Source: Armatimonadota bacterium (lineage in GTDB: Bacteria; Sysuimicrobiota; Sysuimicrobiia; Sysuimicrobiales; Sysuimicrobiaceae). From it: a stretch of 38,239 nucleotides of DNA. Shown here piece after piece: positions 1 to 38,239 of this stretch. The translations under genes were made by a program, and so were the position numbers. How positions within the stretch are numbered: position 1 is the stretch's first letter; every line of letters starts with the position of its first letter. The notes beneath the pieces are model-generated. The model was not told the origin of the DNA and made no database searches. It worked only from the letters and a program-made list of their open reading frames with translations. The stretch covers positions 1-38,239 of the forward strand of contig JANXBY010000031.1 of NCBI GenBank assembly GCA_025060455.1, given 5' to 3'.

Positions 1-1196
1 GCGGAGGCGGTGAGGGTCTGCGACACCTCGGTCGCCCGACCCACGGTGTCCCGCAGCCAGGCCACCACCCGGTCGAAGGCCTGTGCCACCTGTGCCACCT
101 CGTCGCGACCCTGCAGCCCAACCTCCACCCGGAGATCACCCTGCGCCACCCGCTGCAGCGCCTGCACCAGCCGGCCCAGGGGGCCGGTGACGCTCCGGGT
201 GGTGGCCACGCCGAACGCGGCCACCGCCGCCACCAGCAGGGCGGAGGTCGTCGCCACGGACCAGATGCCCCGCTGGGTCTGGCTCACCCGCGCCCCCAAC
301 ACCTCGCGCAGCGAGCGCGTCGCCTCGCGGTACAGGTCAAAGCGGCTGTCGATGGCGCGGGTGGCCAGGGCGAAGTACGCCTCCGGCGAGGCCGTCAGCC
401 GGTCCGCGCGCACCACCTGCTCCTCCGCGACCCGCAGGTACTCCTCCACCAGCCGGTCCCCTTCCTTCAGCTTGGGCTCCAGTGCCGCGCGGGCCACGGG
501 GTTGGCGCGGAACGCTTCTTCCAGCTGACGGGTGAACTCCCGCTCCAGCAGCCGCACGGCCCCGATCCGCTCCTGCAGGGCCGCGCGGTCCCTCAGGGTC
601 ACGGATCGGCGCGTGAGGGCGCCCGAGCCCAAGGACCGAAGCTGGCCCATCTGCTCGATCGCTTGAGGTAGTGGACCGATGACCGTGTTCCCTAGGTAGA
701 GGCCGTCCGCGTACGGGTCCAGGGTGATTCCGGAGGCGACGCCCACGTGCCAGATCAGGTCCAGGATCTCCGCCACGAGTTGGCTGTGCTGCTGGAAGCT
801 CTCCTCCGGCTTGAGGGACTCCAGGCTGGAGGCGATCCGGTCCCACGAGCCCCGCAGCCGGTCGAAAACCTGCGTGGTCTCCAGGTACCTCCCGTGCCGG
901 CGGTCCACGTGGCCCGCCGCGTCGAAGGCCGCCCGCAGCTCCTGCTGCGTCTGGGCCAGCTCCGACCGCACGTCCGCCCCACTGAGCAGCCTTGCGGCCA
1001 GCCCGCGGTGTTCCGCGACTTTCTGGAACACGTGGCTCAGAGCCTCGAGGTACTCTGCGCCCCGCAGCTCCTGCCGGGCCGCCTCCAAAGCGGCCCGGTC
1101 GCCCGCCACGCGCCACGCAGCCAGCACCACACTGAGTGCCACGGCGGCTGCGCCGAACAACGCCAGCTTCACCCACACCCGAAGGTTCGACAGCAC
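1..1196 (-). CDS. Methyl-accepting chemotaxis protein (MCP1), 3' end cut by window edge
   Basis: Transmembrane chemoreceptor that would signal to CheA through CheW. About 398 codons are present. They start at GTG 1196 behind a GGAGGGGAGG-type ribosome site (about 1199-1208) and run off the left edge in frame. Visible parts: an N-terminal membrane helix (about residues 8-24), a mostly helical sensor region of about 285 residues, a second membrane helix (around 236-304 nt, GIWSVATTSALLVAAVAAF), and a HAMP domain (TGPLGRLVQALQRVAQGDL) reaching the edge. The methylation and signalling tip lies outside the window. The sensor contains EHRGLAARLL and LDPYADGLYL, the type of helical ligand domain seen in many receptors; the ligand is unknown. 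A sigma-54-type promoter lies about 55 nt upstream. The gene has its own promoter, so it forms a separate unit from the sigma-factor gene before it. Confidence 0.9.
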   Translation of the reverse strand, partial: MLSNLRVWVKLALFGAAAVALSVVLAAWRVAGDRAALEAARQELRGAEYLEALSHVFQKVAEHRGLAARLLSGADVRSELAQTQQELRAAFDAAGHVDRRHGRYLETTQVFDRLRGSWDRIASSLESLKPEESFQQHSQLVAEILDLIWHVGVASGITLDPYADGLYLGNTVIGPLPQAIEQMGQLRSLGSGALTRRSVTLRDRAALQERIGAVRLLEREFTRQLEEAFRANPVARAALEPKLKEGDRLVEEYLRVAEEQVVRADRLTASPEAYFALATRAIDSRFDLYREATRSLREVLGARVSQTQRGIWSVATTSALLVAAVAAFGVATTRSVTGPLGRLVQALQRVAQGDLRVEVGLQGRDEVAQVAQAFDRVVAWLRDTVGRATEVSQTLTAS

Positions 1197-1251
1197 GACC
1201 TCCCCTCCGTCGCAGGGCACAACCCCGAATCCGTCCGGGTGGGGTGAGCTT

Positions 1252-1265
1252 GCAAGGAGCGTGCC
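1252..1265 (-). promoter_or_regulatory. Sigma-54 (-24/-12) promoter for MCP1
   Basis: On the minus strand the site reads CGGCACGCTCCTTGCA, with GG and GC exactly 10 nt apart. The predicted start of transcription is near 1240, giving a 5' leader of about 44 nt before the GTG at 1196. It is one of eight near-identical sites in the window. The sequence match is seen directly; activity is inferred. Confidence 0.8.
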
Positions 1266-1361
1266 GGACGCGCGCCGGCGCCCTCGTCCCGACCGGGTGC
1301 GGTACTGGCGGGCGGCGACCCAGCCGGCCGCCCCCGAGCCGGTCACCGACCTCGGTGTTGA

Positions 1362-2084
1362 TCACGGGCGGGCGACGAATCCCTGCTGCGCCAGGAAGGT
1401 GCGCAGGCGCAGCAGGGCGGTGGCTTGGATCTGGCATACGCGGGATTCCGTGAGGTCCAGGATGGCTCCGATCTCCGCCAGGGTCAGTCCCTCGTAGTAG
1501 TACAGGCCTAGGACCAGGCGTTCCCGCTCGCTGAGCCTTTGAAGCCCTCGACGCAGGGCCTCCAGCAGCTCCCCGCGCTCGGCGGCCTCCTCTGGGCCTC
1601 CGGAGTCCGTGGCGGGTTCAGGGCCCGCGGCCCGGGCCACCAGCTCCTCGAAGGAGGTGACCACCAGGGTGTGCAGCCGCGCGAGCTCCGCGTCCAGAAC
1701 CTCGGGCTCCAGCCCCACCTCTGCCGCCAGCTCCTCCCGGCTGGGCTCCCTGCCCAGTTGCGCGGCCAGGCGCTCGTGGGCCCGCTCGATGCGCCGTGCG
1801 GTCTTGCGGTCGGACCGTGCGGCCAGGTCGAGGCTGCGCAGGTGGTCGAGGATGGCCCCGCGGATGCGGTGCCACGCGAACGTCTCGAACCGCACGCCCT
1901 GCGAGGGGTCGTACCGCTGCAGGGCTTCCAGGAGTCCCACCACCCCGTACCCTTCCAGGTCTTCCCGCGACACGTGGGGCGGGAGGTTGGCCGCCAGCCG
2001 CTGCACCACCGCGCGCACCAGCCCCATGTAGCGGGTCACCCGCTCGTCGGCGGAGGGAGGGCCCTGCACGCCGGGACACGCCAC
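1362..2084 (-). CDS. fliA: FliA/WhiG-type RNA polymerase sigma factor (sigma-28 family)
   Basis: Alternative sigma factor expected to direct late flagellar and chemotaxis promoters. It has 240 residues from GTG 2084, 2 nt after the cheD stop. A GGAGG lies inside the cheD end about 15 nt upstream, so translation is probably coupled. Region 2 is clear (EDLEGYGVVGLLEALQRYD, then FETFAWHRIRGAILDHLR). Region 3 follows (GREPSREELAAEVGL), and region 4 ends the protein with a helix-turn-helix (LTLAEIGAILDLTESRVCQI). Length and domain order match FliA/SigD. It is the last gene of the long flhB-flhA-flhF-che string, so it would be made after sigma-54-driven transcription of that string. No flgM anti-sigma gene is in the window. 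Confidence 0.93.
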   Translation of the reverse strand: MACPGVQGPPSADERVTRYMGLVRAVVQRLAANLPPHVSREDLEGYGVVGLLEALQRYDPSQGVRFETFAWHRIRGAILDHLRSLDLAARSDRKTARRIERAHERLAAQLGREPSREELAAEVGLEPEVLDAELARLHTLVVTSFEELVARAAGPEPATDSGGPEEAAERGELLEALRRGLQRLSERERLVLGLYYYEGLTLAEIGAILDLTESRVCQIQATALLRLRTFLAQQGFVARP

Positions 2085-2086
2085 GG

Positions 2087-2557
2087 TTACAGCTCCGCCT
2101 CCTCTCCGCCCGCGGTGCGCACCACCACGCGCCCTGACCCCACGTACAGGGAAACCGTGCGGCTCACGCTGCCGCCGACTGCCTCTCCGCGGACCCGCAG
2201 CCCCCGCGCCTGCAGCTGCGCTCGAACCGCGCGCAAGTTGCGCTCTCCCACGTTGAGGGGGCTGGTGTCCGCGAGTCCGAACATGGCCGCCCCTCCCACC
2301 AGCCACACCGCAATCCCGTGCGGGCCGGCCCCCGCGTCCTCGAACGTCCGCAGCAGCGCCGGGATCGCGGTGTCGGCGAACTTGAAGGGGCCGAAGGTAC
2401 CTCCGAAGGCCCGCGGCAGCATCACGTGCGCCATTCCCCCCAGGAGGGGCCGCGAGCTGTGCAGCACCACCGCCACGCACGACCCCAGCCCGGGGGCCAC
2501 CAGGACCGCGTCCGGCCGGCGGGTGACCGCCCCCTCGCCCATGCCCACACGGATCAC
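2087..2557 (-). CDS. cheD: Chemoreceptor glutamine deamidase CheD
   Basis: Deamidates glutamines in chemoreceptors and, in Bacillus and Thermotoga, is linked with CheC-type phosphatases. It has 156 residues from GTG 2557, which overlaps the cheR stop as GTGA. The active-site cysteine is in GLGSC (Cys27) and the histidine in GGMAHVMLP (His44), at the usual positions for the family. The residue six before the cysteine, often a threonine in the family, is alanine here; whether this matters is unknown. It sits between cheR and the FliA-type sigma gene, within the same coupled string as cheB. Confidence 0.93.
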   Translation of the reverse strand: MIRVGMGEGAVTRRPDAVLVAPGLGSCVAVVLHSSRPLLGGMAHVMLPRAFGGTFGPFKFADTAIPALLRTFEDAGAGPHGIAVWLVGGAAMFGLADTSPLNVGERNLRAVRAQLQARGLRVRGEAVGGSVSRTVSLYVGSGRVVVRTAGGEEAEL

Positions 2558-3360
2558 GAACCCTTCCGCGCAGCCCTCCAAGGCGCCTCCTCCGTTCTGC
2601 GATAGAAAAACGGGTATACGGGCTCCAACCCCAGCTCCCGGGCCCCGGTCACCTGCTCCGCCGCCCCCACGAACAGGTAGCCGCCCGGCGCCAGCGCGTC
2701 GGAGAACCGCCGGTACAGGGCCCGCTTGGCCTCCTCGGTGAAGTAGATGACCACGTTGCGGCACAGCACGAGGTGCCACGGACCGCCGAACGGATCCCGG
2801 AGGAGGTCGTGCCGCCGGAACCGCACGCGGCCCCTCAAGGACGGGTGCACGCGCCAGCTATCCCCGTCCCGCACCAGGAACCGCTGCCGACGCGCGGGGG
2901 TCACGTGGCGTACGTCCTCCTCCCGGTAACGCGCCACCTCCGCCTGCGCCAGCACCTGCCGGTCGATGTCGGTCCCCAACACGGACCACGCGCCGCGCGG
3001 GTCCACCTCCGCCAGCAGCATGGCCACGCTGTACGCCTCCGCGCCGTTGGAGCACCCCGCGCTCCACACCCGCAGGGCCCCGAACCGCTCCCGCAGCTCC
3101 GGCAGCACGCGCTCCCGCAGCACCGCGAACAGCTCCGGGTTGCGGAAGAACTCGGAGACGTTGATGGTGAGCCGATCCACCAGCTCCTCCAGCACCGCCG
3201 GGTCCTCGCGCGCCCGGACCAGGAGCTCGTCCACATTCCGCAGCCCCATGCGCTGCAGGGCGCCCGCCAGCCGGCGCTCCACCTGCTCGGGCCGGTACGC
3301 GCTGAGGTCGAGCCCCACGTGCTTGCGCAGGAGGTGTGCGAGGGCCGCGTACTCACCCAC
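2554..3360 (-). CDS. cheR: Chemoreceptor methyltransferase CheR
   Basis: Transfers methyl groups from S-adenosylmethionine to receptor glutamates during adaptation. It has 268 residues from GTG 3360, chosen because AGGAGG lies five bases upstream and because homology begins at once (VGEYAALAHLLRKHVGLDL). It has the all-helical N-terminal domain, the TINVSEFFRNPELF segment, the SAM-binding loop RVWSAGCSNGAEAYS, the GTDID acid motif and the CRNVVIYFT strand. It overlaps the GAF gene by 8 nt and cheD by 4 nt. Neither cheR nor the receptors seen here show an obvious C-terminal pentapeptide tether: MCP2 ends in FQV. Confidence 0.95.
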   Translation of the reverse strand: MGEYAALAHLLRKHVGLDLSAYRPEQVERRLAGALQRMGLRNVDELLVRAREDPAVLEELVDRLTINVSEFFRNPELFAVLRERVLPELRERFGALRVWSAGCSNGAEAYSVAMLLAEVDPRGAWSVLGTDIDRQVLAQAEVARYREEDVRHVTPARRQRFLVRDGDSWRVHPSLRGRVRFRRHDLLRDPFGGPWHLVLCRNVVIYFTEEAKRALYRRFSDALAPGGYLFVGAAEQVTGARELGLEPVYPFFYRRTEEAPWRAARKGS

Positions 3361-3766
3361 CGGGTCCCTCCTCGACCAACGCCTGTGCCAGCCAGCCCGC
3401 GGCCTCCTGAACGCGCCGCACGTCCTCGTCGGTGAACTCTCCGTCGGTGCGGGCCACCGCCAGCACCCCGAGCCGCCGCGGCCCGCACTCCACGGGGACC
3501 GCGAGAAACCCACGGAGGGCCGAGTCCCGGAACCCCCGGCCCCGGGACGGGATCCGCACCGTGCGGCCCGTGCGGTAAACCCAGCTCCTCAGGCCCATGC
3601 CCTGCTCGAAGGGCACCGACTCCAAAAGGTCCAGGGGGCGGCCCACCGCGGCCGCGGGCACCAGCTGGCCGTCCGCGTGGGTCCACACGGTGGCCATGTG
3701 GAAGGGCACCGCCTCCCGCAGGCCCCGCAGGACGTCCGCGCAACGCTCACGCACCGACGGCCTCAC
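3353..3766 (-). CDS. Small stand-alone GAF-domain protein
   Basis: A 137-residue protein that is almost entirely one GAF domain. GAF domains bind small ligands or cyclic nucleotides, or act in protein contacts. Visible features are MATVWTHADG near the start, GMGLRSWVYRTGRTVRIPSR, the FLAVPVE strand, GVLAVARTDGEFTDEDV, and a closing helix. There is no output domain. It lies between cheB (20-nt overlap) and cheR (8-nt overlap), so it is co-translated with the receptor-modification enzymes. The start could instead be GTG 3754 (133 residues), which has a better-spaced GTGAGG. No standard chemotaxis operon protein of this type is known to me; a sensory input to adaptation is a guess. Confidence 0.8.
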   Translation of the reverse strand: MRPSVRERCADVLRGLREAVPFHMATVWTHADGQLVPAAAVGRPLDLLESVPFEQGMGLRSWVYRTGRTVRIPSRGRGFRDSALRGFLAVPVECGPRRLGVLAVARTDGEFTDEDVRRVQEAAGWLAQALVEEGPGG

Positions 3767-4736
3767 CGCCGCTCACCAGCCGCACCAGCTCGTCCGCGAT
3801 GCGCTCCAGGGGCAGGACGAAGTCCGCCACGCCGGCCTCCACCACCGCCCTGGGCATCCCGTACACCACGCAGGTGGCCTCGTTCTGCGCGATCACCTGG
3901 CCGCCCGCGCGCTTGATCCTCCGGCAGCCCTCCAGCCCGTCCTTCCCCATGCCCGTGAGCACCACCGCCAGCACCGGAGAGAAGACCTCCGCCACCGCGC
4001 TGAAGGTGACGTCCGCGGACGGCTTCAGCACGTCGGCGGGCAGCGGGTCGCGGACCCGCCACCTTCCGTCCCGCACCTCCAGCTGCTTGCCTCCGGGCGC
4101 CACGTACGCCACACCCGGCTGAGGCACGGCACCGTCCTCCGCCTCCTCCACGTGGAATGCGCCCAGATCCGACAGCCTGCGGGCCAAGCTCTGCGTGAAC
4201 CCCGCGGGCATGTGCTGAACCACCACCACGGGGACCCGCAACGCCGGAAGCTTGGAGAACAGCTCCGCGAGCGCTCCCGGGCCTCCGGTGGAGGCCGCCA
4301 CCGCCACCATCCGCACCGGCCCCGTCCGCCGCCGGGGACGGGCCCTGGACCGCGCCGCGGCCTTCACCTTCTGGACCAGCTGCCAGAGAGCGGCACCGCT
4401 CCACGCCCCCGCGGGCTTCGCTTCCACGTCCACCGCGCCCAGCTCCAGGGCCCGCAAGGCGGCCTCCGCGCCGTGCGCGGTGTGGGCGCTCAGCACCACT
4501 ACGGGAACTCCCTGTTGGCGCACCAGGGCCTGCAGGGTGCTGAGCCCGTCCAGCACCGGCATCTCCACGTCCAGGGTCACCACGTCGGGGTGCAGGCGGG
4601 CGGCCAGGTCCAGGGCCTGCAACCCGTTGCTGGCCACCCCGACCACCTCCACCTCCGGGTCCTGCTCCAACGCCGCTGCCAGCAGCTGGCGGAACACCGC
4701 GGAGTCGTCCGCCACCAGGACCCGCACCCGCTTCAC
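3747..4736 (-). CDS. cheB: Receptor methylesterase/deamidase CheB
   Basis: Response-regulator methylesterase that removes receptor methyl groups when phosphorylated by CheA. It has 329 residues from GTG 4736, overlapping the PilZ gene stop as GTGA. The receiver domain comes first: paired acids DD at residues 10-11, phospho-acceptor Asp56 in TLDVEMP, and a lysine in AKPAG. The esterase domain follows, with serine in ASTGGP, histidine in VVVQHMPAGFT and aspartate in VLTGMGKDG. Length and order match the family. It is the first che gene of the distal cheB-GAF-cheR-cheD group, far from cheA-cheW-cheY. Confidence 0.96.
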   Translation of the reverse strand: MKRVRVLVADDSAVFRQLLAAALEQDPEVEVVGVASNGLQALDLAARLHPDVVTLDVEMPVLDGLSTLQALVRQQGVPVVVLSAHTAHGAEAALRALELGAVDVEAKPAGAWSGAALWQLVQKVKAAARSRARPRRRTGPVRMVAVAASTGGPGALAELFSKLPALRVPVVVVQHMPAGFTQSLARRLSDLGAFHVEEAEDGAVPQPGVAYVAPGGKQLEVRDGRWRVRDPLPADVLKPSADVTFSAVAEVFSPVLAVVLTGMGKDGLEGCRRIKRAGGQVIAQNEATCVVYGMPRAVVEAGVADFVLPLERIADELVRLVSGGEAVGA

Positions 4737-5317
4737 GGCTCCAGCAACCTCCGCACCGTCCTGCCGCTTCCGGGAGACCACGCCACCCCCACGGCAAAGT
4801 TCCGGCCGCGCTCGAAACGGGGCCGCACCCACACCACCTGCCCGTTCACCGCCGCGGGGGACCGCCCGGGCAGCGTGACCACCAGCCGCTCGCCCACGGA
4901 CGGTTCGGGCCAGGGGTTCAATAGCTCCAGCTGGCAGCCGCCCTCCGAAAGGTCCGCCAGTTGGGCGGCCACCAGCTTGGGTGGAACGTGGTCGGACCTT
5001 GCCACGTACACCCGCATGGACACCGGGCGTCGCGGCAGCGCACGGCGGTCCACGGGGTACGGCACACCCTCCAGCCGCACGCACACCGTCTCCACCGGCC
5101 CCCGCACGCACCGCTCCACCACGCCCTCGAACTCCCACGCCCTACCTTGCCCGTACAGCCGGCCCCGCACCCGGGTGCCCGGCGACGGCAACACCGGCCG
5201 CGGGCCGTCCATGGGTGCGCTCACCAGCACGTGCCCCGGCCCCACCTCCTCCACCCGCACCGGAAAGGCACGGCCACCCAGCCACAGCTCCACCCGCTGG
5301 TTCACCCGGAGCTGCAT
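4733..5317 (-). CDS. YcgR/YpfA-like PilZ-domain cyclic-di-GMP receptor
   Basis: Probable cyclic-di-GMP-controlled brake or adaptor of the flagellar motor. It has 194 residues from ATG 5317, chosen for the GGAGG seven bases upstream; it overlaps flhF by 16 nt. The first 90 residues resemble the YcgR N-terminal (FlgZ-like) beta domain. The PilZ domain follows, with both cyclic-di-GMP motifs intact: RxxxR at residues 92-96 (RALPR) and DxSxxG at 122-127 (DLSEGG). It lies between flhF and cheB, where many Bacillota have flhG or a PilZ gene. With the HD-GYP protein near the other end, this points to cyclic-di-GMP control. The precise target is inferred. Confidence 0.88.
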   Translation of the reverse strand: MQLRVNQRVELWLGGRAFPVRVEEVGPGHVLVSAPMDGPRPVLPSPGTRVRGRLYGQGRAWEFEGVVERCVRGPVETVCVRLEGVPYPVDRRALPRRPVSMRVYVARSDHVPPKLVAAQLADLSEGGCQLELLNPWPEPSVGERLVVTLPGRSPAAVNGQVVWVRPRFERGRNFAVGVAWSPGSGRTVRRLLEP

Positions 5318-6111
5318 CCTGAGACCTCCAGCCACCGCGCCCCAACCCTGGACCGGGCGCTGGCGACCTCGCCGGGCACCCGCGGGCTGTACGTCAGGTA
5401 GCTCACGGGCAGCGCGAGGCTCAACAGGGCGGCGCGCACCTGGGCCGGCTCCACCTCGTCCAGGTGGGTGAGGACGCATCGGGTGGGCCCCAGCTCCCGC
5501 AGGTCGTCCTGCACCCGGCGGAGCACCGCGGGCGCGTACGCCACCGACACCACCAGGTGCACCTCGTGGGGCCGCACCTGCGCCAGCACCTCCCGCACCG
5601 CGGACCAACGGTCGGCCATGCTGGGGTGCACGCCGGGCAGGTCCACCAGCACCAGCTCAGCGTCCGCAGGGGCCGCCGCCCCGGAGCCGGAGTGCACCGG
5701 CACCCCCGCGGCCTTCACCGACTCCGCCAGCTGGCGGTGTGAACCGGCGCGCCACGTGTCCGCGGACACCACGCGGACGTCCCACCCCCGAAGGCGGAAC
5801 TCGCACGCCAGCTTGGCCACCGCGGTGGTCTTGCCGGCTCCCGTGGGGCCCACGAACGCCACGCGCCGGCAGCGGCCCCGGGAGGGCCGGATGGGCGGCG
5901 CGGGCTTCCACGACACGGGCCCTGCCTCGCACGGCCCGGAGGGAACCGCGGGCATGGCGATCACCTCCGCGTGCCCGGGCTGGAGCCACCGCCACCACCG
6001 GGGCGGCCTGCGCTCCCGCGTGTACAGCACCACCGCCTCCGGCCCCAGGTCTTCCCGGACCCGGGCCAGGGCCTGCTCCAGGGTGGCCGCTTCATACCGA
6101 CGCGCCAGCAT
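5302..6111 (-). CDS. flhF: Short FlhF-type SRP-like GTPase
   Basis: FlhF sets the position and number of flagella with its partner ATPase FlhG. The protein has 269 residues from ATG 6111, overlapping flhA by 20 nt. The N-terminus (MLARRYEAATLEQALARVRE) is typical. The G domain has GPTGAGKTT (88-96), DTWRAGSHRQL (118-128) and THLDE (215-219). It is clearly shorter than the roughly 366-residue Bacillus protein because the linker is only about 50 residues. The usual DTAGR of the G3 loop reads DLPGVHP (157-163), and the G4 lysine of TKLD is histidine. Both changes may weaken GTP hydrolysis or binding. No flhG follows; a PilZ gene takes its place. Confidence 0.87.
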   Translation of the reverse strand: MLARRYEAATLEQALARVREDLGPEAVVLYTRERRPPRWWRWLQPGHAEVIAMPAVPSGPCEAGPVSWKPAPPIRPSRGRCRRVAFVGPTGAGKTTAVAKLACEFRLRGWDVRVVSADTWRAGSHRQLAESVKAAGVPVHSGSGAAAPADAELVLVDLPGVHPSMADRWSAVREVLAQVRPHEVHLVVSVAYAPAVLRRVQDDLRELGPTRCVLTHLDEVEPAQVRAALLSLALPVSYLTYSPRVPGEVASARSRVGARWLEVSGCSSG

Positions 6112-8113
6112 CCACGCTCACCGTCCCCACGCGGTTGATGGACACGTTGGGATCCAGCTCCTCGTAGGCCAGCACGGGCAGCTGTGGGACCGCAGGCTCC
6201 AGCAGCCTCCTCACCGCGGGCCGCACGCTGCCCGAGCACAGGAGCACGGGGTTGGCCACCTGCTGACAGGCGGCCTCCCAGGCGGCCCGGGCTGTCCTGG
6301 GAAGCTGCTGCAGGGCGTCGACGCCCGCCCGTCCCTGCGCGCCTTCGAGGAGCAGCCGTTCCGCCTGCGGGTCCAGGACCAGGACGTTCAGCCGGCGCTG
6401 CTCGTCCAGCAGGTGCTGGTACAGGGCCCGGCCCAGCCCGCGCCGCACCACCTCCACCAGACGCTCGGGATCCTTGGTGCTGCGGCCGGCGTCGGACAGC
6501 ACCTCCAGGATGGTGACCAGATCCCGGATGGGCACGCCTTCCTGGAGCAGCAGCTGCAGCACCCGCTGCACGTCGCCCACGGTGAGCACATTCGGGACGA
6601 GTTCGTCCACCAGGGCCTTCTGGCGCTCCCGCAGGCGGTCCAGCAGGTCCTGGACGTCCTGCCGCGACAGCAGCCTCCACCCGTACCGTCGGACCACCTC
6701 GTGCAGGTGTGTGGCCACCACCACCGACGGCTCCACCACGGTGTACCCGCTGGCCTCCGCCACCGCCCGCTCCGCCTCGGAGATCCACACCGCGGGCGTC
6801 CCGAAGGCAGGGTCGGTGGTACGCATCCCGGGCAGCTCCGGGGCGTCGGGCGACGCCCGCACCGCCAGCAGCCCGCTGGGCACCACCTCGCCGCGCGCCA
6901 CCTCTACCCCTCGGATTCGCATGCAGTACTCCCGTGCGCCCAGGCTGGGGTCGTCCCGCACGCGCACCGGCGGGATCACTAGGCCCAGCGACGCGGCCAC
7001 CTGCTTGCGCAGGGCCACGATCCGCGTCAGCAGGTCTCCGCCCTGCCCCGGTTCCACCAGGGAAACCAGGCCGTAGCCGATCTCCAGGCTGATGGGATCC
7101 ACCTCGCTCGCGGCCTGAAGCGCTTCCTGCGCGGGGGGAGGAGGTGCCGGCGGTTCTGCGGGGGGCGCGGGTGCGCGCAGCGCCCACCCCGCGCCGGCCA
7201 GCAGTCCTCCCACCAGCAGGAACGACAGCTTGGGAAGCCCCGGGAACAGGCCCAGCAGCCCCACGATGGCACCTGCGGCCACCAAGGGCCGCCAGCGCGC
7301 GGTGAGCTGCGCCACCAGGTCTGCCCCCAGGTGGTCGGCCCCCGCGGTGCGGGTCAGGATCAGCCCGCTGGCGGCGGACATGAGCAGGGAGGGGATCTGC
7401 AGGGCCAGCCCCGCGCCCACCGCCTGCAGGGCGAAGGCGCTGGCGGCCTCCGCGGGGCTCATCCCCCGTCCCAGCCCCACGCCGAACCCGCCCAGCAGGT
7501 TCACCGCGGTGATGAGCAGGCCGGCGATGGCATCCCCCCGCACGAACTTGCTGGCGCCGTCCATGGCCCCGAAGAAGTCCGACTGCCGCTCCACCTGCCG
7601 CCGCCGCTCCCGTGCGGCTTCCTCCGTCAGGGCGCCCGCGTTCAGCTCCGCGTCGATGCTCATCTGCTTTCCGGGCATGGCGTCCAGAGCGAAGCGCGCC
7701 GCCACCTCCGCCATGCGGCTGGTGCCGTTGGTGACCACCAGGAACTGCACCACCAGCAGGATCACGAACAGCACCAGCCCCACCACGAGGTTGCCGCCCA
7801 CCACGAGCCCGCCGAACGCGGCCACCACGCTGCCCGCAGACCCCTGGGTGAGGATCAGCCGCGCCATGGCTACGTTCAGCCCCAGCCGGCCCAGGGCGGC
7901 GGTGAGGAGCAGGGACGGGAACACCGACAGCTGCAGGGGGTCGGTGACGTACGCCGTTGCCAGCAGGACCACCACCGAAAGCGCCAGGTTGGCCACCAGC
8001 AGCACGTCCACCAGCGCGGTGGGAAGCGGCACCACCAAGGTCGCGGTGACTAGCAGCAGGCAGGCGGCCAGCGCCAGGTCGCTGGACTGCAGCAGCCGGC
8101 GCCCCAGCGTCAC
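6092..8113 (-). CDS. flhA: Flagellar export gate protein FlhA
   Basis: Major membrane component of the flagellar type III export gate, which uses proton motive force and receives substrate-chaperone complexes. It has 673 residues from GTG 8113, overlapping flhB as GTGA. The N-terminal half has about eight membrane helices, and the conserved cytoplasmic loop contains GRLGLNVAMARLIL and the NGTSRMAEVAARFALDAMPGKQ region. A proline-rich linker (about 340-360) leads to the cytoplasmic domain, which contains GYGLVSLVEP, ILEVLSDAGRSTKDPERLVE and the conserved C-terminal LAYEELDPNV. Length is normal (Bacillus about 677). Confidence 0.97.
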   Translation of the reverse strand: MTLGRRLLQSSDLALAACLLLVTATLVVPLPTALVDVLLVANLALSVVVLLATAYVTDPLQLSVFPSLLLTAALGRLGLNVAMARLILTQGSAGSVVAAFGGLVVGGNLVVGLVLFVILLVVQFLVVTNGTSRMAEVAARFALDAMPGKQMSIDAELNAGALTEEAARERRRQVERQSDFFGAMDGASKFVRGDAIAGLLITAVNLLGGFGVGLGRGMSPAEAASAFALQAVGAGLALQIPSLLMSAASGLILTRTAGADHLGADLVAQLTARWRPLVAAGAIVGLLGLFPGLPKLSFLLVGGLLAGAGWALRAPAPPAEPPAPPPPAQEALQAASEVDPISLEIGYGLVSLVEPGQGGDLLTRIVALRKQVAASLGLVIPPVRVRDDPSLGAREYCMRIRGVEVARGEVVPSGLLAVRASPDAPELPGMRTTDPAFGTPAVWISEAERAVAEASGYTVVEPSVVVATHLHEVVRRYGWRLLSRQDVQDLLDRLRERQKALVDELVPNVLTVGDVQRVLQLLLQEGVPIRDLVTILEVLSDAGRSTKDPERLVEVVRRGLGRALYQHLLDEQRRLNVLVLDPQAERLLLEGAQGRAGVDALQQLPRTARAAWEAACQQVANPVLLCSGSVRPAVRRLLEPAVPQLPVLAYEELDPNVSINRVGTVSVDAGASV

Positions 8114-9156
8114 CAGGGCACCTCCCGCAGGCGGCCCGCGCGGTACAGGACCGCCAGGATCTCCGCCACCGCGTGGTACAAGGCCGGGGGAATCATGCGG
8201 CCGAGGGGCACGCTGCGGTACAGACTGCGCGCCAGGGGCGGGTTGGACACCAGCGGGACCCCGTGCCGCCGGGCCTCCTCCCGGATGCGCTCCGCCACCA
8301 CACCCGCGCCCTTGGCCACCACCACCGGTGCGGGTGCCTCCCGGGGCGCGTAGCGCAGGGCCACCGCCAGGTGTACCGGGTTGGTGACCACCACCGTGGC
8401 CCTCGCCACGTCCCGCAGCATGCGCCGGCGCGCCAGCTCCCGCTGCCGGCTGCGCTGGCGGGACTTCACCAGGGGGTCGCCTTCTGTCTCCTTGAGATCC
8501 TCCCGCACCTCCTGGCGGGTCATCCGCAGGCTCCGCTCGTAGTCGAAGCGCTGGTACAGGTAGTCCAGACCGCCCACCACCAGCAGGGCCACTGCGCCCC
8601 GCAGGGCCACCGCCTGCACCGTCCCGCCCAGCCACGCCAGCAGATCCCCTGCAGAGGGGGCGAGCGCCTTGGGTTCCGCCACCGCCGCCTGCAGGGGCGG
8701 CCACACCGCGGCCGTCACCGCGGCCAGCTTCAGCACCGCTTTTGCGAGCTCCGCGGCGGAACGCCAGGAGAACAGCCGCTCCAGCGCGCGCACGGGGTTC
8801 AGCCGGTCCAGCTGCGGCTCCAGCGGCTTGGTGGTGAGCAGGCCCCCGGTCTGCGCGAAGCCCACCGCCACACCTGCCACCAGGGCGGCTCCCAGGAGCG
8901 GACCGGCGAACGCCACCGCCGCCCAGACGCCGTGGGCGATCAGCTGCGGCAGCTGCCCACCATCCGGGTGCGCGAAGACCCGGCCGGTGAAGGCCGCAAG
9001 CTCTCGGAACCCCACGGGCACGGACACCGACCCCACCACCACCGCCGCCACCAGCGCGGCACCCTGCGAAAGGTCCACGCTGCGGGCCACCTGGCCGCGG
9101 CGGCGGGCTTCCTGCCGTCGGCGGGGCGTTGCGGGTTCGGTGCGCTGGCTGCTCAT
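8110..9156 (-). CDS. flhB: Flagellar export switch protein FlhB
   Basis: Membrane protein of the export gate that switches substrate specificity from rod/hook to filament. It has 348 residues from ATG 9156. An in-frame TTG at 9186 would lie upstream of the predicted transcription start, so ATG 9156 is preferred; GGAG lies about 14 bases upstream. There are four membrane helices. The cytoplasmic part begins near residue 205 and carries the autocleavage motif as NPVH (259-262) instead of NPTH. The N-terminal tail (TEPATPRRRQEARRRGQVAR) is typical. It is co-translated with flhA and has its own sigma-54-type promoter. Confidence 0.95.
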   Translation of the reverse strand: MSSQRTEPATPRRRQEARRRGQVARSVDLSQGAALVAAVVVGSVSVPVGFRELAAFTGRVFAHPDGGQLPQLIAHGVWAAVAFAGPLLGAALVAGVAVGFAQTGGLLTTKPLEPQLDRLNPVRALERLFSWRSAAELAKAVLKLAAVTAAVWPPLQAAVAEPKALAPSAGDLLAWLGGTVQAVALRGAVALLVVGGLDYLYQRFDYERSLRMTRQEVREDLKETEGDPLVKSRQRSRQRELARRRMLRDVARATVVVTNPVHLAVALRYAPREAPAPVVVAKGAGVVAERIREEARRHGVPLVSNPPLARSLYRSVPLGRMIPPALYHAVAEILAVLYRAGRLREVPW

Positions 9157-9187
9157 ACCCGTGGCTGCTCCCGCAGCCCCGGGCAAT

Positions 9188-9201
9188 GCACAGGCCGTGC
9201 C
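9188..9201 (-). promoter_or_regulatory. Sigma-54 (-24/-12) promoter for flhB-flhA-flhF-che-fliA
   Basis: The minus strand reads CGGCACGGCCTGTGCA in the 48-nt gap between the HDOD gene and flhB, with GG and GC 10 nt apart. The -12 part is GTGC rather than TTGC, as also before flgB. Predicted transcription begins near 9176, 20 nt before the flhB ATG, with the ribosome site in between. Confidence 0.68.
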
Positions 9202-9204
9202 GGT

Positions 9205-10053
9205 CTACGCGAGCTCCAGGCTAGACAGGGACGCCACTTCCGCCAGCAGGTCCGCCAGCACCACCAGCAACAGGGGAATCTCCTCCTCCGAGAGGCCCAG
9301 GCGCCGCAGAGCTCCCTCGCTGCACCGGTGCATCAGCTGGTCGGTTCCCACCCCGAAGCCCAACATGAGGCTGAGGGCGTCCGCCACGTGCACCGCGTCC
9401 GCGAGCCCGGGGTCGTCCAGCTCGTCCGGCCGGTGATGGTACTCGATGGCCTGCACCAACGACTCCGGCAGGTTCCACCGCCGCGCGGCCTCCGCCCCCA
9501 CCTGGGCGTGGTCCCAGCCGAGCACCGCCCGCTCCGCCTGCACGAAGTCTGCGCCTCCCCGGACCGCCTCCAGGACCGCCTGGTACTGCTCCTGCAGGCT
9601 GTGGCTGAGGGCCATCTTGCCGATGTCATGCAGCAGTCCCGCCACAAACGCCGCCTCCGCGCCCAACCCCCGCGCCTGCGCCAGGTGGCGCGCCACCGTA
9701 CCCACCGCCAGCGCGTGCTGCCACAGCTGCGTCCGGTCCATCCCGTAGCCGGGCGCCCCCCGGGCGAAGGCGTCGTACGCCACCGCGGTCACGAGGATGC
9801 TGCGCACCGCGGCGAACCCGACCAGCACCACCGCGTCCCGCAGGGTCGCCACGCGACGGGTGCGCATGTACAGGGCGGAGTTGGCCAGGCGCAGCACCCG
9901 GGCGGCCAGCACGGGGTCTCGGCCGATGGCCTCCGCCACCTGCTCCGCGGAGCTCCCCAAGTCGTCCAGCAGCTGCATGGCCTCCAGCACGGGGCCGGGC
10001 AGCGGCTCCAGCAGGTCGAAGGCCAGCAGCACCCGGTCCGGCAGTCCGCTCAC
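9205..10053 (-). CDS. HDOD-domain protein
   Basis: A 282-residue protein made of an HDOD domain, an HD-related fold found in signalling proteins near chemotaxis and cyclic-di-GMP genes; its biochemical activity is mostly unknown. It starts at GTG 10053, overlapping the fliR stop as GTGA, with GGAGG six bases upstream. Visible motifs are LPGPVLEAMQLLDD, DPVLAARVLRLANSALY, LRDAVVLVGFAAVRSI, LLHDIGKMAL, and HHRPDEL near the end. There is no fused effector. The position between fliR and flhB interrupts the export-gate genes, which normally lie side by side. A regulatory role in motility is plausible but not shown. Confidence 0.88.
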   Translation of the reverse strand: MSGLPDRVLLAFDLLEPLPGPVLEAMQLLDDLGSSAEQVAEAIGRDPVLAARVLRLANSALYMRTRRVATLRDAVVLVGFAAVRSILVTAVAYDAFARGAPGYGMDRTQLWQHALAVGTVARHLAQARGLGAEAAFVAGLLHDIGKMALSHSLQEQYQAVLEAVRGGADFVQAERAVLGWDHAQVGAEAARRWNLPESLVQAIEYHHRPDELDDPGLADAVHVADALSLMLGFGVGTDQLMHRCSEGALRRLGLSEEEIPLLLVVLADLLAEVASLSSLELA

Positions 10054-10802
10054 GGCGCCCTCCGTACCCACGTGGCCAGCCCGTGGAGGTTCCTGGCCCA
10101 CGCGAGCTCCACACCGGAGACCACGTGCGGCAGGAACAGCCCCACCAGCACCAGCGCCACACCCACCTTCAGGGGCAGACTCACGAGGAACACGTTCACC
10201 TGCGGGGCCGCCCGCGCGGCCAGGGCGACCCCCGCCTCCACGGCCACGGACGCCGCCACCAGGGGTGCTGCGAGCTGTACCCCTGCGAGGATGCTGCGCA
10301 CGAACAACTCCACCGCCGCCTGCGCCACCGCCCCCGCCCCCGGGAACCGGTCCGGCGGGAGGTGGACGAAGCTTCCGCCGACCAGCCGCAGGGCGTGGTG
10401 GTGGGCGTCGGTTCCCAGGTACACGACCAGGGCCACGGCGGACCAAAGCTGCGCCAGTACGGTGGACTCGTGCCCGTGCACGGGGTCCACCAGCTGCCCG
10501 GTGCCCAGGCCCAGGTTCAGCTCGGCGACCTGCGCGCCCACCTGCACCGCGGTGAAGGCCAGGGCCACGCCCCAGCCCAGCAGCAGCCCCACGCCCGCCT
10601 CCTTGGCGGCCAGCAGCGCGAAGGTGGCCAGGTCCCGCACGGCAGGTACCTGCGGGGAGCTGACCGCCGCCATGAACACCCCCAGCCCCACGGTGGCAGG
10701 CACGGGGACCCGTGGGCCGCCCAGGGCGGGCAGGGCCGCCAGGAAGGCCGCCAGCCGGCACGCTCCGAGCAACCACGGGACCCCAAACCCCTCGGCGATC
10801 AC
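10050..10802 (-). CDS. fliR: Flagellar export gate protein FliR
   Basis: Membrane subunit of the FliP5-FliQ4-FliR1 export channel. It has 250 residues from GTG 10802, overlapping fliQ as GTGA. It is strongly hydrophobic with about six membrane spans. The early GACRLAAFLAALPALGG, the central LNLGLGTGQLVDPVHGHESTV and the C-terminal LPLKVGVALVLVGLF segments match the family. Length is normal. It is the last canonical gate gene before the inserted HDOD gene. Confidence 0.94.
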   Translation of the reverse strand: MIAEGFGVPWLLGACRLAAFLAALPALGGPRVPVPATVGLGVFMAAVSSPQVPAVRDLATFALLAAKEAGVGLLLGWGVALAFTAVQVGAQVAELNLGLGTGQLVDPVHGHESTVLAQLWSAVALVVYLGTDAHHHALRLVGGSFVHLPPDRFPGAGAVAQAAVELFVRSILAGVQLAAPLVAASVAVEAGVALAARAAPQVNVFLVSLPLKVGVALVLVGLFLPHVVSGVELAWARNLHGLATWVRRAP

Positions 10803-11068
10803 CGCACCAGCTCCGGCAGCGCGCGCAGCAGCCCTGCTGTGAAGGCCAGCAGGCGCTGCGCCATCCACGGGCCCAACAAGACCGCCACCACACCCACAGC
10901 CACCATCTTGGGCACGAAGGAAAGGGTGGCCTCCTGCACCTGGGTCAGCACCTGCAACAGGCCCACCACCAGGCCCACCACCAGGGAGGCCGCCAGCACC
11001 GGCAGCGCGACCACCGCGGCCACCGCCATGGCCTCGCGTCCCAGCGCCACCAACCCGTCCAGGCTCAT
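10799..11068 (-). CDS. fliQ: Flagellar export gate protein FliQ
   Basis: Small two-helix membrane subunit of the export channel. It has 89 residues, the normal size, from ATG 11068, overlapping the fliP stop as ATGA. Two hydrophobic helices (about 15-37 and 54-75) flank the conserved polar loop with LTQVQEATLSFVPK. Neighbours fliP and fliR are both coupled by 4-nt overlaps. Confidence 0.95.
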   Translation of the reverse strand: MSLDGLVALGREAMAVAAVVALPVLAASLVVGLVVGLLQVLTQVQEATLSFVPKMVAVGVVAVLLGPWMAQRLLAFTAGLLRALPELVR

Positions 11069-11799
11069 CGGAAGCTCAGCAGCAGCGCCCGCGCCACCAG
11101 GTGCCAGCCGTCCACGAACACGAACAGCAGCAGCTTGAAGGGCAGGGAGATGAGCACCGGGGGCAGCATGAGCATCCCCAGGGAGAGCAGCACGCTGCTC
11201 ACCACCACGTCCACCACCAGGAACGGCACGAACAGCAGGGAGCCCAGTAGGAACGCGTGCCGCAGCTCGCTGGTCACGAAGGCGGGGATGAGCACGTACG
11301 TGGGCACGTCCTCGGGCTTTTTGGGCCGCGGCAGCTTCGCCATGGAGACGAACAGGGCCAAGTCCTGGGGGCGCGTCTGCCTGAGCATGAACTCCCGCAG
11401 GGGCTTCAGGGTGCGGTCCAGGGCCGCCTCCTGCGACAGCTCACCCCGCAGGTACGGCTGCAACCCCTCCCGGTTGGCGCGGTCCAGGGTCGGTGCCATG
11501 GTGAACAGGGTCAAAAACAGGGCCAGCCCCACCACCACCTGGTTGGGCGGGACCGTGGGGACCCCCACGGCGCTGCGCACCAGGGACAGGACGATGACGA
11601 TGCGCGTGAAGGACGTCATGAGGATGAGCAGGGCGGGCGCGGTGGCCAGCACCGTAAGCAACAGCAGGACCTGCAGGGAGGTGGACAGCTGCTGGGGGGA
11701 GTCGGAGCCCGTCACCCGAAGTTCCACCATGGGCAGCGGCGCCGCGGCCGCGGGCGCGGCCGCCAGCAGCACCACGAGGGCCGCCCACCCAACCCTCAC
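11065..11799 (-). CDS. fliP: Flagellar export gate protein FliP
   Basis: Core membrane subunit of the export channel. It has 244 residues from GTG 11799, which overlaps the fliO stop as GTGA and has GGAGGAG upstream. An N-terminal signal peptide (VVLLAAAPAAAAPLP) is visible, as is usual for FliP. Conserved segments are LLLTVLATAPALLILMTSFT, VVGLALFLTLFTMAP, the periplasmic stretch with RQTRPQDLALF, and VDVVVSSVLLSLGMLMLPP. Length and helix pattern fit the family. Confidence 0.96.
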   Translation of the reverse strand: MRVGWAALVVLLAAAPAAAAPLPMVELRVTGSDSPQQLSTSLQVLLLLTVLATAPALLILMTSFTRIVIVLSLVRSAVGVPTVPPNQVVVGLALFLTLFTMAPTLDRANREGLQPYLRGELSQEAALDRTLKPLREFMLRQTRPQDLALFVSMAKLPRPKKPEDVPTYVLIPAFVTSELRHAFLLGSLLFVPFLVVDVVVSSVLLSLGMLMLPPVLISLPFKLLLFVFVDGWHLVARALLLSFR

Positions 11800-12197
11800 G
11801 ACCGCTCCTCCCGGCGCGGGTGTGGCAGGCGGGCCACCGCGTCCCGCACCCGCCGTGCGAACGCCGGATCCTCTCCCCGCGCGGGTGCGGGCCCCAGCTC
11901 GCACACCAGGTGCACGTGCTGGCCCAGCAGCAGCCGGCGGCCGTCCACTTCCACCACGTACAGGGCCTGCTGGGGCGAAAGCCGGACCACCTCCCGAAGC
12001 CGTACGGAGGTGGACATGGCTCCAGACCCCAAGCGGACCAACAGGAAGCGGGTGAGCACCACAAGGCCCACCACCAGGACCAGGCCCGCCAGCGCCTGCA
12101 GCACCATGCGCGCGGTCCCGAACTCCGGCCCGGGGTCCGCGCCGCCCGCGGCGGGCGCCGCCGCCAGCAACACCGCCGTCGCCACGGAGTGCGTCAC
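11796..12197 (-). CDS. fliO: FliO/FliZ-type flagellar assembly protein
   Basis: Small membrane protein that helps assemble the FliP ring. It has 133 residues from GTG 12197, overlapping the fliY stop as GTGA. It has a short N-terminal hydrophobic segment, one clear membrane helix (ALAGLVLVVGLVVLTRFLLV), then a cytoplasmic beta domain with LSPQQALYVVEVDGRRLLLG, the hallmark of the family. The C-terminal tail is arginine-rich. Family conservation is low, so position between fliY and fliP supports the call. Confidence 0.88.
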   Translation of the reverse strand: MTHSVATAVLLAAAPAAGGADPGPEFGTARMVLQALAGLVLVVGLVVLTRFLLVRLGSGAMSTSVRLREVVRLSPQQALYVVEVDGRRLLLGQHVHLVCELGPAPARGEDPAFARRVRDAVARLPHPRREERS

Positions 12198-13201
12198 GCC
12201 CCGTCCTCCAGCCCCCGGGTCAGGTTGCGCACCCTCTGCTCGGGGCTGAGGATTTCGGTGACCCGGACCCCGAAGTTCTCCTCGATGACCACCACTTCGC
12301 CCCGGGCGAACAGCCGGTCGTTCACGTACAGGTCCACGGGCTCGCCCGCGGCCCGCTCGAGCTCGATCACCGCCCCCAGCCCCAACGACAGCACGTCCCG
12401 GATCTTCATGCGGGTGCGGCCGAGCTCCACCGTCACCAGCAGCGGCACGTCCAGGAGGAGCTCGATGTTCCGGCCCCCCGCGGGGACGGGCCGAGGGTCC
12501 AGGGGTGCGAACTCCACGGGCCGCGCCGCGGGGGCGGTTCTGGGGGGTTCCGGCGGCGTGGGAGGGGGTGGCGTGGCGGACGCGGAGGCGGGCTGGACTC
12601 CCGCCACCCGCTGCGCGGCCCTCGTGCCCAGTTCCACCAGCCCTGGGAGGACCTCCGCGTCGTAGAGCTGGTAGAAGACGCTTTCGATCAGCCCTTCCAC
12701 GTGCAGGTGAAACGCGACCCGCACCAGCCTGCCGCTGGCGGGCCGCAGCCGCTCTGTGGCCTCCTCGCTGTCCAGGACCAGGATGTCGGGGGGCGAGATG
12801 GACACCGGCGAGCCGAGGAAGTCCGCCAGGGCTGTGGTGGCGGAGCCCATCATTTGGTTCATGGCTTCGCCGGCGCCGCTCAGCAGCATCTCCCGCTCCA
12901 GGGGGCGCGCCGCGGCCCCGTCCCCGCCCATCATGAGGTCCACCAGGACCTGCACGTCCTGCTCTCGCATCAACAGACAGCTCTGGCTCGATACCGCGCC
13001 GGAGGTCTCCACGCGCACACCCAGGTAGCCCACCAGGCTGGCGCGGTCCAATGCGGCCCAGTCCAGCACCTCGGCGCGCGGGGAGGTGATGCGCACCTGC
13101 CGGCGCACCAGCTGCGACAGGGCGGTCGCCGCGGAGCCCATGGCGATATTGGACAGCTCCGCCAGCAGGTCCAGGGCGTCCACGGCTTGCGTGCTAGGCA
13201 T
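12194..13201 (-). CDS. fliY: FliY: CheC-like phosphatase fused to FliN switch domain
   Basis: Component of the rotor switch that also removes phosphate from CheY-P. It has 335 residues from ATG 13201, overlapping fliM by 8 nt. The CheC-like part carries both phosphatase helices with ExxN motifs: AELSNIAMGSAATALSQL near residue 14 and GEAMNQMMGSATTALADF near 111. A proline-rich linker (about 205-235) leads to the FliN domain (LLLDVPLLVTVELGRTRMKI, then VDLYVNDRLFARGEVVVIEENFG). Unlike Bacillus FliY it lacks an N-terminal LSQDEIDALL CheY-binding peptide. No separate cheC or cheX is in the window, so this may be the main CheY-P phosphatase here. Confidence 0.94.
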   Translation of the reverse strand: MPSTQAVDALDLLAELSNIAMGSAATALSQLVRRQVRITSPRAEVLDWAALDRASLVGYLGVRVETSGAVSSQSCLLMREQDVQVLVDLMMGGDGAAARPLEREMLLSGAGEAMNQMMGSATTALADFLGSPVSISPPDILVLDSEEATERLRPASGRLVRVAFHLHVEGLIESVFYQLYDAEVLPGLVELGTRAAQRVAGVQPASASATPPPPTPPEPPRTAPAARPVEFAPLDPRPVPAGGRNIELLLDVPLLVTVELGRTRMKIRDVLSLGLGAVIELERAAGEPVDLYVNDRLFARGEVVVIEENFGVRVTEILSPEQRVRNLTRGLEDGA

Positions 13202-14174
13202 GGCCAGAGGGTTCCTCCCGGCTCAGGATCTGGACCGCCAGCCGCCTGCCCACACGGCCCGGTCGGCCCCGGAACACCACCGCGCCCTCCACCAGCACCT
13301 CCAGGGGCGCGTGGGCGGGCCGGTCCAGCGGGATCACGTCGTTGGGAGCCAGCCCCACCAGGTCGCCCACGCTCACCTGGGCGCGGCCCAGGCGCACCTG
13401 CACGGGCACCGTCACCTCCTCCACGGTGTGCCGCAGGGCCTCCGCCTGGCTGGCCCGGGAGGGCGCCCGGAACAGGGTGGTGGCGCTCAGCAGGCTCAGG
13501 ATGGGCTGCAGGAGCAGGTACGGTAGGCACAGGTTCATGCGGTAGGCCTGCTGCGGTGTCTCCACCTGGAAGTGCACCAGGAGCACCACGTCCGTGGGGC
13601 CCGCGATGTGCGCGAACTGGGGGTTGGTCTCCATCCCCACCAGGACGGGGCGCACGTCCACCACGGACTGCCACGCGTCGTGCAGCAGGGGTAGCAGCCG
13701 CTGCATGAGGCGCTCCACCAGCCCCCGCTCCAGCTCCGTAAGGGGTCGGGCCAAGCCGTCCGCGCGGCCCGGCCCGCCCAGCAACCGGTCCACCACGGCC
13801 AGGGCGAATGTCCCGCCCAGCTCCAACAGGGCCCGGCCCTCCAGGGGCTCCAGCCGGAACAGCACGATCACGGTGGGTGTGGGGATGGACCGGACGAACT
13901 CCTCGTAGCTGAGCTGCTCCACCGCCCGCACCGTCACGTTCACGGGAAATCGCAGGTGCACCGACAGCGCCATCCCCGCCATCCGCGCGAACGCCCCGTG
14001 CAGGATCGATACCGTCCGCAGCTGGTCCTTGGAGAACCGGTCCGGCCGGCGGAAGTCGTACGGCCGCACCGAGGAGCCCCGGGAGGGCTGCGCGGCCTCC
14101 ACGGGCACCTGGCCCGCCTGGATGGCTGCCACCAGCTGGTCGATCTCCGCCTGAGAGAGCAGCTCGCCCGTCAT
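13194..14174 (-). CDS. fliM: Flagellar motor switch protein FliM
   Basis: Switch-ring protein that binds CheY-P and changes rotation. It has 326 residues from ATG 14174, overlapping the fliL stop as ATGA. The N-terminal CheY-binding peptide is present (LLSQAEIDQLVAAI), followed by VRPYDFRRPDRFSKDQLR. The middle domain contains LRFPVNVTVRAVEQLSYEEF and ALAVVDRLLGGPG, and the C-terminal SpoA domain contains VSVGDLVGLAPNDVIPL. Length is normal. Confidence 0.96.
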   Translation of the reverse strand: MTGELLSQAEIDQLVAAIQAGQVPVEAAQPSRGSSVRPYDFRRPDRFSKDQLRTVSILHGAFARMAGMALSVHLRFPVNVTVRAVEQLSYEEFVRSIPTPTVIVLFRLEPLEGRALLELGGTFALAVVDRLLGGPGRADGLARPLTELERGLVERLMQRLLPLLHDAWQSVVDVRPVLVGMETNPQFAHIAGPTDVVLLVHFQVETPQQAYRMNLCLPYLLLQPILSLLSATTLFRAPSRASQAEALRHTVEEVTVPVQVRLGRAQVSVGDLVGLAPNDVIPLDRPAHAPLEVLVEGAVVFRGRPGRVGRRLAVQILSREEPSGHA

Positions 14175-14617
14175 TGCGCCACGAACTCCGAGAAGTACAC
14201 GCCCTCCACGTGGAAGTGGTTGGTGTCCTCGCCGTTCAGGCGCTCCACCAGCTCCCGTTCCATGCGCCTGCGGCCCTGGGGGGTCCGCAGCTCCGAGTAC
14301 CGCTGCCCCGTGAGGTACCGGACCACGGCGTCCTGCCACCGGAACTTCTCCTCCGCGGCCGCCTCCTTGAGGTGCTCACCCGCGAGGGGCGTCTTAACCC
14401 GCAGGGCCAGGGTCACCTTCAGGTAGCGGAACCCGTCCGCGGGGTCCAGGTTCACCACCAACGTTCCCAGCGGCACCACCGCGTGGTTCAGCTTGGGTTC
14501 GGCGTTGCGGGGCCTGGCGAGCAGGGCTCCGGCTGCCGCCGCGGCCACCAAGAGGCCGACCGCGGCCGCCACCAGCCCGAGCTTTGCCGCCCCTCGATCC
14601 GTGGACTGCGTCCGCAT
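14171..14617 (-). CDS. fliL: FliL basal-body-associated protein
   Basis: Single-pass protein that surrounds the stator and supports torque. It has 148 residues from ATG 14617, with GGAGG seven bases upstream. A membrane helix (about 14-33, LGLVAAAVGLLVAAAAAGAL) is followed by the extracytoplasmic domain with LGTLVVNLDPADGFRYLKVTLAL and a C-terminal HFHVEGVYFSEFVAQ. It begins a new unit: a sigma-54-type promoter sits in the 49-nt gap after motB. Confidence 0.92.
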   Translation of the reverse strand: MRTQSTDRGAAKLGLVAAAVGLLVAAAAAGALLARPRNAEPKLNHAVVPLGTLVVNLDPADGFRYLKVTLALRVKTPLAGEHLKEAAAEEKFRWQDAVVRYLTGQRYSELRTPQGRRRMERELVERLNGEDTNHFHVEGVYFSEFVAQ

Positions 14618-14642
14618 CGCTGGCCTCCGGCCCTGCGGGCGT

Positions 14643-14656
14643 GCAAGTTCCGTGCC
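14643..14656 (-). promoter_or_regulatory. Sigma-54 (-24/-12) promoter for fliL-fliM-fliY-fliOPQR
   Basis: The minus strand reads CGGCACGGAACTTGCA, an almost perfect -24/-12 match, in the 49-nt motB-fliL gap. Transcription is predicted near 14631, just before the fliL ribosome site, giving a very short leader of about 14 nt. Confidence 0.82.
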
Positions 14657-14666
14657 GGAAGGGCGG

Positions 14667-15428
14667 CTAGGGTCGGAGCAGCACGATCTCCACCCTCCGG
14701 TTCTGTGCCAGGGCCTGGGGGTCGTCGCCGGGACGCGCGGGCCGGGAGTCTCCGTACCCCACGATGGTGAACCGGGTCCCGTCCGCCCCCGACAGGGCTG
14801 CCAGCCGCCGCACCACCGCCGCGGCCCGCGCACTGCTGAGCTCCCAGTTGGATGGGAACCGGTAGGTCTGGATGGGCCGCGCGTCCGCGTGACCCTCCAC
14901 CCGGACCTGCAGCTCTTTGCGGGTCCGGATGGCCTGTGCGACGGCCCGCAGCACAGGGTCGGCCTCCGGCCGCAGCTCCGCGCTGGCGGTGTCGAACAGC
15001 AAAGGCCCCGCCATGGACACCCGCACGCCTTCCTGCGTCACCCGCACCTCCACGAGCTGGCCCAGGCCCGCGGCGGTGACCTGTTGGGAGATTCCTCCCG
15101 CCAGGGCCTGCAGGCTGTCCGCCAGCGGGTCCGTTGGCGGGCCGGAAGGTGGTGGGGGGCCCTCCAGCTCGAGGACCCCGCCGCCCCCGGGCAGCACACC
15201 GGACGCCCCCTCCATCAGTCCCATCGTGGCCGTGGCCGCCCGAAAGCCCGCCACCACCTTCCGGAACTTGGCCAGGTCCAGCTGGGAGAGGGAGTACACC
15301 ATGATGAAGTAGGCCATCAGCAACGTGATGAGGTCGGCGTAGGTCACCAGCCACCGTTCCATGCCAGCCCCGCCGTGGCCGCCACCGTGGCCCCCGCCCA
15401 AGCCGTCGTGCTTCCTGCGCCGGCTCAC
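14667..15428 (-). CDS. motB: Flagellar stator protein MotB
   Basis: Peptidoglycan-anchored stator subunit carrying the ion-binding aspartate. It has 253 residues from GTG 15428, overlapping motA as GTGA. The single membrane helix follows ERWLVTYAD, with the essential Asp32 in YADLITLLMAYFIMVYS. The OmpA-like domain contains VEGHADARPI, SNWELSSARAAAVVRRLA, IVGYGDSRP and NRRVEIVLL. The cytoplasmic tail is unusual: basic, then a Gly/His stretch (GGGHGGGHGG) just before the helix. I cannot tell from sequence whether protons or sodium ions are used. Confidence 0.95.
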   Translation of the reverse strand: MSRRRKHDGLGGGHGGGHGGAGMERWLVTYADLITLLMAYFIMVYSLSQLDLAKFRKVVAGFRAATATMGLMEGASGVLPGGGGVLELEGPPPPSGPPTDPLADSLQALAGGISQQVTAAGLGQLVEVRVTQEGVRVSMAGPLLFDTASAELRPEADPVLRAVAQAIRTRKELQVRVEGHADARPIQTYRFPSNWELSSARAAAVVRRLAALSGADGTRFTIVGYGDSRPARPGDDPQALAQNRRVEIVLLRP

Positions 15429-16255
15429 CGGGCGCTCACCGCAGCCGCCCCTGCCGCTCCACTGGCCGCCGCACCGCCCGCGGCCGCCTCACGGCTCACC
15501 TTGGACCGCAGCGCCGGGGGCAGGAAGGCCCGCAGCTTTTCCTCAATGACCCGCGGGTTCTCGCCCGCCTGAATGGCCAGCACGCCCTCGATCACCACCT
15601 GGCGCAGCAGCACCTCCTCCTGCGACCGCGCCCGCAGCTTGTTGGCCAGGGGCAGAAACACCAGGTTGGCGAGGGCCACTCCGTACAGGGTGGCGATGAA
15701 CGCCGCGGCGAGCATGTGTCCCAGCTTGGACGGGTCGTCCAGCTTTTGCATCATGTTCACCAGGCTGATCACGGTGCCGATGATCCCCAGGGTGGGCGCG
15801 AACCCGGCCATGGTGGTGTAGATGCTCTCCCCCACCCGGTGGCGCTCCTCCATGAGCTCGACCTCCGTGTCCAGGATCTCCCGCACCACCGCGGAGTCGG
15901 TGCCGTCCACCACCAGCCGCACCCCCTTGGCCAGGAACGGGTCGTCGCGGTCCTGGATCTCGCCTTCCAGGCTGAGGAGCCCCTCCCGCCGGGCTCGGTC
16001 TGCGAACCGGATGAGGCGGTTCATGGTCCCGGGGATGTCCACGGGCCGGTGCAGGAAGGCGTGCAGGGTGACCCGGGGAAGGTCTAGCATCTGCTTCAGG
16101 GAGTACGACACCATGGTGGCGCCCACCGTGCCCCCGAAGACCAGGAGGAAGGCCGGCACGCTGATGTAGTACTCGGGCTTTCCGCCCTTCAGGATGGCGC
16201 CAGCCCCCACACTGGCCCACCCCACCACCAGTCCCAGGAGGGTTGCGAGGTCCAT
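15425..16255 (-). CDS. motA: Flagellar stator protein MotA
   Basis: Torque-generating stator subunit. It has 276 residues from ATG 16255, 4 nt after the flbD stop. It has four membrane helices: one at the N-terminus (ATLLGLVVGWASVGAGAIL), one near PAFLLVFGGTVGATMVSY, and two near the C-terminal third (MAGFAPTLGIIGTVISLVNM and MLAAAFIATLYGVALANLVF). The cytoplasmic loop has the charged residues that contact FliG (for example RRE and EVELMEERHR). The end is an Ala/Gly-rich tail of about 25 residues. Confidence 0.95.
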   Translation of the reverse strand: MDLATLLGLVVGWASVGAGAILKGGKPEYYISVPAFLLVFGGTVGATMVSYSLKQMLDLPRVTLHAFLHRPVDIPGTMNRLIRFADRARREGLLSLEGEIQDRDDPFLAKGVRLVVDGTDSAVVREILDTEVELMEERHRVGESIYTTMAGFAPTLGIIGTVISLVNMMQKLDDPSKLGHMLAAAFIATLYGVALANLVFLPLANKLRARSQEEVLLRQVVIEGVLAIQAGENPRVIEEKLRAFLPPALRSKVSREAAAGGAAASGAAGAAAVSAR

Positions 16256-16259
16256 GGGC

Positions 16260-16487
16260 TCACCGCTCCTCTTGGTCTGCTGCCTGCTCCGGTGCCTGTT
16301 CGGGGCAGCGGCGGCACGCCAGCCGGTACGCCACCACCCGGGCCACCACTTCGTCCACCGACTCATGCACCACGTACTTGTGTCCGGTGGTGAGCGAGAT
16401 CACGGTGTCCGGGGTGGCCTCCACGGACTCGATGAGGTCCGCGTTGATGACCGTCTCGGTCCCGTTCAGGCGCGTGACCTTGATCAT
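16260..16487 (-). CDS. flbD: FlbD/SwrD-type flagellar protein
   Basis: Small cytoplasmic protein needed for full stator power in Bacillus, where it is called SwrD. It has 75 residues from ATG 16487. The FlbD domain is complete (MIKVTRLNGTETVINADLIE, then TPDTVISLTTGHKYVVHESV and DEVVARVVAY); the tail adds a short cysteine- and glutamate-rich end. The usual position between flgE and motA/B is kept. A strong inverted repeat lies upstream. Confidence 0.93.
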   Translation of the reverse strand: MIKVTRLNGTETVINADLIESVEATPDTVISLTTGHKYVVHESVDEVVARVVAYRLACRRCPEQAPEQAADQEER

Positions 16488-16498
16488 GGGCTCCGGCC

Positions 16499-16528
16499 GG
16501 CGGGGCCCGCTTCGAAACGGGCCCCGCC
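16499..16528 (-). repeat. Inverted repeat between flgE and flbD (possible terminator or mRNA hairpin)
   Basis: Perfect 11-bp arms GGCGGGGCCCG (16499-16509) and CGGGCCCCGCC (16518-16528) with an 8-nt centre. It lies in the 54-nt flgE-flbD gap. No T-run follows on the minus strand, so it is not a classical intrinsic terminator. It may protect the flgE mRNA end or reduce read-through into flbD-motAB. Confidence 0.65.
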
Positions 16529-16541
16529 GCTCCCGAGCCGG

Positions 16542-17816
16542 TTATCGGCGGAGGGAGAGCAACTCTTGAAGCAGCTCGTCCGAGGTGGTGATGACCCGGG
16601 CGTTGGCCTGGAACCCGCGCTGGGCCGTGATCATGTTGGTGAACTCCTGCGCCAGGTCCACGTTGGACATCTCCAGGGCGCCCGCGGTGAGGGTCCCCCG
16701 GCCCCCGGTCCCCGCGGCCCCTACCGCCGCCGGGCCTGAGTTGGAGGACTCCGCGTACAGGTTGCTGCCCACCTTCAGGAGTCCGCCGGGGTTGGTGAAC
16801 AGAGCCAACGCCACCTGGCCGATGACCTGGGTCCGGCCGTTGGAGTACAGGCCCGTGATGACTCCGTTGCCGTCGATGGCGAACGACTCCAGGCTTCCGC
16901 TGGCGTAGCCGTCCTGGCTCTGAAGGGCGACCGTGGAGGGAGACGCGTACTGGGTAATCGCCCCGAAGCTGATTTCGAACGTGAGGTCGGGAGCACCGAG
17001 GTCAGGGGCCAGGCTGCTGAGCGGTACCGTGACCTCCACGGGGCCGGTCGGGTCGCTCAACCGCCCCGGGTTGTCCGGGTCGGCGAACGAAAGCGTACCG
17101 CTTTCCACCGGGGAGTCTTCCTCACCGTAGTAAAGCTCCCACTGCCATTCGTTGGCGCCTTGCTTGGTGAACACCAGCCGCAGCTGGGTCGGGTTGCCCA
17201 GTGCGTCGTACACCGTCAGCGTCGTCGTCCACCGGCCGGAGGCTGTGGTGGGGTCGTCCGGGTCGTAGACGGGCGCCCCGGCGTCCAGGTTCCCCGTCAA
17301 CGCTGCCAGGGCGGTGGCCCTGGGCGGGATCTGCGTGCCCACGGGGATCGTCAGCGGCGCCAGCGGCCCCGCGGTGTCCACCGCCCCCGTGGCGTCCGCC
17401 GGCCAGCCCATCAGCCTCAGGCCGCTGCTGGCGTGCACCAGGTTGCCCTCGGCGTCCATGACCACGGCCCCGTCCCGGGTGTAGAACCGCCGCAGCCCGT
17501 CGCCCACCACCAGGAAGCCGTCGCCCTGGATGGCCAAGTCGGTCAGGTTGCCCGTGTACTGCAGGTTGCCTTGCGTGAACAGGGTGTCGATGCTGCCCAC
17601 CTGCACCCCCAGCCCGACCTGCATGGCGTTCATCCCGCCCCGCGCCTCCGAGGGCGCCTGGGCGCCCTGAATGGTCTGGCTCAAGGCCTCCGCGAAGTTC
17701 ACCCGGCTGGCCTTGAAGCCCACCGTGTTCACGTTGGCGATGTTGTTGCCGATCACGTCCATGCGGACCTGGTGGTTCCGCAAGCCGGACACGCCGGCGA
17801 ACAAGGACCTCAGCAT
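16542..17816 (-). CDS. flgE: Flagellar hook protein FlgE
   Basis: Forms the hook that joins rod and filament. It has 424 residues from ATG 17816, with an AGGAGGAGG ribosome site just upstream. The N-terminal rod-hook motif is clear (LRSLFAGVSGLRNHQVRMDV, then IGNNIANVNTVGFKASRVNF). The D1 repeat has NLTDLAIQGDGFLVV, a FlaE-type middle domain runs from about 150 to 320, and the C-terminus has ALEMSNVDLAQEFTNMI and FQANARVITTSDELLQELL. Following flgD and the TIGR02530-type gene identifies it as FlgE rather than FlgG. Confidence 0.94.
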   Translation of the reverse strand: MLRSLFAGVSGLRNHQVRMDVIGNNIANVNTVGFKASRVNFAEALSQTIQGAQAPSEARGGMNAMQVGLGVQVGSIDTLFTQGNLQYTGNLTDLAIQGDGFLVVGDGLRRFYTRDGAVVMDAEGNLVHASSGLRLMGWPADATGAVDTAGPLAPLTIPVGTQIPPRATALAALTGNLDAGAPVYDPDDPTTASGRWTTTLTVYDALGNPTQLRLVFTKQGANEWQWELYYGEEDSPVESGTLSFADPDNPGRLSDPTGPVEVTVPLSSLAPDLGAPDLTFEISFGAITQYASPSTVALQSQDGYASGSLESFAIDGNGVITGLYSNGRTQVIGQVALALFTNPGGLLKVGSNLYAESSNSGPAAVGAAGTGGRGTLTAGALEMSNVDLAQEFTNMITAQRGFQANARVITTSDELLQELLSLRR

Positions 17817-17875
17817 CCCCTCCTCCTGTTTTGGGGGCCCCCTCGGGTGAGGACCGGCCCCGTGTGGTTGCAGCC

Positions 17876-18214
17876 TTACGCGATCACCGCCCCGTCGATG
17901 TTGGTGAACACCCGCAGGCGGTCCGCGGGCATCACCGTGACCACGGTGCTGGCGGGCACGCTGACCACGAATGCGTGCCGGTCCACCAGCACCACCGCGT
18001 TGCGGCACCCCTTCTGCCGGGCCGCCTCCACCGCCGCGGTGAGCCGCTGCGCCTGCTCCGGGCTCACGCTCACCCCGCGGCTGTGCACACGCTGCTGGGC
18101 GTGGTTGGAAAGCCGCAGGGCCTCCCGCAGCGCCGCCTGGAAGCCGACTTGCGGCCCTTGCGGCGCCTGCGGGGCCGGGCCTGAGCCCTCCGGCCCTGCG
18201 ACCTTGCGGATCAC
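17876..18214 (-). CDS. TIGR02530-type flagellar operon protein
   Basis: Small conserved protein of unknown function found between flgD and flgE in Bacillota-type flagellar operons. It has 112 residues from GTG 18214, overlapping the flgD stop as GTGA. The conserved core begins at FQAALREALRLSNHAQQRVH, continues with SPEQAQRLTAAVEAARQKG and NAVVLVDRHAFVVSV, and ends with VFTNIDGAVIA, the typical C-terminus. It is probably cytoplasmic. A gap of 59 nt before flgE holds the flgE ribosome site and a short GGGGGCCCCC palindrome. Confidence 0.88.
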   Translation of the reverse strand: MIRKVAGPEGSGPAPQAPQGPQVGFQAALREALRLSNHAQQRVHSRGVSVSPEQAQRLTAAVEAARQKGCRNAVVLVDRHAFVVSVPASTVVTVMPADRLRVFTNIDGAVIA

Positions 18215-18600
18215 GCCACCACCTCCACGAGCTGGTCCAGGGTGTAGGCCTGGTCGCCCACCACCAGCACGAACGCGCCGTCCTGCCGCCGCACCGCGGA
18301 GACGACGCCTTCCACCACGGACCCGTCCTCCGCCTGCACCTTCACCCGGCGGCCCACGAGCCCGAAGGCGGCCGCCGCCTCCTGCCGCCGCGCCAGCTCC
18401 AGCACCGCCTGGGAGACGTTCACCATCTGCTCCAGGGCGCTGAACTGCGCCAGCTGCGCCACGAACTCCCGGTCGTTCATGGGCTGCAGGGGGTCCTGGT
18501 GGCGGAGCTGCGTCACCAGCAGCCGCAAGAAGTCGTCCTTGCCCAGCACCCGCGTCCCCATCGCGGGCTCTGTCTTCTGCTGAACCGGCTGGACCTGCAC
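18211..18600 (-). CDS. flgD: Hook-capping scaffold protein FlgD
   Basis: Cap that guides FlgE polymerisation. It has 129 residues from GTG 18600, with GAGGAGG upstream. The conserved N-terminal FlgD motif is present (LGKDDFLRLLVTQLRHQDPL, then MNDREFVAQLAQFSALEQM). After a short helical part, only the first C-terminal beta portion (LVGRRVKVQAEDGSVVEGVV) is kept. This short form is usual in Bacillota. Confidence 0.93.
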   Translation of the reverse strand: MQVQPVQQKTEPAMGTRVLGKDDFLRLLVTQLRHQDPLQPMNDREFVAQLAQFSALEQMVNVSQAVLELARRQEAAAAFGLVGRRVKVQAEDGSVVEGVVSAVRRQDGAFVLVVGDQAYTLDQLVEVVA

Positions 18601-18612
18601 CGCCGCACCTCC

Positions 18613-20232
18613 TCACACTACGTAGTCCACCGAACCGGGCGCCGCACGGATCTCCTCCACGTGGCGGTGGGCCTTGGCCCTGCCCGAAGGCGCGTAGGCC
18701 CGGGGTTCGTCAAACGCCCCGGTGCGCCCCCGGGGCAGCGTGTCCACCTCCAGGCCTACCAGGGACAGTCCCTGCCCTTGCAGGGCCTGGTACAGCGCCT
18801 GCGCCTCGCCGCGCACCGCCTGCGCGACCTGCGGGCTGCCCTCCACCCGCGCCCACACGGTGTCCGAGCGCGCGCGGACCTCCACGCGTACGGGCTCTCC
18901 GCGGGCGTCCTGCAGCTCCACCTGCAGCCGGTAAGACGCGCGCGGGGCCTCGGTGCGTTCCCGCGGCAGCTGGGGGGCCGGTGCGGGCTCTCCCGCAGGA
19001 CCGGCCTCCGACGGGCCGCTTTCGGACGCCCGGCCCACCTGCCCCACCTGCGGTCGCGCCTCGGACGCCGCACGCCTGCGTCCGTCCCGCCCCTCCGCCG
19101 CCGGCACGGCGTCGTCGGCCAACCGCTGACCGTCCTGGACTGCGCCCCGCGTGGCTCCGTCCGCAGCGACTCCCGGGCTCCTGCCGGGGCCCCCGTCCGC
19201 GTGCGGCGTCGGGTGGATCGTGACCTGGACCCGCGCCGCCTCCTGAGCACGCGCCGTCACATGCTCGGCGCCGCCCTGTCCCGCCACCGGCGCCGACTCG
19301 GCTGTGCCTATCTGCGCCTTTCCGACCCTACTCGGTGTGGGTAGGGACGCCGGTTCCGCCACCGCGCCGTCCAGGCGTGGCCCGTCCACCGCAACCCCCA
19401 CGGCCGCGCGCCCTGCCTCCTGCGGGCGCGGGCCTTCCGGAAGGCCGTGCGGCGGCACGGCCGGTTGTGAGCTGCCCTGTGGCGCAGGCTGGCTCTTCGG
19501 TTCCGAAGAGCCAGCCTGGTGGCCTACCAGGACCCCGGACAGCTTCGGCCTGTCCGGCTCTTCCGGGCCTAGCGCCGGCACCGGCCAAGGTGTGCCCACG
19601 CCCTCCGTCGGTCGCTCGACCGCGTGGACGGCAGGTCCGCCCTGCTCCGTGGCCCGCTGCCTCGGCGCGGGATCCAGCTGGTCTGCACCGCCTGTAAGCA
19701 CGGGGAGAAGCCACGCAGCGGCCTGCACCGCAGGGCCCACGGGTCTGGACTGCGCATGAGCCGGAGGAAGGCTTTGGCCCTCCTCCGGTGAGGTCACCTC
19801 GTCGGGCCGCGCGAGACCCTCCACCCACCCACCCTCAGCTGTCCCGTCGCCCACCCGTCCATCCGGCGGCGCACCGTCTGTGGCAACCGTGTGCGCCGCC
19901 TGCAGCACCACCCATAGGGCCGCGGAGCGGGTCTGCACCTCGGACCCGTCAGAACGAACAACGTGGTCAGGGTTGCCAGACCGAGGCTTGTCCGGTGCGC
20001 CATCGGCCTGGAGGACCGGAGCCCGCTCCTCCGTGGCGTGGACCGCGGCTTCGGCGCGGTCCGGAGGTGCGGCGGGCCCCTCCCCGCCTGCCGCGGCGCC
20101 GTCGGGAGGCCTTGCCTGGGGCACCAACAGGCTGAGCAGCGCCGTGAAGGCTTCCTCGGGGGACGCGGCGGCCGCCGCCGAGCCTTCGCCGGTGCACGCC
20201 GCGGCACCCGCGTACACGCGGGAAAGGTTCAC
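18613..20232 (-). CDS. fliK: Hook-length control protein FliK
   Basis: Secreted ruler that ends hook growth and triggers the FlhB switch. It has 539 residues from GTG 20232, overlapping the transglycosylase stop as GTGA. Most of the protein (about 40-430) is low-complexity, rich in Pro, Ala, Gly and Glu, as expected for the ruler. The C-terminal hook domain is conserved (YRLQVELQDARGEPVRVEVR, then LYQALQGQGLSLVGLEVDT). The low-complexity part contains an unusual series of perfect inverted repeats (19431-19557). Confidence 0.87.
   Translation of the reverse strand: MNLSRVYAGAAACTGEGSAAAAASPEEAFTALLSLLVPQARPPDGAAAGGEGPAAPPDRAEAAVHATEERAPVLQADGAPDKPRSGNPDHVVRSDGSEVQTRSAALWVVLQAAHTVATDGAPPDGRVGDGTAEGGWVEGLARPDEVTSPEEGQSLPPAHAQSRPVGPAVQAAAWLLPVLTGGADQLDPAPRQRATEQGGPAVHAVERPTEGVGTPWPVPALGPEEPDRPKLSGVLVGHQAGSSEPKSQPAPQGSSQPAVPPHGLPEGPRPQEAGRAAVGVAVDGPRLDGAVAEPASLPTPSRVGKAQIGTAESAPVAGQGGAEHVTARAQEAARVQVTIHPTPHADGGPGRSPGVAADGATRGAVQDGQRLADDAVPAAEGRDGRRRAASEARPQVGQVGRASESGPSEAGPAGEPAPAPQLPRERTEAPRASYRLQVELQDARGEPVRVEVRARSDTVWARVEGSPQVAQAVRGEAQALYQALQGQGLSLVGLEVDTLPRGRTGAFDEPRAYAPSGRAKAHRHVEEIRAAPGSVDYVV
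19431..19557. repeat. Cluster of four inverted repeats inside fliK
   Basis: Four perfect inverted repeats lie in 127 nt: a 16-bp palindrome GGCCTTCCGGAAGGCC (19431-19446); 8-bp arms at 19443-19450 and 19455-19462; 16-bp arms at 19485-19500 and 19503-19518 around a 2-nt centre; and 8-bp arms at 19535-19542 and 19550-19557 around CTTCGGC. They lie within the low-complexity coding part of fliK. All are seen directly; any role is unknown. Confidence 0.8.
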
Positions 20233-20726
20233 CGCTCACCTCCCGCCCGCAGTCTGTGCCAGGTGCTGAGCACCCGGTCCACGTACGCCCGCGTCTCGCG
20301 ATACGGCGGCACGCCTCCGTACCGCGCCACCGCGCCGGGCCCCGCGTTGTACGCCGCCAGCGCCAGGGTCACGTCGCCGAACCGGTCCAGCAGGCCGCGC
20401 AGGTACCGCACGCCGCCCTCCACGTTCTGGACGGGGTCGTATGGGTCCACAACACCCAAGGCACGCGCGGTGGCGGGCATCAGCTGCATCAGCCCCATCG
20501 CGCCCGCGGGTGAGGTCGCGTGCGGGTCGTACCCCGACTCCGCCCGCACCACCGCGTCCACCAGAGCGGGGTCCAGGCCGTAGCGGCGCGCCACCCGCTC
20601 CACCAGGCTCCGGAAGTCCTCCGGTGGCTGCTCCCTGGGGCCCGCGGGCGGGGCTTGCGCCCCCGCGCCCAGCTGGGACTCGATCCACCGGACTCGGGCA
20701 AGGGCCGCCAGGAATCCCGGGCTCAC
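20229..20726 (-). CDS. Flagellar-operon lytic transglycosylase (SLT domain)
   Basis: Probable cell-wall-opening enzyme for rod or hook passage. It has 165 residues from GTG 20726, overlapping fliJ as GTGA. The SLT domain fills the C-terminal two thirds: catalytic glutamate in VVRAESGYDPHA, then SPAGAMGLMQLMPATA, VEGGVRYLRGLLDRF and LALAAYNAGPGAV. The first 35 residues lack a recognisable signal peptide, so export through the flagellar apparatus is possible but inferred. It seems to replace the FlgJ muramidase function. A similar gene near fliJ/fliK occurs in some Bacillota-like operons. Confidence 0.92.
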   Translation of the reverse strand: MSPGFLAALARVRWIESQLGAGAQAPPAGPREQPPEDFRSLVERVARRYGLDPALVDAVVRAESGYDPHATSPAGAMGLMQLMPATARALGVVDPYDPVQNVEGGVRYLRGLLDRFGDVTLALAAYNAGPGAVARYGGVPPYRETRAYVDRVLSTWHRLRAGGER

Positions 20727-21154
20727 CCCTGCCTCCCCCGCCGGAGCAGGGCCAGCTCGTCCAGCTGTGCCTGCTCACGTCTGGCCTGCTCGCGCTGGTG
20801 AAGTTTCCAGCGGCGGTCCCGCACCCGCTCCACCACCTTCCGGTCTCGGCGGAGCTGCAAAAAGCGTGCCCACAGCTCGTCCGCGCGGCGGGCGGCTTCC
20901 GCCCGGACGGCCTCCGCGCGAGCCAGCTGCTGCCGACACGCCTCCACCGCGTCCGCCCACCAGCGCAACTCCTGCGCGTCCCGGCCTTGCACCACCCGCG
21001 CCTCCGCCTGCCGCAAGGCCTGCCGCGCCGCCTCGCACCGCGCCTCCGCCTGCCGCAGGGACCGCAAGGCCTCCGCCAGCTCCCGCCGGCCCTCCCGCTC
21101 CCTCAGCCGCCGCAGCCGCAACAGCCCCTGCAGGCGGAACCGGAACCGCCTCAC
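20723..21154 (-). CDS. fliJ: Flagellar export chaperone FliJ
   Basis: Coiled-coil stalk of the export ATPase that contacts FlhA. It has 143 residues from GTG 21154, overlapping fliI as GTGA. The N-terminus (RRFRFRLQGLLRLRRLRERE) is typical. The whole protein is a long charged coiled coil rich in Arg, Ala, Glu and Gln. Sequence conservation is low in this family; size, composition and position after fliI make the call secure. Confidence 0.9.
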   Translation of the reverse strand: MRRFRFRLQGLLRLRRLREREGRRELAEALRSLRQAEARCEAARQALRQAEARVVQGRDAQELRWWADAVEACRQQLARAEAVRAEAARRADELWARFLQLRRDRKVVERVRDRRWKLHQREQARREQAQLDELALLRRGRQG

Positions 21155-22467
21155 GGCTCGCCCGCCAGCTCCTTGAGACGCGCCAGCGTCTCGTCGAAAC
21201 CCGTGCGCTCCCCCGGCAGCTGACGCAAAAACGCGCGGATGCCCTCGATGCGGTCCAGGGCCGCGTCGACCCGCGGGTTGCTGCCGCGCGTGTACGCTCC
21301 CAGGTTCACCAGGTCCTCCACCTCGCGGTAGGTGGCCAGGTGCGCCCGCACCACCTGGGCCCAGCGCAGGTGGTCGGGGCTGGCCACCTGGGGCATCAGC
21401 CGGCTGGTGGACTCCAGGACCTCGATGGGCGGGTAGTGGCCCTGAGAAGCCAGCGCCCGCGACAGCACGATGTGGCCGTCCAGAATGCTCCGGGCGTGGT
21501 CAGCCACAGGCTCCATCAGGTCGTCGCCTTCCACCAGCACCGTGTACAGGGCGGTGATGGATCCGCGCTGGGCGGTGCCCGCCCGCTCCATGAGCTGGGG
21601 GAGCAGGGCGAACACGGACGGCGTGTAGCCGCGGGTGGTGGGCGGTTCTCCCACCGCCAGCCCGATCTCCCGCTGGGCCATGCAGAAGCGGGTGACGGAG
21701 TCCATCATGAGCATCACGTGCAGCCCCTGGTCGCGGAACGCCTCCGCGATGGCGGTGGCCACAAACGGCGCCCGCGCCCGCACGAGCGGCGGCTGATCCG
21801 AGGTGGCCACCACCACCACCGACCGCTCCAGCCCGTCCGCCAGGTCGTTCTCGATGAAGTCCAGCACCTCGCGCCCGCGCTCGCCCACCAGCGCGATCAC
21901 GTTGGCGTCCGCGCTGCTGTGGCGGGCGATCATCCCCAGCAGGGTGCTCTTTCCCACCCCGCTACCCGCGAAGATGCCCACCCGCTGGCCCCTCCCGAGG
22001 GTCAGCAGGCCGTCGATGGCCCGCACGCCCGTTGCGAGTGGCTGGGTGATCCGCGGCCGCTGAAGGGGGTTGGGAGGATCTATGTGCAGCGGCCTTGCCT
22101 CCCGCACCTCCAGGGGCCGGCCGTCCAGGGGCCGGCCGAGCCCGTCCACCACGCGGCCCAGCAGCGCCCGCCCCGCGGGCACCCGCATGGACCGCCCGGA
22201 AGGCACCACCTCGCTTCCGGGGCTCAGGCCGCTCAGCGGGCCCAGGGGCATCATGAGGAACCGGTCGTCCCGAAATCCCACCACCTCCGCGGGGAGCTCA
22301 CCATCGGGGGTGTGCACGGTGCACCACTCGCCCACGTGCACCCGCGGCCCGCGGGCCTCCGCCACCAGCCCCACCACCTGGACCACGCGGCCGGTGACCC
22401 GCACCGGGTCGGTGCGCTGCAGGGCTTCCAGCCACGCGTCCAGCGGCAGCGGGGCGGGCTCACGCAC
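21151..22467 (-). CDS. fliI: Flagellum-specific export ATPase FliI
   Basis: ATPase that energises loading of type III export substrates. It has 438 residues from GTG 22467, overlapping fliH by 8 nt, with AGGAGG six bases upstream. Walker A is GSGVGKST (168-175 region), and ALVGERGREVLDFIENDL and the Walker B-like LHVMLMMDSVTRF follow. The family-typical GEPPTTRGYTPSVFALLP and VEGDDLMEPVADHARSILDG motifs are present. Length is normal. Confidence 0.97.
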   Translation of the reverse strand: MREPAPLPLDAWLEALQRTDPVRVTGRVVQVVGLVAEARGPRVHVGEWCTVHTPDGELPAEVVGFRDDRFLMMPLGPLSGLSPGSEVVPSGRSMRVPAGRALLGRVVDGLGRPLDGRPLEVREARPLHIDPPNPLQRPRITQPLATGVRAIDGLLTLGRGQRVGIFAGSGVGKSTLLGMIARHSSADANVIALVGERGREVLDFIENDLADGLERSVVVVATSDQPPLVRARAPFVATAIAEAFRDQGLHVMLMMDSVTRFCMAQREIGLAVGEPPTTRGYTPSVFALLPQLMERAGTAQRGSITALYTVLVEGDDLMEPVADHARSILDGHIVLSRALASQGHYPPIEVLESTSRLMPQVASPDHLRWAQVVRAHLATYREVEDLVNLGAYTRGSNPRVDAALDRIEGIRAFLRQLPGERTGFDETLARLKELAGEP

Positions 22468-23113
22468 CGGAGGCCTCCTCTAGCGCTCCTTTCAGGACCT
22501 CAAGCTGTGTGGCCAACGTGGCGTCCACAAACCCCGCGTCCGACTCCACCACGCAGCCGCCGTCCACCGACGGGTCCGCCACCCACCGCAGCCGCACGCC
22601 CGTCCGGTCCAACGGGACTCCCGAGGACCGGAGCAGCTCCAGGTCGTCGGGATTTAGCCGCACCACCAGCTCGCCCGTGACGTGCAGGCGCCGGGCGGCG
22701 TCCTGCACCCACGACAGCAGCAGCGCGGGGTCCGCCTCCACCTCCCGGCGCACGATCCTGCGGGCCACCGCGAGTGCCAGGGTCACCACCGCAGGCGCGA
22801 ACCGCTCCGCCAGCACCGCGGGGCCCTGCCCGCCGAGGTCCTCCAGCAGCCGGTCCAGCCGCCGCAGCCGGTCTGCCCACGCGGCCTCCAGTTCCGCCCG
22901 CGCCCGGGCGTGGGCCTCCGCCACCGCCCGCGCCGCTTCCACCTGCGCAGCCTCCTGCAGCCGCCGGGCGGCCTCGTACGCGGACCGCAGCACCTCGCCC
23001 GCACGGTCGTCCTCCGACGCAGGGGGCGCAGAGGAAGCCATGGTGGTGGTGATCCGGGCGATCACCTCCTCCCGGGGTGCTCCCTTGATGACCGCGCGCA
23101 CGCTGCCCGCCAC
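22460..23113 (-). CDS. fliH: Flagellar export regulator FliH
   Basis: Stator-like regulator of the FliI ATPase. It has 217 residues from GTG 23113, with AGGAGG upstream. The middle is a long alanine- and arginine-rich helix (about 40-95). The conserved C-terminal part has VVTLALAVARRIVRREVEAD, VVRLNPDDLELL, and WVADPSVDGGCVVESDAGFV, the typical FliH ending. It lies between fliG and fliI as usual. Confidence 0.91.
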   Translation of the reverse strand: MAGSVRAVIKGAPREEVIARITTTMASSAPPASEDDRAGEVLRSAYEAARRLQEAAQVEAARAVAEAHARARAELEAAWADRLRRLDRLLEDLGGQGPAVLAERFAPAVVTLALAVARRIVRREVEADPALLLSWVQDAARRLHVTGELVVRLNPDDLELLRSSGVPLDRTGVRLRWVADPSVDGGCVVESDAGFVDATLATQLEVLKGALEEASGA

Positions 23114-23122
23114 CGCGGCCTC

Positions 23123-24133
23123 CTACACCAGCACTTCCTCCTGCCCGCCCCGGGCGATGACGATCTGGCCCGACTCTTCCAGCTGCCGGACCACGTTGAC
23201 GATGCGGCCCTGGGCTTCCTCCACGTCCCGCCGCCGCACCGGCCCCATGAGCTGCAAGTCCTCCCGCAGCGCTTCGGCCGCCCGCTGGCTCATGTTGCGG
23301 AAGATCTTGTCGCGCAGCTCCTCGCTGGCGCCCTTCAGGGCCAGGGCCAGGTCCTTGCTGTCCACGTTCCGCAGCACCAGCTGCACCGACCGATCGTCCA
23401 GGCTTAGCAGGTCCTCGAACACGAACATGAGCTTCTTCACCTGCGAGGCCAGCTCCGGGTCCCGTTCCTCCAGGGCTTCCAGGATGACCCGCTCCGTGGC
23501 CCGGTCGGACTCGTTGATGATGGACACCAGGGCCTGCACCCCACCCACCGCGGTGAACTCCTGTGTGGGCAGGTTCACGAGCTTGCTCTCCAGCGCCGCC
23601 TCCACCTCCCGGATGGTCTCCGGGGTGGTGCGATCCATCACCGCCACCCGCATGGCCACCTCCACCTGCAGCTCCCGGGGCAGGGCGGCCAGCACCGCGG
23701 CCGCCTGCGCGGGCTTCAGGTACGCCACCACCAGGGCGATGGTCTGGGGGTGCTCCTGCTGCAACAGGCTCGCCAGCTGCGCCGGGTCCATGCGCCGGAA
23801 GGCGTCGAAGGGGCTGATCTGCAGGGAGGTCGTCAGCCGCTCCAGGATCTCCGCGGCCCGCTGCGGCCCCACGGACCGCTCCAGCAGCTCCCGGGCGTAC
23901 TGCAGGCCGCCCACGGACACATACTCCCGGGCCAAAGCCATCTGGTAGCACTCCTGCACCACTTCCTCCCGTTCCTGGGCCGTCACCCGGGGCAGGTTGG
24001 CGATCTCGAAGGTGAGGGCTTCGATCTCTTCTTCTCCCAGGTGGCGCAGCACGGAGGCGGCCAGCTCCGGACCCAGGGACACCAGGAGCATGGCGGCCTT
24101 CTGACGTCCGGTGATCGCCTGACGGGTCGCCAT
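23123..24133 (-). CDS. fliG: Flagellar motor switch protein FliG
   Basis: Rotor protein that meets MotA and generates torque. It has 336 residues from ATG 24133, just after the fliF stop. The N-terminal domain (GRQKAAMLLVSLGPELAASV) binds FliF; the middle domain has the EHPQTIALVVAYLKP motif; the C-terminal domain has FVFEDLLSLDDRSVQLVLRN and charged residues on the torque helix (DVEEAQGRIVNVVRQLEESG follows). Length is normal. Confidence 0.97.
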   Translation of the reverse strand: MATRQAITGRQKAAMLLVSLGPELAASVLRHLGEEEIEALTFEIANLPRVTAQEREEVVQECYQMALAREYVSVGGLQYARELLERSVGPQRAAEILERLTTSLQISPFDAFRRMDPAQLASLLQQEHPQTIALVVAYLKPAQAAAVLAALPRELQVEVAMRVAVMDRTTPETIREVEAALESKLVNLPTQEFTAVGGVQALVSIINESDRATERVILEALEERDPELASQVKKLMFVFEDLLSLDDRSVQLVLRNVDSKDLALALKGASEELRDKIFRNMSQRAAEALREDLQLMGPVRRRDVEEAQGRIVNVVRQLEESGQIVIARGGQEEVLV

Positions 24134-24135
24134 GG

Positions 24136-25665
24136 CTACTTCTCCGCCATCCAGCTCTTGATCACCGCGGCGATGTCCGCGGGCCGTTCCTGAGCCATCC
24201 GCTGCAGCTCACGCCGCACCGCCGCTTCCCGGCTCTCCTCCCGCTCCCGCAGAGCCCGCAGGACGCGCTCCTCCTCGTCCTCCTCCGGTTCTGGGGCCGG
24301 AGGGGGCGGAACCGGCGCCGGCTGCAGGGTCTCCACCGTCACCGCGCGGGCGCGCCGGCGCCGCCGCAGGACCAACAGCACCACCGCGGCCACCAACACC
24401 GCGGCCGCGGCGGCCGCTCCTGTGAGCACCCATGGCGCCAAGCCCGTCCTGCCGGTTGGTGTGGGGACCCGCGCGGTGGCTGCGGGCTCCTCGGTGCCCG
24501 CCGGCAGGTCCACCGTCTGCACCACCAGCACGTCGCCCCGCCGGCGATCCAGGCCCACGCCGGCGGCCACCGCGGCCTCCAGGGCCTGCACGGCCGCCGG
24601 AGGCACCCGCCGGTCCACCAGCACCGCCACGGAGATCCGGCGGATACCGCCCACGGACACCGCACGCTCCACCCGCCGCGTCACCTGGTAGGTGGTCCGG
24701 GACTCCCGCCTGCGGTACTCCGAGCCAGAGGCGGCGGGAGGGGCCTGCGCGTACGACGGCACGGACACCGTGGCGGGCCCGCCCGGCGGAAGGCCCCCAC
24801 GGCCCGCGTACGACTCCTCTACGGTCACCTCCGAGGTCGGGGCCCGCTGGTCGGGCAGGAAGCTTTCCTGTTCCACCTGACGGCGGCTGAAGTCCACGTC
24901 CGCGCTCACCCGCGCGATGGCCCGGCCCGGGCCCAGGACCTGATCCAGCATCCCCTGGACGCGCTGCTGCAGGGCGGCCTCCACCTGCTCCCGCTCGCCC
25001 AGCTGTGCCGCGTTCGCCCCGGATGGGTCCTCCTGGCCCGCGGACAGCAGCCGGCCCCGGGTGTCTACCACCGTTACCCGTTCCGGCGACAGGCCTTCCA
25101 CGCTGCTGGCCACCAGGTGCCGGATGGCGCGCACCTGGCCCGAGCTGAGGCTGGCCCCCGGCCGCAGCGCCACCACCACCGACGCGCTGGGGCTTGTGGT
25201 CTCGTCCTGGAACAGCCGGTCTTCAGGGATGGCGAGGTGCACCCGCGCGGACTCCACCGCCTCCAGCGTCTCGATGCTGCGCACCAGCTCGCCCGCCAGC
25301 GCCCGGTGCAGGTTCACGCGTTGCACCAGCTCCGTGGCCCCGAAGTTGTTGCGGTCGAACAGCTCGAACCCAACCCCGCCGGAGCGCGGCAGCCCCTGGC
25401 TCGCCAGCTGCAGCCGCGCCGCGTACACGCGGTCCCGGGGCACCTCCACGGTGGTGCCGGCGCCCGTGAGCCGGTACGGTACCCCTGCCTGCTGCAGCGC
25501 CTGTACCACCCGCGCGGCCTCCTCTACGTCCAGCCGGCTGTACAGGGGGACAAACTGGGGGCGGCTCACCCAGCTCCACACTCCCAGGGCCACCGCCACG
25601 CCTGCGGCAGCCAGGACCGCCAGCCGCTTGCGCGCGGGAGGCCAGCCGGACCACGCCTGCCACAT
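24136..25665 (-). CDS. fliF: Flagellar M-ring protein FliF
   Basis: Forms the membrane ring that seeds the basal body. It has 509 residues from ATG 25665. A first membrane helix (about 14-32) is followed by the RBM domains: VPLYSRLDVEEAARVVQALQ, YAARLQLASQGLP, and SARVHLAIPEDRLF with VVVALRPGASLSSGQVRAIR. A second helix lies near 418-440, before an arginine-rich patch. The acidic C-terminal tail (EEDEEERVLRALRE) ends with the FliG-binding motif PADIAAVIKSWMAEK. The ribosome site is weak. Confidence 0.96.
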   Translation of the reverse strand: MWQAWSGWPPARKRLAVLAAAGVAVALGVWSWVSRPQFVPLYSRLDVEEAARVVQALQQAGVPYRLTGAGTTVEVPRDRVYAARLQLASQGLPRSGGVGFELFDRNNFGATELVQRVNLHRALAGELVRSIETLEAVESARVHLAIPEDRLFQDETTSPSASVVVALRPGASLSSGQVRAIRHLVASSVEGLSPERVTVVDTRGRLLSAGQEDPSGANAAQLGEREQVEAALQQRVQGMLDQVLGPGRAIARVSADVDFSRRQVEQESFLPDQRAPTSEVTVEESYAGRGGLPPGGPATVSVPSYAQAPPAASGSEYRRRESRTTYQVTRRVERAVSVGGIRRISVAVLVDRRVPPAAVQALEAAVAAGVGLDRRRGDVLVVQTVDLPAGTEEPAATARVPTPTGRTGLAPWVLTGAAAAAAVLVAAVVLLVLRRRRRARAVTVETLQPAPVPPPPAPEPEEDEEERVLRALREREESREAAVRRELQRMAQERPADIAAVIKSWMAEK

Positions 25666-25680
25666 GGGCCCTGAACCCCG

Positions 25681-25962
25681 CTAGACCTGCATGCGCACCA
25701 GCTCCTGGTAGGACTCCAGGAGCCGGTTGCGGACCTGGATGGCCAGCTGCAGGGCCAGGCTGGCCTCCTCCATGGCCACCATCACCGCGTGCACGTCGTC
25801 CGTGCGGCCGTCCGCCAGCGCCGCGGCCGCCGCGTCCGCACGGCGCTGCAGCTCGTCCGCGCTGCGCACCGCCCGCTCCAGGGCCTCCGCGAACGCGGAC
25901 AGGGTCTGCTGCAGGGGCGACGCCTGCGGGGAGCCAACCGTGGAGACGGCGCGTACGTTCAA
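25681..25962 (-). CDS. fliE: Hook-basal body adapter FliE
   Basis: Adapter between the M-ring and rod. It has 93 residues from TTG 25962; this rare start is supported by a GGAGGAGGTGA ribosome site which overlaps the end of flgC. The core has ALADGRTDDVHAVMVAMEEA, and the end has LQLAIQVRNRLLESYQELVR, a strong family signature. The first 30 residues are variable, as usual. Confidence 0.94.
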   Translation of the reverse strand: MNVRAVSTVGSPQASPLQQTLSAFAEALERAVRSADELQRRADAAAAALADGRTDDVHAVMVAMEEASLALQLAIQVRNRLLESYQELVRMQV

Positions 25963-25966
25963 GGGC

Positions 25967-26401
25967 TCACCTCCTCCCCAGCTCCAGGGCCCGCAGGATC
26001 ACCTGCTTGACGGTGTTGAACGCCACCGCGTTCAGCTCGTAGCTCCGCGCGGAGGCCATCAGGTCCGCCATCTCCGTCACGGGGTTGACGTTGGGCAGGG
26101 CCACGAAGCCCTCGCGGTCCGCGTCCGGGTGGCCTGGGTCGTACACGCGGCGGGGCGGGCTGGGGTCTTCCACCACCCCCGCCACCACGACCCCGCGGCT
26201 GTCGGACAGCGCGCCACCGCCCCACGCGGCCGCCAGGCGCTCCACCAGCGGTGCGAAGAACACCACCCGCCGCCGGTACGGTCCGCCCTCCGGCGTGCGC
26301 GTGGTGTTGGCGTTGGCCAGGTTGGAGGTCGCCACCTCCATCCGCACCCGCTCCGCGGTGAGGGCCGAGGCGCTGGCCTCCAGAGCCCGGAACAGGGACA
26401 C
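25967..26401 (-). CDS. flgC: Rod protein FlgC
   Basis: Proximal rod protein. It has 144 residues from GTG 26401 with a GGAGGGA ribosome site. The N-terminal motif (LFRALEASASALTAERVRME, then SNLANANTTRTPEGGPYRR) is the rod family signature. The conserved GFVALPNVNPVTEMADLMAS, ARSYELNAVAFNTVKQ and C-terminal ILRALELGR follow. A 74-nt gap to flgB holds only the ribosome site and a weak GACGGGCCGTC repeat. Confidence 0.94.
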   Translation of the reverse strand: MSLFRALEASASALTAERVRMEVATSNLANANTTRTPEGGPYRRRVVFFAPLVERLAAAWGGGALSDSRGVVVAGVVEDPSPPRRVYDPGHPDADREGFVALPNVNPVTEMADLMASARSYELNAVAFNTVKQVILRALELGRR

Positions 26402-26475
26402 CTCTGCTCCCTCCCTTCCCCCGACGGCTCCTCACTCCTGACGGGCCGTCCCAAACCGCCCGACCGCAGGCCAGC

Positions 26476-26820
26476 CTACCGGCGTCCTTCGAGAATGGCC
26501 GCCCGCAGCATGTCCAGCTTGGCCGCGAGCAGGTTCGTCAGCGCCATGCTGACGAGCGCGGTGCGGCTCATCTCCGCGGCCTCCAGCTCCGGGTCCGGTC
26601 CGGTGCCGTCCGACCGCAGAAACGCCACCCCCGAGGCCGGCGGGCCTTCCGGGCCCTCCTCGTACAGCGCCCTCAGGGTGGCCCCGAAGTCCACGTCCAC
26701 CCGGGCGTAACCCGGGGTGTGCGCGTTGGCCAGGTTCCCTGCCAGCACCGCGTGCCGGCGCGCTAGGGTCCTCAGGGACGCCAGCAGGTACTGGCCCGTG
26801 GAGTCCAGGACGTTGGCCAT
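26476..26820 (-). CDS. flgB: Rod protein FlgB
   Basis: Proximal rod protein and first gene of the basal-body group. It has 114 residues from ATG 26820. Family features are LARRHAVLAGNLANAHTPGY with VDVDFGATL, and a C-terminal half with SRTALVSMALTNLLAAKLDM. There is no clear ribosome site, and a sigma-54-type promoter lies so close that the leader would be about 6 nt. Rod partners flgF/flgG are not in the window. Confidence 0.92.
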   Translation of the reverse strand: MANVLDSTGQYLLASLRTLARRHAVLAGNLANAHTPGYARVDVDFGATLRALYEEGPEGPPASGVAFLRSDGTGPDPELEAAEMSRTALVSMALTNLLAAKLDMLRAAILEGRR

Positions 26821-26837
26821 CTCGCCTGTGGGGCGTT

Positions 26838-26851
26838 GCACAAACGGTGCC
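26838..26851 (-). promoter_or_regulatory. Sigma-54 (-24/-12) promoter for flgB-flgC-fliE operon
   Basis: The minus strand reads CGGCACCGTTTGTGCA in the 41-nt rpoN-flgB gap. GG and GC are 10 nt apart; the -24 part has C for G at one position and the -12 part is GTGC, as before flhB. Predicted transcription starts near 26826, about 6 nt from the flgB ATG. Confidence 0.65.
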
Positions 26852-26861
26852 GCACGCCCGA

Positions 26862-28259
26862 CTACACCGCCGCTTCGGAGAGCGCCGCGGCGCGGCGGCG
26901 CGCCCGGGCGGACGGGATGCCGGCCAGCTCCCGGTACTTGGTCACCGTCCGCCGTGCCACCCCGAACCCCTCCGCCCGCAGCCGCGCGGCCAGCTCCTCG
27001 TCGGTGAGGGGCGAGGACGGATCCTCGGAGGCCACCAGCTCGCGGATCCGCTCCCGCACGGGCAGGCTGGCGTCGAAGAACACCTCGAAGGGCACGACCC
27101 GGCCGTCCGGCATCTGCACGAACTTGCCTGCCAGCGCCCGGCTCACCGTGGACTCCCACACTCCCAGGACTTCCGCGAGGCGGCTGAGGGTGATGGGCCG
27201 TAGGTAGGCGGGCCCGCGGTCCAGGAAGTCCCGCTGGTAGCGCACCAGGTAGTCCGCGCACCGGTACAGCATGGCGTTGCGGCGGCGCAGGGCCTCCACG
27301 AACAGCCGTCCCCTGCGGACTTGCGCCCGCAGCCGCTCGCGCTCCTCCGGCGTGAGACCGCCGCTGAGGAGCGCCTGCCGCACCAGGGGGTGGATGCGCA
27401 GCTGCGTGGCCGCCGCGGCCACCAGCTCCACCCGGTAGCCGTCCTCGGTCCGGTACACCGCCACGTCTGGGATGGCCAGCTCCTCCGGCCGCACTCGGTC
27501 GCCTCCGTGCTCCGCATAAAACGCGTCCGCGGGGTGGGCCACCAGGTGGCGTCGGATGTACCGGACCGCCGCGTACACCTCCTCCACCCGGACGCCCAGG
27601 GCTGCCGCGGCCGCGCCGTACTGGCCCCTGCCCAGCGCGTCCAGGTGGTTTGCGACCAGGGCCTGCGCCAGGCGCCGCTGCGGGCAGTCCGGGGCCCGCT
27701 CCAGCTGCAGCTGCAGGCACTCCCGCACGTCCCGGGCACCGACGCCCGCGGGCTCGCAGCTCTGCAGGGCCCGCAGGGCTTCCTCCACCGTGTCCGGCGG
27801 CAGGCGCAGCTCCGCGGCCACGTACGGGAGGTCCGCGTCCAGGTAGCCCCGCTCGTCCACGTAGCCCACCAGGTGCAGGGCCGCGCGCAGCACCACGGGG
27901 TCGCGCACGTTCACCCGCAGCTGCGCTTCCAGGGAGTCCAGCAGGTTCGCCGGCGCCGGGGTGCGATCCACGGCGGGCGGCCGCTCTTCTTCCGCCGGTG
28001 CGACGCGGCGTTCGGACCGGAGGCGCCAGGGAGCCAGCCACGAGTAGCCGCACACACCGCAGGTCACCCCTTCGACGGGCCGGCCGCACTGCGGGCAGGG
28101 AGTCGGGACGCGTTCCAGCACCGGGTTTTCCTCCAGCTCCCGCTCCACCCTTGCCAGCAGCTCTGCCACCGCCAGCGGCAGCACCGCGTTCACCGCGAGG
28201 ACAGTCTGAAGGGCCCGCGCCTCCACCGCGGGCAACTGGACCGGACGCAGTTCCACCAT
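26862..28259 (-). CDS. rpoN: RNA polymerase sigma-54 factor RpoN with a CxxC-CxxC insert
   Basis: Sigma-54, which recognises -24/-12 promoters and needs an AAA+ activator. It has 465 residues from ATG 28259; a GTG two codons upstream is possible but would sit too close to GGGGAGGG. Region I is divergent but ends in ELLARVERELEENPVLE. Next comes a four-cysteine motif (Cys55, 58, 67, 70; CPQC and CGVC) not found in standard sigma-54. The core-binding and HTH regions follow (GYVDERGYLD, EPAGVGARDVRECL, then ITLSRLAEVLGVWESTVSRAL). The RpoN box reads ARRTVTKYRE (about 435-444). It lies after cheY with a 78-nt gap and just before flgB. Confidence 0.95.
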   Translation of the reverse strand: MVELRPVQLPAVEARALQTVLAVNAVLPLAVAELLARVERELEENPVLERVPTPCPQCGRPVEGVTCGVCGYSWLAPWRLRSERRVAPAEEERPPAVDRTPAPANLLDSLEAQLRVNVRDPVVLRAALHLVGYVDERGYLDADLPYVAAELRLPPDTVEEALRALQSCEPAGVGARDVRECLQLQLERAPDCPQRRLAQALVANHLDALGRGQYGAAAAALGVRVEEVYAAVRYIRRHLVAHPADAFYAEHGGDRVRPEELAIPDVAVYRTEDGYRVELVAAAATQLRIHPLVRQALLSGGLTPEERERLRAQVRRGRLFVEALRRRNAMLYRCADYLVRYQRDFLDRGPAYLRPITLSRLAEVLGVWESTVSRALAGKFVQMPDGRVVPFEVFFDASLPVRERIRELVASEDPSSPLTDEELAARLRAEGFGVARRTVTKYRELAGIPSARARRRAAALSEAAV

Positions 28260-28337
28260 GGGCACCCCTCCCCTGCGCCAGCTCTGCCAGCGCCGGCCCG
28301 CCCCCCTCGGTGCCGGTGCTGATCCTGTCTGAGCCCT

Positions 28338-28700
28338 CTACCGCAGCGCCCGGCGGATGGCCTCCACCAGCCGCGTCTGGTCGAAGGGCTTGACCACGAA
28401 GTCCCGCGCGCCCGCCTGGATGGCCTCCACCACCAGGGCCTGCTGCCCCATGGCGCTGACCATCACGATCCGCGCGGACGGGTCGCGCTTGAGGATCTCC
28501 CGCACCGCCTGCACCCCGTCCATCTGCGGCATGGTGATGTCCATGGTCACCACGTCGGGCTTGGTCTCCTCGTACCGCGTCACGGCCTCCTCGCCGTTGC
28601 TGGCCTCCGCCACCACCTGGAAGCCGCTGTTGGCGAGGGCCTCGCGGATCATGGCCCGCATGAACAGGGCGTCGTCCACCACCAGCACCCTAGCCGACAT
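28338..28700 (-). CDS. cheY: Chemotaxis response regulator CheY
   Basis: Single-domain receiver that carries the phosphate signal from CheA to FliM. It has 120 residues from ATG 28700, overlapping cheA by 11 nt. The acid pair is at Asp9-Asp10, the phospho-acceptor Asp54 lies in VTMDITMPQMDG, and the conserved lysine is in FVVKPFD. Length and motifs match CheY. The strong switch-protein context (FliM CheY peptide, FliY phosphatase) supports the role. Confidence 0.95.
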   Translation of the reverse strand: MSARVLVVDDALFMRAMIREALANSGFQVVAEASNGEEAVTRYEETKPDVVTMDITMPQMDGVQAVREILKRDPSARIVMVSAMGQQALVVEAIQAGARDFVVKPFDQTRLVEAIRRALR

Positions 28701-30618
28701 GCGCCAGCTCCTCCTCCCGCACCGCGAGCCGCACCAGGGCCTGCGGCTCCAGGATGAGCGCCACCCGGCCGTCGCCCAGGATGGTGGCGCCCGAGATGCC
28801 CTCCACCTGGCCCAGGTAGCTAGCCAGCGGCTTCACCACGACCTCTCCCTCTCCCAGGACCCGATCCACCCACAGGCCCACCCGGCGGCGGCCACCGGTG
28901 ACCACACACAAGAGCCGGTCCGCGGACTCCGGGACCGGCAGGCCCACCGCCTCGTGCACCGATACAACAGGCAGCACCGCGCCCCGCAGCACCGTGGTGC
29001 GGTACGAGCCCACCCGGTGGACGCGGTCCGCGGGCACCTCCACGATCTCCTGCACCGCCGCGAGCGGAACCACGTACCGCTCCCCGCCGCAGGACACCAG
29101 CAGCGCCCGCACGATGGCCAGCGTCAGGGGCAGGCGGAGGACGAACCGGGTGCCCCGGCCCCGCTGGGTCTCCACCTCCACCGACCCACCCAGGGCCTGC
29201 ACGCCTGCCCGCACCGCGTCCATGCCCACCCCGCGGCCGGAAACGTCCGTCACCTGGGCGGCGGTGCTCAGCCCCGGGTGGAAGATGAGCTCCACCGCCT
29301 CTTCCTCCGACATCCGGGCCGCGGCGTCCGCGCTCACCAGGCCCAGGGCCACCGCCTTCTGCCGGACCCGGCCGGTGTCGATGCCGCGCCCGTCGTCCTC
29401 CACTACCACCACGATCCCTTCTTCTTCCTGGGAAGCTGCCAGGCGCAGCAGCCCCGCGGGCGGCTTGCCGAGCCGCGCCCGTTCCTCGGGCGGCTCGATC
29501 CCGTGGTCCACCGCGTTGCGCACCAGATGCATGAGCGGGCCGCCGATCTGCTCGATCACCGACCGGTCCAGCTCGGTGTCCTGCCCTTCCAGGACCACCT
29601 CCACCTGCTTGCCCGCGCGCCGCGCCAAGTCGCGCACGTACCGGGGGAAGCGGGTGAACAGGTGCTCGATGGGCAGCATGCGGGCCTTCAGCACCTGTGC
29701 CTGCAGGTCGCTGGCCACCCGGCCCAGGTGGGTGGCCGCCTCGTGCAGCTCCTGCGCGATCCCGTTGGCCTGTCCCATCCCCCGCAGCCGCTCCGCGATC
29801 TGCTGGAACCGGATCCGGTCCACCACCAGCTCGCCCACCAGGTTCATCAGCCGGTCCAGACGCTCCACGTCCACCCGCACGGTGCGCAAAGAGGCCCGAC
29901 GGGTCAGCACCGGGTCGTCTGGCAGCTTGCCCCGGGCCTGCGGTCCCAGGTCCAGCCACCGCTCGTCCCGGGCTTCCGAGGCCGGCATCACCCGCACGGA
30001 CTCCACGTCTGGCCCGCTCAACAGCTCCTGCAGAGCCTCCGGCTCCCGGGCCCGCACCCGCGCGGTGAACTCCAGCCCCAGCTGGCCCTGCGCGATGGCG
30101 TCCTCAGGGGGTGCCACCTGCTCCACCTGCGTGTGTCCCCGCAGCAGCCGCAGCAGGGCCAGGGCCCGCGCCGCCCGCATGGGGCAGTCTTCCCGCAGCC
30201 GCACCCACACGTCCGCGGGTAGCAGCCCGTCCCCCCCGGAGCCCTCCTTCCACGCCCGCAGCCTCCGCACCAGGTCTGCCACCTCCGTGCGCTCGCTGCC
30301 GTCCGCCACCTCCTGGCGCAGGGCGCGGAGGGCGTCCACGCACTCCAGCAGGAGGTCCGCCAGCCCGTCCGCGGCGTGGCCCTCCCGGAGGGCTTCCAGC
30401 ACCTCCTCCACGGCGTGGGTAAGCTCCGAGATGCGGACAAACCCCAAAGCCCCTGCGGACCCCTTCAGGGTGTGGGCGCTCCGGAACAGCCCTGCCACCA
30501 GCTCGGGGTTGGGGCCGCGGCGTTCCAGCTGCAGGACGCCCTCCTCCAGCGCCTGCAGATGCTCGTCCGCCTCCGCCAGGAAGACGGGCAGGAGCCGGTG
30601 CAGCGGCGCGGCCTTCAT
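28690..30618 (-). CDS. cheA: Chemotaxis histidine kinase CheA
   Basis: Kinase at the centre of the receptor array. It has 642 residues from ATG 30618, overlapping the cheW stop as ATGA. The Hpt domain carries the phospho-histidine His49 in SAHTLKGSAGALG. A P2-like part (about 130-235) precedes the dimer domain (VDVERLDRLMNLVGELVVDR). The catalytic domain shows HLVRNAVDHGIE, VVEDDGRGID and DVSGRGVGMDAVR; the CheW-like domain closes the protein. Order and length are normal. Confidence 0.97.
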   Translation of the reverse strand: MKAAPLHRLLPVFLAEADEHLQALEEGVLQLERRGPNPELVAGLFRSAHTLKGSAGALGFVRISELTHAVEEVLEALREGHAADGLADLLLECVDALRALRQEVADGSERTEVADLVRRLRAWKEGSGGDGLLPADVWVRLREDCPMRAARALALLRLLRGHTQVEQVAPPEDAIAQGQLGLEFTARVRAREPEALQELLSGPDVESVRVMPASEARDERWLDLGPQARGKLPDDPVLTRRASLRTVRVDVERLDRLMNLVGELVVDRIRFQQIAERLRGMGQANGIAQELHEAATHLGRVASDLQAQVLKARMLPIEHLFTRFPRYVRDLARRAGKQVEVVLEGQDTELDRSVIEQIGGPLMHLVRNAVDHGIEPPEERARLGKPPAGLLRLAASQEEEGIVVVVEDDGRGIDTGRVRQKAVALGLVSADAAARMSEEEAVELIFHPGLSTAAQVTDVSGRGVGMDAVRAGVQALGGSVEVETQRGRGTRFVLRLPLTLAIVRALLVSCGGERYVVPLAAVQEIVEVPADRVHRVGSYRTTVLRGAVLPVVSVHEAVGLPVPESADRLLCVVTGGRRRVGLWVDRVLGEGEVVVKPLASYLGQVEGISGATILGDGRVALILEPQALVRLAVREEELAHVG

Positions 30619-31094
30619 GGCGCCTGCAGCTCCGCCAGGGCCCGCTGCTCGTGGACCTCCAGCACCCGCTGCAGGTCCAGCAGCAGGATCAGGTCCTCTC
30701 CCTGCTTGGCCACGCCCTGGAGGAACGCCACCTCCGAGGCGGCCAGCAGCTCCTCGGGGGGGACCACCGAGCTGTTGGGAAGCCGCAGGACTTCCAGCAC
30801 CGCGTCCACCACCACGCCCACGCGGCTACCGTTCATCTCCACCACCACGATCCGAGCGGCCCCGTTCCGCTCCCCGTGCGGGAGCCCGAACCGCTTGCGC
30901 AGGTCGATCACCGGGATCACCTGGCCCCGCAGGTTGATCACCCCTTCCACGAACGCCGGCGCCCGAGGGATCCGGGTGACCTCCTGCATGCGGATGATCT
31001 CGTGCACGTGCTCGATGGGAACCCCGTACCGCTCCCGGTCCAGGCGCACCACCACCAGGTGCTGCTCGCCGTCCTTCGCGCGTTGAGCTTCCAC
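30615..31094 (-). CDS. cheW: Chemotaxis adaptor CheW
   Basis: Adaptor between receptors and CheA. It has 159 residues from GTG 31094, with GGAGGTGAGG upstream. The CheW domain is complete: YGVPIEHVHEIIRMQEVTRI, FVEGVINLRGQVIPVIDLRK, VDAVLEVLRL, and a C-terminal DLILLLDLQRVLEV. It is only 6 nt after the HD-GYP gene and overlaps cheA by 4 nt. Confidence 0.95.
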   Translation of the reverse strand: MEAQRAKDGEQHLVVVRLDRERYGVPIEHVHEIIRMQEVTRIPRAPAFVEGVINLRGQVIPVIDLRKRFGLPHGERNGAARIVVVEMNGSRVGVVVDAVLEVLRLPNSSVVPPEELLAASEVAFLQGVAKQGEDLILLLDLQRVLEVHEQRALAELQAP

Positions 31095-31100
31095 CGTCCC

Positions 31101-32489
31101 TCACCTCCAGCCCTCACCGGTGCTCCACCCTGCCTCCGCGACCACCTCTCCCGAGGACAGCGCCTCCGCGAAGGCGTCCACCACCTGCGGGTCGAACTGC
31201 GCGCCCCGCTGCCTCCGCAGCTCCTCCAGGGCCTGCCCCGGCAGCACCGGAGCCCGGTAGCTGCGGCCCGTGGTCATCACCTCATACGCGTCCGCCACCG
31301 CCAGGATGCGGGCGCCCAGCGGGATCTCCTCCCCCGCCAGCCCCATGGGGTAGCCGCGCCCGTCCCACCGCTCGTGGTGGTGCAGCACCCACCGCACCAC
31401 GTCCTCCCCGAACCCCGCCGCGGACAGGATCTCCGCGCCCATCACCGCGTGCCGCTTCACCGTCTCGTACTCCTCCGGCGTGAGGGGCCCGGCCTTGAGG
31501 AGCAGGGTGTCGCTGATGCCGATCTTGCCCACGTCGTGCAGCATGCCCGCCACCCGAAGGTCCGCCAGCTGTACCTCCGACAGGCCCAGCCGGCGGCCGA
31601 TGGCCACCGCGTACGAGGCCAGCCGCTCGCTGTGTCCCCGCAGGGACGCCTCGTGCAGCTCGCACGCATACGCCAGGGCCTCCGTGAGGCGCCGGTTCCC
31701 CTCGCGAAGCCGGTGCAGCAGGTCCAGCTGCACCAACGGCAGCGACGCCACGACCGCCAACACGTCCAGCAGCTCCCGTTCCGCGGGGCCGAAGGGCTCC
31801 CGGTGGGGGTGCCGCAACACCGTGAGCGCACCCACGGGCCGGCCCGCGCTCACCAGGGCCACGGTGGCCGTGCGGCCGTCGTCCGCCTCCGCCCCGGCGG
31901 GTACGGAGGCCAGCCTGCCCGGCACCACGGTCCAGAACCCCTCCGCGGTGTGCACGCCCCGCACTTCCGCCAGTCCCACCACCAGCTCCGCGGCCGCCGG
32001 GCACAGCGTCACCGCCGCGGCGCGGTCCGCACTCACGGTGACGCGGGCGATCTCCGCCAGACGGCGCAGCACCGTCTCGGGGTTGCCGTCCGCGGCCGCC
32101 AGCTCCCTCAACCGCAAAAGCGGCTGCAGCACCTCGCGCCGCGCCGCCTCCTGGACCCGCCGGTGGTGGGCCACCACCCGGCGCACCTCCTCGGCCAGGG
32201 CGTGCCCGTCGGCCGGCGGTACCACCACGCCCGCCGCGCCGGCCCGGACTGCCTCCGCCACGCGCTCCTGCGGCGCCACCGCGACCACGGGCACGTGAGG
32301 GTATCGCACAGCCAGCCGCCGCACCTCGTTCGCTCCCAGCGCCTGCAGGTCCGCCGCCACGGCGTCCGCGTCCCACATTAGGGCCGCCGCCTCCAGCCCG
32401 CATGCGGAACCTGTAGACCGGAACTGCACGCCCTCCACGTCTCCGGCCACCGGCACCGTCCCCACCACCACGCAGCGCAGCGTCTCCAC
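31101..32489 (-). CDS. HD-GYP protein with receiver-like and GAF-like domains
   Basis: Probable cyclic-di-GMP phosphodiesterase. It has 462 residues from GTG 32489. The N-terminal 110 residues look like a degenerate response-regulator receiver without a clear phospho-site. A GAF-like region (about 135-260) follows. The HD-GYP domain is at the C-terminus: HSERLASYAVAIGRRLG, HDVGKIGISD (318-327), and HHERWDGRGYP (371-381) with the GYP motif kept. It is the first gene of the cheW-cheA-cheY-rpoN group, with its own sigma-54-type promoter. Together with the PilZ gene this suggests cyclic-di-GMP control of motility; the enzyme reaction is inferred from intact motifs. Confidence 0.9.
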   Translation of the reverse strand: METLRCVVVGTVPVAGDVEGVQFRSTGSACGLEAAALMWDADAVAADLQALGANEVRRLAVRYPHVPVVAVAPQERVAEAVRAGAAGVVVPPADGHALAEEVRRVVAHHRRVQEAARREVLQPLLRLRELAAADGNPETVLRRLAEIARVTVSADRAAAVTLCPAAAELVVGLAEVRGVHTAEGFWTVVPGRLASVPAGAEADDGRTATVALVSAGRPVGALTVLRHPHREPFGPAERELLDVLAVVASLPLVQLDLLHRLREGNRRLTEALAYACELHEASLRGHSERLASYAVAIGRRLGLSEVQLADLRVAGMLHDVGKIGISDTLLLKAGPLTPEEYETVKRHAVMGAEILSAAGFGEDVVRWVLHHHERWDGRGYPMGLAGEEIPLGARILAVADAYEVMTTGRSYRAPVLPGQALEELRRQRGAQFDPQVVDAFAEALSSGEVVAEAGWSTGEGWR

Positions 32490-32520
32490 GACCAGCCCTT
32501 GGACTCTGCCCGTCCACCTT

Positions 32521-32534
32521 GCAAACTCCGTGCC
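32521..32534 (-). promoter_or_regulatory. Sigma-54 (-24/-12) promoter for HD-GYP-cheW-cheA-cheY-rpoN
   Basis: The minus strand reads CGGCACGGAGTTTGCA, a very good match, placed immediately after the stop codon of the activator gene. Transcription would begin near 32509, 20 nt before the GTG start of the HD-GYP gene. If it reads through, rpoN itself would be under sigma-54 control. Confidence 0.82.
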
Positions 32535-32535
32535 G

Positions 32536-33720
32536 TCAAGCGGTGCGCGCGCCCAGCCAGCCGTCCACCACCACGTCCGGGGCGTCTACCCACTCGCCCT
32601 GCGCCAGGATCACCGCCCGGTGCACGGTCGCTTCCAGCTCCCGCACGTTGCCGGGCCACGGGTGCTGCCGGAGCCTGTGCAGGGCCGCCTCCGTGAAGCC
32701 CCGCACGGGCTTTCCCGTCTGCCGCCGGTACTTCTGCAGGAAGAAGTCCACCAGCAGAGGCAGGTCCTCCAACCGTTCCCGCAGGGGCGGCAGGTGCAGC
32801 GACACCACGTTCAGGCGGTAGTACAGGTCCTCCCGGAAGGTGCCCTCCCGCACCATCTGCCGCAGGTCCCGGTTAGTGGCCGCGACGATGCGGCAGTCCA
32901 CCCGGATGGGGCGGTTCCCACCCACCCGCTCCACCACCCGCTCCTGCAGCACTCGCAGCAACTTCACCTGCATGCGGGGCGACATGTCCCCCACCTCGTC
33001 CAGGAACAGGGTGCCGCCGTGGGCTTGTTCGAACTTGCCCGGCCGCGCGCCCACCGCGTGGGTGTACGCGCCCTTCTCGTGGCCGAACAGCTCCGTCTCC
33101 AGCAACGTCTCCGGCACCGCTCCGCAGTGCAGGACCACCAGCGGCCCGGAGGCTCTGCGGCTCTGCAGGTGGATGGACCGGGCCACCAGCTCCTTCCCGG
33201 TCCCCGATTCGCCCGTGAGGAGCACCGTGGCGTCCGTGGGGGCCACGATGGACGCCACCCGCAGGACCTCGTGCATGGCGGGCGAGTTGCCCACCACGCC
33301 GTCGAATCGGTACGCGCGGGCCAGGTCCGCCTGCCACCGCGCCCGCTCGCTCTGCTCGTCCCGCACCCGGGCCAGCTGGCGGATCCGCGACAGGGCGGTT
33401 TCGATCCCCTCCGACCCGCTCACCACGTCCGCGGCTCCCGCCCGCACCGCCGCCACCACCTGTGAGACGGTGGGCGAAGGCAGCGCCACCACCACTGGCA
33501 CGTCCGGGAGGCGTGCCCGCACCGCCGCCACCTGTTCGGGGCTGCGGGCCACCACCGCGGTCACCCTCTCCGGGTGCACCACCGCCTCCTCCGACGCCAC
33601 CGCCGCGTGTAGGCCGGCCCGGTGCAGTTCACACCGGAGTTCCTCTAGGAGGTCGTCCAGGGGTTCGAGGAAGAGGACCGTCTCGCGCGCTTCCGTCCGC
33701 CGGGCAGTTCCCGGTTCCAT
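32536..33720 (-). CDS. Sigma-54-dependent activator (FleQ/FlgR-like) without DNA-binding domain
   Basis: AAA+ enhancer-binding-type protein that would open sigma-54 promoters. It has 394 residues from ATG 33720, with AGGAG upstream. Residues 13-115 are receiver-like but lack the phospho-acceptor aspartate (VTAVVARSP where VLLDxxxP is expected), as in FleQ-type proteins. The AAA+ domain has Walker A GESGTGKE (170-177), the loop GAYTHA (217-222, normally GAFTGA), Walker B GTLFLDE (236-242), [10 protein letters not shown] (295-304) and WPGNVREL (355-362). The protein ends about 30 residues later with no Fis-type helix-turn-helix, like Helicobacter FlgR. Its own gene has a sigma-54-type promoter. 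Confidence 0.93.
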
Positions 33721-33761
33721 CGTCGCTCCTATCGCTCCCGGACCCGCAGAAAAATTGGGGA

Positions 33762-33777
33762 GTCCGGACGTCCGGAC
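33762..33777. repeat. 16-bp palindrome in the activator leader
   Basis: GTCCGGACGTCCGGAC is a perfect palindrome made of two self-complementary 8-bp units. It lies 42 nt upstream of the activator ATG, within the predicted leader. It could be a protein-binding operator or an RNA fold; the sequence does not decide. Confidence 0.6.
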
Positions 33778-33807
33778 CTGGTGGTCCGCGCCCGAGGCTC
33801 CCCCCGA

Positions 33808-33827
33808 TGGGTCCCCTTCGGGACCCA
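33808..33827 (-). repeat. Hairpin at the predicted 5' end of the activator mRNA
   Basis: Perfect 8-bp arms TGGGTCCC and GGGACCCA around a 4-nt loop. The upstream edge coincides with the transcription start predicted from the sigma-54 site (about 33827), so the transcript would begin with this stem. Such stems often stabilise mRNA. Confidence 0.6.
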
Positions 33828-33838
33828 CCACCGTCACT

Positions 33839-33852
33839 GCAAGATCCGTGCC
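33839..33852 (-). promoter_or_regulatory. Sigma-54 (-24/-12) promoter for the activator gene
   Basis: The minus strand reads TGGCACGGATCTTGCA, the best match to the consensus in the window, 5 nt after the MCP2 stop codon. The predicted leader to ATG 33720 is about 107 nt, much longer than those of the other units, and contains two inverted repeats. Confidence 0.87.
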
Positions 33853-33856
33853 ACGG

Positions 33857-35587
33857 TCACACCTGGAACCGGGCCACCACCCGCTCCAGTTCCTCCGCCA
33901 CCCTCGCCAGGCGTTGCGCGCCGCCCGACATCTCGTGGGTGCTGGCGGAGATCTCCTCCACCGCCGCGCCCACCTGTTCCGCGGAGGCGGAGTTCTGCTG
34001 GGCGGTCTCCAGCAGCTTGCGCACCGTGGCCTCGATCTGCTGGGCGCTGGCGGACAGTTGCTGGGTGGCCGCGGACACTCCTTCCGTCCGTCCCGTGACG
34101 TCCGCCACGCTGCGCCGGATGCGCTGGAACGCCTCGCCCGCCTCGTCCGCAAGCCGCACGCCCTGCTGGACCTCCTGCACGCCCCGCTCCATGACGCGCA
34201 CCGCCCGCTGTGTCTCCTCCTGGATCTCCCGGACGATCTCCGCGATCTGCTCCGCCGCCTGCGCGGACTCCTGGGCCAGCTTGCGGACCTCCTCCGCCAC
34301 CACCGCAAATCCCCGGCCCTGTTCGCCGGCCCGCGCCGCCTCGATGGCCGCGTTCAGGGCCAGGAGGTTGGTCTGGGAGGCGATCTCGGTGATCAGACCC
34401 ACGATGCGGCCGATGTTCTTGCCCTTCTCCCCCAACACCGAGACCACCTGGGCCATCTCCTCCGCGGCGTGGCGGATCTCGCCCATGGCCTGCACCACCC
34501 GCTCCACCCGCGCGGCGCCCTCCGAGGCGGCCTCGTTGGCCTGCTGGGCCGCCTGCGCGGTCTGGCTGGTGTTGCCCGCCACCTCCTCCAGACTGCGGCT
34601 CACCTGCTGCACCGTCTGGGTGGTCTCGTGCACGCTGCGGGCCTGCAGCTCCGCGCCGCTGGACACGTCCTGCACCGCCCGCGCGATCTCCGACGCGCTG
34701 CGGGCCACCTGGTCGCTGGTCGCAGCCACCTGGCGGGACGCGGCGGCCACCTCGCCCGCGCTGTCGCGCAGCTGCTCCACCATGGCCCGCAGGGAGTCCA
34801 CCGCGCCCTGGAGGCCTGCGGCCATGCGTCCCAACTCGTCCTGGCCGTGCACCGCCACCCGGTGCGTCAGGTCGCCGCGGCTCAGGGCTGCCACCGCCTC
34901 CTCCACCGCCCGCACCTGCGCCACCAGGCGCCGCGTGGTGGACCACGCGAACACCCCAGCGATCACCAAGCCGACAACCAGCACGCCTACAATGTTGCGG
35001 TGGAGGCTCCGCTCGAGGGCCGCGACCCGCTGGTCCCGCGCCTTGGCGTGCTGGGCCAGCTGGTCCTGCAGCTGGTCCAGCTGCTCCCGGGCGGGGTCGA
35101 ACGTCCCGCGGACCTTCTGCCGTCCCTGCTCCAGGGCGTCCCCCGACGTCAGGAGGCCCTGTTCGTATTGAGCGCGCAGGCTGCGGATCTCGTCGCCCCA
35201 CGTACGGACGCCGCTGGCGAACCCCGCGGCCAGCAGCCGGTCGCGCTCCTCTGCCAGGAACTCCTGCGCCTTGGTGGCCCGGTCCACCGCCTGCTGGAGG
35301 TTCTCGTCCATGAACTGGGCCAACTCCTGGTACCGCGTCTTGTTGTTGGGGTCGGTACTCAGCAGGGCGTAGAAGGCCGAGAGGGCCTGGTAGGCGTCCC
35401 GGTCCGCCTGCAGCACGTGGTCCAGGGCCTCCGTCTGCCGCTGCACCACCGTGAGCTCCGCCTGCAGCCGGTCCACGGCCCGCAGGGCCGTCACGCCGTT
35501 GGCCACCACCAGCGCCCCCAGCAGCCCCAGGGTGACCAACAGCTTCCACCGGACTGGCCAGTCTGCCACGCGCAACCACCGCTTCAC
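33857..35587 (-). CDS. Methyl-accepting chemotaxis protein (MCP2)
   Basis: Complete chemoreceptor of 576 residues from GTG 35587, chosen for GGAGGTGAGG eight bases upstream; an in-frame GTG at 35602 is less likely. The first membrane helix (about 15-33, [17 protein letters not shown]) and second (about 200-222, [16 protein letters not shown]) enclose a roughly 165-residue, mainly helical sensor domain like a four-helix bundle. HAMP follows ([13 protein letters not shown]), then a long coiled coil with the signalling tip [20 protein letters not shown], followed by [18 protein letters not shown]. There is no C-terminal CheR/CheB tether. The ligand is unknown. Confidence 0.95.
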
Positions 35588-35624
35588 GCGCCTCACCTCC
35601 ACGCGACGTTCTGCTACAGGACCT

Positions 35625-35638
35625 GCAACCTCCGTGCC
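35625..35638 (-). promoter_or_regulatory. Sigma-54 (-24/-12) promoter for MCP2
   Basis: The minus strand reads CGGCACGGAGGTTGCA, between the fliT-like gene and MCP2. The predicted start of transcription near 35613 gives a 26-nt leader that contains the GGAGG of MCP2. Confidence 0.84.
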
Positions 35639-35641
35639 GGC

Positions 35642-35962
35642 TTACCGGTAGGTGTCCAGGAAGCGCGACTCCTCCGCTGCCACCACCGGCCGCAGCAGGT
35701 CCCGCAGCCGGCGCGCGCGGTCCACGAGCCTGCGGTTGACCTCGAGGGCCTCCTGCAGCAGGGGGAGCGCCTGCGCCCGCAGTACGGCCGGGTCCGACGC
35801 CGAGCCAGGCACGGCGCGGTCTGCGGCGTCCATGGCCCGCTGGCGGGCCGCGAGGTGGGCCAGCACCGCCGTCCACTGCCCCCGGTCTGCGGCGCGTGCC
35901 GCCTCCCGGGTGGACCGCAGCACCTCCCGGCACGCCTCCACGTACGCCCGCGCGGACGTCAC
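35642..35962 (-). CDS. Small helical protein, FliT-like flagellar chaperone candidate
   Basis: A 106-residue, entirely helical, Ala/Arg-rich protein starting at GTG 35962 and overlapping the fliS stop as GTGA. No strong family motif is visible. Position directly after fliD-fliS, where fliT usually lies, and size and helix content similar to FliT suggest a chaperone for the filament cap protein FliD. It could also be another export chaperone (FlgN-like). The sequence contains AARQRAMDAADRAV and LLQEALEVNRRLVDRARRLR. Function is inferred from context. Confidence 0.7.
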   Translation of the reverse strand: MTSARAYVEACREVLRSTREAARAADRGQWTAVLAHLAARQRAMDAADRAVPGSASDPAVLRAQALPLLQEALEVNRRLVDRARRLRDLLRPVVAAEESRFLDTYR

Positions 35963-36342
35963 GACACCGTCCCCTGGGAGCGCAACTGCCGGTCGGCCTG
36001 CTGCCAGGCGTCCTTCAGGTCCACCAGCCAGCCCCGGACGCGTTCCAGCTCTCCGGCGTCGCGGCGCCTGCGGGCGTCCGCCAGCCGCTCGAACATGAAC
36101 CGGTACAGGGCCAGCAGCCGGCCGGCGAGGTCGTACCGCAGGTCCAGGGAGGCCATGAGCTCTAGGAGGATCCGCTCCGCGCGGGTCACCGCCTGGCCCG
36201 CGGCGTCCGAGTCCCCTGCCCGGTACGCGCGCGCGGCCTCCTCCAGGAAGCGCGCCGCGCCCTCGTACAGCATCACCACCAGCTGGCCCCCAGACGCCGT
36301 GGACGCGTGGAAGGACCGGTAGGCAGAGGCAACCTGCTTCAC
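35959..36342 (-). CDS. fliS: Flagellin export chaperone FliS
   Basis: Cytoplasmic chaperone that keeps flagellin unpolymerised. It has 127 residues from GTG 36342, overlapping the fliD stop as GTGA. The N-terminal helix (AYRSFHASTASGGQLVVMLY) and EGAARFLEEAARAYRAGD are the classic FliS signature; LMASLDLRYDLAGRLLALYR and a C-terminal LVDLKDAWQQA follow. Length is normal. Flagellin itself lies two genes upstream, at the right edge. Confidence 0.94.
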   Translation of the reverse strand: MKQVASAYRSFHASTASGGQLVVMLYEGAARFLEEAARAYRAGDSDAAGQAVTRAERILLELMASLDLRYDLAGRLLALYRFMFERLADARRRRDAGELERVRGWLVDLKDAWQQADRQLRSQGTVS

Positions 36343-37679
36343 CGGCGATCCCCCCCGAGCCGCTGGATCTGTCGGCTCAGCCAGTCGCCCTGGGACCGCA
36401 GCTGGCCGAGGCTCCTCTCCAGCTCCGTGAACATGCGGACGAGCCGCTCCCGCTTGCGCTCCACCCGGTCCTCCCACCGCGCGATCTGCTGGTCGTAGGT
36501 GCGGATGCGGCTGTTGAGCGCGTCCACGGCCCCCCACACGGGGCCCCCCGGCTTGGTGAGCCCGTCTGACACCTCCCGCAGCCGGGCGCCCGCGGCCTCC
36601 AGCACCCGCCGTGCTTCGTCAAACCGGCCCTGCAGGGCGTCGGAGAGCTTCGACTCGTCCAGCGTGAGCCTGCCGTCCCGGCCCACCCGCACCCCCAGGT
36701 CGCTGAGCCGCCTGAGGGCCTGGTCGGCCACTTCCGTGCGGAGGACCGCGTCCGGCAGCTGGGCTTGGATCCGCTGGAGGGTCCCGTCGCCCTGCAGGGC
36801 CCCGCGCTGCCTGGTGTTTGGGTCGTACCTCCCGTACTGGCTGAGGGCGTCTGCGACGTCGTTGTACGCGGCCACGAACTCCCGTACCGCCCTTTTGACC
36901 GCTTCCACGTCCTGCTCCACGGTCACGGTGGCCGTACCGGCAGCCGCGAGCGCCAGGGTGACTCCCGGCAGGAGGTCCGTGACCAGGTTGGTCGGACGGT
37001 GCGCCGTCACAGCCCCGCTGCCCGTACCCAACACCACCTCGGCGTCCTGGGCCGGGCTGACCTCGTGGGGGAAGCTCAGCGCCTGCGCCCCACCCACCAG
37101 GCCGCTGGCGTCCACGGACACCGCCCCCGCCTGGCCGGAGGTCCTGGAGGTGACCAGCAGGCGGTAGCCGCCGTGCACGTGGACCACCGCGGCGTACACG
37201 CCCGCGCCCGCGGCGTTGATGGCCGCCGCGATCCCCGAGAGGGAGTTCTGGCCGTCTGCCACGGTGATGTCCTTGGAGCTGCCGTTGACGGTGACGGTCA
37301 AAGTGCCGGTGCCGAACACGAGGGCGTCCTTGTCCGCAACGGTCTCGGTGCTCAGCTGGTGGGCAGAAGCCAGCCGGCTGACGGTGACGGTGTAGGTGCC
37401 GGGTGGAGCGCCCGGGACCGCGGAGGCCACCACAACCCGGGTGTCGCTGCTGGTAGCCCTGGCAGCCTGGTAGGTGAGGTCCCTTGCCAGGGCCGCGGCC
37501 CGCTCTTCGAGGGCGGCGAGCTTGCTGTTCAGGGCCCGCCACGCGGAAAGCTTCGCGTCGGCGTCGCCCTTCCGGGCCTGCAGCTTCCGGACCGGCGCCC
37601 GCTCGATCTCCAGCAGCTTGTTGATGACCTCCGTGGTGTTCAGGCCCGAGACCAATCCGTCGACGCTCAACGTGGACAC
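36339..37679 (-). CDS. fliD: Filament cap protein FliD
   Basis: Cap that folds flagellin at the filament tip. It has 446 residues from GTG 37679, with GGAGGAGG upstream. The N-terminus (VDGLVSGLNTTEVINKLLEI) and the FliD_N coiled coil are typical. The middle has repeated beta-rich modules (PPGTYTVTVSRLASAHQL, DGQNSLSGIAAAINAAGAGV). The C-terminal part has VREFVAAYNDVADALSQYGR, LSDLGVRVGRDGRLTLDES, and a final coiled coil. It begins the fliD-fliS-fliT-like unit. Confidence 0.95.
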   Translation of the reverse strand: MSTLSVDGLVSGLNTTEVINKLLEIERAPVRKLQARKGDADAKLSAWRALNSKLAALEERAAALARDLTYQAARATSSDTRVVVASAVPGAPPGTYTVTVSRLASAHQLSTETVADKDALVFGTGTLTVTVNGSSKDITVADGQNSLSGIAAAINAAGAGVYAAVVHVHGGYRLLVTSRTSGQAGAVSVDASGLVGGAQALSFPHEVSPAQDAEVVLGTGSGAVTAHRPTNLVTDLLPGVTLALAAAGTATVTVEQDVEAVKRAVREFVAAYNDVADALSQYGRYDPNTRQRGALQGDGTLQRIQAQLPDAVLRTEVADQALRRLSDLGVRVGRDGRLTLDESKLSDALQGRFDEARRVLEAAGARLREVSDGLTKPGGPVWGAVDALNSRIRTYDQQIARWEDRVERKRERLVRMFTELERSLGQLRSQGDWLSRQIQRLGGDRR

Positions 37680-37733
37680 CTCAGCCCTCCTCCGCCCCTC
37701 CCCGCGTGGGGACCGGGGCCCACTTCAGGACAC

Positions 37734-37747
37734 GCAAGGACCGTGCC
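37734..37747 (-). promoter_or_regulatory. Sigma-54 (-24/-12) promoter for fliD-fliS-fliT-like
   Basis: The minus strand reads CGGCACGGTCCTTGCG in the 80-nt flaG-fliD gap. GG and GC are 10 nt apart and only the last base of the -12 box deviates. Predicted transcription near 37722 gives a leader of about 43 nt. Confidence 0.8.
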
Positions 37748-37759
37748 GCACCTCTCACA

Positions 37760-38053
37760 TCACACCCGCACGTCCACGCCGCCCGTACCCAGGAGAAACT
37801 CCACCACCTGGTTGGGTGGGATGGTCCGGATCGTCTCGCCGGTGCGGGTGTCGTAGATGCGGACCAGCACCCGGCCCGTGCGTTCGTCCACGATGAACTG
37901 CGCAGCCACGTCCAGGGCCGAGGGCACCGGCTGCCGCTGCACCCCGCCCTGCTGGGCCGTGCCCTGGCCGTTTCCGCCGCGGACCCGCTCTTCCCGTGCC
38001 GGCTGTGGCTCGGGCTTTTTCGGGCTGCCTGAGCTCGGCGGAGGGACCTGCAT
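37760..38053 (-). CDS. flaG: FlaG family protein
   Basis: Small protein that limits filament length in several bacteria. It has 97 residues from ATG 38053, chosen for the GGAGG eight bases upstream; GTG 38062 or 38059 are possible alternatives. The first half is Pro/Gln-rich and variable. The conserved C-terminal half is FIVDERTGRVLVRIYDTRTG followed by ETIRTIPPNQVVEFLL. It lies between flagellin and fliD, its usual place. Confidence 0.92.
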   Translation of the reverse strand: MQVPPPSSGSPKKPEPQPAREERVRGGNGQGTAQQGGVQRQPVPSALDVAAQFIVDERTGRVLVRIYDTRTGETIRTIPPNQVVEFLLGTGGVDVRV

Positions 38054-38072
38054 CTTCACCACCTCCCCGCCC

Positions 38073-38101
38073 GGGGGCGGGGCCTACCCGGCCCCGCCCC
38101 C
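38073..38101 (-). terminator. Strong inverted repeat between flagellin and flaG
   Basis: Perfect 12-bp arms GGGGGCGGGGCC (38073-38084) and GGCCCCGCCCCC (38090-38101) around a 5-nt loop, 12 nt after the flagellin stop. There is no T-run after it on the minus strand. It probably acts as a leaky terminator or 3' stabiliser for the abundant flagellin mRNA, with flaG reached by read-through. Confidence 0.68.
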
Positions 38102-38113
38102 GAAACCCTCCGC

Positions 38114-38239
38114 TTACCGCAGCAGCTGCAGCACGACCTGCGGTGCAGCGTTCGCCTGGGCCAGCATGGCCGTGCCGGCCTGGAGCAAGATCTGGTTGCG
38201 GGTGAACACCACCATCTCCTGCGCCATGTCCGCGTCCCG
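38114..38239 (-). CDS. Flagellin, C-terminal end (5' part outside window)
   Basis: The last 41 codons of a flagellin, in frame from the right edge to TAA at 38114. The visible end has [20 protein letters not shown], then [19 protein letters not shown], the standard D0 helix of flagellins that forms the inner filament tube. Position before flaG-fliD-fliS fits. The start, length and promoter cannot be seen. Confidence 0.95.

Follow-up and report, generated by a model that had tools for sequence, protein, structure and literature searches.

A predicted zinc ribbon behind region I of a flagellar sigma-54 from Sysuimicrobiota

The mechanism of sigma-54 (RpoN; PF00309, PF04963 and PF04552) is understood from a few Proteobacteria. 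Classical members of the family combine region I, a core-binding domain, a helix-turn-helix and the RpoN box ARRTVTKYRE with GG-N10-GC type promoters and a nearby AAA+ activator gene, and all of these have counterparts at the locus described here, region I being assigned there by alignment and the promoters as predicted sites. The difference lies just behind region I. Classical proteins reach the core-binding domain through nothing but a flexible, often acidic region II, and among 29 rows sampled from the classical clade none has a CxxC pair close to region I. In E. coli-type systems, the activator pulls the sigma-54 N-terminus into the pore and unfolds RI-H1, and how this unfolding of region I is limited or ended is stated to be open (PMC9770992, PMC12054792). 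Region II, the least conserved part, passes into the polymerase close to the beta flap, from the surface directly behind region I (PMC10786286). The closest precedent for the element reported here is FlgZ (HP0958, DUF164) of Helicobacter pylori, a zinc-ribbon protein that protects RpoN (PMC3372290). Its four-Cys ribbon also serves sigma-54 of a flagellar system, yet FlgZ is a separate, trans-acting protein that contains a coiled coil and has its CxxC pairs further apart, whereas the ribbon of our locus lies inside sigma-54 itself. The sequence-only reading of this DNA knew of no described example, and our full-text literature search, with subscription papers and supplements outside its scope, likewise found no description of a zinc ribbon inside sigma-54.

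The window, i.e. the whole stretch of DNA analysed, comprises 38,239 nucleotides of a host genome of 2.26 Mb in 80 contigs. This genome falls into a small, uncultured phylum that has a single order and is partly found in hot springs. The genus HRBIN32 is part of CSP1-3 (PMC12416667), a group now called Sysuimicrobiota, and flagellar genes occur in its families Sysuimicrobiaceae and Thermofontiviventaceae (PMC11604079). The flagellar sigma-54 copy of the window (rpoN-like; 26862..28265, minus strand) was delimited as an open reading frame with Pfam matches to the core-binding and DNA-binding domains and encodes 467 aa when read from a GTG, although the ATG at 28259, with GGGGAGGGG ahead of it, is the likelier start. 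The core-binding domain (residues 104-292; 27390..27956, minus strand) matches PF04963 (Sigma54_CBD) with 129.5 bits against a cut-off of 22.9 (E 1.6e-37), and the DNA-binding domain (residues 312-458; 26892..27332, minus strand), which contains the RpoN box at residues 437-446 (26928-26957), matches PF04552 (Sigma54_DBD) with 126.1 bits against 22.8 (E 1.4e-36). The N-terminus with region I (28113..28265, minus strand) was assigned by alignment and an AlphaFold model; region I itself covers residues 13-51, forms two helices (13-28 and 33-46) and ends in ENPVLE. Its match to PF00309 (AID) is weak, with 19.1 bits against a cut-off of 23.8, which the second sigma-54 copy (25.3 bits) and relatives (33-45 bits) exceed; region I aligns over its entire length. 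The protein is a sigma-54 of the working type, and in the PDB the full-length model matches structures of sigma-54.

Before the sigma-54 gene come cheW, cheA and cheY, and after it a likely flagellar rod gene (a sub-threshold Pfam match); fliF, fliG, fliH, a fliI-like ATPase gene, fliL and fliD also lie in the window. An AAA+ sigma-54 activator of the enhancer-binding protein type (32536..33720, minus strand; PF00158, E 1.5e-71) is encoded 4.3 kb upstream of the sigma-54 gene and has the loop GAYTHA. The activator loops are variants of GAFTGA and were missed by a search for the exact motif. The genome's one further strong activator gene lies next to the second sigma-54 gene, and this arrangement points to two sigma-54/activator pairs, one of them for motility. 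The flagellar activator stops directly behind the AAA+ lid; no C-terminal DNA-binding domain was found in it, its N-terminal part matches no Pfam family, and it may activate from solution.

Predicted -24/-12 sites of the form YGGCACG-N4-TTGC occur near sigma-54's own genes, six times in the window, where 0.08 would be expected, each time on the coding strand, and 21 times genome-wide against one in a reversed control. In the window, where all six lie on the minus strand, they stand ahead of the activator gene (33839..33853; TGGCACGGATCTTGC) and upstream of an HD-GYP gene at 31101-32489 (32521..32535; CGGCACGGAGTTTGC), a chemoreceptor gene at 33857-35602 (35625..35639; CGGCACGGAGGTTGC), fliD at 36339-37679 (37734..37748; CGGCACGGTCCTTGC), fliL at 14171-14617 (14643..14657; CGGCACGGAACTTGC) and a NIT+HAMP receptor gene that the contig end truncates (1252..1266; CGGCACGCTCCTTGC). 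These six strict sites ahead of motility genes make up a clean candidate regulon. As a separate observation, the flagellar sigma-54 copy has Q in place of the proline that matches E. coli P17 in 6/6 genomes of family f1 with two sigma-54 genes, while the proline is kept in nearly all sigma-54s, the second copy included (L170-L174 compared); P17 is required for contact with the activator. In f1, all six flagellar activators have GAYTHA instead of GAFTSA or GAYTGA, and on the sequences the two exchanges look like a partner-specific co-divergence of the two sigma-54/activator pairs.

About six residues behind region I begins the motif C-P-Q-C-G-x7-C-x2-C-G (CPQCGRPVEGVTCGVCG; residues 57-73, 28047..28097, minus strand), the predicted zinc ribbon. 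In GTG numbering its Cys codons are those of C57 (28095-28097), C60 (28086-28088), C69 (28059-28061) and C72 (28050-28052), which become residues 55, 58, 67 and 70 when counted from the ATG. The sequence-only reading had thus placed its CxxC-CxxC zinc knuckle correctly, after region I and ahead of the core-binding domain, residue numbers included, and the loss of the cysteines in close relatives, by which it proposed to judge the idea, did not appear. Indeed, both CxxCG knuckles are conserved, and the four Cys and the two Gly that follow are found in 16/16 sigma-54 proteins of Sysuimicrobiota families f1, f3, f4 and f6, with the Cys also invariant in further relatives. An intact reading frame and conserved relatives rule out a one-off artefact or frame error behind the motif. 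These four are the only Cys columns kept in all ribbon-bearing rows (the next best reaches 16/36), a count that is partly circular in that such rows were defined by the motif itself. From the mean Cys content of ribbon-less sigma-54s (0.55%), the chance of such a motif just behind NPxLE is roughly 4e-8. The reading had further set the element in the place of an acidic region II; a ribbon does stand behind region I, but it precedes rather than replaces the acidic linker, as a short DEDFDP-like stretch follows it in most relatives, while the flagellar paralog of the window has largely lost this stretch.

The CPxCG...CxxCG knuckle pattern resembles that of the double zinc ribbon and Zn_Ribbon_3 families (PF12773, PF13248), and sub-threshold Pfam matches of both fall on the motif (DZR, E 0.0015-0.11; Zn_Ribbon_3, E 0.013). 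Every such match is, however, far below the curated cut-off; DZR reaches 13-19 bits against 27.3, which for so short a motif is weak evidence against membership. The structure prediction that the sequence-only reading had called for gave a small ribbon with short strands: the AlphaFold2 model has pLDDT values of 86, 82 and 72 for residues 51-60, 61-70 and 71-80, hence 82-86 over residues 51-70, with a shallow input alignment of 23 rows and a pTM of 0.52. The N-terminal model superposes over 20 residues at 1.0-1.1 Å on the zinc knuckles of Nop10 and aIF2-gamma with E above 1, and a Foldseek search with it returned no significant E-value, so that the fold match is suggestive. AlphaFold models the motif confidently as a small ribbon, and zinc binding by it is predicted as very likely.

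Within Sysuimicrobiota, the ribbon also occurs in the second sigma-54 of the host genome, and most f1 genomes have two sigma-54 genes, which share about 44% identity and both carry it. The sigma-54 of family f2 has an acidic linker instead of a ribbon. No sigma-54 was found in the genomes searched of families f5 and f7, two of the latter nevertheless containing strong sigma-54 activator domains (G039:C4:3057-3554 and G021:C10:1455-1958). This distribution bears on an unlikely alternative by which the ribbon would shield sigma-54 in cis from proteolysis or heat, much as FlgZ, whose CxxC motifs are needed to keep RpoN from rapid turnover (PMC3372290), does in trans. Several ribbon hosts come from hot springs, as such a stability module would suggest, but the ribbon is present in an apparent lake-water member (L055/G008) and missing in f2 of the same phylum, which also speaks against a hot habitat alone as the explanation, as first suggested from the sequence. 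Moreover, the context of the FlgZ fold is different: a coiled coil plus DUF164 with CxxC-x18-26-CxxC (PMC3372290), as opposed to a gap of 8 residues inside sigma-54.

To look beyond this phylum, we searched 386 genomes, apparently ~1-3 per phylum-level lineage, with a profile that spans region I and the ribbon. Region I was detected in 166 of them, and among the matches listed it ran through the ribbon only in Sysuimicrobiota and five other lineages (G057/G204/G297, G161/G292, G183/G310, G287 and G428). Searches of whole phyla found the ribbon in 3/3, 7/7 and 3/4 and, in the largest phylum searched (50 genomes), 14 matches through the ribbon next to other families with ribbon-less sigma-54. 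Unbiased ribbon counts are those of Sysuimicrobiota f1/f3/f4/f6 (16/16), of one phylum with 7/7 genomes and of another with 3/3. The searched phyla do not overlap and G428 belongs to none of the others, and therefore at least six phyla have the ribbon. One candidate, L081, was rejected as a ribbon sigma-54; it is a VWA plus FHA-like protein with a CPRCG...CPRC ribbon of its own. In the carriers, the CxxC pairs are 8 to 10 residues apart and their distance to NPxLE is almost always identical.

CxxC zinc sites can be redox switches, and zinc-containing, redox-sensing anti-sigma factors offer a model for a sensor, as which the ribbon had also been proposed from the sequence; oxidation or zinc loss would then unfold it and switch sigma-54 activity. 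The four-Cys site is, however, kept at almost the same spacing, and with no further conserved Cys, in two paralogs per genome and across six phyla, and its CxxCG...CxxCG form is typical of structural knuckles. A sensor role thus fits less well, and we regard it as very unlikely, with docking (see below) and stability in cis as the live rivals.

For the history of the ribbon, we calculated a tree from the part after the ribbon only (352 columns, N-terminus excluded). It is unrooted; its ribbon-less rows were chosen from the best region I matches, and a long branch leads to the G183 group. In this tree, a branch with support 98/97 sets apart 23 ribbon-less sigma-54s of many lineages; across it lie all ribbon carriers together with f2 and f11, the two groups on that side that lack the ribbon. 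Constraining the carriers to a single clade, with no losses, is rejected (AU p 0.0015), and three changes of state suffice, i.e. a single gain or loss deep in the tree and two losses later on. Because the carriers group together in a tree made without the N-terminus, we consider common descent more probable than a separate insertion in each phylum. The relationships imply that the ribbon is an old trait of a deep sigma-54 branch and was lost at least twice; since f2 and f11 do without it, the branch does not depend on it. The f11 sigma-54s L079 and L137 (G046 and G194, of another phylum) are ribbon-less inside the ribbon-bearing group, an independent loss.

The position of the ribbon invites comparison with the N-terminal zinc ribbon of TFIIB/TFB, which likewise stands ahead of a linker entering the polymerase cleft. 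The TFIIB ribbon is N-terminal, that of sigma-54 lies behind the activator-binding region I, and the likeness is one of position. By analogy, the sigma-54 ribbon could dock on the RNA polymerase surface, near the beta flap or protrusion, or on upstream DNA, and so position region I. It precedes a cleft-entering linker as the TFIIB ribbon precedes the B-reader (modules: PMC12445709), and the N-terminal part of region II enters RNA polymerase between the beta protrusion, the flap and the sigma-54 HTH (PMC10786286). Against docking, the ribbon shows no conserved surface patch across phyla beyond Cys and Gly (five invariant columns, of which four are Cys) and was lost twice, and we consider such a role rather improbable.

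We tentatively favour a structural zinc ribbon, a fixed module of a deep sigma-54 branch, that acts as a hard boundary. The structural reading draws on the four-Cys and Gly pattern, the near-constant spacing and the deep clade recovered without the N-terminal region. The ribbon lies at the border between the inhibitory, activator-threaded region I and the remaining region II, the linker into RNA polymerase. A small fold locked by metal, lying some six residues after region I, is well placed to stop threading or to anchor the linker, and could confine activator-driven unfolding to region I and hold the linker outside the polymerase cleft; in this scheme, the ribbon would sense nothing. We infer this stop or anchor function from the position of the fold; classical sigma-54s, however, end unfolding without any ribbon, which counts against a stop. 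The broader idea that sigma-54 consists of two ancient branches, of which the ribbon branch in at least six phyla physically ends AAA+ threading while the classical branch has no such stop, is doubtful at present.

In a survey that covers 1,414 organisms of 16 phyla, we found no mention of a deep split of sigma-54 in the main text (PMC12316311). The ribbon-bearing sigma-54 is a variant within a known family, with a testable mechanism. The distribution of the ribbon suggests a deep split in the sigma-54 family, and, with a folded metal module predicted at the border of region I, this natural branch would provide a direct test of how unfolding is limited.
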